Part shown: piece by piece, positions 1-64,000 of the stretch
How the letters are laid out: each line of letters opens with the position of its first letter
Position numbering within the stretch: the stretch's first letter is position 1
NCBI GenBank assembly: GCA_028144365.1
Contig: JAOGAX010000001.1
Location: forward strand, 45,872-109,871
Direction: 5' to 3'
From: Aquiluna sp.
Lineage (GTDB): Bacteria > Actinomycetota > Actinomycetes > Actinomycetales > Microbacteriaceae
DNA: 64,000 nt
The notes under the pieces: generated by a model
What the model saw: only the letters and a program-made list of their open reading frames with translations
The model's database searches: none
What the model was told of the DNA's origin: nothing
Program-made: the position numbers and the translations under genes

Positions 1-2
1 TT

Positions 3-254
3 TCGACAGGGATTCCTCTGACGAGCGCGAATAACCTGCAGGACACCAGCGCTTACGACCCATTCCAGAAGCAGCAGCTTGCTGTCATGGGAGAGGCAAA
101 GTACATCACTCAGTTCCTAGACCGCGACACCCGCCCTGACTTCGCTGGCCCAGTTGTTGGACCTTCGTTCCAGGAGTGGTTCCGTGACCCATCAAGCGTT
201 GACTCAATTCTTGAGTCCATGCAGTCACAGTGGGACGCACTACCTCCGCTATAA
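3..254 (+). CDS. Sugar ABC transporter extracellular solute-binding protein, C-terminal fragment (5' truncated by window)
   Basis: Open frame from nt 3 to TAA at 252-254 (STGIPLTSANNLQDTSAYDPFQ...QSQWDALPPL*), directly upstream of two MalF/MalG-type permeases. Confidence 0.75.
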   Translation, partial: STGIPLTSANNLQDTSAYDPFQKQQLAVMGEAKYITQFLDRDTRPDFAGPVVGPSFQEWFRDPSSVDSILESMQSQWDALPPL

Positions 255-280
255 GCAGAGGATAGCTAGCAACAGAGAGT

Positions 281-1204
281 ATGTCAGTAGAGACGGCGGC
301 GCCGCGCGGGGAACAAGTTGCTCGGCGCCGCCGCTTCTTTACGCGGCAGGACAAAATAACACTCGGGTTCTTCATCGGAATCCCAACATTTCTTCACGTA
401 GCGCTCGTATGGTTTCCAGCCATCGCCACCATCGGTCTCTCTTTTACCTACTGGACAGGTATCAAGATTGAGGACATTACCTGGGCCGGCCTCGCGAACT
501 ACGAAAACATTTTCTTCAACACCCCAATCTTTTGGGACGCGGTCCGCAACAACACAATTTGGATTCTCTGGTTCTTTTTCATAGCTACGCCATTGGGAGT
601 TTTGCTCGCTTACCAAATCGATCGCGAGATTCGCGGACACAAGCTCTATCAGTCTGCCTACTTCTTACCGGTGGTGCTTTCGCTCGCGGTGACAGGAATT
701 ATCTGGAACTTCTTGCTTCGTCCAGACGGATTCGTAAATGGTCTACTAGGCCTCCCAATCTCAGAGGCAATCTCCTTCTTTGGAGATGAGCGCTACAACA
801 TCTGGGTAATAATGATCATGGCCTCATGGCGCCACATTGGCTACATAATGTTGCTCTATTTAGCTGGACTGAAGGCTGTAGACGGAGCTCTCAGAGAGGC
901 CGCAACGATCGACGGCGCTACCGAGTGGCAGACTTTCCGCAAGGTTGTCTTCCCGGCAATGAAGCCTGTAAACATCATCGTCATCGTGATCACCATCATC
1001 GAATCCCTGAGGGCCTTCGACATGGTTTACATCATTTACGGTTCCTCGGGCGGACTCCCAATTTTAGGTGTCTTGGTATTCAATAACATCGCCGGTGAGG
1101 GAGCATCCATGAAGGGTGCGGCCTATGCCGTAATTCTTTTCTTGCTCTCGATTGTGCCGATTATCACCTATCTGCAGCAGCAGTTTAAGGATGATGTCCG
1201 ATGA
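281..1204 (+). CDS. Carbohydrate ABC transporter permease (MalF/UgpA-like)
   Basis: Multi-TM protein with the EAAxxDGA permease loop (LREAATIDGATEWQTFRKVVFPAM); overlaps the next permease by 4 bp. Confidence 0.9.
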   Translation: MSVETAAPRGEQVARRRRFFTRQDKITLGFFIGIPTFLHVALVWFPAIATIGLSFTYWTGIKIEDITWAGLANYENIFFNTPIFWDAVRNNTIWILWFFFIATPLGVLLAYQIDREIRGHKLYQSAYFLPVVLSLAVTGIIWNFLLRPDGFVNGLLGLPISEAISFFGDERYNIWVIMIMASWRHIGYIMLLYLAGLKAVDGALREAATIDGATEWQTFRKVVFPAMKPVNIIVIVITIIESLRAFDMVYIIYGSSGGLPILGVLVFNNIAGEGASMKGAAYAVILFLLSIVPIITYLQQQFKDDVR

Positions 1205-2103
1205 CGACCACTGTTAAGGTTCCGGAGCTACCTAAGCGTACGAAGAAGCTTTACGCCCAGGACATCAAAGACCGCTTTATTTCGATTTTCATCGGCATTT
1301 TTGCTGTGGTCTGGGTCTTCCCAATTGTTTGGACACTTTGGTCAAGCTTGAGGCCATACTCCGAAATACGTGCGGGAGGCGTGTTTTCTCCGCCACAAGA
1401 GCTTGGGGTGTTTAACTATGCCAGCGCTATCGACCGTATGGAGCTTCCGACGTACTTCACCAATACGGTGTTAATTACTTTGCCAGCCGTATTTCTTATT
1501 CTCTTGCTGGGCTCGCTGATTGCCTTTGTCGTCACAAGGTATTCATTCAAGTTCAATGTCGCAATGCTCTTGCTGTTCACTGCGGGAAACCTGTTGCCTC
1601 CCCAGTTGGTCTTCATTCCCGTTTTCAAGCTTTACCTGCTCCTTGGAGATCTGGTTGGTGACAGGCGCTTCCTCTATGACAATCACTGGGGAGTGATCCT
1701 TATTCACGTCGCTTTCCAAATGGGGTTTGCGACGTTCGTGCTCTCTTCCTACATGAAGACCATTCCCAAGGAGATCTCAGAGTCTGCAATGGTCGATGGT
1801 GCGAGCGTCTTCACTCACTATTTCAGGGTTATGCTGCCCCTTCTTAGGCCTCCGCTAGCAAGCCTTGGTGTGCTCATGATTACCTGGATCTACAACGACT
1901 TCTTCTGGGCGCTGGTCTTGATGTCTACTGACAATAAGAGGCCAATTACATCCGCACTCGGAAGGCTTACCGGTGAATTCGTGACGGACTATAACCTTCT
2001 TGCCGCCGGCGCGATGATTGCTGCCCTGCCAACGCTGATCGTATTCTTCGTGCTGCGAAAGCAATTTGTTGGTGGTCTAACTCTCGGCTCTACAAAGGGC
2101 TAG
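1201..2103 (+). CDS. Carbohydrate ABC transporter permease (MalG/UgpE-like)
   Basis: Multi-TM, permease loop ISESAMVDGASVFTHYFRVMLPLLRPPL. Confidence 0.9.
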   Translation: MTTTVKVPELPKRTKKLYAQDIKDRFISIFIGIFAVVWVFPIVWTLWSSLRPYSEIRAGGVFSPPQELGVFNYASAIDRMELPTYFTNTVLITLPAVFLILLLGSLIAFVVTRYSFKFNVAMLLLFTAGNLLPPQLVFIPVFKLYLLLGDLVGDRRFLYDNHWGVILIHVAFQMGFATFVLSSYMKTIPKEISESAMVDGASVFTHYFRVMLPLLRPPLASLGVLMITWIYNDFFWALVLMSTDNKRPITSALGRLTGEFVTDYNLLAAGAMIAALPTLIVFFVLRKQFVGGLTLGSTKG

Positions 2104-2175
2104 TCGGGACATCTGTCTTAGAAATCGAATTTCCTCGCTTATGGTTGGGTAGGTAAGCAACCGAGGAGGCAGATT

Positions 2176-2574
2176 ATGGACTTTCAAACAGCGCTCAGGT
2201 CCTTCTGGAAGCGTTATCGAGACTTTAGGGGCCGCTCTAGGCGATCAGAGTATTGGTTCATCCAGCTGTTCTTGGTTGTCACTAACTTTTCCGTCGCAAT
2301 TATTGACCTGGCACTTATGGGTTGGGATGTCGACCGCTTCATAGCTAACGGTGGTGGCGGGATCGTTGGACTTGTCTGGATTCTTGTGACAATCGTGCCA
2401 GCACTTGCTGTGTTGGTTAGAAGGCTGCACGACACCGGAAAGAGCGGCTGGTGGGCTCTGGTTGGCTTACTGCCACTGGTTGGCGCTATCGTGCTGCTCG
2501 TATTTACTGTGACTGACTCGTCGCCAGGGGAGAATAAGTTCGGCCTTTCCCCTAAGGAAAGCTCGGACGCTTAG
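2176..2574 (+). CDS. DUF805 family membrane protein
   Basis: FxxRxRRSEYWFIQLF N-terminus and RRLHDTGKSGWWALVGLLPLVGAIVLLVF motif typical of DUF805; RBS GAGGAGG upstream. Confidence 0.85.
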   Translation: MDFQTALRSFWKRYRDFRGRSRRSEYWFIQLFLVVTNFSVAIIDLALMGWDVDRFIANGGGGIVGLVWILVTIVPALAVLVRRLHDTGKSGWWALVGLLPLVGAIVLLVFTVTDSSPGENKFGLSPKESSDA

Positions 2575-3758
2575 CCTACGGCTACCGGCACGCTCTCATA
2601 ACCGCGGAGAACGAAGGTAGGTCTGCGGCTAGGTTCGGCTGAAAGTCGAAGGCCAGGGAACGTTTCGAGAAGCATAGGCAGCGAAGTTGTCATCTCCATG
2701 CGCGCTAGAGGTGCACCAATGCAAAAGTGAATGCCTGCTCCGAAGCCAATGTGGGGGTTTGGGGAGCGGCTTAGATTTAGTTCGTCAGCGTGCTCAAAAA
2801 CGGTTTCGTCTCGATTTGCACTTCCCAAGAGAGCCGCTATCTTCGCACCTTCAGGAACTATCACTCCGCCCACCTCGGTGTCCTCAGTGGCCGTTCGCTC
2901 AAAAAGATGAAGCGGAGCGTCAAACCTTAGGAACTCATCAACCGCAGTTTCGGCCATGGCCCTGGGATTAGCTACTAAGTCTTGCCACTGACTAGGGGCC
3001 TTCATGGCTGCCACCATGCCATTGCCAAACCCATTTACACTCGCCTCGTGACCTGCATTTAGCAGCAGCACGCAGGTGGCGATTAGCTCTCGTGCAGAGA
3101 GCTTCTCGCCTTCCTCTTCTACAAGTGCAAGCTCAGATATCAGATCGCTACCCGGGCTCTTCTTTCTATCTACCATCAGGCCATGCACATAAGCGGCAAA
3201 CTCATCGCTGGCTCGTCTGGCCTCTGCCCTCTCCTGGTCGCTTGGGGATGGCTCATACATCTTTACAATCGCCTGTGACCAGGGCCTTAGCAGGTGCTCA
3301 TCGCTCTCGGGAAAGCCCAGCAGTTCTGCTATCACCATCACAGGTAGGGGTTCTGCGAAGTCCGCGATTAGATCAAACTGACCTGTGTCACCAAGGTTTT
3401 CTTGAATGCGATCGAGGAGTCGTTTTGTGATGCGCTCGACATCTGGTCTTAGCTCCTCAATCCGCTTTGGGTTGAATGCCTTCATAACCAGTGAGCGAAG
3501 TCTGGCGTGTTTTGGAGGCTCTGAATCGAGGATTGAGTCTGCGTGAAGATAGTTGAAGGTCTCCCAGTCACTCTCTGGTTCCTTGGGACTAAAGATGCGC
3601 CCGAGCGTTCTGGTTCGCAGTACCTTGCTGGCGTCCTTGTATTTTGAGGCTAGAAATAGCTGGCTTTCTTCGTGCCAGACAGGACCCTCTTGCTTGCGCA
3701 GCTCCGCTAGCTGTGGGTAGGGATTCGCTACAAATTCGGGGTCGGTGAAACTAAACAT
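2571..3758 (-). CDS. Cytochrome P450
   Basis: Heme-binding motif GFGAGIHFCIGAPLARMEM; I-helix LLNAGHEAS. Confidence 0.93.
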   Translation of the reverse strand: MFSFTDPEFVANPYPQLAELRKQEGPVWHEESQLFLASKYKDASKVLRTRTLGRIFSPKEPESDWETFNYLHADSILDSEPPKHARLRSLVMKAFNPKRIEELRPDVERITKRLLDRIQENLGDTGQFDLIADFAEPLPVMVIAELLGFPESDEHLLRPWSQAIVKMYEPSPSDQERAEARRASDEFAAYVHGLMVDRKKSPGSDLISELALVEEEGEKLSARELIATCVLLLNAGHEASVNGFGNGMVAAMKAPSQWQDLVANPRAMAETAVDEFLRFDAPLHLFERTATEDTEVGGVIVPEGAKIAALLGSANRDETVFEHADELNLSRSPNPHIGFGAGIHFCIGAPLARMEMTTSLPMLLETFPGLRLSAEPSRRPTFVLRGYESVPVAVG

Positions 3759-4482
3759 CTTTGAGCTTGATGTCCTGAATTGGCAGCCGCTCTGCCTCGA
3801 AAGAGTTCACCTTGTGATCTGACGGGTAGCCAACTGCTATACCGCAGAGGAGTTTGTAGCCCTTTGGAATCTGGAACTGCTTTCTGATTGGGTCCGCCCA
3901 AAGGGCAACCGCTCCCTGCGCACAGGTTCCGAGTCCCCTGGCATGGGCACCAAGCATTAGGTTTTGCATAAACAGCCCGGCATCAGAGACCGAGTACTCA
4001 CCGAGGCCTTTGTGGGTGAAGATGAAAAGTTCAACCGGAGCACCAAAGAACTCATAGTTTCTTGCCCATTGAGCTTGCCTAGCGACGTGGTCATCACGCT
4101 TTATGCCAAGTAACCCGTAGAGCTCTGAGCCAACTCGCTGTTGTCTTGGGACAAGTTCTTTCGGGTAGGGACGGAAGACGCGGTAGTCGCTTTTGGGGAG
4201 TCCGAAGCGAGTGAAGAAGAGTTTGATTTTGCCCCAGGTGCCACCTCTCAGGGCCTTAGCTGCTGCCTCCCACCTGGCCAGAAGGTCTCTGCTTATCTGG
4301 TCACGCTTTTCACCGGTGGCAATCCCTACGAGATAGGGGCGGGTGTTGGACCAGGATGGTGCGGTCATTGCATCCCGGAGGAGCTCGTCGATGAGCTCTT
4401 GTGGGACAGGGGTCTCTAGGAAGTCTCTGGTAGTCCTGCGAGATGCGACGAACTTGGCCCAGTCGTCTCTAGATACAGCCAC
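3751..4482 (-). CDS. Nitroreductase-family FMN oxidoreductase
   Basis: N-term RRTTRDFLETPVPQELIDELLRDAMTAPSWSNTRPY; 8 bp overlap with the downstream P450. Confidence 0.88.
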   Translation of the reverse strand: MAVSRDDWAKFVASRRTTRDFLETPVPQELIDELLRDAMTAPSWSNTRPYLVGIATGEKRDQISRDLLARWEAAAKALRGGTWGKIKLFFTRFGLPKSDYRVFRPYPKELVPRQQRVGSELYGLLGIKRDDHVARQAQWARNYEFFGAPVELFIFTHKGLGEYSVSDAGLFMQNLMLGAHARGLGTCAQGAVALWADPIRKQFQIPKGYKLLCGIAVGYPSDHKVNSFEAERLPIQDIKLKDV

Positions 4483-4491
4483 AGAGGAAGA

Positions 4492-4605
4492 CTAGCGATA
4501 GTTTGCTAGGAAACTGGGGAATGCGGCTCCGATGATAAGCATCACTGGAACGGTGAGCGTTAGAGCAAGAATCTGAATCAGATCCCAATCAATCTTTTTT
4601 CTCAA
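4492..4605 (-). CDS. Small (37 aa) single-TM membrane protein downstream of actinorhodopsin (not in supplied ORF track)
   Basis: TTG start with SD AAAGGAG 5 nt upstream; translation (M/L)RKKIDWDLIQILALTLTVPVMLIIGAAFPSFLANYR*; one hydrophobic helix with KK N-terminal flank. Confidence 0.6.
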   Translation of the reverse strand: MRKKIDWDLIQILALTLTVPVMLIIGAAFPSFLANYR

Positions 4606-4620
4606 TTTGTCTCCTTTGGT

Positions 4621-4653
4621 AAAGAAAAGGGGCGCAGGTTTCCCCGCGCCCCT
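4621..4653 (-). terminator. Rho-independent terminator/attenuator just after actinorhodopsin
   Basis: On minus strand AGGGGCGC...GCGCCCCT followed by TTTCTTT, between the rhodopsin stop and the 37-aa ORF. Confidence 0.75.
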
Positions 4654-4665
4654 ATCCCTTGTGAA

Positions 4666-5424
4666 TTAGTCGCGGAACTCAGCCTTAGCGAATTCCTTGT
4701 CTTCCTCACCACTCTTGATACGAGCGATGGTGAAGATCATCAGACCGAAGAGACACTTCGCCAAAATGTCGGCGATGGTGTAACCGGTCTCACGAAGCAC
4801 GAAGCTGGTCTCGTCGAAACCAGTTGCGTTCATGTTTGCGATGAAGGCGATTGGGTAAACACCCCAGGTTGCGAGAAGAAGAAGACGTAGCTCCTTGATC
4901 TTGCGCTGTACAGCCTCGCTCTGACGCTCGAGGCTCTTACCGAGCTCAACGAACAGTACGTAGAGGATGTATAGGAATGGGATGGTCGATAGTAGACCCC
5001 AGACCGAAGGCGCTAGGCCCATGGTCATGCCAGAGTCTCCTGGGTAACCCAGTGCGATCATCAGGGCTGCTGCTGGTACTAGGCGGACGAGCAGTGAGCT
5101 CTGTGCCTGGCGAGCTAGCGCGAGAACTGCAACGGTCTCAACCAGTAGCAGTGGAACAGTTAGGAACCAGTCAACGTAACGGTAGCCAACGTTGTAGGAG
5201 GCTCCTGCTACTGCGTCTGGACCGAATGCGTGGACAAAGCTGTCGAACATTCTGAAGTAGTGGTAAGCGGCGATCGCCGTAACCGTTGCCGAGACCATGA
5301 CAGCCATGCGGTAACGGGGGAGAACACGCTCACGTCCTACGAGAAGAAAGGTGGTAGTGAACAGCATGCTCGCAATTCCAAGCGAAAGCATGTTGAAGAC
5401 TACGTTATAACCTTCTGTACTCAT
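4666..5424 (-). CDS. Actinorhodopsin (light-driven proton pump, microbial rhodopsin)
   Basis: Helix C RYVDWFLTVPLLLVE (D/T/E pump triad), Schiff-base lysine in ADILAKCLFGLMIF, seven TM helices. Confidence 0.95.
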   Translation of the reverse strand: MSTEGYNVVFNMLSLGIASMLFTTTFLLVGRERVLPRYRMAVMVSATVTAIAAYHYFRMFDSFVHAFGPDAVAGASYNVGYRYVDWFLTVPLLLVETVAVLALARQAQSSLLVRLVPAAALMIALGYPGDSGMTMGLAPSVWGLLSTIPFLYILYVLFVELGKSLERQSEAVQRKIKELRLLLLATWGVYPIAFIANMNATGFDETSFVLRETGYTIADILAKCLFGLMIFTIARIKSGEEDKEFAKAEFRD

Positions 5425-5527
5425 TTATATTTTTCCTTTCGGCCTTTAGGTGTAGGCCGACTCGGAAGCGAATCGAGGTCTTCGAGCAGCTTCTTCGCTG
5501 ACCTACACATAATTCAAACTACACCTA
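5425..5527 (-). promoter_or_regulatory. Structured 5'UTR/promoter region of actinorhodopsin
   Basis: Minus strand GTGTAGG...CCTACAC closing stem enclosing two hairpins, plus a competing CGGCC-N10-GGCCG hairpin abutting SD AAAGGA. Confidence 0.45.
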
Positions 5528-5567
5528 TTCTGAGAAAATCCTGATAAATGTAACGTTTTGGTAACTG

Positions 5568-6038
5568 CTAATAACCAAGAACTAATTTTCCTGCGGCCAG
5601 CTCCTCCATGGAGCCCGTGAAGAAAAACCCAATGTATTGGGGGCCCTTGGGAGTGAGCGTCAAAAGTCCCCGCATGGATTCAACCCTTGAGCCGGCTTCG
5701 CTCCTGAGCTCGAACCAAAACTCCCTCGTCCCCAGTGCCAAACCATGATTTATTACCCGGAGCCGGGCGTTGACTCCAAACTCGTTTTCTTCAAGAACTA
5801 GCTCGTCGGTTACTTCGAGACCGCCTGCGATTCCCAAGTTCCCGCAGCTAGCAATTCCGCAGTAGGTAACGCTTTGAGGATCGAGTTGCTTGAGGGTTGC
5901 CCGCTGAGCGTCTAGCTCCAGCTGGCTACTCAGAGGAACCAGCGCCAACAGGGCAACAATTACACCAAGCCACATCGTGATCTGCTGACCCCTTGGGGTA
6001 GTTAGCCATGGTCTTTTCAAAGGAACCTCTTCGAACAA
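5568..6038 (-). CDS. Hypothetical single-TM extracytoplasmic protein
   Basis: N-terminal TM (ITMWLGVIVALLALVPLSS) followed by soluble domain with Cys pair (YCGIASCGN). Confidence 0.6.
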   Translation of the reverse strand: MFEEVPLKRPWLTTPRGQQITMWLGVIVALLALVPLSSQLELDAQRATLKQLDPQSVTYCGIASCGNLGIAGGLEVTDELVLEENEFGVNARLRVINHGLALGTREFWFELRSEAGSRVESMRGLLTLTPKGPQYIGFFFTGSMEELAAGKLVLGY

Positions 6039-6092
6039 ACAATAGTGATTTGCGGGCTAGGTGAGGGATTTAGACTCGGCTAGCCTTGTGGG

Positions 6093-7001
6093 GTGCAAGA
6101 TGCTGGAATCAAAATACATCCCGAGGTAGCGGCAGCAATCTCCGAGGGGGCAGCTGTTGTTGCCCTGGAGTCGACCATCATCTCCCACGGCCTTCCTCGT
6201 CCTCAGAATCTTCTTGCCGCCAGGGCCTTCGAGGAGCTCTTGCGAGCTCAAAACGTTGTGCCCGCAACCATTGCCGTTATTGACGGCACCCCAACCGTTG
6301 GCTTGGCAGAGGATGAGCTCGAGCTAATTGCTAACGAGGACATCCCCAAGGCATCGGTCAGAGACCTGCCAATTCTTCGGGCCAAGGGCCTAAGTGGCGC
6401 AACCACGGTTGCTGCCACCGCCTATCTGGCAGCCAAGGCGGGCGTGAAGGTCTTTGCAACTGGCGGCCTAGGCGGTGTTCATCGCGGAGCGAGTGAGACC
6501 TTTGATGAGTCGGCAGACCTCACCACCTTGGCCAGCGCACCGGTTGTTGTTGTAAGTGCGGGCGTCAAAAGTGTTCTGGACATCGGTGCAACGCTTGAGC
6601 GTTTGGAAAGCCTGAGCATCCCCGTGGTTGGCTATCGGACGGACATCTTTCCCGCCTTTTGGCTGCCAACCTCTGAGTTTTCTCTTGACTGGAGGGTGGA
6701 TGGTCCTGGGCAAGCGGCGGAGGTATTTAGGGCGTTGCAGGCCCAGGGGTCAAAGTCAGCACTCGTAGTCGCAAACCCCGTCCCCGTGGCAGAGGCGTGG
6801 GACAGGGCAGAGCACGACGCGGTTTTGGAGAAGGCCTTTGCGGCGGCCGATGCCCAGGGGGTTAGGGGCAAGGAGGTCACCCCGTTCCTCTTGCAGTTCA
6901 TCGTCGAGGCTTCCGGTGGTAGATCACTAGAAGTGAATCTCAGTCTGGCTAGGAACAATGTCAGCGTCGCAGGCGATATCGCCAGATCGCTCGCAAACTA
7001 A
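6093..7001 (+). CDS. psuG: Pseudouridine-5'-phosphate glycosidase
   Basis: VVALESTIISHGLPRPQNLLAA...PATIAVIDGTPTVGL, GATTVAAT, FATGGLGGVHRG motifs; GTG start. Confidence 0.93.
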   Translation: MQDAGIKIHPEVAAAISEGAAVVALESTIISHGLPRPQNLLAARAFEELLRAQNVVPATIAVIDGTPTVGLAEDELELIANEDIPKASVRDLPILRAKGLSGATTVAATAYLAAKAGVKVFATGGLGGVHRGASETFDESADLTTLASAPVVVVSAGVKSVLDIGATLERLESLSIPVVGYRTDIFPAFWLPTSEFSLDWRVDGPGQAAEVFRALQAQGSKSALVVANPVPVAEAWDRAEHDAVLEKAFAAADAQGVRGKEVTPFLLQFIVEASGGRSLEVNLSLARNNVSVAGDIARSLAN

Positions 7002-7831
7002 TGAAGCGGGTTGTGGTTCTCGGAGATGTCATCGAAGACATCATTGTCATCTCAGACTCAGCCCGTCAGCTGAACACCGATAACCCCTCAGAGATATCCT
7101 CCAAACCAGGCGGTTCGGGAGCAAACTTTGCTGTTTGGTTGGCGTCCTTGGGAGTGGAGGTGGAGCTGGTTGCCAGGGTCGGCGCTGCCGATCGAGCTCG
7201 GCTTACAAATTATTTTGAGACAAAGTTTGTGATCGCAAAATTAGAGCCCGATGAAAAACTCCACACCGGCAAGATTGTGGTTTTAGTAGAGGGAAACAAT
7301 CGCACCTTCTTCACCGACCGAGGCGCAAACGAGGGCCTAACCGCAAAGTCGGCCGATCTTTCAAAGACCGATGTGCTCTATCTTTCCGGCTATGCAGTGA
7401 TGTCAATGGGCATCCAGCGCACCCAGGAGTTGATTGAAAAAGCCGGCTCGGTTGGAGTCTTGGTTGCGGTGGATCCGGGAAGCAGAAGTTTCATAAGTCA
7501 GTTTGGTGCCCCAGAGTTCTTAGAGGCAATCTCAGGTTCTGACTTCATCTTTCCAAACGCTGATGAGTATGAGCTGCTCTCTAGGCATGCAAACCTGCAA
7601 GAGCTATTCCCCGAGGTAATCGTGACATCGGGTGATGAGGGCGCCGAGGTTTTGGGTATAGCGAAGTCGCCAGCTTTTGAGGTTGAGGTAATTGATTCGA
7701 CCGGTGCTGGAGACGCCTTCGCCGCGAAGTACCTCGCTCAACGGTTGAGTGGTCTCGAGGTTGTCGACGCCCTCAGAGATGCCAATGCCTTCGCAGCGCA
7801 GGCCGTTACCAAGCCCGGCGGTCAGCCATAG
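7001..7831 (+). CDS. PfkB-family carbohydrate/pseudouridine kinase
   Basis: GGSGANFAVWLASLG and DSTGAGDAFAAKYL PfkB signatures; TAATG overlap with psuG. Confidence 0.85.
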   Translation: MKRVVVLGDVIEDIIVISDSARQLNTDNPSEISSKPGGSGANFAVWLASLGVEVELVARVGAADRARLTNYFETKFVIAKLEPDEKLHTGKIVVLVEGNNRTFFTDRGANEGLTAKSADLSKTDVLYLSGYAVMSMGIQRTQELIEKAGSVGVLVAVDPGSRSFISQFGAPEFLEAISGSDFIFPNADEYELLSRHANLQELFPEVIVTSGDEGAEVLGIAKSPAFEVEVIDSTGAGDAFAAKYLAQRLSGLEVVDALRDANAFAAQAVTKPGGQP

Positions 7832-7834
7832 CGG

Positions 7835-8686
7835 CTAATGCCCCTTTGGGTGCCAAACGGTCTTGACCTCCATTAGGTCCAGGATGTGCTGGAGGTTTCC
7901 CTTTGAGCCCTCTCTGAGGTATGTGCCGGGGCGAATGACTCGCTTCACGGTATTTGCCGCGCTTATCTCCAGCTCGGTGGGATTCGAGGTTCCCTCAAGG
8001 TCCACCGCGTTGACGTCCATGTGACCCACTAACCAGCTCGAGAGCTCGGCCTCTTTGCCGCTGAGGATGTTCACCACCCCACCAGGCAGGTCGCTGGTGG
8101 CCAGCACCTCACCGAGGGTTAGTGCCGGTAGAGATAGGTGCTCGCTGGTGACAACCACCACGGTGTTCCCCGAGACAATCGCTGGGGCGATGGTGTTCAC
8201 AAAACCAACCAGGGCCGAGCCCTGAGGAGCAAATGCTCCGACCACGCCAGTTGGCTGGTTGGTCGAAATGTTGAAGTAGGGTCCCGCAACCGGGTTCATG
8301 CTTCCTGCGACAGAGTCAATCTTGTCTGTCCAGCCGGCATGCCAGACCCAGGAGTCAATTGCTGCGCTGACCTCGGCATCGGCCTGCTTCTGGGTCTTGC
8401 CTGTGAGCGAGGAGATCTCGCTAACGAACTGTTCTCTTCGACCCTCCAGCATCTCTGCGATTCGGTAGAGGACCTGACCGCGATTGTAAGCAGAGGCTCC
8501 AGCCCAGCCTGGTTGTGCGGCTCTGGCGGCCTGCACTGCATCGCGGACATCCTTGCGGCTTGCGAGTGCGACGTTTGCGACATGGTTGGCTTTGGAGTCC
8601 TTGACCTGGTAGCTGCGCCCCGACTCGCTCCTTGGGAACTTGCCCGCGATAAAGAGCTTGTAGGTCTTCTTCACATCGAGTCTCAT
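7835..8686 (-). CDS. Truncated aldehyde dehydrogenase-family protein lacking the catalytic-Cys region
   Basis: ALDH fold start (KLFIAGKFPRSESGRSYQVKDSK...) and end (LMEVKTVWHPKG), but no GQxC catalytic segment; starts with ATG immediately after the upstream ALDH stop (TAAATG). Confidence 0.85.
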   Translation of the reverse strand: MRLDVKKTYKLFIAGKFPRSESGRSYQVKDSKANHVANVALASRKDVRDAVQAARAAQPGWAGASAYNRGQVLYRIAEMLEGRREQFVSEISSLTGKTQKQADAEVSAAIDSWVWHAGWTDKIDSVAGSMNPVAGPYFNISTNQPTGVVGAFAPQGSALVGFVNTIAPAIVSGNTVVVVTSEHLSLPALTLGEVLATSDLPGGVVNILSGKEAELSSWLVGHMDVNAVDLEGTSNPTELEISAANTVKRVIRPGTYLREGSKGNLQHILDLMEVKTVWHPKGH

Positions 8687-10114
8687 TTACTTACCTGCCT
8701 TCAGGTAGCTAAGGAGGCCCTGTCGGCCACCCTCACGGCCATAGCCGGATTCTTTGAAGCCACCAAATGGGCTGGTGGGGTCGAACTGATTAAAGGTATT
8801 GCTCCAGATCACTCCGGCGTTTAGTTGGTCGGCGAGCTTGAGCATCTTCGAGCCCTTCTCAGTCCAGATGCCTGCGGAGAGACCGTATTCGGTGTTGTTG
8901 GCCTTGGTCACAGCCTCTGCTGGTGTGCGGAAGGTTATGACGCTAAGAACCGGCCCGAAGATTTCTTCCCTGGCGACCGTGTTTGCCGGGCTTACGTTGT
9001 CGACAATCGCAGGGGCAAACCAGAAGCCATTTCTGGGTATCTTGCACTCGGGCTGCCAGAGCTCACCACCCTCGCTCACGCCCTTCTTAACGAGTTTTTT
9101 GATCTTCGCCAGCTGGTCGGCAGAGTTGATCGCACCGACGTCGGTGTTCTTGTCCATCGGATCGCCAAGTCTGAGGGTGTTCATCCTGCGCTTTAGCTTC
9201 TTGATGAACTCGTCGTGGATGGACTCCTGAATTAGCAGCCTTGATCCTGCGCAGCAGACATGGCCCTGGTTGAAGAAGATGCCATTAATGACGCCCTCAA
9301 TGGCCTGGTCGATAGGAGCATCATCAAAGACGATGTTGGCTGCTTTGCCGCCAAGCTCGAGCGTGACCTTCTTGTTGCTGCCGGCAACCTGCTTGGCAAT
9401 GATCTTGCCGACCTCGGTTGATCCTGTGAAGGCAACTTTGTTTACATCTTTGTGGCCAACGAGCGCAGCTCCGGTGTCGCCGAAACCAGTGACGATGTTA
9501 ACTACGCCTTCGGGAAGTTCTGCCTGCTGGCAAATCTCAGCAAAGAGCAGTGCGGAAAGTGGTGTGGTCTCTGAGGGCTTGAGGACTATCGTGTTGCCGG
9601 CCGCTAGAGCCGGGGCAATCTTCCACGCGAGCATCATCAGCGGGAAGTTCCAGGGAACCACCTGTGCCGCAACGCCCAAGGCTTGGGGATTGTGTCCGAG
9701 ACCTGCGTGGTCAAGCTTGTCGGCCCAACCTGCATAGTAGAAGAACCAAGAGACTGCGGTTGGAACATCGAAGTCGCGGGTTTCCTTGATGGGCTTTCCG
9801 TTATTCAGGGTTTCCGCTACCGCAAGTTCCCTGGCCCGCTCCTGCATGATTCTTGCGATTCTGTAGAGGTACTTTCCTCGCTCTGCTCCAGAGAGCTTGC
9901 TCCAAACCTTTTCGTATGAGGACCTTGCCGCCTTCACCGCAAGGTCGACGTCCTTGGCGGTGCCGTGGGAGATCTGTGCAAGCACTTCTTCGGATGCCGG
10001 GTTAATCGTTGGGTAAAGATTGGCGGCCTTAGTGAACTTGCCTCCGATGAAGTGGCCGTAGCTCTTTTGGAAGCTTGCGAGCTTGGCCTCCGGGGCGGGT
10101 GCGTAGTCGAACAT
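8687..10114 (-). CDS. Aldehyde dehydrogenase
   Basis: VTLELGGKAANIVFDDA, FFNQGHVCCAGSRLL catalytic Cys, EEIFGPVLSV. Confidence 0.95.
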   Translation of the reverse strand: MFDYAPAPEAKLASFQKSYGHFIGGKFTKAANLYPTINPASEEVLAQISHGTAKDVDLAVKAARSSYEKVWSKLSGAERGKYLYRIARIMQERARELAVAETLNNGKPIKETRDFDVPTAVSWFFYYAGWADKLDHAGLGHNPQALGVAAQVVPWNFPLMMLAWKIAPALAAGNTIVLKPSETTPLSALLFAEICQQAELPEGVVNIVTGFGDTGAALVGHKDVNKVAFTGSTEVGKIIAKQVAGSNKKVTLELGGKAANIVFDDAPIDQAIEGVINGIFFNQGHVCCAGSRLLIQESIHDEFIKKLKRRMNTLRLGDPMDKNTDVGAINSADQLAKIKKLVKKGVSEGGELWQPECKIPRNGFWFAPAIVDNVSPANTVAREEIFGPVLSVITFRTPAEAVTKANNTEYGLSAGIWTEKGSKMLKLADQLNAGVIWSNTFNQFDPTSPFGGFKESGYGREGGRQGLLSYLKAGK

Positions 10115-10122
10115 TGTCTCTC

Positions 10123-11079
10123 CTAGTCCACGCTTACGTAGTCAGGACCCAAGTAGGTCTTAGTCAAAAGCTTCTTGCGCTGCATCAGCACGTCGTTGAG
10201 CAGGCTGGAGGCACCAAAGCGGAACAGTTCTGGAGTGAGCCAGCGCTCTCCCGCGGTTTCCTTCACAACTACTAGGTACTTGAGGGCATCCTTTGCGGTC
10301 CTGATGCCGCCGGCAGGCTTCACGCCAATTAGCTCGCCGGTCTGGTCAAACCAGTCCCGCACCGCCTCGAGCATTAGAAGGGTGATGGGTAGGGTCGCAT
10401 TGACCGTGACCTTGCCGGTGGAGGTCTTGATGAAATCTGCCCCAGCGAGCATTGCGAGATAGCTTGCGCGTCTGATGTTGTCATAGGTCTGCAGCTCACC
10501 AGTCTCAAGAATCACCTTGAGGTGAGCGGGCTTGCCCTTGGGTCTTTGGCAGGCTTGCTTCACTGCTTGAATCTGCTTGAAGACCTCTAGGTAGTTGCCG
10601 CTTAGGAAAGCGCCGCGGTCAATGACCATGTCAATCTCATCCGCACCAAATGCGACGGCATCCTTGGTGTCCTGAAGCTTTACCTTCATGCTGGCCCTTC
10701 CAGAGGGGAAGGCAGTTGCCACAGCCGCAACATAGATCTTGCTCTTTCCGAGTGCGGCCTTCGCATGAGGGACCATGTCTCCATAGACGCAGATGGCGGC
10801 CGGAGTTGGGCACTCGGGGTCGTCCATGTCAGGCGTCATGGCCTTTTGGCAGAGACTTCTCACCCGCTGAGGGGTGTCCATGCCCTCTAGGGTCGTTAGG
10901 TCCATCATCTTGATGGCCATATCCAAACCCCAGACCTTGCTGGTGGTCTTGATGGATCTGGTGGCAAGAGAGGCGGCTCTCGCCTCTAGCCCTACCTTGT
11001 CAACGCCTGGCAGCGAGTGCAGCCAGCGACTCAGGCTCTGGTTCGTAAGTCTCGAACCAACTATTTCTTCGGCTTGCAC
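10123..11079 (-). CDS. deoC: Deoxyribose-phosphate aldolase
   Basis: EIDMVIDRGAFLSGNY, KVILETGEL, GADFIKTSTGKV, GVKPAGGIRT. Confidence 0.95.
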   Translation of the reverse strand: MQAEEIVGSRLTNQSLSRWLHSLPGVDKVGLEARAASLATRSIKTTSKVWGLDMAIKMMDLTTLEGMDTPQRVRSLCQKAMTPDMDDPECPTPAAICVYGDMVPHAKAALGKSKIYVAAVATAFPSGRASMKVKLQDTKDAVAFGADEIDMVIDRGAFLSGNYLEVFKQIQAVKQACQRPKGKPAHLKVILETGELQTYDNIRRASYLAMLAGADFIKTSTGKVTVNATLPITLLMLEAVRDWFDQTGELIGVKPAGGIRTAKDALKYLVVVKETAGERWLTPELFRFGASSLLNDVLMQRKKLLTKTYLGPDYVSVD

Positions 11080-11109
11080 AGATACTCCTAGGACTGAAAA
11101 AGCCTACCT

Positions 11110-11955
11110 CTAGGGCAGAAACTTCTGCCCGGTGAGCTCTTCACTTATTTCCCAGAGCCGCTTCATCAGCTCAAGGTCATTGGAGCGCTTTGAACCTTTG
11201 ATGAGGGCTGGCTTGCCCCAGGCTTCCCATTTGGGACCAACGAACTCCCCTCCTACAAAGCTTGCATCGGTTGCGGCCTTGATCTGGCTGCGCGATCCTG
11301 TCTGGGCGCTCTGGGCGAGAAAGTCGAAGCGGTTTGGGTAGTTAATTTGTAGTCCGGTGAGGGCCCAGCCGGGGTGGGCGGCAATTGACTGCACCTTCGA
11401 ACCAAGTTGTTTAGTCCTTAGGTCAAGCTCTCTGGCAAATAGCAGGCAGGCGAGTTTGGTGTCGGCATATCGCTGCCACCTGTCATAGGCATCTTTCTTG
11501 GAACCGCGGATCTCCTCCAGGGAATCGGCCCTGATTCTTCCTCTGCGGTGAACTACCGAGCTGAGAGATATCACTCTCGGTGAGGCCGACTGCTCAAGCT
11601 GCTCCCAGAGCAGTGAGGTGAGCAGGAAGTGACCGATGTGGTTGGTTGCCATCTGGGACTCAATACCCTCGATTGAGAGCGAAAAGTCAGGGCCCATCAG
11701 CCCTGCGTTATTCATGAGGATATCCACTGGATGGGTTATCTCTTTGGCGAACTCTCTGACCTGGTCAAGGTTTGAGACATCCAATACTCGCTCTTCGATG
11801 TGGGCATCGGGGTATTTCATTCGGAGCTGCTCGGCAGCTTCCAATAGGCGTTTCTCGCCTCTGGCCAGGAGCGTGATGTTGTGACCTGCTTCGGCGAAGG
11901 CCTCGGCGCTAGCCAGTCCTAGGCCCGAGCTGCCGCCGGTAATAATGATATTCAA
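11110..11955 (-). CDS. Short-chain dehydrogenase/reductase
   Basis: GGSSGLGLASAEAFAEAG, NNAGLMG, RWQRYADTKLACL (degenerate YxxxK region). Confidence 0.85.
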   Translation of the reverse strand: MNIIITGGSSGLGLASAEAFAEAGHNITLLARGEKRLLEAAEQLRMKYPDAHIEERVLDVSNLDQVREFAKEITHPVDILMNNAGLMGPDFSLSIEGIESQMATNHIGHFLLTSLLWEQLEQSASPRVISLSSVVHRRGRIRADSLEEIRGSKKDAYDRWQRYADTKLACLLFARELDLRTKQLGSKVQSIAAHPGWALTGLQINYPNRFDFLAQSAQTGSRSQIKAATDASFVGGEFVGPKWEAWGKPALIKGSKRSNDLELMKRLWEISEELTGQKFLP

Positions 11956-12938
11956 ATTCGAAGCAGCCTTTCGGTGTCCCCGAATACTTCCATGGCCCCC
12001 GATGTTGCTTTCGCCTCCAGCACTACCTTGCCCTTGATGCTGTGGCGAACCTCAAAGACCGCGTCCATGGTCTCCTCGACTCTTTGGTGCATTGCCTCTC
12101 TGAGAGGGGCATGAAGTAGTCCTCCGCGCTTGCGCTCGGCCTTTATCTCCAGCAGCCCGTCTGGGCCATCCACCCGCCAGGTGACATGGCTGTCGTCAAG
12201 AGTTAGCTCGAGCTCTTTGGAGCGGTTATACGTGGTCCAGCTGTGGAGCTTGCCAGAGTGGTGTAGTCCCATGATGAATCCGCGGAATGGTTTTGAGAGC
12301 CAGGGGATGATGGCCGCCGATGCCACAAGCGAAGCCTCTTTGTCGCTATCGAGGTGGTTTGAGTGGAGCCAGATGTAGCCGCTGGGGAAGTTCTTGCCCC
12401 AGTCTTTTTCTATGTAGCCCTTGGCACCTGCAAAGCTTTGCTGCTTACCCTCGACCTCTAGCTGTCCCTCGATGCTGTGGCCGAAGGAGACGATGCCGTG
12501 GAAGCACTCCATGAATGGCACCAGCCCATACCAGCCCATGATTCCTGGGCTTGCCAGGGTCACCGGCCAGGGCTTTAGCTCGCTGGTTATTTCTAACCTG
12601 CCCCTAAGCTGCGGTAGATCAAGCGTTGCACCTTTGGCGCTGAAATGATTTGGTCCAACGTGGACATCAAAGCTGTCGGCGCTCGCCCTGAACTCATGTA
12701 CCGGATAGACGTGGTACCAGCTTCGGCCTGTGGCGCCATCGAGCACCTGCACAAACGCCTCGTCGCGGCTCTCGCCGCCAAGACCGCGAAAGATTCCAGG
12801 TATTACCGCCCAGCGCTGGGACTGGTCTTGAGAGACAAACTTGAAGTACCAGCCCTCAAAGAAGTTCTTAGTTCTTCCCTCGCCGTGAAAGCCCTCTGGG
12901 TGTCTCACGCCTGTGATGTAGCTACTCAAGGAGCGCAT
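11952..12938 (-). CDS. Tocopherol cyclase-like family protein
   Basis: FFEGWYFKFV...AVIPGIF, GYIEKDWGKNFPSGYIWLHSN motifs; 4 bp overlap with SDR. Confidence 0.8.
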   Translation of the reverse strand: MRSLSSYITGVRHPEGFHGEGRTKNFFEGWYFKFVSQDQSQRWAVIPGIFRGLGGESRDEAFVQVLDGATGRSWYHVYPVHEFRASADSFDVHVGPNHFSAKGATLDLPQLRGRLEITSELKPWPVTLASPGIMGWYGLVPFMECFHGIVSFGHSIEGQLEVEGKQQSFAGAKGYIEKDWGKNFPSGYIWLHSNHLDSDKEASLVASAAIIPWLSKPFRGFIMGLHHSGKLHSWTTYNRSKELELTLDDSHVTWRVDGPDGLLEIKAERKRGGLLHAPLREAMHQRVEETMDAVFEVRHSIKGKVVLEAKATSGAMEVFGDTERLLRI

Positions 12939-12994
12939 GGCTGACAGGCTAATACGGCGAGTAAACTAAAGCCAGTTTCGATCCGAGGTGATAA

Positions 12995-14203
12995 GTGCAA
13001 CCAGGCACTCGCCTCACCATACGCCTAGGCATCGCCCAGATAATTGGCTGGGGATCTTCCTTCTATCTACCTGCGATTTTGGCCGTACCAATCGCTCAGT
13101 CCCTGGGCATAACCACGGAGCTATTCTTTTGGGCCTTCACCATCTCGCTGCTTGTTTCTGGCCTATTGGGTCCCAGGGTAGGTAAGGCCATTGACCGCTT
13201 AGGGGGCAGGAAAGTACTGCCCCTTGGCTCGCTGGCGTTCGTGCTCGGCCTTGGGCTGCTCGCCACCGCCACCGAGCCCGTGCAGCTTTTTCTAGCGTGG
13301 ATCTTCATTGGGGTTGGCGGTTCGATGGGAAACTACGACGCTGCATTTGCCACTGCCGTTAACTTCTTTGGCAATAAGTCAAACCGAGTCATTGCGGGTA
13401 TTACCGTCTTCGCTGGTTTCTCCTCTTCGATTTCATGGCCTCTGACTACTTTGCTACTGGCCGAGTTTGGTTGGCAGTGGGCCGTCTGGTTCTGGGTGGC
13501 AACACATCTGTTGATTGGCCTTCCGCTGAACCTCACTATTCCTCGATCTGAGCGCAGGGATATTCCTGATATGACCGGGCCAATCCGCAAGATGGTGAAG
13601 AACAAGTTCCGCTTTGATTCGCTCCTTGTTGTATTTGCAATCATGTTTGCTCTCGAGGGCTTCATCGTTAGCTCGGTCAACACCACGCTTCCTTTCATGC
13701 TTGGGGAGCTTGGCGCATCGATAGAGCTTGCCCTGGTGGCCTCCATCGTGTTGGGCCCCTCACAGGTAATGGCGAGGGTCCTATTGCTGGCGCTTGGAAA
13801 GTGGGCAACGCCTATCCGGGTGGCCGCAATCTCGATAGCGGCTCACCCGCTAGGGGTAATGGCGATTTGGCTCTTTGGCACCAATGGACTCATGGCCTTT
13901 GTGATTCTTCACGGCATTGGGGTTGGGTTGAATCCGTTTATTCGGGGTTCGCTGCCGCTGTTGTTCTTTGGGGCGGATCGCTTTGGTCAGCGCCAGGGCT
14001 ACATCATGATGCTCAGCAAGGTGGTGTCGGCGCTGTCGCCAACTCTGCTGACACTGATGCTGCTTGCAAATCCGCAGCTCGCAATCATAGCCACCTTCAC
14101 CATGGGTGTGATTGCCTGCTTACTACTACTTTGGATTTATCTGCTCTTCAGGGCTAGGAACCCAAAGCATCCGGAGACCGGATCGATTCAGGAGATCAAC
14201 TAA
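12995..14203 (+). CDS. MFS transporter
   Basis: 12-TM profile, GPRVGKAIDRLGGRKVLPLGS loop 2-3 motif; GTG start. Confidence 0.85.
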   Translation: MQPGTRLTIRLGIAQIIGWGSSFYLPAILAVPIAQSLGITTELFFWAFTISLLVSGLLGPRVGKAIDRLGGRKVLPLGSLAFVLGLGLLATATEPVQLFLAWIFIGVGGSMGNYDAAFATAVNFFGNKSNRVIAGITVFAGFSSSISWPLTTLLLAEFGWQWAVWFWVATHLLIGLPLNLTIPRSERRDIPDMTGPIRKMVKNKFRFDSLLVVFAIMFALEGFIVSSVNTTLPFMLGELGASIELALVASIVLGPSQVMARVLLLALGKWATPIRVAAISIAAHPLGVMAIWLFGTNGLMAFVILHGIGVGLNPFIRGSLPLLFFGADRFGQRQGYIMMLSKVVSALSPTLLTLMLLANPQLAIIATFTMGVIACLLLLWIYLLFRARNPKHPETGSIQEIN

Positions 14204-14792
14204 TAAGGTCTTGGTCCCTGCCGGTTTCGATCCACTTCAATAGCCCAGGCCATTCTCCCCAGCCATCATCCAGTGAGAAGTGCCCAGCACCCGGGAAGAC
14301 AATTGGCTCAATCTCGAGAGCTGGTTTGTAGATCTCAACACCCCTTGGGAGCCAGCGGTCATTATCACCGGCAATTGCAGTGAGCGACCTAGACCACTTT
14401 CTTGCCTGGGGGGCGAGCATTGGGTTTGCAAGGTCCATTGGTTCACCCTCAATGCCTGGCGATTCGGATGTCATCTGAGGGTCAGGGGGTGCGACCAGTA
14501 GAACTCTGTCGAATGGCTTTTGGAAGACATCGCCCAGTGCTCCGTAAAGCCAGTTGATTGTTCCCAACGAGTGCGCAATGCAGATCTTGCTCTCTCCAGG
14601 AGCCTCATCCATCATGTTGCTCTCTTGCCTGAGGAGGTCCTGCCACTCGTGTGGCTTTGGGGTGTCGGGGTCTGGAAACTGCGGATACCAAACCTGGTGG
14701 CCCCTTGCCCTTAGCTCCGCTGCACTAAGCCGCATCCAGTGGCCTTCTGGTCGGCGGTTGGTCCAGCCGTGAAGGAAAAGAATTTTCTGCAT
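14196..14792 (-). CDS. RBBP9/YdeN-type alpha/beta hydrolase
   Basis: ILFLHGWTNRRPEGHWM, IAHSLGTINWLYG nucleophile elbow, GAGHFSLDDGWGEWP. Confidence 0.85.
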   Translation of the reverse strand: MQKILFLHGWTNRRPEGHWMRLSAAELRARGHQVWYPQFPDPDTPKPHEWQDLLRQESNMMDEAPGESKICIAHSLGTINWLYGALGDVFQKPFDRVLLVAPPDPQMTSESPGIEGEPMDLANPMLAPQARKWSRSLTAIAGDNDRWLPRGVEIYKPALEIEPIVFPGAGHFSLDDGWGEWPGLLKWIETGRDQDLIS

Positions 14793-14829
14793 AGAACTAA
14801 ATTAGCCCAAGCTGGAGGGCCTTACGAAT

Positions 14830-16905
14830 CTAGTTGGAGAGCTTCATGCGCAGTGCATTGGCAACCACCGAGACCGAGCTAAAGGCCATTGCAACACCTG
14901 CGAGCATTGGGTTCAATAGGCCTGCTCCCGCGACCGGGATCAGCAAAACGTTATAGCCGAACGCCCAGCCAAGGTTTTGCAGGATGTTTCGGTAGGTGCG
15001 CCTACCAAGCCTTAGCGAGTAGGGAATCTTTCTTGGGTCGTCATCCAAAATCGTGATGGCACTTGCCGCCTGGGCTGCCTGAGCACCCGAGCCCATGGCA
15101 ATTCCAATATCTGCCTGGGCGAGTGCCGCGACGTCGTTGATGCCATCTCCTACCATTGCAAGCCTCTCTGTTTGACTTGCGAGGTATTCGAGTTTCCCCT
15201 CGGGGGTCGCACCTGCGAGGGCCTCATCGAGACCCAACTCGGTGGCAACAGCATCTACTCTTCGTTGGTTGTCTCCGGAGAGCATCGCGACTCTCAGCCC
15301 CATGTCGTGAAGTTCAGCGACAGTTTCCTTGGCACCTTCTCGGATGCCATCGCTTAGCTCCAAAAGCCCATGGGCCCAGCCCTCCCAGGCAATGACGACC
15401 AATGTGTTTGGTCCTGCCTGGCTGATTAGCTGATCTAGCTCGGCCTGGTTTTCGTAAGCACCAGGCTTTTCAACGCTTACCCTTAGGCCGTCTACGTCTC
15501 CCGCAACCCCGCGACCGGCTAGCTCCTCGATGTTTGTGGCAGTCTCTGAGCTGCCGCTGGCCGCGATGGCCATGGCAACCGGGTGCTTACTGCCTGCCTC
15601 GACAGCAGCTGCCTTGTTGAGAGCTTCCGAACCGTGCACTCCACCAAGACCGTGAGCGGCAACTATACGCAGCTTGCCATCGGTGATGGTCCCGGTCTTG
15701 TCGAAAACCACCTTCTTGATCTTTGCCAATAGCCTCAGCGAATCGGGGTTTCTGATGACCACAGACTTCTTGGTTCCAAGCGAGGTTGCAACAACCAAGC
15801 TCATCGGGACAGCGATTCCAAGGGCGCACGGACAGGCAATTACCAGAACCGCCACCGCCGCCTCAAAAGCTCTGGTGGTGTCGCCGAGTGCAAAGGCCCA
15901 AACAAGGTAGGTGAGGATTGATATCACGATGACGCTCGGAACAAAAAAGCTAGAGATTCTGTCGGTGAGTGATCCGAGCTGAGTCTTAGAAGCAGTTGCC
16001 TCTCGCACCAGATCGGCAATTCGAGAGAGCCTTGAGGTTCCCGCGCTTGCAGTCAGAGCAATCAAGACCTCGCCAGAAAGCACAGTTGCTCCGGCGCTTA
16101 GGTCCGCACCAGCACTCAGCTCCACAGGGAGGCTCTCTCCAGTGAGGGTCGAGTTGTCCACGGAGGCGAATTCGCTTACCAACTTGCCATCGGCAGGGAT
16201 GCGGTCACCTGCTACAACGGCGACCAGGTCACCTTTCTTGAGGGTGTGGGTGGGGACTTGCTCGCGGGTATCGCCTCGAATGACGGTTGCGCTGTCGGGT
16301 ATTGCGCTCAGCAGCGCCCGCACCGAATCCGTGGCACTTCGCCTAGCTCGAACTTCGATGAACCTGCCCAGCAGGACCACCGAGGGAACCACCGCGCTGA
16401 CCTCGAAGTAGTGGTGCATTGAGCCGGTTAGTACTAGGTAGACGCTGTAGAGGTAGGCGACAGAGGAGCCCAGCGAGACGAGGGTGTCCATCGTGGTGTC
16501 GCCGTGGCGGAGATTCTTGATTGCTGCTGCGTGAAACGGAAAGCTCACGTACAGGATCACCGGTGTTGCAAGTGCCCACACAAAATACTGCTGCCCTGGA
16601 AACTCAATGCCTGGAACCATGGAAAACAAAATGGCCAGCACCGAGAGGACCGCTCCGGTTAGGAGTCTTGGCCTTAGAGTCTTGAGCTCTTCTTTGCCCT
16701 CGCCGACTTTGTATCCGGCCGACTCAACCGCCTGCTTTAGCTCTTCCAGTTCGATCTGACCGGCGAACTGCAGGTGTGCCTTCTCGCTCGCAAAGTCGAC
16801 ATAGGCGGTAACGCCGTCGACCTTGTTGAGGGTTTTCTCGACTCTTCTTGCGCATGCCGTGCAGGTCATGCCCTCGATGTCGAGCTCGAGAAGGTTGTTA
16901 GCCAT
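14830..16905 (-). CDS. copA: Copper-translocating P-type ATPase
   Basis: HMA GMTCTACA, VLVIACPCALGIAVP, VFDKTGTITDGK, MVGDGINDVAALA. Confidence 0.95.
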   Translation of the reverse strand: MANNLLELDIEGMTCTACARRVEKTLNKVDGVTAYVDFASEKAHLQFAGQIELEELKQAVESAGYKVGEGKEELKTLRPRLLTGAVLSVLAILFSMVPGIEFPGQQYFVWALATPVILYVSFPFHAAAIKNLRHGDTTMDTLVSLGSSVAYLYSVYLVLTGSMHHYFEVSAVVPSVVLLGRFIEVRARRSATDSVRALLSAIPDSATVIRGDTREQVPTHTLKKGDLVAVVAGDRIPADGKLVSEFASVDNSTLTGESLPVELSAGADLSAGATVLSGEVLIALTASAGTSRLSRIADLVREATASKTQLGSLTDRISSFFVPSVIVISILTYLVWAFALGDTTRAFEAAVAVLVIACPCALGIAVPMSLVVATSLGTKKSVVIRNPDSLRLLAKIKKVVFDKTGTITDGKLRIVAAHGLGGVHGSEALNKAAAVEAGSKHPVAMAIAASGSSETATNIEELAGRGVAGDVDGLRVSVEKPGAYENQAELDQLISQAGPNTLVVIAWEGWAHGLLELSDGIREGAKETVAELHDMGLRVAMLSGDNQRRVDAVATELGLDEALAGATPEGKLEYLASQTERLAMVGDGINDVAALAQADIGIAMGSGAQAAQAASAITILDDDPRKIPYSLRLGRRTYRNILQNLGWAFGYNVLLIPVAGAGLLNPMLAGVAMAFSSVSVVANALRMKLSN

Positions 16906-17119
16906 TCACTGAGGCAAAACCAGTTGCCTGGTAGCCAGCCTCCTCGATAGCCGCAGAGAGTTGATCCTCGCTTACGCCTTCGGACTCGACCGTTGCTTTT
17001 CCGGCTGCGTGATCCACCTGGACATTGCTCACGCCCTCTAGGGTTGCCAGTTCGTTGGTCACGGTCATGGCGCAGTGGCCACAGGTCATGCCCTCGATGC
17101 TGATTTCAATCTTGCTCAT
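16898..17119 (-). CDS. copZ: Heavy-metal-associated copper chaperone
   Basis: 73 aa HMA domain with GMTCGHCAMTV. Confidence 0.92.
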   Translation of the reverse strand: MSKIEISIEGMTCGHCAMTVTNELATLEGVSNVQVDHAAGKATVESEGVSEDQLSAAIEEAGYQATGFASVNG

Positions 17120-17646
17120 TTTGTGGCTCCTTCTCTTTCATAGCTGCAGACGTCTCCTGAACATAGCTGGGGTTTTTCCTTGGCAAATCTTTGGTGCAGC
17201 CAGCAGCCAGCGCAGAAGCCAACCGCCGCCTCGGCAAATAGGAACGTCATGCAAAGCGCACACAGCCCAAGCACAATCTCGTCCCGCATGCCCAGCCAGC
17301 CCATCATGAAACACGCCAGCAGGACCATGCCAAAGCCAATGGCCCAGGCGGTCTGCTTTGGCTTTGCGTCCACCCACTCAGGCCTTTGGTTTCGGACCAT
17401 AAAGTCAGCAATGCGCAGGGTGGGTGAAAAACGCTGGCCGGCAAAGAGCCTGACGAACATCTCGAACATGAAGTAGGCGCCAAAGGCCCGAAGCAAAGAA
17501 AAGTCTGAGGTGAGAGCTGCGGTCATCCAGCCTGCAAATCCGAACACGAAGAGCAGTCCGGCACTCGCCCTGACGGCACGCTCATTGAATACCGGGTGGT
17601 CGTGTTCGCCGGTTATGACGCCGAAGGAGGTGTGGGTGACGCTCAC
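17116..17646 (-). CDS. DUF4395-family membrane protein
   Basis: Multi-TM with FNERAVRASAGLLFVFGFAGW, RFSPTLRIADFMV, LCALCMTFLFAEAAVGFCAGCWLH Cys pairs. Confidence 0.8.
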   Translation of the reverse strand: MSVTHTSFGVITGEHDHPVFNERAVRASAGLLFVFGFAGWMTAALTSDFSLLRAFGAYFMFEMFVRLFAGQRFSPTLRIADFMVRNQRPEWVDAKPKQTAWAIGFGMVLLACFMMGWLGMRDEIVLGLCALCMTFLFAEAAVGFCAGCWLHQRFAKEKPQLCSGDVCSYEREGATK

Positions 17647-17978
17647 TCGAACAGCTCCGATATCTGGTTCCAGCGATCCTGATTTATTGAGTAGTGGACC
17701 CAGGTCCCCTTGCGCTCTGCGGTGAGAAGCCCGACCTCGGTGAGTTTCTTCATGTGGTGTGAGACGGTCGGCTGCGATAGTCCCAAGGGACCAGTTAGAT
17801 CACAGGTGCAGATGCTGGAGTTTTCACCCTTGTTTACCATCGCCAAAATCTGCAATCTGGTCGGATCGGCTACTGCCTTGAGCAGGCCCGCGATCTCCGT
17901 CGCCTTTGTTCTGGCCATCGGCTCTAGGCCAGGCGCAGGTGCACACTGCGAGATATCTAGTTGAACCTTCGTAACCAT
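17643..17978 (-). CDS. arsR: ArsR-family metalloregulator
   Basis: KAVADPTRLQILAMV, ICTCDLTGPLGLSQPTVSHHMKKL wHTH with CxC metal site. Confidence 0.92.
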   Translation of the reverse strand: MVTKVQLDISQCAPAPGLEPMARTKATEIAGLLKAVADPTRLQILAMVNKGENSSICTCDLTGPLGLSQPTVSHHMKKLTEVGLLTAERKGTWVHYSINQDRWNQISELFE

Positions 17979-17992
17979 TTGTTCACCTATTC

Positions 17993-18008
17993 ATAGATGG
18001 CTATCTAT
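17993..18008. promoter_or_regulatory. Candidate ArsR operator between divergent arsR and aquaporin genes
   Basis: Perfect inverted repeat ATAGAT-GGCT-ATCTAT in the 62-bp divergent intergenic region. Confidence 0.65.
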
Positions 18009-18040
18009 AAACTACCAGAGCGTTACAGATAAGGAAACCA

Positions 18041-18709
18041 ATGCAATTCACCACTGCAGCCAAGCTGCTCGCTGAGTTTCTCGGAACCGCCATGATCGTC
18101 GCAGGTGTGATTGGCGCAGGTTTCATGGTCGCTACCGTGGGCGCGGGCTTCGCGCTTGGTCTAACCATGATCGCCGCGACGGTTGCCGCGGTGTTGTTTG
18201 TTTCGATCTCCATTTTGGGTCCGGTATCGGGCGCCCACTTCAACCCTGCTGTGACCATTGCCTTTCTACTGCGCAAAGCAATCAGTTCCGCAGCTGCTGC
18301 CGGCTACATCGCCTCGCAGGTTGTGGGGGCAATCTTTGGTGCAGTGGTTGCAAACCTCATGTTTGAAGTCCCTTGGCTAGAGATCAGTGCAACAGGCAGA
18401 TTCTCTGCGGGCACTTTCTTGGGAGAGGTTGTTGCCACATTTGGACTGGTTCTCTTGATTCTGCTTTTGGTGAAGTTTGAAAAATCGCACCTGATTGCCG
18501 CTTCGGTGGCGGCTTGGATATTTGCAGGCCACATCTTCACCTCTTCAACCTCTTTCGCAAACCCCGCGGTCACGATTGGGCGGGTTTTTTCTGATTCTGC
18601 CGCTTCGATTTCTCCCGACTCAGCTCTTTGGTTTGTACTCGCCCAGCTGGTTGGTATGGCGGTGGCACTCATGGTCTTTGTTCCACTAACGAAGAAAGTA
18701 ACTAGCTAA
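18041..18709 (+). CDS. MIP-family aquaporin/aquaglyceroporin (AqpS-like, arsenite channel candidate)
   Basis: SGAHFNPAVTIAF first NPA box and FANPAVTIGRVF second NPA box; upstream of arsC. Confidence 0.88.
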   Translation: MQFTTAAKLLAEFLGTAMIVAGVIGAGFMVATVGAGFALGLTMIAATVAAVLFVSISILGPVSGAHFNPAVTIAFLLRKAISSAAAAGYIASQVVGAIFGAVVANLMFEVPWLEISATGRFSAGTFLGEVVATFGLVLLILLLVKFEKSHLIAASVAAWIFAGHIFTSSTSFANPAVTIGRVFSDSAASISPDSALWFVLAQLVGMAVALMVFVPLTKKVTS

Positions 18710-19125
18710 TGTCCTCAACAGTTGCATCGGTCATGTTCGTATGTGTCCACAACGCCGGTCGCTCCCAGATGGCTCAGGGGTTTTTGCAGCACCTGGCCGG
18801 AGATCGCGTTGAGGTTCGCTCCTCCGGGACCATGCCCGGGGATCAGGTGAACCCAGCAGCAGTTGCGGCAATGGCAGAGCTCGGTATCGACATCTCGAGC
18901 GCAACGCCAAAGATCCTGACCGACGAGGACGTTCGTGCCTCTGACTACGTAATCACCATGGGCTGTGGGGATAAGTGCCCGTTCTACCCAGGCAAGACTT
19001 ACCTCGACTGGGTCCTTGAGGATCCTGCCGGCAAGGGTGTGGAATCAGTTCGGCCGATTCGTGACGAGATCAAGATCTTGGTTGAGAACCTGGTCGCAGA
19101 AATCGACGCAAAAGCCAAATCTTGA
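18709..19125 (+). CDS. arsC: Low-MW protein tyrosine phosphatase-type arsenate reductase
   Basis: MFVCVHNAGRSQMAQGFLQHLAG P-loop, MGCGDKCPFYPGKTYLDW. Confidence 0.93.
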   Translation: MSSTVASVMFVCVHNAGRSQMAQGFLQHLAGDRVEVRSSGTMPGDQVNPAAVAAMAELGIDISSATPKILTDEDVRASDYVITMGCGDKCPFYPGKTYLDWVLEDPAGKGVESVRPIRDEIKILVENLVAEIDAKAKS

Positions 19126-19152
19126 CAAACTAGTTAGGTTTACCTAACCTCT
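19122..19152 (+). promoter_or_regulatory. Iron-responsive promoter: TTGACA-N17-TAACCT overlapped by a DtxR/IdeR-type box
   Basis: TTGACA at 19122-19127, TAACCT at 19145-19150; TTAGGTTTACCTAACCT (19134-19150) closely matches TTAGGTTAGGCTAACCTAA. Confidence 0.75.
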
Positions 19153-19190
19153 TCAGGTAATCACCATTTATCCACCTGGGGAGACCTTCT

Positions 19191-20174
19191 TTGAAGCTTC
19201 GTGGCGCTCTAGCCCTAACCCTGCTTCCAATCCTGCTGCTCTCGGGTTGTAGTGTCGAGGACGATGCGCTCCTTGTCTACTCCGGCAGAAGTGAGGCGCT
19301 GCTTGGGCCACTAGTTGAAAAATTCGAGCAGGAAAGCGGCTTAGATGTTGAGGTTCGCTATGCAGGCAGTGCCGAGCTAGCGGCTCAGCTACTCGAGGAG
19401 GGAGAGAACTCTCCGGCCGATGTCTTCCTAGCCCAGGATGCCGGGGCACTCGGAGCTGCAGCAAAGGCCGGTCTTCTAACCGGCATCCCCGACGAGATTT
19501 ATTCTCTGGTTCCCTCCGGCTACTCGGCTGCGGACCAGAGCTGGGTTGGAGTTTCCGGCAGAGCCAGGGTCTTGGTCTTTGACCCAGGCAAGGTCAGCGA
19601 GCTTCCTGCGAGCATTTTCGATCTTGAGGACGCCTCTTGGCAGGGTCGTATCGGCATCGCACCAACAAACGCTTCGTTCCAGGCCTTCGTAACTGCAATG
19701 CGCATTCTCCATGGAGATGCAAGGACCCTTGCTTGGCTAGAGGCGATGAAAGTCAATGCGGTCATCTACGAAAAGAATGGCGCAATCCTTGAGGCCGTAG
19801 AGGCGGGACAGCTTGATGCAGGTCTGATCAATCACTACTACTGGTATGCGCGGGCTAAGGATGTCGGTCAAGCCCAGATGAACAGCAGGCTGGCACAGTT
19901 CCAGGCAGCTGATGCCGGAAACCTGGTGAACGTTGCAGGGGTTGGCATCCTGAACTCAACGGATGCTGCCGAGCAGTTTGTAAGTTTCTTGCTAAGCGAG
20001 ACTGGGCAGCAGTATTTTGCCCAGGAGACCAGGGAGTATCCGTTGGTGGAGGGCATAAGCCCTGCCGATGAGCTGACCCCGCTTGCGGATATCCCGACCC
20101 CAGCAATTGACCTGAGCGACCTCGACACCCTCGCTGAAACCCTGGAGCTAATTCGTCAGGCCGGACTGATCTAG
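19191..20174 (+). CDS. Fe(III) ABC transporter substrate-binding lipoprotein
   Basis: Lipobox LLLSGCS; LLVYSGRSEALLGPLVEKFEQESGLDVEVRYAG typical of FutA/FbpA. Confidence 0.9.
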   Translation: MKLRGALALTLLPILLLSGCSVEDDALLVYSGRSEALLGPLVEKFEQESGLDVEVRYAGSAELAAQLLEEGENSPADVFLAQDAGALGAAAKAGLLTGIPDEIYSLVPSGYSAADQSWVGVSGRARVLVFDPGKVSELPASIFDLEDASWQGRIGIAPTNASFQAFVTAMRILHGDARTLAWLEAMKVNAVIYEKNGAILEAVEAGQLDAGLINHYYWYARAKDVGQAQMNSRLAQFQAADAGNLVNVAGVGILNSTDAAEQFVSFLLSETGQQYFAQETREYPLVEGISPADELTPLADIPTPAIDLSDLDTLAETLELIRQAGLI

Positions 20175-20180
20175 GACCTG

Positions 20181-21689
20181 ATGCAAAGACCCCCGATTGC
20201 GGCAGTGGCGCTTGGCCTATTGGCAGCGCTGGCGTCCCTCATACCAATCGGCTACCTGCTGCTTAGGCTCTTCGAAGGCTTTGAAGCGGCGCTCGCTGAG
20301 CTAGCTAGGGCTAGGACCCTAGAGCTACTTCTAAACACAATTGGACTCACCGTCAGCGTCTCCCTCACAGCGCTTGCAATCGGGGCGGTGCAGGCCTGGC
20401 TCACGGTTCGAACGAACCTGCCGCTTGCTCCAGTGTTTGCGGTCTTGGCAACTCTCCCGCTCGCGATTCCCAGCTATGTACTGGCCCTTGGTTACCTGAG
20501 CGTATTTCCCTGGTTTAGTGGTTTCTGGGCTGCTTGGTTCACTCTTTCCTTGGCCACATCGCCCTATGTCTTTTTGGCGCTGTCAGCTGCGCTGATTAGC
20601 TCCAACTTTGCTGCCGAAGAAGTGGCCAGGTCGCTTGGCAAAAATAGGTGGCAGGTAATCAAGAGCGTCACCTGGCCGCAGGTTCGCCCTGCTGCATTTG
20701 CCTCGGTGCTGCTGGTTGCGCTTTATACCCTCAGTGAGTTCGGTGCCATCGCGCTCTTGCGCTTCGACACTTTCACCAGGGCCATCTACAACGCCTATCG
20801 AGGCTCCTTTGACCGCACCAGCGCTGCCGCGCTGGCACTTGTGTTGGTCGCACTCACCCTGGTTGTCATTTATTTCGAGCGGCGTTATCGCGGTGATCGC
20901 TGGCAGGCCCCAACAGCTTCTGGCAGAAAGCGGCGAATTGACCTTGGCCGCGCAAGGATTTTGGCGGCAGTTGGCCTGGGAATTATTGGCCTATTTGGAG
21001 CGGGTGTTCCTGTGGTGTCGCTTATTGGTTGGAGCGTGAATCAAACAGGCTTTGATTTACTCCGGCTGGGGGAGCTGGTTGCCAGCTCGCTGGCTGTGGC
21101 AATAGCAGCGGGAGTTGTGATCGGAATCTTCGCACTTGCGATTTCGGTCTGGAACCTGAGGTATTCGAGCAGGCTCTCGGGAGCTGTTGACCTAACCGCC
21201 TGGGCTGCACATGCCCTACCTGCAGTGGTGGTGGCACTGGCGCTTGTTTACTTTGGTGCAAATCTTGTGCCCGGCATCTACCAGAGCATTTGGCTACTAC
21301 TTCTTGGCTATTTGATTCTGTTTTTGCCAAATGCGCTGGGGCTAGTTGGAACTCCCATTGCGCTTGTTCCCAGGAGCATTGAGGAGGTCGCTCGCAGTCA
21401 GGGGCTGAGCAAGAACGCGGCACTTACCAAGGTGGTGCTACCAATCGCGCTACCTGGGATCCTGGCGGGTGTGGCGCTTGCGTCCTTGACGGTGCTGAAG
21501 GAGCTCCCGGCAACGCTGCTACTAAGACCTAACGAGCTGGACACCTTGGCAACAGAGCTTTGGCAGGCAACCGAGGTGCTGGCATATTCCCAGGCTGCCC
21601 CCTATGCGCTAGCGCTGATTATCATTGCGGGGGTGCCCGCACTGGCGCTCAATGCCCAGGCAAGAAAACTGATTTCGGAGGTTAGCTAG
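20181..21689 (+). CDS. Iron ABC transporter permease (FbpB-like, duplicated TMD)
   Basis: Two EEVARSLG/EEVARSQG permease loops, about 12 TM. Confidence 0.9.
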   Translation: MQRPPIAAVALGLLAALASLIPIGYLLLRLFEGFEAALAELARARTLELLLNTIGLTVSVSLTALAIGAVQAWLTVRTNLPLAPVFAVLATLPLAIPSYVLALGYLSVFPWFSGFWAAWFTLSLATSPYVFLALSAALISSNFAAEEVARSLGKNRWQVIKSVTWPQVRPAAFASVLLVALYTLSEFGAIALLRFDTFTRAIYNAYRGSFDRTSAAALALVLVALTLVVIYFERRYRGDRWQAPTASGRKRRIDLGRARILAAVGLGIIGLFGAGVPVVSLIGWSVNQTGFDLLRLGELVASSLAVAIAAGVVIGIFALAISVWNLRYSSRLSGAVDLTAWAAHALPAVVVALALVYFGANLVPGIYQSIWLLLLGYLILFLPNALGLVGTPIALVPRSIEEVARSQGLSKNAALTKVVLPIALPGILAGVALASLTVLKELPATLLLRPNELDTLATELWQATEVLAYSQAAPYALALIIIAGVPALALNAQARKLISEVS

Positions 21690-22718
21690 ATGCCGCTTCT
21701 TGAAATCAACGACGTCTCAGTGTGCTTTGGTGACACTGAGGTTCTTTCAGGTATCACGCTAGAGCTTGAGAGCAAGCAGCTTTTGGCCGTTCTCGGAGCT
21801 TCGGGTGCGGGCAAGTCGACTTTGATGAGGTTGATTGCTGGTTTTGATTCAGTTGGGGCAGGCTCGATAGTTCTCGATGGGGAAACCCTCAGTGACACCT
21901 CGAAGACGGTTGCTCCAGAGAAGCGGAGCATAGGCATTGTGCCGCAGGATTCTGCCCTGTTTCCCCACCTCAACGTAGGTCAAAACATCGGCTTCGGACT
22001 CTCTGCGCTCTCAAAAGAGGCGAGGGCCGAGCGGGTTGGCGAGCTGCTGAGATTGGTTCGAATGGAGGAGTTCGCGTCTCGGATGCCACAGGAGCTATCG
22101 GGAGGACAGGTGCAGCGAGTCGCCCTCGCCAGAGCGCTAGCCCCAAAACCTAAGCTCGTCCTACTCGACGAGCCCTTTAGCGCGCTCGATGCAGAACTCA
22201 GAGGTCAGCTTCGGGAAGAGGTTCGTCAGGTGCTAAGGGCTGAGGGCGCTACTGCGGTCTTGGTCACTCACGATCAAGAAGAAGCACTCTCGCTTGCTGA
22301 TCGGGTGGCGGTCTTGCGTGAGGGAAAGATCATTCAGGTGGGGTCACCCTCTGAGATCTATAACTCTCCAGCCGATGTTGGCATTGCCACATTCTTGGGC
22401 GAATCGGTGCTGGTTGATGGCAAGGTATCTGGCGGCAAGATCCTCACGGACCTAGGCAGCCTTAGTGCTTTGAATAACGTGGCCGAGGGGGCAACCGGAG
22501 TGGTCGCCATCAGGAGCGAAAACTTCTACCTGCAGCCAAACCCCACGGGTGATTCCGAGGTTGTGGGTCGGGTGTTCTTTGGGCACGATGCCCTTGTCGA
22601 GGTTCAGACGCCCAAGCTCAGAATCAGGGCCAGGTCTAACGGTCCCTTTGCGCCAGAGGTTGGTATGCGGGTGACGGTGTGGGTGCGTGGTGCGGTCAAT
22701 TTCTACCCATCCAGTTAA
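21690..22718 (+). CDS. Iron ABC transporter ATP-binding protein (FbpC-like)
   Basis: Walker [25 protein letters not shown], Walker B LVLLDEPFSALD, C-terminal TOBE-like part. Confidence 0.93.
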   Translation: MPLLEINDVSVCFGDTEVLSGITLELESKQLLAVLGASGAGKSTLMRLIAGFDSVGAGSIVLDGETLSDTSKTVAPEKRSIGIVPQDSALFPHLNVGQNIGFGLSALSKEARAERVGELLRLVRMEEFASRMPQELSGGQVQRVALARALAPKPKLVLLDEPFSALDAELRGQLREEVRQVLRAEGATAVLVTHDQEEALSLADRVAVLREGKIIQVGSPSEIYNSPADVGIATFLGESVLVDGKVSGGKILTDLGSLSALNNVAEGATGVVAIRSENFYLQPNPTGDSEVVGRVFFGHDALVEVQTPKLRIRARSNGPFAPEVGMRVTVWVRGAVNFYPSS

Positions 22719-22831
22719 TTCACAGGTGGGCCTGTAACTGCGCTAGTAGTGTGGTGCCGTTATATACGGATTCTTAGGTTTTGCCGCTTTCGGATTGGTA
22801 TCGAGCCGACCTAAGAGAGCTGTGAAGTCGT

Positions 22832-23461
22832 ATGAATTGGTTTGACGCCCAGGCGATCATCGACTCATTCGGAGATTGGGCGGCAATTGCCATCTCAGTT
22901 GTGCTCTTCATCGAGACGGCGTTTGTGCCACTGTCCTTCCTGCCCGGCGACTCCCTACTCTTTCTCGGAGGGCTAGCGCTCTCAAACAGCGACAGCTTCT
23001 TACCCGACTGGTCGGGATTTTTAATTATTTGGTTTGGGGCTTTTTTTGGATCGCAGGTTGGCTTTTGGCTTGGAAAACTAACCGGGCCCATACTCTTTTC
23101 CAAAGATAGGAACTTCGTAATAAATCGTGCGAATCTAGATCGCACCCATGCGTTTTTTGCAAAATACGGCGCACGGGCTGTGATCCTTGCGAGGTTTATC
23201 CCAATTCTCAGGGCCTTCGTTCCAATGCTTGCCGGTATGTCAGAAATGAGTGCAGCGAAGTTCACGAGGCTCAACCTGATTGGAGCCACTACATGGGTCA
23301 TGGTGTTTCTCGTGCCGGGCTATTTGGTCGGCGGTATTACCGCGGTGAGGGAGAACCTCGAGATTGCTGTGCTGATAATTATCGTTGGCACTTTGCTTAT
23401 ACTTCCTCTCGAACTTTTGAGGGACAAAATTGCTGCTAAGCGACGAGCCCTAACCAAATAG
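22832..23461 (+). CDS. DedA-family membrane protein
   Basis: FIETAFVPLSFLPGDSLLFLGGLAL, FFAKYGARAVILARFIPILRAFVPMLAGMSEM. Confidence 0.92.
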   Translation: MNWFDAQAIIDSFGDWAAIAISVVLFIETAFVPLSFLPGDSLLFLGGLALSNSDSFLPDWSGFLIIWFGAFFGSQVGFWLGKLTGPILFSKDRNFVINRANLDRTHAFFAKYGARAVILARFIPILRAFVPMLAGMSEMSAAKFTRLNLIGATTWVMVFLVPGYLVGGITAVRENLEIAVLIIIVGTLLILPLELLRDKIAAKRRALTK

Positions 23462-23496
23462 TCAGATTATTTCTCAACACTTCTACACTTAGTCAG

Positions 23497-24585
23497 ATGC
23501 GGAAACTAGCCCTCTTGGCGGCCTCGGTTCTGGTTCTCACCGGCTGCAGCGCCGAGCCCGAAGAGACAATTGCTCCGACCCCTACCGCCACCCAGACTGC
23601 GACTCCGACCCCTACCGAAGAGCCTGAGCCGGAACCAATTCTTGTGGCGGCTCCGCTAACTGGGGTTTTGTATGAAGAGGGCACCAACGCACTGCTTGAG
23701 CTTCCAGCGGTCTCAGCGAAGATCGACAACACCACTCCTGGCCGGCCACAGCTTGCTCTGAACTCGGCAGACATTGTTTATGTCACAAGGGTCGAGATCG
23801 GCCTTACTCGTTTGCTGCCGGTTTGGCACTCCAGAACCCCCGAGGTCATCGGCCCGGTTCGCTCGGTGAGGCCAGTGGATGCGGCAATTGTTGACCCCTT
23901 CAATGGCATCTTCGTTTACTCGGGCGGTCAAGCGCCTTTTAAGTCAGCCGCCAAGGCCACGGGCCTCATCATGAGCGATGAGGATACGGAGATGAATAAC
24001 GACACCTACTTCAGGGAGAAGTCCAGGGTCGCGCCATGGAACCTGTTTTTTGAGGCGGCCGAGTTGCAGCTGCTCTACTCGGTTGAGCAGCCAGCCCCGG
24101 CTCCTGGTTTTGAGTTTGATGCCATACCGACTGCCGTCACCGATGGCACACCCGTGGTTGGCCTTGGGGTGAAGTATCCGCAGATGCATTCTGAGTGGGA
24201 GCTGGGAACTGCGATGTTTGACTGGTCGGTCAACGAGGAGCCCGCGTGGCTTAGAACCCAGGATGGTTCCGAGCACACTCAAGAGGGCGGCGAGAGGGTT
24301 GTTGCCAAGAACGTTGTGGTCATGGAAGTTGCCCACGATCTGAGCTTTGTGGATCCAAAATATGGCGCTATTCCAAAGGCAATGCTGGAAAACAATGAGG
24401 GCATAGCCCACATCTTCTCTGACGGCTATTACCTACAGGCGGCCTGGTCTAAGGCCGAGAGTGGCGATCCGATTCTGCTTTCAACCACCGACGGCGGACC
24501 GCTAAAGCTAGCCATGGGTAATACGTGGGTAGAGATGATGGACGTTCCCAAGAGCAAGCTGACCATCACCGAACCAGAGGCATAG
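23497..24585 (+). CDS. DUF3048 (YerB-like) lipoprotein
   Basis: Lipobox VLTGCS, PT-rich linker, SAKIDNTTPGRPQLALNSADIVYVTRVEIGLTRLLPVWHSRTPEVIGPVRSVRPVD. Confidence 0.88.
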   Translation: MRKLALLAASVLVLTGCSAEPEETIAPTPTATQTATPTPTEEPEPEPILVAAPLTGVLYEEGTNALLELPAVSAKIDNTTPGRPQLALNSADIVYVTRVEIGLTRLLPVWHSRTPEVIGPVRSVRPVDAAIVDPFNGIFVYSGGQAPFKSAAKATGLIMSDEDTEMNNDTYFREKSRVAPWNLFFEAAELQLLYSVEQPAPAPGFEFDAIPTAVTDGTPVVGLGVKYPQMHSEWELGTAMFDWSVNEEPAWLRTQDGSEHTQEGGERVVAKNVVVMEVAHDLSFVDPKYGAIPKAMLENNEGIAHIFSDGYYLQAAWSKAESGDPILLSTTDGGPLKLAMGNTWVEMMDVPKSKLTITEPEA

Positions 24586-24588
24586 CTT

Positions 24589-24732
24589 TTGCGCGGGGTC
24601 AAAAAAGCCGACCTTCCAAAAAAGGACTGTGAGCGCTGCGGCAGAGAGATGGTCTGGCGAAAGTCCTGGGCCAAAAACTGGGAGCAGGTCAAGTACTGCT
24701 CAGAGAAGTGCAAGCGGACTAAAGCTCTTTAG
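24589..24732 (+). CDS. DUF2256-type small CxxC protein (47 aa; not in supplied ORF track)
   Basis: TTG start; (M/L)RGVKKADLPKKDCERCGREMVWRKSWAKNWEQVKYCSEKCKRTKAL*; 3' end overlaps convergent galU by 14 bp. Confidence 0.8.
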   Translation: MRGVKKADLPKKDCERCGREMVWRKSWAKNWEQVKYCSEKCKRTKAL

Positions 24733-25615
24733 AAAAGCCCTTTAGCCAATCTCTTAGGTCGTCCCCAATGTCCTCGCGGTCAACCGCAATTCTCAGGGTC
24801 GCCTTTATGAAGTCCAGCTTGTCTCCGGTGTCATAGCGTCTGCCGCGGAAGATAACTCCTCGAACGCCACCGGCAATCTCCGGGTGCTTTGCAGCATGCT
24901 GCAGAGCATCGGTGAGTTGAATCTCTCCACCTCTGCCGGGCTGGGTGTTTTCGAGAATGTCGAACATCTCGGGCCTGAGCACATACCTTCCTATTACAGC
25001 AAGGTTCGAGGGGGCCTTGTCGGCCTCTGGCTTTTCGACCAGGTCGGTCACCTCGACAACATCTCCGTCCTGCCTGCCAATGCTTGCCACTCCGTATTGA
25101 TGAATCTGTTCTTTCGGTACCTCCATGAGGGCGACTACGTTGTCGCCGGTTTCCTCGTGGAGCTTGAGAATCTGTGTTAGGCAGGCATCTCTTGAGTCGA
25201 TGATGTCATCGCCGAGAAGGACCGCAAAGCTGTTGTGACCGACGTGGCTTTTCGCTCTCAGGACTGCATGGCCAAGGCCGCGCGGGTCACCCTGGCGGGT
25301 GTAGTGGATGTCGGCAAGTTGGTTTGATGCCTGAACCGAGAAAAGCTTTTTCTCATCGCCCTTTTGGGAGAGAACCTGCTCGAGTTCTGCAACTCGGTCG
25401 AAGTGGTTTTCCAGGGTGTTCTTGTTGCGGCCGGTGATCATGAGCAAATCTGACAAGCCTGCCGAGACTGCCTCCTCAACCACGTATTGAATTACGGGCT
25501 TGTCGACAATCGGCAACATCTCTTTAGGCATCGCTTTGGTGGCGGGGAGGAACCTGGTTCCAAGTCCCGCGGCTGGAATTACCGCCTTGCGGACTAGGTA
25601 ACTGCTTTCAGACAT
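24719..25615 (-). CDS. galU: UTP-glucose-1-phosphate uridylyltransferase
   Basis: KAVIPAAGLGTRFLPATKAMPKEMLPIVDKPVIQYVVEEA. Confidence 0.96.
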   Translation of the reverse strand: MSESSYLVRKAVIPAAGLGTRFLPATKAMPKEMLPIVDKPVIQYVVEEAVSAGLSDLLMITGRNKNTLENHFDRVAELEQVLSQKGDEKKLFSVQASNQLADIHYTRQGDPRGLGHAVLRAKSHVGHNSFAVLLGDDIIDSRDACLTQILKLHEETGDNVVALMEVPKEQIHQYGVASIGRQDGDVVEVTDLVEKPEADKAPSNLAVIGRYVLRPEMFDILENTQPGRGGEIQLTDALQHAAKHPEIAGGVRGVIFRGRRYDTGDKLDFIKATLRIAVDREDIGDDLRDWLKGFSKEL

Positions 25616-25668
25616 GGCTAAAGCCTAGACTCAGTTTTCAGCAGATGCTCACCTTAGGTGTCTAAGAT

Positions 25669-26985
25669 TTGCGTGAACTAGGGGAAGAAAAGAACTTGGT
25701 TAGAAAAATCTTTGCGGCGTTATCCGTGGCCGTGCTCTCGGTCGTTGGCCTTGCGGCACCTGCGAGTGCAAATGTTGCTGAGCCTGCTTTTGACATGGTC
25801 AAGGTGAGTTCGGTTTGGGATGCTGGCCACACCGGATCTGGCGCGTCGATTGCCTTTATTGACCAGGGTGTCAACCTCACTCACGAGTACTTCCAGGGAC
25901 AGGTCATCGACGGCTTTTGCCTCTATGCCTCCTACACCAACAACTATTGCCCCAATGGCTCTAAGAGCCAGACCGGCTTGATCGCCGCATCCCAGCGAAT
26001 CGTCAATAACTTCCCTGTATTTGCAGAGAACCACGGAAACATGGTGGCCGGCATTGCCGCAGGCAAACCGAACAGCGTGGCAGCTGGCGGCATCGCTCCC
26101 GAGGCCAAGATTGTTATGGCAAACATCGACCTCACTCTCGAGGGCATCACCGCTGCCACCCGCTACATCTCAGACCGGGCAGCAGCCAACAACACTGTTG
26201 CAGTCTCGCTCTCCTTCGGTGGTCTGTTTTCAGAGATGCCTCGCAGCTGGCTGCTCTGTGACAACAACCCAGCACTTGCGGAGCTTGCGACATTGATTGG
26301 CGACATGAGGGACCGCGGAATCATTACCTTTGCGGCCGCCGGAAATACCCCCGTCCTTGACATCGCAACCTCGGTTTTCCCAAGTTGTTTGCAGGATGTG
26401 GTGGCGGTGGGATCGGTGAACTCCTTCGGAGAGATTTCTTGGTATGTAACCATGTCAGAAAAGATTGAGCTGCTCGCCCCAGACTTCACGCGCTCCGCGG
26501 ACACGCTCGGCTATCTGACTGGCTCGGGAACCTCGGCGGCAACACCCATGGTTGCTGGCGCTTTTACTCTTTTGAAGCAGGCATTTCCTGACAAGACGAG
26601 CGAGCAGGTGTTAGCCGCTCTGAAGGCCACCGGATCCATGGTCGATGACGTTATCCGCAAAGACATTCCAATGGTCAATGTCGCAGCCGCCTACAACTCG
26701 CTTGCCTCAGATACCAGCGCTCCAGAGACCCCAGAGGAAAACCTTGAGCAAAAGGTGACCATCGGAACCTTCAACGGCTATATCGCCATCTACACAAAGG
26801 GCTACGAGGGTAGAAGGCTTACCGCGAAGGTGGCAGGTCGTTGGCTAAAGGTTGACCCGATCACACTTGCCCCCGGCAAGAGCTACTCGCTCACTAAGCG
26901 CAATACCGGTGCTGGCTACCAAATAAGTGTCGCGGTTTATATCGACGGAGTGCTGAAGGCGGAGGACTCTGTTCTAACGCGCTAG
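25669..26985 (+). CDS. Secreted subtilisin-like (S8) serine protease with about 79-aa C-terminal domain shared with the 34.2 kb surface protein
   Basis: Signal peptide (real start possibly TTG at 25696), D in IAFIDQGVN, H in ENHGNMVAGIAAG, S in GSGTSAATPMVAG. Confidence 0.92.
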   Translation: MRELGEEKNLVRKIFAALSVAVLSVVGLAAPASANVAEPAFDMVKVSSVWDAGHTGSGASIAFIDQGVNLTHEYFQGQVIDGFCLYASYTNNYCPNGSKSQTGLIAASQRIVNNFPVFAENHGNMVAGIAAGKPNSVAAGGIAPEAKIVMANIDLTLEGITAATRYISDRAAANNTVAVSLSFGGLFSEMPRSWLLCDNNPALAELATLIGDMRDRGIITFAAAGNTPVLDIATSVFPSCLQDVVAVGSVNSFGEISWYVTMSEKIELLAPDFTRSADTLGYLTGSGTSAATPMVAGAFTLLKQAFPDKTSEQVLAALKATGSMVDDVIRKDIPMVNVAAAYNSLASDTSAPETPEENLEQKVTIGTFNGYIAIYTKGYEGRRLTAKVAGRWLKVDPITLAPGKSYSLTKRNTGAGYQISVAVYIDGVLKAEDSVLTR

Positions 26986-27750
26986 CACGAAGCGAACTAG
27001 GTTCGCAGGTCCTCCCAGCTCGCGCATTCTTCTAAGTCCAAATCCAAGGCGAACTAGCGGTGCTAGAGCACCAAAGACCCGGGTGAATACTGCCGCTCTT
27101 GCAACCCGGTCGCGGCTGGTGCCCCAGCCAGAACCCGAGGAGTCTTCTGGGTGAGTAGCAACTGTGATCGGGACAAACTCGGCTTTTCCGCCGGCCCTCA
27201 ACAGGTCTGCAATAAAGATGTATTCGTCGCCGAGATAGTTTTCGCTACCGGCTCCAAAGTTCTCGTCAAACACCACACCAAACTGCCTGATGGCATCGAC
27301 CCTGATGATCATCTCGTAGGTCGCTGCCCGGGCCGAGTTCCAAACGCTTAGCTTCGCGGCAGACTTTGGGTACTGCTTGCGAAGTCTTCCGCTGGGATCT
27401 TGAGCCTGAGCAAGGAGAAGAGAGAGCCTTGGGTTTTCATCAAAATACTTGATGGCCGCCTCAAGGCCGCTCTCGCCAAAGACGATGTCATCGTCGGCGA
27501 ATACCAGGTACTCGCTCTTTGCTAGCCAGATGGCCCGGGTGCGACTCTTTGCCACGCCAGTGGATTGAAGCTCCTCAGTGCTTACGTCCCGGCGACCTGT
27601 GAGCTTTGGAAAGTCTGCTAGCTGCCATTTTTTTTCGCCTGGGTTCTGAACCACAATCACGGTTTCCCAGTCTGGGCGCTCTCGAGGGGGCGTGATGTTT
27701 TGGATGCGCTCACGGAGGACCGAGTAGCCGATGGTGAGTTTTAGGCTCAT
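26974..27750 (-). CDS. Glycosyltransferase family 2-like protein
   Basis: WETVIVVQNPGEKKW..., KSEYLVFADDDIVFGESGLEAAIKYF GT-A type DDD motif. Confidence 0.8.
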   Translation of the reverse strand: MSLKLTIGYSVLRERIQNITPPRERPDWETVIVVQNPGEKKWQLADFPKLTGRRDVSTEELQSTGVAKSRTRAIWLAKSEYLVFADDDIVFGESGLEAAIKYFDENPRLSLLLAQAQDPSGRLRKQYPKSAAKLSVWNSARAATYEMIIRVDAIRQFGVVFDENFGAGSENYLGDEYIFIADLLRAGGKAEFVPITVATHPEDSSGSGWGTSRDRVARAAVFTRVFGALAPLVRLGFGLRRMRELGGPANLVRFVLAR

Positions 27751-28520
27751 TAGAAGCTGTTGGCCTTGGCCCTTGCAAAGCGCATCAGAGCCGACGACAC
27801 CGAGCTGAAGGTGGTGTTCTGGAGGCGAAGGCCTAGGAAGAACACGATGGTGTTGGCAAGGCTGATCTGGCCTTCGATGCTGAGCCAGATGAGAAGCGCG
27901 AATAGCACTACCACGCCGAAGCTCGCGAGCAGCGTGCCGAACTCTGCCTGCTGGATTCTGGTGCCCAGGCGCTCCGCGGGGGTGACTGTTTCTTTGGCCC
28001 TGCGTTTTTGAACAAACCCGCGTTGGGTATTGAACTGCCTAACGAACAGAACCCCCATCACCTGCAGCACGATCAAGATGAAGGCAAGGTTGATGGCTGC
28101 AAAGCCTGGGTTTAGAAAGAAGAAGAAGGCTGCGATTACAAACATCTGGGTTAGGAAGGACAATACGTTCACAAGCTCGAGGGCCATGGCCCACTCCCAG
28201 CTTTCGGTGTTTGCGGTCTTCTGGCGCTCATCTGCTCCAAAGGCCTTGTCAAAAAACTTGACCCGGTAGGTCTTCTGGAGGTAGTTGGCAATTCGGGTGG
28301 TGGCAAAAAGAAGTGCGAAGAGGATGACCGAGATAACTATCTCCGCCACCGGCATGCCGGCACCGGAGACCACCAGGTCGGTGAAGAGCTTTGCGACAAG
28401 CAGCTCGGTGACGGGGATTGCGGCGGCAATCAGTACTAGCAATATCAGCTGCCAGCGGTATTTGCCCTTGGGCACAAGTTGCCTGGATGACTTCCATAGC
28501 AATGAGGTCATGCGCTTCAT
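27750..28520 (-). CDS. ABC exporter-like transmembrane domain protein without NBD
   Basis: TM segments resembling a type-I exporter TMD (ends NTIVFFLGLRLQNTTFSSVSSALMRFARAKANSF); no Walker motifs. Confidence 0.6.
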   Translation of the reverse strand: MKRMTSLLWKSSRQLVPKGKYRWQLILLVLIAAAIPVTELLVAKLFTDLVVSGAGMPVAEIVISVILFALLFATTRIANYLQKTYRVKFFDKAFGADERQKTANTESWEWAMALELVNVLSFLTQMFVIAAFFFFLNPGFAAINLAFILIVLQVMGVLFVRQFNTQRGFVQKRRAKETVTPAERLGTRIQQAEFGTLLASFGVVVLFALLIWLSIEGQISLANTIVFFLGLRLQNTTFSSVSSALMRFARAKANSF

Positions 28521-30271
28521 TTGAGCACCATCGCAATTGCCGCCTTAATGTGCCCCTCGACCTCGGAGATCTTTTTGCTTGGGACCTTGATGGTCTTGGT
28601 GAGTTTTTTGAGGTTTGTCCTTGAGAGGTCTGTTGGCAGCACAATCGGATTCATTACCTCGACGCCTGCGCCCAGTGCATAGTCCTCGTATTTGATCCCG
28701 CTGCCATGGACGTTTTCCTCGTAGCCCTCGAAGGTGACTAGCGCGCATGGGATGCCATAGGAGTGGCAGGTGATCATCACATGCATTGCTGAGGTGATCA
28801 CATAGTCATACTCGTTCAGCTTGGTAACAAACTCTTTGATGTCCTTAGGTCTAGACATCATCACCGAGAGCTCATCGATCTTGCTCGGTAGCTTGAGGTT
28901 TGCCGAGCTATGGGAGAAGTGCCTCACAAGCACACCCCTGCCATTAGTCTTGCCGCGCTTGACGCGATAGATCCTGGAAATCACTATCCCTGGGTCACCA
29001 AAGGATGTTACTTCCGGACCCTTGGACGCCCTAAGGGCTCTTGCGGTTAGGGGACCTCTGACCGAGACATAGTTTGCTTTGCGACTTAGCTGAACATCGT
29101 CTGTAGAGATGCCGGTTCCGACCACCACGGCGCTCGACTGAATGAACCTTCCAATCGAGCCAAGAGAAATTAGGTGGTTCTTGCCAGTTGGTTTGGTTGG
29201 CGACTGAATGATGACTCTTGCCTTTGAGTAGTGGGCAATAATTAGCGGTGATAGCCAGTCACCAAAGTTTCCCGGGAACGGCTTCGCCCACCACGTCAGC
29301 CTTATCGTCTTGGTCGACCTCTTACCTGAGTAGTGCGCGAAGGTTTCTGCTGCCTCAAGGTTTGCTGCCTCACCTTGAGAGGCAATGTATTTCTTGTTGA
29401 ATCTCTCTTTGGCAGATTTGTATAGCTCGAGGTCTCCCTTGATTGCACCACCAAGTATTTCCCCCATTGCCTTGGCTCGCTCAGGATCAATGCTTCTTGC
29501 TTGACCCGAGATTAAGACCCCGGTCACTCCGCTGGCATCGGCCATTCGCCTGAGGGGTCTTCGGATTACATCTGGAAGGTTGCGCTCAAGTTTTTTGGCC
29601 TGTTGCAGGGCTTTCCTCTTGAGACCAACCTGCTTGCCCCCACCATGCTGAACAACCTTGTTCTTGAACTCGGCGACGTTTCCTGAGCTGCCAAATACGA
29701 AGAAAGGCTGCCGTTGACCAAGTTCTAGAGGTGCTCTTTCTCGAACTATGTCCGTTGAGGGGATCATCTGGAAAGTGAGGTGTTTTGCGTTAGCACGCCA
29801 GGCCTCTTCCAGGAAGTAATCATCGGTTGCCTTGACTTCGGCTCGCTGCTCAAGCTCGAAGGCATCGGCAATTAGCTTTCTTGCCTGCAGGGAGGTCCCG
29901 AGGCCCCAGAAGCTTGGCTCCCAGAACCTAGTCCTGTTCCCATAGCCAATCTGAAGGGGTGAGCCGAAGCTGCGCTGGAAGCCGATCAGGTCAGCGGTTG
30001 AGTTAGCGATGTAGTCGGGGAGGTAGTTGATGCGGCAGTCAATGTCCACCCAAAAAACTTTTTTGGTTGGGTTTTTATCGCAGACACTTTTGATGAAACC
30101 GATTTTGCGCCTGGTGGTGTCGGCCCAGTCTTCGCCTGGGGCCTTTGTGATCTCTAGAAGCTCGTGGTCAATGCCAAGTCCGTCCAGCTGAGCTCTTAGA
30201 GCCTTAGCGTGGGAAGAGTAGTAATCGTCTGGAGTATAGAAACTGCAGACAATCAGGTCTTGGCTGGTCAC
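28517..30271 (-). CDS. Bifunctional protein: N-terminal glycosyltransferase-like domain plus C-terminal polysaccharide pyruvyl transferase domain
   Basis: N-term with VFWVDIDCRINYLPDYI (DxD); C-term WWAKPFPGNFGDWLSPLII...VSVRGPLTARAL...FGDPGIVIS...VITSAMHVMITCHSYGIPCALV typical of pyruvyl transferases. Confidence 0.75.
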   Translation of the reverse strand: MTSQDLIVCSFYTPDDYYSSHAKALRAQLDGLGIDHELLEITKAPGEDWADTTRRKIGFIKSVCDKNPTKKVFWVDIDCRINYLPDYIANSTADLIGFQRSFGSPLQIGYGNRTRFWEPSFWGLGTSLQARKLIADAFELEQRAEVKATDDYFLEEAWRANAKHLTFQMIPSTDIVRERAPLELGQRQPFFVFGSSGNVAEFKNKVVQHGGGKQVGLKRKALQQAKKLERNLPDVIRRPLRRMADASGVTGVLISGQARSIDPERAKAMGEILGGAIKGDLELYKSAKERFNKKYIASQGEAANLEAAETFAHYSGKRSTKTIRLTWWAKPFPGNFGDWLSPLIIAHYSKARVIIQSPTKPTGKNHLISLGSIGRFIQSSAVVVGTGISTDDVQLSRKANYVSVRGPLTARALRASKGPEVTSFGDPGIVISRIYRVKRGKTNGRGVLVRHFSHSSANLKLPSKIDELSVMMSRPKDIKEFVTKLNEYDYVITSAMHVMITCHSYGIPCALVTFEGYEENVHGSGIKYEDYALGAGVEVMNPIVLPTDLSRTNLKKLTKTIKVPSKKISEVEGHIKAAIAMVLK

Positions 30272-30293
30272 GGGTAAAAACTACCAGTAGGTG

Positions 30294-31235
30294 TTATCTG
30301 GCGCCCCGAGCCAGCCCCCACCAAAACCCGATGCCCCAGGCGTAGTGCATGGTTGGCAGCACAATCATTAGCCAGAGTCTGGTGGCTGGCTTTAGGTCGC
30401 CTGCGTTCATCGCGGCAAATGCGATCACCAACAAATACAAGGTCACCGGCAACCAGAAGATTGTCGAAAGCACTAATAGGGGCGGAATCCAGTAGCGGAT
30501 GGCTGACTCGCTAGGCGCCTCCCTTGTGAGGGCACCGCGCCAGATTCCTGTGTTGAAAAACTGTTTGGCTAGTGCTGGCCAGTTGTCTCTTGGGTAGTAG
30601 GTGACCTTTAGTCTCGGTTCGAACCATACTGTTCCGCCGGCCTCGCGAAGTCTCTTGTTGAGCTCCCAGTCCTGACCCCTTACCCACTTGGGATCAAATC
30701 CACCGACTTTTTTGAGCCAGCTCTTTTGGAAGCAGCCTAAATAAACACTGTCAACTGGGCCCGCGTTGCCGCCGAGGTGAAAAGCTCCACCACCTAGACC
30801 AATGCGATTGTTATAGCCGTAGGCAACGGCCTTTTGAAATTCGCTTTCGCCTTCTGCGACCATCATGCCGCCGACATTTGCGGCCCCAGTTTCTTGAAAA
30901 ACTTCTTGGGCAAGTGCCGCATAGCCTTCACAGAGTTTGCTGTGGGCATCGACGCGAATGACAGCTTCAAACTTTGCGGCGGCAATTGCGAGGTTGAGTC
31001 CCGTTGCAGTGTCGCCAGCTGGGTTTTCGACGATGGTTAGTTTTGTTTGGTACTTCTTCTTCAACTGGGAGGCAATGTCTTGTGTCAAATCTGTCGAGGG
31101 GGCAATAGCGAGAATCAGCTCACGACCTCCCTTGTGCTCTTGAGAGAAAACTGCCTCTACGGCTTCCGCTAGATGTTTTGCCTCGTTTCGCACCGGCATC
31201 ACGAAGCTGATGCCGATTTTTTTAGTTGTGGACAT
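30294..31235 (-). CDS. Glycosyltransferase family 2 (ExoA-like)
   Basis: ISFVMPVRNEAKHLAEAVEAVFSQ..., VIRVDAHSKL, GQDWELNKRLREAGG; start reassigned to the internal ATG (MSTTKK) since the track ORF runs far into ugd. Confidence 0.85.
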   Translation of the reverse strand: MSTTKKIGISFVMPVRNEAKHLAEAVEAVFSQEHKGGRELILAIAPSTDLTQDIASQLKKKYQTKLTIVENPAGDTATGLNLAIAAAKFEAVIRVDAHSKLCEGYAALAQEVFQETGAANVGGMMVAEGESEFQKAVAYGYNNRIGLGGGAFHLGGNAGPVDSVYLGCFQKSWLKKVGGFDPKWVRGQDWELNKRLREAGGTVWFEPRLKVTYYPRDNWPALAKQFFNTGIWRGALTREAPSESAIRYWIPPLLVLSTIFWLPVTLYLLVIAFAAMNAGDLKPATRLWLMIVLPTMHYAWGIGFWWGLARGAR

Positions 31236-32535
31236 TGCGACCAAGGGCGATGAGTCTCCAACCGGCTGCCTGCCATGCAGCGACATCCAAAACATTTCGT
31301 CCGTCGATAATCAACTTGTTTGCGACCAGGTCGCCGAAAGAGGCTGGATCTATCGATTTGTATTCCGACCACTCTGTTCCAAGGAATATCAACTCAGCGT
31401 CCTTTGCGCCCGTCTCTATTTCCTTTGCGCGCTCAAGTTCGGGATAGCGATCACCAAGCGAGCCTAGAGCCATGGGGTCGTGAACCCTCACTTTCGCTCC
31501 CAGAGCTGAGAGCCTGAGGGCAACATCAAGAGATGGACTGTCCCTTAGGTCATCGGAGTCGGGTTTGAAAGAGATCCCGAGAACGAGAATCTTCTTGCCT
31601 TGCAGATCTCCGAGCTCCTGCTGTGCAAGCTCAACTACTCGGTCCCTACGCCTTAGATTCACCTCATCCACATTTCTAAGGAAGTCGACAGCTGCACCTA
31701 CCCCCAGCTCCTCGGCTCGTGACAGAAAACCTCGGATATCTTTCGGCAGACATCCGCCTCCAAATCCGACCCCACTCCTGAGAAACTTTTTACCGATGCG
31801 CTCGTCCATGCCAATTGCCTCGGCGAGATCGACGATATCAGCACCTGCAACCTCAGCAACTTCCGCCATAGCGTTGATAAAACTGATCTTGGTTGCGAGA
31901 AATGAGTTTGCTGCAACTTTTACAAGCTCAGCCGTTGGTACGTCAAGCGCAAGCAATGGCGTGCCATTGTCCAAGATGGGCTTGTACGCCTCTCGAAGCT
32001 TTTCCACCGCGGCAGAGTCCCACGAGCCCACAACAATTCGATCTGGATTGAGTGAATCCTCAAGCGCCGTGCCCTCACGAAGGAACTCCGGATTCCAAGC
32101 CACTATGACGTTGAAACCAGCGAGCTCGGACATCCTACCCCGAAGGACTTCAGCAGTTCCTACTGGCACGGTGGACTTTCCAACGACAATCGTGTATTCG
32201 GACACGACCCTCGCGAGCTCTTCGGCAGCGGCAAAAACGTGTGAGGTATCGGCAGCGTAAGAACCAATTTCCTGAGGAGTTCCAACACATAGAAAGTGCA
32301 GCTGACAAGATGCACTATTTCGATCATGTTTTTCTTGGAAACTGAGGTTACCTGTCTTAGTAACGTCAATAAGTGCCTCTTGAAGCCCTGGCTCGAAAAA
32401 TGGAACTTTGCCTGAGCTTAGGAGTTTAAGCTTCTCCCGGTCCGATTCAATTCCAATCACCTCATGGCCCAGTTTTGCCATTGCCACGGCATGCGTCACA
32501 CCAAGGTAGCCAAGTCCAATGACGCCAATTTTCAC
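31222..32535 (-). CDS. ugd: UDP-glucose 6-dehydrogenase
   Basis: GLGYLGVTHAVAMAKLGHEVIG, NPEFLREGTALEDSLNPDRIVVG, GVGFGGGCLPKDIRGF catalytic Cys. Confidence 0.95.
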   Translation of the reverse strand: MKIGVIGLGYLGVTHAVAMAKLGHEVIGIESDREKLKLLSSGKVPFFEPGLQEALIDVTKTGNLSFQEKHDRNSASCQLHFLCVGTPQEIGSYAADTSHVFAAAEELARVVSEYTIVVGKSTVPVGTAEVLRGRMSELAGFNVIVAWNPEFLREGTALEDSLNPDRIVVGSWDSAAVEKLREAYKPILDNGTPLLALDVPTAELVKVAANSFLATKISFINAMAEVAEVAGADIVDLAEAIGMDERIGKKFLRSGVGFGGGCLPKDIRGFLSRAEELGVGAAVDFLRNVDEVNLRRRDRVVELAQQELGDLQGKKILVLGISFKPDSDDLRDSPSLDVALRLSALGAKVRVHDPMALGSLGDRYPELERAKEIETGAKDAELIFLGTEWSEYKSIDPASFGDLVANKLIIDGRNVLDVAAWQAAGWRLIALGRNVHN

Positions 32536-32573
32536 GTCCCAAGCTTAGCGATTGGTCTTGGGCAAAAACTTTT

Positions 32574-32601
32574 CGTAACGAGAGCGCCTGTAGCACGTAT
32601 A
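32574..32601 (+). promoter_or_regulatory. Candidate ECF-type promoter upstream of sigma factor gene
   Basis: CGTAAC-N16-CGTATA; same -35-like hexamer and spacing as 34086-34113. Confidence 0.5.
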
Positions 32602-32611
32602 TTTGAATGTT

Positions 32612-34069
32612 ATGGACAACAAAAGGCGCTCCGAGCATCTAATTGGCCTGGAGAGCTCCCATGAAGTTCTCGAGGGTCAGCCCGACAATCTTGAGGTTTT
32701 GGGGCTCTTTGAAGAGGGCGAGACTCTGATCCTTCGTGATTGGACTGCTAGGGATTTCTCTCACGCTTATGTCCGTCTAAGGCCACACCTTGAGCGTCAC
32801 GCGGCCAGATACTTGAGAGACCCTTCACAGGTTGAAGAGGTTGTGCAAGACGCCTTTCTCTACCTCATGACTGCACTGCCAGAGCTGGACTCCGAAATTG
32901 GGGTGCTCAGATTCTTGAAGTGGAAGACCAAGATGTTAGCGCTGGACGTTATCAGGTTAAATTCCAAGTATTCAGTTTCCTCTATCCAGGACTTCGAGCT
33001 CGATCTTGAAATTGAGGGCCAGGATGAAGTCTCTTTGAGACTTGAACGGGCTGATGACGCATCCATTGTGAGTATGGCATTGTCAAAGTTGAGCCCAAGA
33101 CAACGCCAAGCGATTGTTGAGACGCAACTTCTCGAGAAGCCTGTCGAAGAAGTCGCATCAGAAATGGGGCTGTCAAATAATGCTTTCAGGCAACTTCTGC
33201 ACCGAGCTAGGGCGGCCTTCAAGAGTGCACTAGTGGGAGAGGCGGAGATTCGTGGCCTGCCCGTATCCGCCATCCTGTCGATTGCAGCACGAAAAGCCGC
33301 TCGCGAATCGGGAAAACTTATCGCAGGAGCTTCCGCGTTGATAGTGGCAATTTTTGGTCTGGCTTCGATTCCTCAGTCTCCTGAGGTTCCGACCGCTCTA
33401 AGTGAGAGAGGTGGCTCTCTGATTGCAGAAGCTCCTCGGTCACCATCCGGAATCGATCAGACAGGGCAATTCGACGAGGCTAATTCCGCTGACGTGCCAA
33501 GTGCCGGTTTGACAGAGGACACTGCAGCTCCCCTCATTCCCTCCGAAGAAGAAGCGGATCAGGATGTGAGGTCCAACGAGGCACAGCTGAGCCAGTCCTC
33601 CGGTCCTTCGTCACCAGCACCAGAACAGGAAGACACTGCAGAAATAGCCCTTGCCTCCGCGGTGGAGGAATTCCTCGTGCTGCAAACTTTTGATGTTGCC
33701 AGGGGTTATGAGGTAGATACTGGCGAGGAAGTAGTCATAAAGTCCGGTGGAATCACGGCGACATTCGGTATCGATTTAGATTCCGATAATCCAGTGCAGT
33801 TTGTCTATGTCACAGCGCAACTGCCGCAAGGGGAGGTTGTAGCCGTACCAACCAATGGGCTGTCAGTTGTCGAATCAAGCTCATTCGGACGCGTCGTCTC
33901 TTACGCTGCGACTGATTTCATTGTTGGAGACCTTCAAGGGGCCCACGGAAACGCCGCATCTGCTTCAACCCAGCTCCAAGGTTACGCACTGCTCCTGAGC
34001 TTCACTGATACAGAGGGCGTCACTATTGATGTCACTAACTTCTCATTTGAAGGCAAAACCAAAGCCTAG
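32612..34069 (+). CDS. ECF sigma factor with C-terminal TM segment and predicted extracytoplasmic domain
   Basis: Region 2 (LERHAARYLRDPSQVEEVVQDAFLYLMTALPEL), region 4 (ALSKLSPRQRQAIVETQLLEKPVEEVASEMGLSNNAFRQLLHRARAAFKSAL), TM (LIAGASALIVAIFGLASI), acidic S/P-rich linker, C-terminal about 140-aa domain; track ORF begins at TTG 32603. Confidence 0.85.
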   Translation: MDNKRRSEHLIGLESSHEVLEGQPDNLEVLGLFEEGETLILRDWTARDFSHAYVRLRPHLERHAARYLRDPSQVEEVVQDAFLYLMTALPELDSEIGVLRFLKWKTKMLALDVIRLNSKYSVSSIQDFELDLEIEGQDEVSLRLERADDASIVSMALSKLSPRQRQAIVETQLLEKPVEEVASEMGLSNNAFRQLLHRARAAFKSALVGEAEIRGLPVSAILSIAARKAARESGKLIAGASALIVAIFGLASIPQSPEVPTALSERGGSLIAEAPRSPSGIDQTGQFDEANSADVPSAGLTEDTAAPLIPSEEEADQDVRSNEAQLSQSSGPSSPAPEQEDTAEIALASAVEEFLVLQTFDVARGYEVDTGEEVVIKSGGITATFGIDLDSDNPVQFVYVTAQLPQGEVVAVPTNGLSVVESSSFGRVVSYAATDFIVGDLQGAHGNAASASTQLQGYALLLSFTDTEGVTIDVTNFSFEGKTKA

Positions 34070-34085
34070 ATTCTTAGGCCAAGCG

Positions 34086-34113
34086 CGTAACAAATTGACC
34101 ATTTGTCCGCTAA
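34086..34113 (+). promoter_or_regulatory. Candidate ECF-type promoter upstream of surface protein gene
   Basis: CGTAAC-N16-CGCTAA, matching the motif upstream of the adjacent sigma factor. Confidence 0.45.
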
Positions 34114-34211
34114 TGTTCTCTAGAGGCCTTGTGAGCTCCTGCTTGGTTGGAACTCGCACTGTCTCGAAGCGGCCTGAAAATCAGGTTGCTAAACCAAGAA
34201 GAAAGAGACAC

Positions 34212-36914
34212 ATGTCTAAGAACAATGACACCAAAAAGGGTCTTGCTCTCGGCGCAATTTTTGGATTAATTGCAGGCCTGTTCTCGGCTATGCCAGCATC
34301 TGCTGCACCGAGCACTACCGCCTTCACTTTTGATCCAGCCGGAGCAGGCACCTCTTTTGTGACTTTCGTTGACGAGGACTTCACGATGTCAGTGCAGAGA
34401 GATATTTCTGTCATCTCGGCCACCGACTTCGCGACCCTCAAATACGACATCAGTTTCAACTCTGGCGTTTCGCACTCCTTTGAGGTGCTAGCTGGAACTG
34501 GATCTGCTGCTGTTGCAATGTCAGCATCGTCACAACTCGAAAACCTAACGGTTTACGGAGAGCAGCGTATTTACTACGGTGGCAACACCGTGGCCGCACT
34601 CAACGGTAACCGTCAGGTCAACACGTTCTCACAGTATGTGAACGACAATGACGACAACACCGTCCTTGCCACTCAGTCCTGGGTTGTGAAGCCTTCAAGC
34701 TTCAGCTCGACTATTGACAATCAGATCAGCCTTCGAATCATTGGTGAGAATGGCTTCAATCTGACCACGATGTCTGCAACTGTCGTTGCAACTGTCCGCC
34801 CGTTCCTTGACCTGAACAACAACAACAAGTGGGACTCGGCTAGCGAACCGTCAGCGGTGCAGACCGTGACTTTCGGCAGCTACGCGTCGCTTGCACCAAC
34901 CACATCTGTTGCGAAAGGTGTTGCAGGTGATAACCACGTGACAGCTTCGGTCACTCTTCCAGCAATGAACTATGGTCAGCTGGGAGGAAAGTTCTTTGTC
35001 AAGTGGACCTACGCGGGAATGAACTCAACGACTTCTGCCATCTCTCTCTCGGCAACAGCTGAGAGAACAATCACCGACGCTAACTACCTGACGGCCCTGA
35101 GTGCTTCTCTCGCGGTAACTGCTGCGCAGCTCGGAGCGTCTTGGAGTGCATCTGTTGGTTACGTCAAGGATGGGGTTGTGTTTACCACCATCGGCGAAGC
35201 TCTAGGTATTGACCAGGATTTTGTCAGTCGAACTTGGGGCCTTGGCACTTCTGCTGCGGTTGCGCGTTCGATTGATGACGTCGGAATTTACACATTCCCA
35301 ACTGCCAATCAAACACAGGCAGGTGCGGCTAGGCCTAACTCGACCTACGTGGTCACAGTGACGGCCCACACCGCATCAGCTGTCTCCGTATCAGCTGCGT
35401 CAATTAGACTCGACTTCTCCGGAACGGGTTTGACTGTGGACAAGACCCTGGCTGTCAATGGTGGAACACCATCGACGGGATCACATGGTCCGGTCACAGT
35501 AGTCACAGGTGCTGACGGAACAGCCACAGCAACCTTGGTTGCAAGTGGTTTCGCAGTCGGAGACACAATCACAATAACGGCGAACCAAGCAGGTACGGAT
35601 GCAGAATCCAGGACGCTGACTATGACGGCTCCAACCTGGACGCTCGAAAATGACGCCGACTTGAAAACTGCCACTCCTGGTAGCACCGTCAATGTCTCAG
35701 TTTCTGTCAAGGACCAATGGGATGTTCTCAGCACGCGGACTGACCAGCAGGTTTGGTTTACAAAGGGAGCACCGTTCGATGACGCCAACACTGTGTCAAA
35801 GGTAGCTGTGGTTAATGGTGTTGCGACTGCAGCGCTTGCTCTAACTCCAGCCACGCAAACGGGATCCTTCGCAGTAACTGCTGATCTTCGTACCCTAAAC
35901 CAGAACACTGGTAACTACGATGCGACGAACCACACTGATGATTCAGATGGTATGAACATCACTGTAACTGGTGCCGCGAACGCCTTCAGGACTGGCCTAG
36001 CAGCTAGCTACAGCGCGTCAATCTCTTATGGAACCGACCTTTCGTGGTCATCAACCATTGAGGCTGCCTACGTTGTAGTAACTGCATCAAGTGTCGTGGT
36101 TTCCGGAGCAGGTCTAATGTTCCGTGACGCCAACAAGTTGACTAGTACAGCCAGTGACTCTTTGACACTGGTCGGTACGTCAACGGCACGTGTTCAGTTC
36201 CAGGTAACGGCACGTATGGCGGGTACCTACACCGTCACCCTAACTGCAGGCTCTGCAACCACAACCTCTTTGATTGTGGTCAACCCAGCCCGCAGCGACA
36301 TGGGTACAACGATTACTTGGGACACCACTGCAATCTCAGCAGGTAGGACCAAGATTGTTGCTGGTACTCTCACCGACGCAAACGGTAACCCTGTTTACAC
36401 AGATGGTCCTGGTGGTGAAGGCGATGTTAACGACAGCGCTACAACCGCCTCGATTCTTGTCACCTATGCTGGCACTGCAGGTATCCCAGTTGGTTCGATG
36501 CCAACCGAGACTGATGCAGATGGAAAGTTTAGGATTTCGGTCCTGACCTCTGGTTCTGATGACGGTTCGTTCACTCTCACTGCTGTGTACAGTGCTGATG
36601 GAACTGCAACTGCAGCAGCTGACAAGGTGACGAGCATCAACACAATCACCGTTGGCGACAACGTTGAGGCTGTTGACCAAAAGATCACAGTTGGTTCCTT
36701 CAAGGGATACATCGCAATCTACACCAAGGGCTACATGGGCCAGAAGCTATCTGCGAAGGTAGCTGGCAAGTGGCTAGTAGTTGACCCAATCGCCGCATGG
36801 CAGGGCAACGACTACAGCCGCGCTGTGCGCCTCACTGGTGCCGGATACACCATCCTTGTACATCTGTACATTGACGGTGAGTTCGTAAGAAGCGAAACTA
36901 TCGTTACTAAGTAA
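34212..36914 (+). CDS. Large secreted surface protein (about 900 aa) with Ig-like/invasin-like repeats and the shared C-terminal domain
   Basis: Internal ATG 34212 gives signal peptide MSKNNDTKKGLALGAIFGLIAGLFSAMPASA^AP; T/S/A/V-rich beta-sandwich-like repeats; C-term DQKITVGSFKGYIAIYTKGY...IVTK. Confidence 0.88.
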   Translation: MSKNNDTKKGLALGAIFGLIAGLFSAMPASAAPSTTAFTFDPAGAGTSFVTFVDEDFTMSVQRDISVISATDFATLKYDISFNSGVSHSFEVLAGTGSAAVAMSASSQLENLTVYGEQRIYYGGNTVAALNGNRQVNTFSQYVNDNDDNTVLATQSWVVKPSSFSSTIDNQISLRIIGENGFNLTTMSATVVATVRPFLDLNNNNKWDSASEPSAVQTVTFGSYASLAPTTSVAKGVAGDNHVTASVTLPAMNYGQLGGKFFVKWTYAGMNSTTSAISLSATAERTITDANYLTALSASLAVTAAQLGASWSASVGYVKDGVVFTTIGEALGIDQDFVSRTWGLGTSAAVARSIDDVGIYTFPTANQTQAGAARPNSTYVVTVTAHTASAVSVSAASIRLDFSGTGLTVDKTLAVNGGTPSTGSHGPVTVVTGADGTATATLVASGFAVGDTITITANQAGTDAESRTLTMTAPTWTLENDADLKTATPGSTVNVSVSVKDQWDVLSTRTDQQVWFTKGAPFDDANTVSKVAVVNGVATAALALTPATQTGSFAVTADLRTLNQNTGNYDATNHTDDSDGMNITVTGAANAFRTGLAASYSASISYGTDLSWSSTIEAAYVVVTASSVVVSGAGLMFRDANKLTSTASDSLTLVGTSTARVQFQVTARMAGTYTVTLTAGSATTTSLIVVNPARSDMGTTITWDTTAISAGRTKIVAGTLTDANGNPVYTDGPGGEGDVNDSATTASILVTYAGTAGIPVGSMPTETDADGKFRISVLTSGSDDGSFTLTAVYSADGTATAAADKVTSINTITVGDNVEAVDQKITVGSFKGYIAIYTKGYMGQKLSAKVAGKWLVVDPIAAWQGNDYSRAVRLTGAGYTILVHLYIDGEFVRSETIVTK

Positions 36915-36927
36915 CCGATTACTAACC

Positions 36928-36957
36928 GGTGTGGGCAGGGGAAACCCTGCCCACACC
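36928..36957. terminator. Strong terminator-like hairpin after surface protein gene
   Basis: Perfect 13-bp stem GGTGTGGGCAGGG-GAAA-CCCTGCCCACACC; weak T-tract downstream. Confidence 0.7.
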
Positions 36958-37015
36958 CATTTAATGCGGTCACATCATTGAGCAGTCTCGCAAGTCAGGG
37001 CCAGAAATTCTTCTG

Positions 37016-37999
37016 CTATGGCTTCTGGATGCTTTTCAAAACTCTTACTACGAATGCAACGAGAAGTTCTTTGACTTTGCCGGGGAATACATTCAGTAGG
37101 TTGTCAAGTCGAATGAGCATAAAATGCTCTATTGTCCGCAGCCGCCCCCATCTGATTGGAGATGACACCTCCGAAGACTTCCAAAGGTGACCCGCCAGGC
37201 GATGAAATCCTGAATTGGTAAATATCGACTCGGTCAACGTGTGCGTGGCCTTTGAATCATGTCCCACATTATTGATTAGTGGGAAAGATGGATTGAGGGT
37301 CAGATAATCATTGAGCCACTGATAGACTGTCCACTGAGCATCCCACATGTTGGGGTCCGCAATCGACTCCCTGATCCTTCGTTTCCAGTGGCGTCTGACA
37401 AATGGCGAGGCATTCGCCCTACTAACGGCTTTATCTATTTCTTCCTTCGAAAACGTCGACAACTGGACATTAAATCCTGACCAGCGGTCCGCCCAAGTTC
37501 CCCACCCCCAAGTGAGAGGGAACCGCGATGATTCGACATAGGCGCTGGCCCTTTTCGTCAGAACGTGCGCATCTGCAGCTACTGTGCCAATGGTTTTGTC
37601 GTTTCGGTGTGCAATGAGGGAGTGCGCCATATACGAATAAAGCCCCAAAGCAGGCATACAGTCATCCTCAAGCACTATGAGGGACTCATGCGTACTGAGT
37701 ACTTCTGTGACAGCCTGTTGGAGATGTTTTGCAATTCCTAGATTCACTGGTTGCTGCTCAAACACCAAATTGGTTTTTGGCCCTATCACTTTTTGAAGAG
37801 AAAATCTTAGAGATGTTGGCGACGCAGCTCCTTCTCTCCTCGGACCGTCAATAGAAATGACGATGCAACATGGGTTAGATGGCGCAAGTATGTCGACGAT
37901 CTTCGCGATTTCTGCAAATCTCCTAAATCCCAAAATCAGGACTGGAGGGTTGAACGAATTTCCGATGCATCCAGTCCCATTTCCCGGCAAAGACTTCAA
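37016..37999 (-). CDS. Glycosyltransferase (GNT-I/MGAT1-like fold)
   Basis: PPVLILGFRRFAEIAKIVDIL...VISIDGPR, LIVLEDDCMPALGLYSYM, FPLTWGWGTWADRW, INNVGHDSKATHT. Confidence 0.75.
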   Translation of the reverse strand: MKSLPGNGTGCIGNSFNPPVLILGFRRFAEIAKIVDILAPSNPCCIVISIDGPRREGAASPTSLRFSLQKVIGPKTNLVFEQQPVNLGIAKHLQQAVTEVLSTHESLIVLEDDCMPALGLYSYMAHSLIAHRNDKTIGTVAADAHVLTKRASAYVESSRFPLTWGWGTWADRWSGFNVQLSTFSKEEIDKAVSRANASPFVRRHWKRRIRESIADPNMWDAQWTVYQWLNDYLTLNPSFPLINNVGHDSKATHTLTESIFTNSGFHRLAGHLWKSSEVSSPIRWGRLRTIEHFMLIRLDNLLNVFPGKVKELLVAFVVRVLKSIQKP

Positions 38000-38007
38000 T
38001 TCTGCAC

Positions 38008-39012
38008 CTACCGCCTGCCCCTGATCGTTCGCCTGCCCCTGATGATGAGTTTTTTGATTGAGGAAACTCTCAGGACGTCACTTGCGATATCTCTAGGCCA
38101 AGAGAGGAAAGCCCGCAATGAAAAACGAGCCTTGGCGTTACCACTAGCTACTTTGAGGGCTTGAGCCAGGAGATTAGACAGGTTGAAAAACGAAGTTCTC
38201 TTTGAGTGAATGTGTAGGCTATGAAGCTGCACCCATTCAGTACCTGAAGCCCGGCACAAAATTGAATTCTCAGTAAATTGCCATTCAAAAGTCTCAACAC
38301 GCATTAGATGCTTAGGTGATTTTTGGCCGTAGCGCTCGACTCCCCTGGCATTTCGCGGATCGTTTCCTAGGAGGTATACGCCAGCCGTAGCGGGGTCAAA
38401 TACTCCCTCTGAGCCAGCGGTTTCAGGATTCATCTCTAGATAAGTAATCTGCTCTGGATTATCGGAAGCAAACTTGCGAAGAGCCCTCATGTCCGAGAGC
38501 CCTGGGTTTTGGCAGTAGGCCGTTCGTATGCTTTGGCATAAAAAGCTTGTCTGCGCTGCTGACGGGGAGAATACCAAGCTCGCGACATCTTCCTCTTCGT
38601 CAATCTTTTGCCATGCCAACGTTTTCATCTGGTTGAAAAACATAGTTGGAAAAGTTGGCATGAGAAGAACGTCGGATTCCACGTGCAGAAGCGGTTCATC
38701 AGGAAATCTCAGATGGACCTCTTCTAGGGCCAATAGCCTCTCTAAGCTGACGTACCAAAACCCTTCACGAAATGTTGGGTCCAGTTTGCCAGCGGAGAAT
38801 AGTTCCTCAGTTTCCCGATTACGAACATATTCGTAAACCGACCACCCAACTACCGCATCGGAACTTAGGCGGGTGCCGCGCGAGACAACCAGCGTCTTCG
38901 GAAACTCGGGAAAAACCGACTGCAGATGTTCTAAATTGGAAATTAAGTATCTCGGGAGCCTTTTAGATAAGTGCACTAAAACTATGTGGAAAGAATCAAG
39001 ATCATTGCCCAT
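38008..39012 (-). CDS. Hypothetical glycosyltransferase-like protein
   Basis: LLHVESDVLLMPTFPTMFF acceptor/DxD-like motif; positioned among glycosyltransferases. Confidence 0.5.
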   Translation of the reverse strand: MGNDLDSFHIVLVHLSKRLPRYLISNLEHLQSVFPEFPKTLVVSRGTRLSSDAVVGWSVYEYVRNRETEELFSAGKLDPTFREGFWYVSLERLLALEEVHLRFPDEPLLHVESDVLLMPTFPTMFFNQMKTLAWQKIDEEEDVASLVFSPSAAQTSFLCQSIRTAYCQNPGLSDMRALRKFASDNPEQITYLEMNPETAGSEGVFDPATAGVYLLGNDPRNARGVERYGQKSPKHLMRVETFEWQFTENSILCRASGTEWVQLHSLHIHSKRTSFFNLSNLLAQALKVASGNAKARFSLRAFLSWPRDIASDVLRVSSIKKLIIRGRRTIRGRR

Positions 39013-39098
39013 GCGAGTACCTCATTCATCCCGTAAATTTAAGGATAACCGCAAAAGCTGCAAGGGAACCTTGTGGCAAGTCACTGCAAAGGAAGAAA

Positions 39099-40124
39099 TT
39101 GCTGATTTCCCTTCGGAATGCTGTTAGGTGGGTTGAACACCATGGCTACTGGAATCCTTGGGACTTAAATTCAAGTTGGTTTGATTCCTACTCACGAAAT
39201 CGAAAAATCGACAGGTTGCACAGGGCTCTTCTTCGCTTATTTCGTGTATCTGAGTCAACTCCTCAGAGACTATCTGCCATTGGCATTGTTGATGAAGATA
39301 ATCAGCTAAGTAGCTACAACCCTCCGAACCTCGACATCGTTGTTGTAGCTCACCCCAAAGACTTTGTTACGCTTCCCGTAACCATCTCGTCACTCATGCT
39401 TAATTCTGCGAATCCAATTCGTAAATTTGTGATTTACGTCCCCGAATTTGCCCTTGGTGAAGCCAGAAAATTGTCAAACGAAATCTCAAAGATCTACAAG
39501 AGAGACATTGATGTGATTTCGGAAAAAACACTTGTCACCGAAGAAACGATGAGAATTATCCGGGAGACGTATCACGAGAGGTCTGGCTGGCTGTTGCAGC
39601 AGATCTTGAAGCTGGAGGCTGTCTTGAAGGGGGACCAAACGCCCAAGCTAATCATTGACGCTGACACTGCGATTGTTTCTCGACAGCTTTTTTTGGACCA
39701 TGAAGGTCGCCAACTCTTGCACGTCAGCTCCGAGTGCCAAGCCTCGTATTATTCGTTTTTGTCCGAGCTTGCAGATCTGCCCACCCCTTTCAACAGCCAC
39801 GTGAATCACCACATGGTTATGCAAAGGGACATCCTGAATCAAATCATGATTTATCTCGGGATTGCTTCAACCCATGACCTGGTGAAAAGGGCTCTAGATT
39901 ATTGCGGTACTGATCCCACACTCACTGTGAGCCTGGATTACGAGTTTTATGGCCAGTTCGCCAGAGCGCTTGCTCCTGACAGAATAAGGCTTTCGAGGCT
40001 TTGCAATCTGGCCGTAAGAGATCTTCCGCCTACCCGAAAGACCCTCGACAAGCTCCTAACCACGACATCACGGAACTATAAGTCAGTGAGTTTTCACGCT
40101 TATCTTCGGGAAGCAGGGAGTTAG
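39099..40124 (+). CDS. Glycosyltransferase-like protein (DUF6492-type)
   Basis: LDIVVVAHPKDFVTLPVTISSLMLNS..., PKLIIDADTAIVSRQLFLD, NSHVNHHMVMQRDILNQIM; TTG start with AAGGAAG SD. Confidence 0.6.
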   Translation: MLISLRNAVRWVEHHGYWNPWDLNSSWFDSYSRNRKIDRLHRALLRLFRVSESTPQRLSAIGIVDEDNQLSSYNPPNLDIVVVAHPKDFVTLPVTISSLMLNSANPIRKFVIYVPEFALGEARKLSNEISKIYKRDIDVISEKTLVTEETMRIIRETYHERSGWLLQQILKLEAVLKGDQTPKLIIDADTAIVSRQLFLDHEGRQLLHVSSECQASYYSFLSELADLPTPFNSHVNHHMVMQRDILNQIMIYLGIASTHDLVKRALDYCGTDPTLTVSLDYEFYGQFARALAPDRIRLSRLCNLAVRDLPPTRKTLDKLLTTTSRNYKSVSFHAYLREAGS

Positions 40125-40127
40125 GAC

Positions 40128-40586
40128 TTGAACCTGCGCGAGATTGACAATCGGATGATGAAAGAGGCGCTAAGAGTGGCTCGGGATGCCCCAGAAGCAG
40201 AAATCCCAGTGGGAGCAGTTGTATTCACTGATGAAGGTAAGCTCGTGAGCTCTAGGCACAATCTTGTCGAGAACTCGCACGACGTCACTGCTCATGCAGA
40301 GATGCTTGTGCTGCGTGATACGTTTTTACTCTTCGAATCCAAGTACCTCACAGGCTGCACAATCGCGGTTACCTTGGAGCCCTGCGGGATGTGCAGCCTA
40401 GCGATTCGGGAGGCACGCATACCACGGGTGGTTTTTGGAGCGTTCTCACAGTCTCAATTTTCCAGTCGTTACGACCTACTTCGAGACTCTAGCTTGGGGG
40501 ATGTACCTGAAGTGAGAGGGGGCGTCCTTGAGGGTGAATGCTCGGAATTGCTTCGAGGGAAGTTCCGGTCTCTGAGAGAGAGGTAA
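40128..40586 (+). CDS. tadA: tRNA-specific adenosine deaminase-like nucleoside deaminase
   Basis: HAEMLVLRD and LEPCGMCSLAIREARIPRVVFGA zinc motifs; C-term VRGGVLEGECSELLRGKF. Confidence 0.85.
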   Translation: MNLREIDNRMMKEALRVARDAPEAEIPVGAVVFTDEGKLVSSRHNLVENSHDVTAHAEMLVLRDTFLLFESKYLTGCTIAVTLEPCGMCSLAIREARIPRVVFGAFSQSQFSSRYDLLRDSSLGDVPEVRGGVLEGECSELLRGKFRSLRER

Positions 40587-40595
40587 ACTGTCAGA

Positions 40596-40685
40596 GGTGG
40601 CGTGTCCGAGCGGCCGAAGGTGCAACTCTCGAAAAGTTGTGTGGGTGAAAGCCCACCGTGGGTTCAAATCCCACCGCCACCGCCA
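40596..40685 (+). tRNA. tRNA-Ser(CGA)
   Basis: Acceptor GGTGGCG/CGCCACC, anticodon CGA in ACTCTCGAAAAGT, long variable arm TGTGGGTGAAAGCCCACCG, T-loop GGGTTCAAATCCC, encoded CCA. Confidence 0.96.
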
Positions 40686-40699
40686 TTTCTGCCCAGAAG

Positions 40700-41632
40700 T
40701 CAGATGACTCTCTTGAAATAGTCGACGGTTAGAGCAATCCCCTCCTCAAGAGAGACCTGCGGCTCCCAGTCCAAGGTTGATTTAGCTTTAGAAATATCAG
40801 GACGACGCTGTGACGGATCATCAGAGGGCAGAGGCCTACTGACCACTTTGGAATTGGATCCAGTGGCGCGTAAAACAACGTTTGCCAACTCTGCTACCGT
40901 GATTTCGGTCTGGTTACCCAGATTGGTAGGCCCGCTCTCTTCGGGTAGCTCCATCAGCCTCAGGATCGCTTCGATTAGATCTGACTGGTAACAAAACGAG
41001 CGAGTTTGGTTACCATCGCCGTAAATCGTAAGATCTTCCCCTCGAAGAGCTTGAACTATGAAATTACTCACTACGCGCCCGTCATCGGCAGCCATTCGCG
41101 GTCCGTAGGTGTTAAAAATCCTCGCAACTCTGATGTCAACACCATGCTGCCTCTTGTAGTCAAAGAAGAGCGTTTCAGCGGCCCTTTTGCCCTCGTCATA
41201 GCAAGATCTCACTCCAATGGGGTTCACATTTCCCCAGTAATTTTCATCTTGAGGAGAAATTTTTGGATCTCCATAAACCTCAGACGTTGAAGCTTGAAAT
41301 ATTCGCACCCCAAGTCGTTTTGCCAACCCCAGCATGTTGACGGCACCGACAACATTTGTTTTCAATGTTTGTACTGGATCCCGCTGATAGTTGATAGGGC
41401 TTGCGGGCGATGCGAGGTTGTATATCTGATCTACCTCAACGAACAGTGGGAAGGTTATGTCGTGTCTTAGGACCTCGAGATTATTGTTTCCGGTCTGATG
41501 AGCAAGGTTTTTCTTTGAGCCAGTGAAAAAGTTGTCGACTGCCAACACCTCATGGCCCTTTTCCAACAACCGGTCCACCAAGTGGGACCCAAGAAATCCT
41601 GCGGCCCCAGTTACTAATATCCGCATTATCAA
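40700..41632 (-). CDS. UDP-glucuronate decarboxylase (UDP-xylose synthase)
   Basis: [68 protein letters not shown]. Confidence 0.9.
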
Positions 41633-41678
41633 AGGCTACCAGCAACCCAAATCTCACTAGTCGAAAACCTCTAGGCTG

Positions 41679-42791
41679 TTGAGTGTGAGCTCAGAAATCT
41701 CCCCGGATAACTTCAAAAAGTTGGCGTCTCGATTATCAGATCTGCTGGACGGGTCAGAGCGAGATGAAATTAAATCTGAGCTCATGCGCCTAGATCGACT
41801 TGTATCTGCTCAGGATTTTTGGGCCGATAGGGCTAGTGCAGAAAAGCTGCTTGGCGAATTGTCTGTCAAGCGCAAACTGATTGAAGAAATAGAAGGCCTC
41901 GAGAAAGAAATCTCTGAACTAATGGTTCTCTGGCAACTTGCTCAGGAAGCTGAAGATTCGGAAGAAATAGCCTTTGTTTCGCAGGAGCTCAAATCCCTTG
42001 AGTCTCGAGTTGACAAGCTTCACGTAGATAGGATGCTCTCTGGCGAGTATGACTCTCGTTCAGCGGTGATGGCGATCAGGAGCGGGGCGGGCGGAGACGA
42101 CGCCACGGACTTCGCTGAGATGTTAATGAGAATGTATCTTCGCTATGCAGACTTAACTGGCATGAATGCAACCGTTTTGGATAGCTCTCAAGCAGAAGGG
42201 GCAGGTATTAAGTCGGCCACCATTAGGTTCGATGCTCCGTATGCGTTTGGCAAGCTCTCTGTAGAATCAGGCACTCATCGGTTGGTTCGAATGAGTCCGT
42301 TCAATGCGGCCGGGAAGCGACAAACCTCTTTCGCCGCAGTAGAGGTAGTTCCGCTGATCGAATCCTCGGATGAGATTGCGATCCCAGACAACGAGATTAG
42401 GGTCGATGTTTTCCGGTCGTCTGGCCCTGGAGGCCAGAGTGTCAACACTACGGACTCGGCTGTCCGGGTTACGCACATTCCAACCGGAACGGTCGTGTCA
42501 TGTCAGAACGAAAAGTCCCAACTTCAAAACAAAATTGAAGCGATGCGCGTCTTACAGTCCAGACTCTTGGAGTTTCGTCGGTTGGAAGACGAGGCCGAAA
42601 AAAGGAAGTTAGCGGGTGACGTTAAGGCTAGCTGGGGGGAGCAGATGCGTTCCTATGTCCTAGCCCCATACAGGATGGTAAAAGATCTTAGAACGGAATA
42701 CGAAGAGAATAACCCAGACAGCGTTTTCGACGGGAAGCTGGAGGGGTTTATTTCTGCCGGCATAAAGTGGCGGGCGCAAGAAAACAGCTAA
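41679..42791 (+). CDS. prfB: Peptide chain release factor 2
   Basis: GGQ motif SSGPGGQSVNTTDSAVRVTHIPTGTVVSCQNEKSQLQNK, SPF anticodon-like motif (RMSPFNAAGKRQTSFAAVEV). Confidence 0.96.
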   Translation: MSVSSEISPDNFKKLASRLSDLLDGSERDEIKSELMRLDRLVSAQDFWADRASAEKLLGELSVKRKLIEEIEGLEKEISELMVLWQLAQEAEDSEEIAFVSQELKSLESRVDKLHVDRMLSGEYDSRSAVMAIRSGAGGDDATDFAEMLMRMYLRYADLTGMNATVLDSSQAEGAGIKSATIRFDAPYAFGKLSVESGTHRLVRMSPFNAAGKRQTSFAAVEVVPLIESSDEIAIPDNEIRVDVFRSSGPGGQSVNTTDSAVRVTHIPTGTVVSCQNEKSQLQNKIEAMRVLQSRLLEFRRLEDEAEKRKLAGDVKASWGEQMRSYVLAPYRMVKDLRTEYEENNPDSVFDGKLEGFISAGIKWRAQENS

Positions 42792-42845
42792 CACTCCACA
42801 CGCCTGAACCTTCGTTCCAGCCTCCCTACCTAGGCTTGGCTGGAG

Positions 42846-43568
42846 ATGATTCGATTAGACAACGTGACTAAGACCTACCGAGGGGCAGGTGCCTCCGCAC
42901 TGTACGAGGTTCAGCTGCAGATTGATCGCGGAGAATTCGTTTTCCTTGTAGGCGCCTCCGGTTCCGGCAAGTCGTCACTCCTAAAGTTGATGCTTCGCGA
43001 AGAGAAACCCGATTCAGGTGACCTGTTTGTGCTCGGTGAAAACCTCAGAACCCTCCCGCAACGCCGAGTAGCTTCATACCGCCGAAAACTTGGGGTTGTA
43101 TTTCAGGACTTCCGCCTGCTTCCAAACAAAACTGTTTTTCAGAACATCGCTTTCGCTCTTCAAGTAATTGGCAAATCCAGGGCCTTTATTGAAACCAGCG
43201 TGCCGGATGTGCTTCGACTGGTGGGGCTAGAGGGTAAGTTTTTCGATTTCCCAGCAGCGTTGTCCGGTGGTGAACAGCAACGTGTGGCTCTTGCTCGGGC
43301 TCTTGTGAACCGTCCAGAGCTACTGTTGGCCGATGAGCCAACTGGAAACCTAGACCCCGACAACAGCAAAGAGATCATGGGGCTCTTGAGCCGCATCAAC
43401 CTATCTGGCACGACCATTGTTATGGCAACCCACGACAGAGGAATCGTGGACCAGATGCAGCGCCGAGTGGTTGAAATACAAGCGGGAAGAATCGTTCGAG
43501 ATGCCGAGACTGCCAGCTACCGCGAGGTCCCAAGCGGTCCTGTTGAGCTTTCTGAGGATCAACCATGA
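42846..43568 (+). CDS. ftsE: Cell division ATP-binding protein FtsE
   Basis: Walker [61 protein letters not shown]. Confidence 0.96.
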
Positions 43569-44479
43569 ACCTCTCTTTTGTCGCAAGGGAAGTCTGGGAG
43601 GGCGTCAGAGGTAACTTTTCCATGGTCCTTTCGATAGTCCTTGTCACATTCGTGTCACTAAGTTTTGTGAGCGTGGCTGCGCTGCTTCAGGTTCAGATCG
43701 GAAACCTAAAGAGTTATTGGTTCGACAAGGCACAGATTGCCATTTACCTTTGCAATGATTTTGAGAGTGAGTTGATTTGTCCGAGTGGGGCAATAACCCA
43801 AACTGAGCAGATTGCCGTTGCTGGCCAGCTTAAGTCCTCGGCGCTCGTGCCGTACATCGACACCTACTACTTCGAGAGCCAGGACGAGGCGTACCAAAGG
43901 CTTCTGGATGGTGGTGGTGAGCTCACCGCCGCGCAGTACTTGAACCCAGATCAACTAAATGCCACCTATTGGGTTTCGCTTGCGGACCCGGAAAAGGCAG
44001 CTTTGGTTGTTGAAGCCTTCGAGTCCCAGCCGGGAGTTGCAGCGGTTGCGGATCAGCGGAGCTATTTCGATCCGATAATTGGGCTTCTAAATGGTGCGAC
44101 ACTTGCGGCTGGGTCAATAGCGACAGTGATGCTCTTCAGCGCCGCATTGCTCACCACAACCACCATTAGGCTCAGCGCCTTCTCCAGGAGGCGGGAGATT
44201 GGCATCATGAGGCTGGTTGGGGCCTCAAGTGCATCTATACAGCTGCCGTTTATTCTCGAAGGGCTGATTGCTGCGCTTCTGGGCGGCGGCTTGGCAATTG
44301 GTTTGAATTTGTTCATCGTCGAAAACTACTTGACCGATTCCCTTGCAACTGAACTCGCATTTGCGAACTTTGTTTCTGCGACCGACGTACTCGCAGTGGC
44401 CCCCTATGTCTTGGGCCTCGGTGCTATTCTCGCTGTCCTAGCCTCGGGGATTTCTACCTTCAGGCATCTAAGGACCTAG
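43565..44479 (+). CDS. ftsX: Cell division protein FtsX
   Basis: 4-TM FtsX topology, RREIGIMRLVGAS, 4 bp overlap with ftsE. Confidence 0.95.
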   Translation: MNLSFVAREVWEGVRGNFSMVLSIVLVTFVSLSFVSVAALLQVQIGNLKSYWFDKAQIAIYLCNDFESELICPSGAITQTEQIAVAGQLKSSALVPYIDTYYFESQDEAYQRLLDGGGELTAAQYLNPDQLNATYWVSLADPEKAALVVEAFESQPGVAAVADQRSYFDPIIGLLNGATLAAGSIATVMLFSAALLTTTTIRLSAFSRRREIGIMRLVGASSASIQLPFILEGLIAALLGGGLAIGLNLFIVENYLTDSLATELAFANFVSATDVLAVAPYVLGLGAILAVLASGISTFRHLRT

Positions 44480-44488
44480 GAGACACTC

Positions 44489-44962
44489 ATGCCACGCGAG
44501 CGTGGTCAGAAGCTCATTGCTAACAACAAGCGAGCTCGCTACGACTACTTCATAGACGATGTCTATGAGGCTGGCATTGTATTGTCCGGGACAGAGGTAA
44601 AGGCTCTTAGGCAGGGTAAGGCGTCGCTGACAGACTCGTATGCCGCTGTTAATGGGGGAGAGCTTTGGCTCGAGAATGCCTACATTCCTGAGTTCACACA
44701 AGGCTCCTGGACAAACCATGCTCCTCGCAGAAAGCGCAAGCTGCTTCTTGCTAAAAAGGACATTGCGAAGCTGGCGGGAAAGTCAAAGGAAACCGGCTTC
44801 ACCCTCATTCCAATCAGCCTCTATTTCAAAGATGGCTTTGCCAAGGTCGAAATCGGTTTGGCTCGGGGTAAGAAGGATTATGACAAGCGCGAGAGTCTGA
44901 AAGAAAAGGATGCGAAGCGGGAAATGGACAAATTCAGGAAGGCCGCGGCCTCATCGGACTGA
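44489..44962 (+). CDS. smpB: SsrA-binding protein
   Basis: [42 protein letters not shown]-term KREMDKFRK. Confidence 0.97.
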
Positions 44963-44996
44963 AAGACCTAAACTTGCAGTTGAGAGTGAGAAGTTC

Positions 44997-46007
44997 ATGA
45001 AAAAAGCACTAATTGTCGGCATCACTGGTCAAGATGGCTCGTATTTGGCCGAGCTCCTGCTTCAAAAGGGCTATGAGGTCCACGGGATTGTGAGGCGCTC
45101 TTCAAGTTTCAACACGGATCGAATTGATCACCTTTACCAAGACCGACACGTTGACTCACCAAAGCTGTTTCTTCACTACGGCGATCTTTCGGACGGGTCA
45201 CGCCTGGTGTCATTGATTGGTGACTTGAAGCCAGACGAGATTTATAACTTAGGTGCACAGTCACATGTTCGAGTGAGTTTTGACGAGCCTGAGTACACAG
45301 GAGACATCACAGGTCTTGGAACTTCAAGAGTCTTGGAGGCTGTTCGCTTAGCTGCGCCCGGAAGCAAGTACTATCAAGCTTCCTCTTCGGAGATGTTCGG
45401 TGCAACCCCACCACCTCAAAATGAATCAACCCCCTTCTACCCTCGGTCTCCTTATGGGGCGGCAAAGGTATACGCCTATTGGATGACGAAGAATTATCGT
45501 GAGGCCTACGGAATATTCGCAGTAAATGGGATCTTGTTCAACCACGAATCCCCTCGTAGGGGTGAAACTTTCGTAACTCGAAAAATAACCCGAGCAGTTG
45601 CAGCTATCAAAGCAGGGGTGCAGTCCAAGCTCTATCTTGGCAATCTAGACGCCGTGAGGGACTGGGGTTACGCACCCGAATACGTCGAGGGTATGTGGCG
45701 GATGTTGCAGCATGATGAGCCAATGGATTACGTCCTGGCAACTGGAAAGGCTGCGACAATCAAGGACTTTCTCACATCAGCCTTCTCACATGCGGATCTT
45801 GATTGGCAGGAATTTGTCGAATTTGACCCTAGATACCTTCGACCGACTGAGGTGGACGCGCTCATAGGTGATGCTTCGTTGGCGGAAACGGAGCTCGGTT
45901 GGAAGGCAAAGACCATGCCAGACGAGCTTGCGCGATTGATGGTGGATGCGGACATCAAGGCCCAAGCTCATGCCGGCTCACCTTGGATTGACACGCCCAC
46001 TTACTGA
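44997..46007 (+). CDS. gmd: GDP-mannose 4,6-dehydratase
   Basis: [47 protein letters not shown] 44997 chosen because the upstream extension reads through smpB. Confidence 0.95.
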
Positions 46008-46966
46008 TGAGCGCATTTCCAATAGACCGCTCATTAAGGGTTTTCGTAGCCGGCCATAGGGGAATGGTCGGGTCAGCCATAGTCCGCAGGCTAATCGAGG
46101 CAGGATTTTCGGACATCGTCACAAGAAGCTCGAACCAACTCGACCTAAGAGACCGGACCAACGTCTTCGCCTTTTTTGAGCAGGAGCAACCAGAAGTTGT
46201 CTTTTTGGCAGCAGCTAAAGTCGGAGGAATCCTTGCGAACGACACCTATCCAGCCGATTTTTTGAGTGACAACCTGAGAATCCAACTTAATGTCATGGAC
46301 GCAGCACATGAATTCGGTGCCGAAAGACTAGTTTTCTTGGGCTCCAGTTGCATTTACCCTAAGTTTGCCGAGCAGCCAATCAGCGAAGATGCCCTCATGA
46401 CGGGGACCTTAGAGCCGACTAACGATGCTTATGCGGTTGCAAAAATTGCAGGTATCCAGCAGGTCAAAGCGATGCGAAAACAGCATGGTCGGCGCTGGAT
46501 TTCTGTGATGCCCTCCAATCTCTATGGACCTGGCGATAATTACGACCCAGTCGGATCTCACGTTTTGCCAGCACTCATTAGGCGCTTCATCGAAGCAAGG
46601 GACGCGGGTCAAGCTCAGATCACTAACTGGGGAACTGGCTCACCATTGCGAGAATTCTTGTTCGTTGAAGATTTGGCTGATGCTTGTGTGTTCCTCCTTG
46701 AGAACTATGACTCAAGCGAGCACATCAACGTCGGAAGCGGAGAGGACCTATCAATCAAGGATCTTGCCGCAATTATTGCCGAGGAGGTCGGTTTTACTGG
46801 CGAGACTCTTTGGGACGATTCAAAGCCAGACGGAACACCTAGAAAACTTCTCGATGTCTCGAAGATAAACGACCTCGGGTGGAGGGCAACGACGGGACTG
46901 CGTGAAGGCATTAGAGAGTCCATTCGAGACTTCGAATCACGACGTGCAGAGCTAACAAAAATGTAA
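46007..46966 (+). CDS. fcl: GDP-L-fucose synthase
   Basis: VFVAGHRGMVGSAIVRRL, LFLGSSCIYPKFAEQPISEDALMTGTLEPTNDAYAVAKIAGI. Confidence 0.95.
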   Translation: MSAFPIDRSLRVFVAGHRGMVGSAIVRRLIEAGFSDIVTRSSNQLDLRDRTNVFAFFEQEQPEVVFLAAAKVGGILANDTYPADFLSDNLRIQLNVMDAAHEFGAERLVFLGSSCIYPKFAEQPISEDALMTGTLEPTNDAYAVAKIAGIQQVKAMRKQHGRRWISVMPSNLYGPGDNYDPVGSHVLPALIRRFIEARDAGQAQITNWGTGSPLREFLFVEDLADACVFLLENYDSSEHINVGSGEDLSIKDLAAIIAEEVGFTGETLWDDSKPDGTPRKLLDVSKINDLGWRATTGLREGIRESIRDFESRRAELTKM

Positions 46967-47164
46967 AAGGTCACAAATTAGTAAAAAACCTGCGGAATTT
47001 TAAGTTGCGTAGCATAATTCTCCTCCTTTAGTATTGAGGTTTGCTTCCCTAACCCTGCCCGGCGATAAATATCGGTTGTCTGGCGCGATGCAAATTGTGG
47101 CTCGTCACGGTTTAGGTATGCGAATTTCCGCCCAAACCTAACAACTTCCCTAGGGGTATTCACT

Positions 47165-50100
47165 TTGGCTGCTGCGAAAAACGCTAAAACCACCAAGTCC
47201 GCAAACACATCAAGAACCGCTCAGAGGCCTTCATTTGCCAAGCACTCTGACCCGGTAGAGATTCCAGACCTACTCTCTCTTCAGACTGAGAGCTTCGACT
47301 GGCTAGTCGGTGCTCCTGCCTGGCGAGCAATCGCTGGCAAGGCTGCCAAGACCGGCCTCGACGAGGTCTTCGAGGAGATCAGCCCTATCGAGGACAGCAG
47401 CAACGCTGCCCAGGATGCAAAGATGGGTCTTTCGTTCTCTGACCCAGAACTATTTGACCCTCCCTACACTCCAGATGAGTGCAAGGAGAAGGGCAAGAGC
47501 TACACACAGCCGCTCTACATCAAAGCAGAGTTCACCAACTACCTAACCGGTGAGATCAAGTCTCAGACCGTGTTCATGGGTGACTTCCCGGTAATGACCG
47601 GCAAGGGAACCTTCATTATCAATGGCACCGAGCGCGTGGTTGTGTCTCAGCTGGTTCGCTCACCAGGTGTCTACTTCTCGGTGTCAACTAACACCACCGG
47701 AAACCTTGACGTTCGTAACAACAAGGCTCAGATCATTCCAAGCCGCGGAAGCTACCTAGAGTTTCTGACCGAGTGGGTCAAGGACGAGAGAAAGCCGGCT
47801 GCTCGGTTTGGACAGCCAATTCTGCAGGTGCAGGTAGACCGTAAGACCAAGGTCTCCGCAACTATCTTCTTGAAGGCCCTTGGCTTCACCAAGGACGAGA
47901 TTCGTGCAGAGTTCTCGGACATCAAGGCTGCCGTTGAGGCAAGCCCACTGGGCATGAAGTTTGACGAGGACATCATCGAGAGAACTCTTGAGTATGACGA
48001 GTCGAAGGTCTTTGCTAACCCAATCCTGAGCAAGGAGGAGGCGCTTCGTGAGGTCTACCGCAAGGTTCGCGGTGAGGCTGCAGGTAGTGAGGTAGCCGAT
48101 GCTTGGCTGCGCTCCACATACTTCGAGTCAAAGCGCTACAACCTCGCTCGTGTTGGTCGCCACAAGATCAACCGCAAGCTCCAGATCGAAGAGGAAGCCA
48201 ACATCACCACGCTTACGCGTGCCGACATTGTTAGCACCCTGAAGTACCTACTGCTCTTTGACCTAGTTCTTGCCAACAACGTTTCATCAAGCTCGCAGAA
48301 CGCAGAGTTTGCCATCAAGATGAACGGCAAGAAGGTAAACCTCTCGGTTCGCTCTGATGACATCGATGACTTCTCCAACCGCCGCATCCGCAGCGTTGGC
48401 GAGCTAATCCAGAACCAGGTTCGCATCGGCCTTAGCCGTATGGAGCGTGTGGTTCGCGAGCGCATGTCCACCCAGGACATCGAGGCGATTACTCCTCAGA
48501 CTCTTATTAACCTGCGCCCAGTTGTCTCTGCACTGAAGGAGTTCTTCGGAGCAAGCCAGCTATCGCAGTTCATGGACCAGAACAACCCTCTGGCAGGCCT
48601 CGCTCACAAGCGTCGTCTCTCGGCCCTGGGTCCTGGTGGTATCGCTCGTGAGCGTGCCCAGATGGAGGTTCGTGACGTTCACCCTTCTCACTACGGAAGA
48701 ATGTGCCCAGTTGAGACCCCAGAAGGTCCAAACATCGGTCTGATTGGATCTCTTACCGCCTTCAGCCGCATCAACAGCTTTGGCTTTATTGAGACCCCTT
48801 ACCGCACTGTGAAGAACGGTAAGCCATCAAGGACAGTTGAGTATCTTGATGCGGCTAGCGAAGACGGCAAGGTAATCGCAGGTGCTGACACACCATTGAG
48901 TGATGACGGCTCCCTCAAGGGCCCAAAGGCCTTCGCCCGCTTCCGCGGTGACATCGTTGAGGTGGACGCAGCGGATGTTGACTACATCGATGTCTCCCCG
49001 CGTCAGCTGGCTTCAGTCTCTACGTCTCTGATTCCGTTCCTCGAGCACGATGACTCCTCACGTGCCCTGATGGGTGCGAACATGCAGCGTCAGGCAGTTC
49101 CACTGCTGCGCGCAGACAGCCCATTTGTAGGTACTGGCATGGAGCGCATTGCTGCAATTGACTCCGGTGCCGTTGTGGTTGCTGAGGAGGCAGGTGTCGT
49201 CGAGGAGATTGACGCCGACGAGATCACAGTCCACAACGACAACAAGAAGCGCTCCACCTACCCACTTCGTAAGTTCGACCGCTCAAACCAGGGAACCGCT
49301 ATCAACCAGCGAGTAATCGTTGAGGTTGGTCAGCGCGTAGAAGTTGGAGATGTGCTTGCCGACGGCCCATCCACCGAGAACGGTGAGTTGGCTCTGGGCA
49401 AGAACCTGCTTGTGGCATTCATGCCATGGGAGGGCTACAACTTCGAGGACGCGATCATCCTGAGCCAGGAGCTTGTCAAGCAGGACACCATGTCTTCGAT
49501 TCACATCGAGGAGTATGAGGTTGATGCTCGCGACACCAAGCTCGGTGCCGAGGAGATCACCTCCGACCTACCAAACATTTCAATCGAGGCCCTAGCTCAG
49601 CTAGACGACATGGGCATCGTCCGTATTGGCGCAGAGGTTCGCCCGGGAGACATCCTGGTCGGAAAGGTAACGCCCAAGGGTGAGACCGAGCTTTCTGCAG
49701 AGGAGCGACTACTTCGCGCGATCTTCAACGAGAAGAGCCGAGAGGTTCGCGACACCTCTTTGAAGGTCCCACACGGCGAGGGCGGAACCGTCATTGGCGT
49801 CAAGGTATTTGACGCAGAGGACGGCGACGAGCTCGGAGCCGGCGTTAACCGCAGAGTCGTTGTTCACATCGCCCAGAAGCGCAAGATCACCGAGGGTGAC
49901 AAGCTTGCTGGTCGTCACGGCAACAAGGGTGTTATCGCCAAGATTCTCCCAGTTGAGGACATGCCGTTCATGGAGGACGGAACTCCTGTTGACATCGTTT
50001 TGAACCCGCTGGGTATCCCAGGCCGCATGAACTTTGGTCAGGTCCTTGAGACCCACCTAGGTTGGGCATGTAGGCAGGGCTGGGACGTCAAGGGCGTTGC

Positions 50101-50788
50101 CAAGTGGGCAGACGACATGGCTAAGAGCCTCATCAAGAGCCCTCCGGGAACCAAGGTCGCAACACCTGTGTTTGATGGTGCAACCAAGGACCAGGTTGCT
50201 GGCATCTTGGACCACACCCTGCCTAACGCCGATGGCCAGAGGCTCATCGATGGCACCGGTAAGGCAAGGCTGTTCGATGGCCGCAGTGGCGAGCCATACC
50301 CGGAGCCAATTGCCGTTGGTGTCAAGTACATGCTGAAGCTTCACCACCTGGTTGACGACAAGATCCACGCTCGTTCAACCGGACCTTACTCGATGATTAC
50401 CCAGCAGCCACTGGGAGGTAAGGCACAGTTTGGTGGCCAGAGGTTCGGTGAGATGGAGGTATGGGCCCTACAGGCCTACGGCGCCGCTCACACCCTCCAG
50501 GAGCTGCTGACCATCAAGTCCGACGACATCGCAGGCCGCGTTCGCACCTACGAGGCAATCGTCAAGGGCGAGAACATCCAACCGCCAGGAATCCCGGAGT
50601 CATTCAGGGTTTTGGCCAAGGAGATGCAGTCACTTGGTCTCAACGTCGAGGTAATCGATGACGAGGGCAGGGTTGTAGTGCTGAAGGACGAGGAGTTCGA
50701 GTCCGACCGCGCAGCCGAGGAGCTCGGCATCAACCTGAGCCGCAACGAGAACCTGTCCGCAGAATCCGACTTCAACACCTACCAGTAG
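47165..50788 (+). CDS. rpoB: DNA-directed RNA polymerase subunit beta
   Basis: Conserved beta motifs incl. [33 protein letters not shown]. Confidence 0.99.
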
Positions 50789-50809
50789 ACCTAAGAGGAA
50801 CTAGAGAAA

Positions 50810-53800
50810 ATGTCAGTAAGAGTAGAAAACTTCAGTGCCCTTCGCGTAGGTCTAGCTACCAGCGAGGAGATTCGTTCTTGGTCATCTGGTGAGGTAAAGA
50901 AGCCAGAGACCATCAACTACCGAACCCTAAAGCCAGAAAAAGACGGCCTGTTCTGCGAGAAGATCTTCGGTCCCACAAAGGACTGGGAGTGCTCCTGTGG
51001 AAAGTACAAGAGAGTTCGCTTTAAGGGCATCGTCTGTGAGCGCTGTGGCGTAGAGGTCACCAAGAGCTCAGTACGTCGTGAGCGCATGGGCCACATCGAG
51101 CTAGCTGCTCCGGTAACCCACATCTGGTACTTCAAGGGTGTTCCATCACGCCTTGGCTACCTCTTGAACATGGCTCCTAAGGACCTAGAGAAGATCATTT
51201 ACTTCGCCGCCTACAGGGTCATGGAAATTGACCGTGAGCTTCGCGACGGCGAGTATGACCTAGTCCGCGAGGAGTACGTTGACCGCATTCGTGCCCTGGT
51301 TGCAGCCCGTAGCGAGGAGTTCGAGGCAGCAGCCTCCGAGGAAATGGCAGAGCTTCGTGAGCTTGGCCTAGAGCTGCAGATCTCAAACAAGTTCTGGGAG
51401 ACCCCACGCTGGATTGAGAAGCAGTTTGCCAAGAGCGTCGAGCAGCTAATCGACTCCGAGGAGAAGGACCCAGATGGGTTCTGGTCTGCAAAGTCGCTTG
51501 CTGTCGAGACTGACGAGGAGCAGGAGGACGCAGTCGTCCGCACCTCTGACGAGACCAAGAAGATTAAGAAGCTAATGGCGGACTTCAAGAAGAAGACCGA
51601 CAAGATCGTTCGTGAGTATGCCCGCTTAGAGCGCCCTGCCAACCTTCACAAGGAGCAGATCGCCTGGAGGATGTTCCTGACCGCCGAGGTTGGACAGCTA
51701 CTTCCAAACGACGTGATCTTCGATCACTTCGACTACTACTTCTCTGACTACGTAATTACCGAGATCGGTGCCGAGGCAGTTATGCAGGTGCTAGCCGCAT
51801 TTGACCTGACCGGTGCTGCGGCTGAGCTTCGTGCTGAGATTGCAACCACCAAGGGCTCAAAGCAGACCCAGGCCATCAAGCGCCTCAAGGTCGTCAGCAG
51901 CTTCGAGCAGTCGGGAACCCCGCCAACCTCGATGGTGCTATCGGTGCTGCCGGTACTGCCTCCGGAGATTCGTCCGATGGTTCAGCTCGATGGTGGCCGC
52001 TTTGCTACCTCTGACCTCAACGATCTCTACCGCAGGGTTATTAACCGCAATAACCGTCTGAAGAGATTCGTTGACCTAGGTGCTGTGCCAAAGACCATTT
52101 TGAACAACGAGAAGCGCATGCTGCAGGAGGCTGTCGACGCGCTGTTCGACAACGGCCGCCGTGGTCGTGCCGTTACCGGTACCGGTAACCGTGCACTCAA
52201 GTCGCTATCTGACCTTCTGAAGGGTAAGCAGGGCCGCTTCCGCCAGAACCTTCTGGGTAAGCGCGTTGACTACTCCGGTCGTTCGGTAATCGTTGTAGGT
52301 CCTCAGCTGAAGCTGCACCAGTGTGGCCTTCCAAAGCTGATGGCACTTGAACTGTTCAAGCCATTTGTGATGAAGCGACTTGTTGATTTGGGTCTTGCCC
52401 AGAACATCAAGAGCGCTAAGCGCATGGTTGAGAGAAGCCGCCCACAGGTTTGGGGTGCCCTAGAAGAGGTAATCAAGGAACGACCAGTTCTTCTAAACCG
52501 CGCACCGACCCTTCACCGCCTTGGAATTCAGGCCTTTGAGCCAGTACTGGTTGAGGGTAAGGCTATTCAGCTACACCCACTTGTCTGTGCTGCGTTCAAC
52601 GCCGACTTCGACGGTGACCAGATGGCCGTTCACCTACCGCTATCGGTAGAGGCTCAGGCTGAGGCGAGAATCTTGATGCTCGCATCAAACAACATCCTGA
52701 AGCCTTCCGATGGTCGTCCGGTTGCAACACCAACCCAGGACATGATCATTGGCCTATTCCACCTAACCGAAGAGGTCGAGGGTGCTAAGGGTGAAGGCCT
52801 AGCCTTCAGCTCGATGGCAGAGGCTCAGATGGCATTTGACATCCACGAGCTTGCAATCAGCGCCAAGGTCCGCATCCGCGTCGATGGAGAGCTTCGCGAG
52901 ACCACCTTCGGTCGCGCGCTGTTCAACGAGACCCTGCCTGAGAACTACCCGTTCGTGAACGAGCAGGTTGGCAAGAAGCAGCTCGGACAGATCGTCTCCG
53001 ATTTGGTTGAGATGTACTCGAGGACCGAAGTTGCCGCATCGCTTGACAAGCTCAAGGACGCTGGTTTCCACTGGGCCACCCGTTCGGGTGTCTCGATGGC
53101 TATCTCCGACGCTAACTTCGACCCGAAGGGCACCTTCGACAAGAAGCGCGCCGAGATGATCACCAAGGCCGAGAAGCAGCACACAAAGATTCAGGAAGCT
53201 TTCGACAACGGACTCAAGTCCGACCTCGAGCGTCGTGATGAGCTTGGTGAGCTTTGGTCCAAGGAGACCAAGGAGATCCAGACACTGTTGCAGGAGTCGA
53301 TCCCGCAGGACAACGCCATCTACAAGATGGTGACCTCTGGTGCTAGGGGTAACTGGCTACAGATTCGTTCCATCATGGGTATGCGTGGCCCGGTTGCGAC
53401 CTCTTCCGGTGACTTCGCACCGATGCCTGTGAAGGGTAACTACCTCCTGGGTCTAACTGCTCACGAGTATTTCACCAACGCGACCGGCGCCCGAAAGGGT
53501 AACGCTGACACTGCCATGAAGACTGCCGCCGCAGGTTACCTAACCCGTCGTCTAGTGGACGTGGCGCAGGATGTCATCATTCAGATTGAGGACTGTGGAA
53601 CATCAAAGGGTCTTGAGAAGGACCTTCTTGATGACGAGCAGGTCGAGCTATCGATTGTTGGTCGTACCAACCTCGCCGATGTCAAGGTCGGCAAGGATGT
53701 TTTGGTCAAGGCTGGCGAGAATATCGACCACGCAACCGTTCGCAGGCTCAAGGAAGCCGGAGTCGAGACCATCGTGGTTCGCGCCGTGCTTACCTGTGAG

Positions 53801-54988
53801 GCTGAGGCTGGAATCTGTGCAGCCTGCTACGGAGTATCCCTTGCTACTAACCAGGAAGTGAACGTCGGTGAGGCCATCGGTATCATCGCCGCTCAGTCGA
53901 TTGGTGAGCCTGGTACCCAGCTAACTATGCGTACCTTCCACACCGGAGGTGCTGCCGAGAACACCAAGAAGCAGACCATTCTGAAGTCAATTGGTGGTCA
54001 GAAGGTTCGTGTTGAGCGTCTGATCTCCTACGACATCACCCAGGGTCTAAATGGTGTTACGGACCTCCTAGAGGCTCGTGTTGGTTGGCGTCAGGCCGGC
54101 AAGGTTGCCGTTATGGCCTTCTGGGACGGCAAGGTTGACCTTGTTGAGAAGGTCTCCGCAACCGGTACCAAGAGCTATGAGGTCTTTGTTCGCCCACAGG
54201 GTGAGAAGGCGGAGAAGGAGGCTGAGGCGCTAGCCATGCAGTACAGCTTCTCCAGAACCGCTTCGAAGACCTTCAAGAAGCTAAGCCCGTATCTCCCAAT
54301 CACCACCGTTTCATCTGCTGATGACTTGTTGGTTGAGAAGGGCGAGATGGTTGAGGCCGGTGACTACCTGGTTGATGGAACCCCAATTCCTCACGAGGTG
54401 CTGATGATCAAGGGAAGCCGTGAGGCTGCAGCCGAGATCATCCGCGGTGTTCAGGCAATCTACGGCTCACAGGGCGTTCCACTACATGACAAGCACCTCG
54501 AGGTGATTGTTCGTCAGATGCTCTCCAAGGTCACAGTTATCGACTCTGGTGACACCGACATGCTCCCAGGTGAGATTATCGACCGCCAGAGGTTTGCAAC
54601 TAAGAACCGCGAGGCAGTATCTAAGGGTCTTCGCCCGGCAAGTGCTCGTCAGGAGGTCATGGGTATGACCCGTGCATCACTGGCAGCTCAGTCCTGGCTA
54701 TCGGCGGCCTCCTTCCAGGAGACCACCAGGGTCCTCACTCAGGCAGCTCTGGACCGCCGCGAGGACAGGCTCGTAGGTCTAAAGGAGAACGTCATCATTG
54801 GAAAGCTGATCCCGGCTGGTACCGGTATGGCTCGCTACCGCAACTTCGAGGTCGATGGCACCGAAGAGGCAAAGGCAGAGCGCTACCCGAACCGCATCTG
54901 GTCCGATGCTTCTTTTGAAGACGGTGACCTTGACTCTCAGGAGCTAAGCCTCTCCGTTGCAGACCCATTTGCAGTCGAAGAGAACTAA
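50810..54988 (+). CDS. rpoC: DNA-directed RNA polymerase subunit beta'
   Basis: [16 protein letters not shown] catalytic motif, N-terminal zinc ribbon [20 protein letters not shown]. Confidence 0.99.
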
Positions 54989-55006
54989 CAACATAAGAAA
55001 AAGTAT

Positions 55007-55036
55007 TTGACCGCCTCAAGCGGCTACAGGTATGCT
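55007..55036 (+). promoter_or_regulatory. Candidate sigma70-type promoter for str operon
   Basis: TTGACC-N18-TATGCT in the rpoC-rpsL intergenic region, about 120 nt upstream of rpsL. Confidence 0.6.
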
Positions 55037-55157
55037 TGGCGAGGTTCATGCGAGAGCGTGTATCGGGCCGAAATCCTCTAGTCGCTGAGGGTGGGTCAAA
55101 GAAAATAACTTCGGTTTTCAGTTTTGTGCTGTGCCGAGGAACGAATAAGGAGTACTA

Positions 55158-55529
55158 GTGCCAACAATTCAGCAGTTGGTTCGCAAGGGTCGTAGCCCAA
55201 AGGTCTCAAAGACCAAGAGCCCGGCCCTGAAGGCTAACCCGCAGCAGCGTGGCGTATGCACCCGTGTGTACACCACCACACCAAAGAAGCCGAACTCGGC
55301 TCTTCGTAAGGTTGCGCGTGTCAAGCTATCGAACGGCGTTGAGGTAACCGCCTACATCCCGGGCGAGGGTCACAACCTGCAGGAGCACTCGATGGTGCTT
55401 GTGCGTGGTGGTCGTGTCAAGGACCTGCCAGGTGTGCGTTACAAGATCGTTCGTGGAGCACTAGACACCCAGGCTGTAAAAGACCGTCAGCAGGCTCGTA
55501 GCCGCTACGGTGCGAAGAAGGGTAAGTAA
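55158..55529 (+). CDS. rpsL: 30S ribosomal protein S12
   Basis: [12 protein letters not shown]...[21 protein letters not shown]. Confidence 0.99.
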
Positions 55530-55999
55530 TGCCACGTAAGGGCCCAGTAGCCAAGCGTCCAGTAGCCGTCGACCCTGTTTACGGCTCACCAGTTGTTTCG
55601 CAGCTGGTAAACAAGATTTTGCTAGATGGCAAGAAGTCTCTTGCCGAGAAGACCGTTTATGGCGCCCTAGAAGGCACCAACCGCAAGACCGGTGATGACC
55701 CAGTAGTTCTTCTAAAGAAGGCCCTGGATAACGTCCGTCCAACCGTTGAGGTTAAGTCCCGCCGTGTCGGTGGCTCCACCTACCAGGTTCCGGTTGAGGT
55801 CAAGACCCACCGTGCAAACACCCTTGCAATGCGTTGGTTGGTTCAGTACGCACGTCTACGTCGCGAGAAGACCATGACCGAGCGCCTAATGAACGAGATC
55901 TTGGATGCCTCCAATGGTCTTGGTGCAGCTGTGAAGCGTCGCGAAGACACTCACAAGATGGCCGAGTCCAACAAGGCATTTGCTCACTACCGCTGGTAA
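55529..55999 (+). CDS. rpsG: 30S ribosomal protein S7
   Basis: [10 protein letters not shown]...[13 protein letters not shown]. Confidence 0.99.
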
Positions 56000-56081
56000 T
56001 CCAGCAACATCCGCAAGGTTTTGCTTCGCCAAAATCCTACGGATGAACTATTTCACCAACTAGTCACTTTCGGAGGACACC

Positions 56082-58184
<2,103 letters not shown>

Positions 58185-58287
58185 GACAACTTACTCGTAA
58201 GTGGCTAAGATAGAAAGACTGTAAACCCCAAATCAGAGTCGGCCTCCCGGTCGATGATTTACTACGGATCCATCAGGAGGACCCATA

Positions 58288-59478
58288 ATGGCTAAGGCGA
58301 AATTCGAGCGCACAAAGCCGCACGTCAACATCGGAACCATTGGTCACGTCGACCACGGTAAGACCACTCTGACTGCGGCAATTACTAAGGTGCTGCACGA
58401 CAAGTTCCCATCACTAAATGACAGCTACGCATTCGACCAGATCGACAACTCCCCAGAGGAGAAGCAGCGTGGTATCACCATCAACATCTCCCACGTGGAG
58501 TACCAGACCGACAAGCGCCACTACGCACACGTAGACGCTCCAGGTCACGCTGACTACATCAAGAACATGATCACCGGTGCCGCACAGATGGACGGCGCAA
58601 TCCTCGTGGTTGCTGCTACCGACGGCCCGATGCCTCAGACCAAGGAGCACGTGCTTCTTGCTCGCCAGGTTGGTGTTCCTTACATCGTTGTTGCCCTCAA
58701 CAAGGCTGACATGGTCGATGACGAGGAAATCCTTGAGCTGGTTGAGGTTGAGGTTCGTGACCTGCTGAACCAGTATGAGTTCCCAGGTGACACAGCTCCT
58801 GTAGTCCGCGTATCAGGTTTGAAGGCCCTTGAGGGTGACGCAACCTGGGGTGACGCTGTTGCCAAGCTCATGGAGGCTTGCGACGAGAACATTCCAGAGC
58901 CAGTGCGCGACACTGACAAGCCATTCCTTATGCCAGTTGAGGACGTCTTCACGATCACCGGTCGTGGAACCGTTATCACTGGAAAGGTTGAGCGTGGTCA
59001 GGTCAACGTGAACGACGAGGTCGAGATCGTTGGTATCCGCGATAAGCAGAAGACCACCGTTACCGGTATTGAGATGTTCCGTAAGCTGCTCGATTACGCA
59101 GAAGCCGGCGAGAACGTAGGTCTACTTCTTCGTGGCACCAAGCGCGAGGACGTCGAGCGTGGACAGGTTGTCTGCAAGCCAGGCAGCATTACCCCTCACA
59201 CCAACTTTGACGCCAACGTCTACATCCTTTCCAAGGATGAGGGTGGCCGTCACAACCCGTTCTACACGAACTACCGCCCACAGTTCTATTTCCGTACCAC
59301 TGACGTAACAGGCGTTATCAGCCTGCCATCGGGTACCGAGATGGTTATGCCTGGCGACACCACCGAGATGAGCGTTGAGCTGATTCAGCCAATCGCCATG
59401 GAGGAAGGTCTCCGCTTCGCGATCCGTGAGGGTGGCCGCACCGTAGGTGCCGGTACCGTCACAAAGATCAACAAGTAA
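58288..59478 (+). CDS. tuf: Elongation factor Tu
   Basis: [41 protein letters not shown]. Confidence 0.99.
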
Positions 59479-59496
59479 GTTCGTACGTAACTAGCT

Positions 59497-59524
59497 AAAA
59501 CCCCCTGGGAAACCAGGGGGTTTT
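59497..59524 (+). terminator. Rho-independent terminator after tuf
   Basis: AAAACCCCCTGG-GAAA-CCAGGGGGTTTT. Confidence 0.93.
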
Positions 59525-59880
59525 GCTTTACCCTCTGCGGCCCCCTTTTTCCCAGAAAAAACTTGCATTGGCCCCTTGTACTGTGGCATCATTGTCAGGT
59601 TCCAAAGCGCGAGGTAACTCGCCCACTGCAGGATGCGTGCACAGATTCTGGGCCGGCCGCAGATAGAGCAAAAACTTAACTGAAATCTAATTTGGTTTTC
59701 TCGCGTGGTCTTTCCACGCGTAATGCCTAAGTCAGGTTTCGGCAAGAGCCCTAGAAATAGGGCGTTGACAGCAAAACAGTGCATCAGCATCACGGTGGTC
59801 AATGAGATTTGCGATTTGCAAATTTAGTTGGCCCCTAAAACACGTGTCTGGAAACAGTCACAAGACGGAAGCGAGTCAAA

Positions 59881-60189
59881 ATGGCGGCTAACAAGATCCG
59901 CATTCGACTGAAGTCGTATGACCACGAGGTCATCGACGTCTCGGCGAGCAAAATCGTCGACACAGTCACACGCGCCGGTGCGAAGGTGGTCGGACCTGTC
60001 CCACTACCCACCGAGAAGAACGTGGTAACGGTTATCCGTTCCCCGCACAAGTACAAGGACAGCCGTGAGCACTTTGAGATGCGTACCCACAAGCGTCTCA
60101 TTGACATCGTCGACCCAACTCCAAAGGCCGTCGATTCGCTGATGCGCTTGGACCTTCCAGCAGACGTCAACATCGAGATCAAGCTTTAG
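59881..60189 (+). CDS. rpsJ: 30S ribosomal protein S10
   Basis: [26 protein letters not shown]. Confidence 0.99.
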
Positions 60190-60200
60190 AGGATTAGAAG

Positions 60201-60854
60201 ATGGCTGTAGAGACAAGAACAGTTACTGGACTGCTGGGCACCAAGCTCGGAATGACCCAGGCTTGGGACGAGAACAACAAGCTCGTGCCAATCACAGTGG
60301 TCGAAGCTGGTGAAAACGTAATTACCCAAATCAAGACTTTAGAGACCGATGGCTACACCGCCATTCAGGTCGCCTATGGCGCAATCGATCCACGCAAGAC
60401 CGATAAGCCATCCGCCGGACACTTCGAGAAGGCCGGCTCAACCCCACGCCGCTACCGCGCAGAGATTCGCACCGCCAACGCTTCTGACTTTACCGTCGGT
60501 CAGGCAATCGGTGTAGACGTCTTCACTCCTGGTAGCAAGGTAGATGTTGTTGGAACCAGCAAGGGTAAGGGCTTTGCCGGCGTTATGAAGCGTCACGGCT
60601 TCGCCGGTATTCACTCCTCACACGGTGCTCACAAGAACCACCGCAAGCCAGGTTCCATTGGTGCCGGTACCACCCCCAGCCGCGTTCTCAAAGGAAAGAG
60701 AATGGCTGGCCGCATGGGAACCGACCGCGTCACCACACTAAATCTCACCCTCCACTCGGTAGACCTTGAAAAGGGACTGCTGCTTATCAAGGGTGCCGTG
60801 CCAGGGCCTAAGGGTCAGCTGGTATTCGTCCGCAACGCGGTGAAGGAGAGCTAA
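60201..60854 (+). CDS. rplC: 50S ribosomal protein L3
   Basis: [27 protein letters not shown]. Confidence 0.99.
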
Positions 60855-61501
60855 TGCCTACCGTTGACCTAATTGACGTAAAAGGAAAGAAGTCTGGCAG
60901 CGTAGACCTGCCTGAGGCTCTTTTCGACGCAACCACCAACGTTCCGCTGATTCACCAGGTCGTTGTTGCTCAGCTTGCAGCAGCTCGCCAGGGAACCCAG
61001 TCCACGCTTCGTCGTGGCGAGGTATCAGGCACCGGTAAGAAGCCTTTCAAGCAGAAGGGAACCGGTCGTGCGCGTCAGGGTTCCATCCGCATGCCTCAGC
61101 ACCGCGGTGGTGGAATCGTTCACGGTCCAAAGCCTCGCAGCTATGACCAGCGCACCCCTAAGAAGATGGTTGTTGCAGCTCTTCGCGGAGCTCTTTCCGA
61201 CCGCGCTCGCAACGGCAAGATCCACGTCATTGACCAGTTTGGAATCAAGGACACCCCTTCGACCAAGGCAGCCGGTGCATTCCTAAGTTCAATCTCGAGT
61301 GCAAAGAACGTGCTTGTTGTTCTGCACCGCGATGACGAGGTCAGCTACCTAAGCCTGCGTAACCTCCCAGAGGTTCACGTTCTGCCGGTTGACCAGCTAA
61401 ACGCTTACGACGTTCTCCACGCGGAGGACATCGTGTTCACCTCAGCTGCACTCGCAAGCTACGTAGAGTCAGCAGTTGCTACCGAGGAGGCAAGCGCATG
61501 A
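60854..61501 (+). CDS. rplD: 50S ribosomal protein L4
   Basis: [43 protein letters not shown]. Confidence 0.99.
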
Positions 61502-61797
61502 GCAACCTAAACAAGGACCCACGCGACGTGATTGTAAAGCCAATCATCTCTGAGAAGAGCTACGCACTCATCGACGAGGGTAAGTACACCTTCGAGGTTG
61601 ACCCTCGCAGCAACAAGACTGAGATTAAGCAGGCTGTTGAGCAGATCTTCAACGTGAAGGTCGACACCATCAACACCCTCAACCGCCAAGGCAAGACCCG
61701 CCGCACCAGATTTGGCATGGGTAAGCGCAAGGACACCAAGCGTGCGATTGTGACCCTCAAGTCCGGTTCCATCGACATCTTTACCTACATCGGCTAA
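61498..61797 (+). CDS. rplW: 50S ribosomal protein L23
   Basis: [44 protein letters not shown]. Confidence 0.98.
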
Positions 61798-61809
61798 GGG
61801 GATACGACA

Positions 61810-62643
61810 ATGGGAATTCGCAAGTACAAGCCAACGACTCCAGGTCGTCGCGGCTCTTCGGTCTCGGACTTTTCTGAGATCACCCGCTCGACCCCTGAGA
61901 AGTCGCTTCTCAAGCCACTGCCTAAGACCGGTGGCCGCAACTCCTCTGGCCGCATCACCACCCGCCACATCGGTGGTGGCCACAAGAGGCAGTACCGCGT
62001 CATTGACTTCCGTCGCCACGACAAGGACGGCGTGCCGGCAAAGGTCGCTCACATCGAGTACGACCCGAACCGCACCGCCCGCATCGCGCTCCTTCACTAC
62101 ATCGACGGCACCAAGCGCTACATCATCGCTCCAAACAAGCTCAAGCAGGGAGATGCCATTGAGCAGGGTCCAAAGGCTGACATTAAGCCTGGAAACAACC
62201 TGCCACTGCGCAACATCCCAGTGGGTACCGTTATCCACGCAATCGAGCTAAAGCCAGGCGGTGGCGCAAAGCTAGGCCGCAGTGCCGGAGCCGCTATTCG
62301 TCTGGTAGCCAAGGAAGGTAGCTGGGCACAGCTCAGACTGCCATCGGGCGAGATCCGCAACGTTGATGCAAATTGCCGCGCCACCATTGGTGAGGTCGGC
62401 AATGCAGAGCAGTCCAACATCAACTGGGGTAAGGCTGGCCGTAAGCGCTGGAAGGGTGTTCGCCCAACCGTGCGTGGTGTTGCCATGAACCCGGTTGACC
62501 ACCCACACGGTGGTGGTGAGGGCAAGACCTCCGGTGGTCGTAACCCTGTTACCCCATGGGGCCAGAAGGAAGGCCGCACGCGTAAGCCGAACCTTCCATC
62601 AGACAAGCAAATCGTTCGTCGTCGTTACGTCGGCAAGAAGTAG
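61810..62643 (+). CDS. rplB: 50S ribosomal protein L2
   Basis: [10 protein letters not shown]...[31 protein letters not shown]. Confidence 0.99.
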
Positions 62644-62652
62644 GAGGGCTAG

Positions 62653-62934
62653 ATGCCAAGAAGTCTAAAGAAGGGCCCCTTCGTCGACGAGCACCTAATG
62701 AAGAAGGTGCGCGTACAGAACGAGGCCAACAGCAAGAACGTGATCAAGACCTGGTCGCGCCGCTCGATGATTGTCCCAGCCATGCTCGGACACACCATCG
62801 CGGTTCACGACGGTCGCAAGCACATTCCAGTTTTCGTCACTGAGACCATGGTCGGTCACAAGCTCGGCGAATTCGCTCCAACCAAGACCTTCCGTGGACA
62901 CGTGAAGGACGACAAGAAGGGTCGTCGCGGCTAA
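62653..62934 (+). CDS. rpsS: 30S ribosomal protein S19
   Basis: [19 protein letters not shown]...[29 protein letters not shown]. Confidence 0.99.
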
Positions 62935-62961
62935 GGCCGGGACGGATAAGAGAGGAAACAG

Positions 62962-63333
62962 ATGGAAGCCATCGCTAAGGTGCGTAACATTCGCATCACC
63001 CCTCAAAAGGCTCGTCGCGTCGTCAACCTGATCCGCGGTAAGCAGGCCAACGAGGCCCTGGGTCTACTGAAGTTCCAGCCTCAGGCTGCTTCAGAACCCA
63101 TCTACAAGGTCGTCGCTTCGGCTGTTGCAAACGCAAAGGTAAAGGGCGAGAGCACCGGAGCCATTGTTGACGAGGACGACCTAGTTATTTCACAGGCTTA
63201 TGTTGACGAGGGAGTGACCCTGAAGCGCTTTAGACCGCGTGCCCAGGGAAGAGCATTCCGCATCAACAAGCGCACCAGCCACATCACCGTGGTGGTTGCA
63301 ACCCCAGACGAGCTAAGAAAGGCAGGCAAGTAA
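62962..63333 (+). CDS. rplV: 50S ribosomal protein L22
   Basis: [21 protein letters not shown]...[24 protein letters not shown]. Confidence 0.99.
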
Positions 63334-64000
63334 TGGGTCAGAAAGTAAACCCCTACGGCTTCCGCCTAGGCATCACCACCGACCACCGCTCGCGCTGGTT
63401 CGCAGACTCCACTAAGAAGGGTCAGCGCTACAGCGACTACGTGGTTGAGGACGTCAAGGTTCGCAACTACCTGCAGGAGAAGCTGGACCGCGCAGGCATC
63501 TCAAAGATTGAGCTTGAGAGAACCCGCGACCGCATTCGCGTTGACATCTTCGCCGCTCGCCCAGGACTGGTCATTGGCCGTCGTGGTGCAGAGGCAGAGA
63601 CCCTTCGCACCGAGCTCGAGAAGCTCACCGGCAAGCAGGTCCTACTAAACATTCTTGAGGTCAAGAACCCAGAGGCCGACGCTCAGCTCGTCGCACAGGG
63701 CATCGCCGAGCAGCTTTCTGCTCGTGTTGCCTTCCGTCGTGCGATGCGTAAGGGCATCCAGGGTGCACTGCGTTCAGGCGCCAAGGGCATCAGGGTTCAG
63801 TGTGCTGGACGTCTTGGCGGAGCTGAAATGTCAAGAAGTGAGTTCTACCGTGAGGGCAGGGTTCCGCTGCATACTCTCCGTTCAAACATCGACTACGGCT
63901 TCTATGAGGCTAAGACCACCTTCGGTCGCATCGGTGTCAAGGTTTGGATCTACAAGGGCGACCTAACCGCTAAGGAGCTTGCTGCACAGCAGGCAACTCA
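63333..64000 (+). CDS. rpsC: 30S ribosomal protein S3 (3' end beyond window)
   Basis: [37 protein letters not shown]...; ATG overlaps rplV stop; frame open to the window end. Confidence 0.97.

Follow-up and report, generated by a model that had tools for sequence, protein, structure and literature searches.

How is an ECF sigma factor controlled, and which genes does it serve, when it is encoded in one chain with a transmembrane (TM) helix and an extracytoplasmic domain? The question is raised by a gene in the window, that is, the whole 64,000-nucleotide stretch of Aquiluna sp. DNA that was analyzed (GenBank assembly GCA_028144365.1, contig JAOGAX010000001.1, positions 45,872 to 109,871 of the forward strand). 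Its neighbors encode a nucleotide-sugar dehydrogenase and a secreted protein (Table 1), and, as the earlier note had remarked, no separate anti-sigma gene adjoins it in the window. The best explanation, to which we give a probability of roughly 0.7, is a one-protein membrane switch that would combine a tether, its release, and transcription of the sigma and surface protein genes.

The frame had been read in the earlier note as sigma regions 2 and 4, a TM segment, an acidic linker, and a C-terminal domain, and Pfam, TIGR02937, hydropathy, and AlphaFold all agree with this reading. In the window protein, Sigma70_r2 was matched at aa 53-117 (E=1.6e-8) and Sigma70_r4_2 at aa 153-202 (E=4.9e-12), and the TIGR02937 (ECF superfamily) score was 71.7 bits (cut-off, 42.9); both Pfam domains were found in 25/25 family members. 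Sigma regions 2 and 4 are present and regions 1 and 3 are not, as in ECF (group 4) sigma factors, and the best Foldseek matches to the protein model were ECF sigma factors, such as SigL and SigE. Translation probably starts at ATG 32612, the alternative TTG at 32603 being unlikely because it adjoins the predicted -10 hexamer, which covers 32596-32601. In orthologs, region 2 is preceded by a conserved acidic N-terminal extension (EDPLExLLDEESDEEFG), which is degenerate and largely lost in the window copy (aa 1-40).

Table 1. Features of the sigma factor locus and its neighbors (positions in the window; identities are mean pairwise values within the family)
Feature	Positions	Strand	Description
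Nucleotide-sugar dehydrogenase gene	31222-32535	-	Divergent upstream neighbor of the sigma gene; named from sequence
Predicted ECF-type promoter of sigma gene	32574-32601	+	-35 CGTAAC 32574-32579, N16, -10 CGTATA 32596-32601
Membrane-anchored ECF sigma factor gene	32612-34069	+	485 aa; one uninterrupted frame; orthologs
Sigma region 2 (aa 41-120)	32732-32971	+	Pfam, model; 77% mean pairwise identity
Sigma region 4 (aa 138-208)	33023-33235	+	Pfam, Foldseek to ECF sigma structures; 71% mean pairwise identity
Juxtamembrane segment (aa 209-235)	33236-33316	+	Motif ILSxAARK, no Cys; 66% identity
Single TM helix, predicted (aa 236-254)	33317-33373	+	Hydropathy; helix 218-251 in model; 40% identity
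Acidic S/P/E-rich disordered linker (aa 255-337)	33374-33622	+	pLDDT about 28-40; 20% identity
Extracytoplasmic helix + beta-strand domain (aa 338-485, ~148 aa)	33623-34066	+	Fast-evolving; 22% identity
Predicted ECF-type promoter of surface gene	34086-34113	+	-35 CGTAAC 34086-34091, N16, -10 CGCTAA 34108-34113
Structured 5' leader of surface mRNA	34120-34211	+	Helices P1, P2 and CTTGGTT/AACCAAG pairing
Predicted target, secreted surface protein	34212-36914	+	900 aa; signal peptide MSKNNDTKKGLALGAIFGLIAGLFSAMPASA

The hydrophobic segment, which the earlier note had taken for a membrane helix, holds up as a predicted one, as aa 236-254 is the sole strongly hydrophobic 19-mer of the protein (KD 2.18 versus 1.36 for the runner-up). 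Because five K+R residues occur in the preceding 30 aa versus two in the following 60 aa, the positive-inside rule predicts an N-in/C-out topology, and the same charge distribution around a single TM helix is seen in nearly all orthologs. In the full-length AlphaFold model (mean pLDDT 62.8), the two sigma modules are helical, residues 218-251 form a long helix, and the linker (about 252-338) is disordered; the outer domain modeled alone (pLDDT 78.1, pTM 0.72) forms one helix and beta strands (about 338-482). Identity is high in the sigma half and low in the linker and outer domain, which suggests a constrained effector and a diverging sensor. The juxtamembrane segment, in which LS.AAR is invariant in the family and the flanking I and K are conserved at ≥90%, is a candidate autoinhibitory or hinge segment; its contact with the sigma domains was not seen in the AlphaFold model, where pLDDT is low in this part.

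The outer domain matched no Pfam family and no PDB sequence, and Foldseek against PDB gave nothing significant for it; assignment to a known fold or family was rejected on the PDB sequence and Foldseek negatives. A DUF5643 match in one member (E=6.5e-4) fell below the cut-off and is a weak lead. Resemblance of the outer domain to the surface protein, which would allow self-recognition by homology, was likewise rejected, with a profile-profile probability below 1%.

Another 29 orthologs, from Aquiluna, Rhodoluna, and their planktonic sister lineages in the Microbacteriaceae (Luna-1), share this architecture; one of these lacks its 5' part because the contig ends there. The single frameshifted copy (G004/L047) lies in a locus where adjacent genes are also broken, and the possibility raised in the earlier note that the fusion is a sequencing, frameshift, or assembly artifact was rejected on both counts. 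Within the genus, 17 of the 22 other genomes encode an ortholog (two of them only as a fragment or broken copy), and other genera do as well; named ortholog records come from Aquiluna (including Ca. Aquiluna sp. IMCC13023), Rhodoluna, and Microbacteriaceae from aquatic samples. Family-wide, only 6/150 Microbacteriaceae genomes carry an ortholog at the threshold used, and the distribution of the sigma-TM fusion is restricted to Luna-1 lineages.

What such a sigma factor may transcribe is suggested by two promoters. The -10 element of the predicted sigma gene promoter ends 10 nt before the ATG in the window and about 9-11 nt before it in most Aquiluna loci; therefore, transcription of the gene may be near-leaderless. 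Upstream of the sigma gene, CGTAAY-N16-CGTATA was found in 22/29 loci (0.02 expected from first-order shuffles), and CGTAAY-N16-CGNTA was found between the sigma stop codon and the gene for the signal-peptide protein in 20/30 loci (0.06 expected), counts that make the evolutionarily separate cases look more numerous than they are, as the loci are partly non-independent (L092/L093 and L095/L098/L101 are near-identical). Four more sigma loci have a 17-nt spacer, three of them with CATAAC, and a 21st downstream promoter (L102) lies just beyond the 350-nt test window. The downstream motif occurred 10 times (0.2 expected) in 337 kb of flanking sequence from Aquiluna and Rhodoluna, nine times at a surface gene, and variants with spacers of 14, 15, 17, or 18 nt gave 0-1 matches each; a genus-wide scan of 23 genomes returned 11 matches, eight of them at surface genes with the leader described below. 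A wider regulon was rejected, since these searches gave essentially only the sigma and surface promoters and the other examined matches lie in apparent coding stretches. Because promoters are shared by the two genes, a tiny regulon of about two genes is predicted, in which the sigma factor most likely switches on its own gene and the surface protein gene.

The fused sigma factor is the best candidate to read promoters of the form CGTAAY-N16-CGNNA, given the linkage, the autoregulation, and their ECF-type form. The two promoters differ in their -10 element (CGTATA at the sigma gene versus CGTTAC at the surface gene), and another ECF could in principle read them, three other sigma factors being present in complete relatives. 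A second class of surface-gene promoter, GTAAC-N16-TGGTTACC, precedes the same leader and often belongs to surface genes that are paralogs in tandem (L072, L080, L084-L088, and L090, as well as surface genes of G009 and G010), and is possibly read by the same sigma factor. Many surface promoters (e.g., L034, L036, L046, and L050) also contain a palindrome, TGTCCGGACA, between -35 and -10, with related sequences nearby (GTCCGGAC/GTCCAGAC), a possible operator for a second regulator.

The link between the sigma factor and the downstream surface gene, on which the earlier note had built its proposal, gains support from the promoter at both genes and from G011, where a different gene (prfB by sequence) follows sigma and the promoter and leader have stayed with the surface gene ~78 kb away. 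Among relatives, L044, L045, and L046 have unrelated genes ahead of sigma and still a surface-family gene behind it. Several genomes carry sigma without an adjoining surface gene. In three of these (G012, G016, and G017) there is also no recognizable leader, so the target there must differ or have diverged. The motif and a true leader are absent from 5/5 genomes without sigma, and the leader is present in 13/18 with it, a co-occurrence that is supporting only, as some genomes are incomplete and related.

A further layer of control may come from the leader on the surface mRNA, which is shared by Aquiluna and Rhodoluna (loci L031-L117). Among 17 sequences, two hairpin regions covary, with 12 pairs changed on both sides, and the covariation score of 0.333 (0.148 for shuffled alignments) was reached by 0/500 shuffles and exceeded that of slid controls (≤0.111). 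The pairing of CTTGGTT (34142-34148) with AACCAAG (34192-34198), predicted to form a pseudoknot just before the Shine-Dalgarno sequence, is invariant and, taken alone, is without covariation support. As no Rfam family matches, a known RNA family was rejected, and the leader appears to be an unrecorded, covariation-supported structure.

In the proposed switch, the single TM helix would hold the sigma domains against the membrane on its cytoplasmic side, with the flexible linker and the variable sensor domain outside. In this state, the tether and/or the juxtamembrane segment would stop the sigma factor from initiating productively, in place of a zinc-finger anti-sigma domain. A cell-surface change registered by the outer domain, perhaps one of "surface integrity" as the earlier note had suggested, would free the sigma half, most plausibly by two-step proteolysis with an M50 (Rip1/RseP-type) protease acting last, and the freed sigma factor would then transcribe the secreted surface protein gene and, in positive feedback, its own. 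The architecture, its conservation, the paired promoters, the linkage, and the M50 presence in relatives can be read from the DNA itself; inhibition by the tether, the signal, and promoter recognition by the sigma factor are what we infer. Proteolytic release is suggested by the general presence of M50 proteases, one being found in 22/23 genus genomes, with none seen in the window's own genome, which is 55% complete. A stricter version, a closed loop in which the outer domain senses the state of the surface layer (or secretion), cleavage frees a sigma factor that has no anti-sigma domain at all, only the sigma and surface genes are activated, and the leader provides a second layer of control, is tentative, with the odds against it. 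SigW-RsiW and RpoE-RseA are membrane anti-sigma/ECF pairs in which an outside signal leads to release of sigma inside and which have an autoregulated bipartite ECF promoter. The bipartite -35/-10 elements and the proposed logic from outside signal to sigma release are alike, whereas one protein takes the place of two here and a separate anti-sigma gene is absent.

The closest known kind appears to be the actinobacterial membrane-fused ECF48, ECF52, and ECF53 groups, which carry a zinc-finger anti-sigma domain and a TM segment (PMC8999054, PMC5826349). ECF52 (SCO4117 of Streptomyces coelicolor) and ECF53 likewise join an ECF sigma factor to a TM segment, a Pro-rich or disordered extracytoplasmic extension, and a terminal domain, and autoregulation and proteolytic release have been proposed for them as well (PMC5826349, PMC8999054); ECF48 is similar in its fused zinc-finger/TM extension (PMC8999054). 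Of the features that define these groups, one or two C-terminal TM helices with an extracytoplasmic extension are present here, but the zinc finger (ZAS, zf-HC2) between sigma4 and the TM segment is not. A match to zf-HC2 was found in 0/25 family members, a zinc-finger version from a larger-genome member of the Microbacteriaceae (L030) being detected as a positive control (E=1.3e-6), and the 16 Aquiluna-set proteins have at most one Cys each, inside sigma, and none in the juxtamembrane region; a hidden zinc-finger anti-sigma domain was ruled out on these grounds. A counterpart of the C-terminal carbohydrate-binding domain of ECF52 was not found either (carbohydrate-binding module [CBM], 0/25 C-domains), and, unlike in ECF52/ECF53, a specific surface-protein target with a shared promoter is predicted. 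Without a zinc finger, the protein is, by domain content, probably not simply an ECF48/52/53 member. The earlier note was right that actinobacterial groups with TM extensions in place of anti-sigma factors exist, although theirs hold the zinc finger that is missing here.

That the protein is nothing more than a fused sigma factor of the ECF52/53 (or ECF48) type, already described and equipped with a C-terminal zinc-finger anti-sigma domain and TM segment, is nonetheless suggested by the shared order sigma2-sigma4-TM-Pro/acidic linker-extracytoplasmic domain in Actinobacteria (PMC8999054, PMC5826349) and by the genuine zinc-finger version in L030; given the domain and cysteine searches above and the confinement of the fusion to Luna-1 lineages, we consider it quite improbable. 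The tether might instead be non-inhibitory, with a sigma factor that is constitutive at the membrane and drives a house-keeping surface gene, the outer domain merely anchoring or localizing it. The tiny predicted regulon, the near-leaderless autoregulatory promoter, the lack of a recognizable anti-sigma domain, and the fast divergence of the outer domain (22% identity) would suit such a protein; however, an autoregulated ECF of its own would be superfluous for a constitutive promoter, and the ILSxAARK segment and the alpha+beta outer domain are each conserved as a unit; we consider this reading unlikely.

Control might also operate without cleavage, by conformational change or oligomerization across the membrane, in a ToxR/CadC-like one-component logic with a sigma factor replacing the DNA-binding activator. 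A single TM helix with an outside sensor and an inside effector in one chain is what this would require, but a membrane-held sigma factor must load RNA polymerase and reach promoters, and the sole experimentally shown fused ECF, IutY of Pseudomonas putida (ECF243), is freed through cleavage by Prc and RseP, which its activity requires (PMC8999054); we give control without cleavage little credence. IutY also unites sigma and a membrane-spanning part in one protein, that part being its anti-sigma (PMC8999054), and differs in serving Gram-negative cell-surface signaling for iron and in its FecR-like domain, which was not seen here.

If true, the one-protein switch with release of the sigma half would be among the simplest envelope signaling devices known, with one chain serving as sensor, tether, and sigma factor, and would wire an outside event to surface-protein production through one molecule. 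Highly streamlined freshwater and marine Actinobacteria that shed most regulators have retained the protein; by comparison, only two sigma factors are present in Pontimonas salivibrio, a streamlined relative (PMC6106888). New here are the predicted sigma-gene promoter, the matching surface-gene promoter, and the surface mRNA leader, so that a candidate target and promoter, usually missing for membrane-fused ECFs, are in hand. Since Rhodoluna carries the sigma locus (e.g., L046 in genome G032) and natural transformation and established gene inactivation are available for Rhodoluna lacicola (PMC11577799), the idea is directly testable.

The surface protein itself matches no Pfam family. In L104, L105, and L106 (Rhodoluna limnophila-type), the promoter and leader precede a different secreted protein of ~310 aa with a basic, possibly coiled-coil C-terminus in place of the usual 800-1000 aa surface protein, and the control region appears to have been kept while its product was swapped. 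The surface protein in the window has a C-terminal domain in common with a secreted S8 (subtilisin-family) protease (25669-26985), with the motif GxFxGYIAIYTKGYxGxxLxAKVAGxWLxVDPI...YIDG; related domains occur in many secreted proteins of the genus, and this is a candidate cell-surface sorting or attachment domain.
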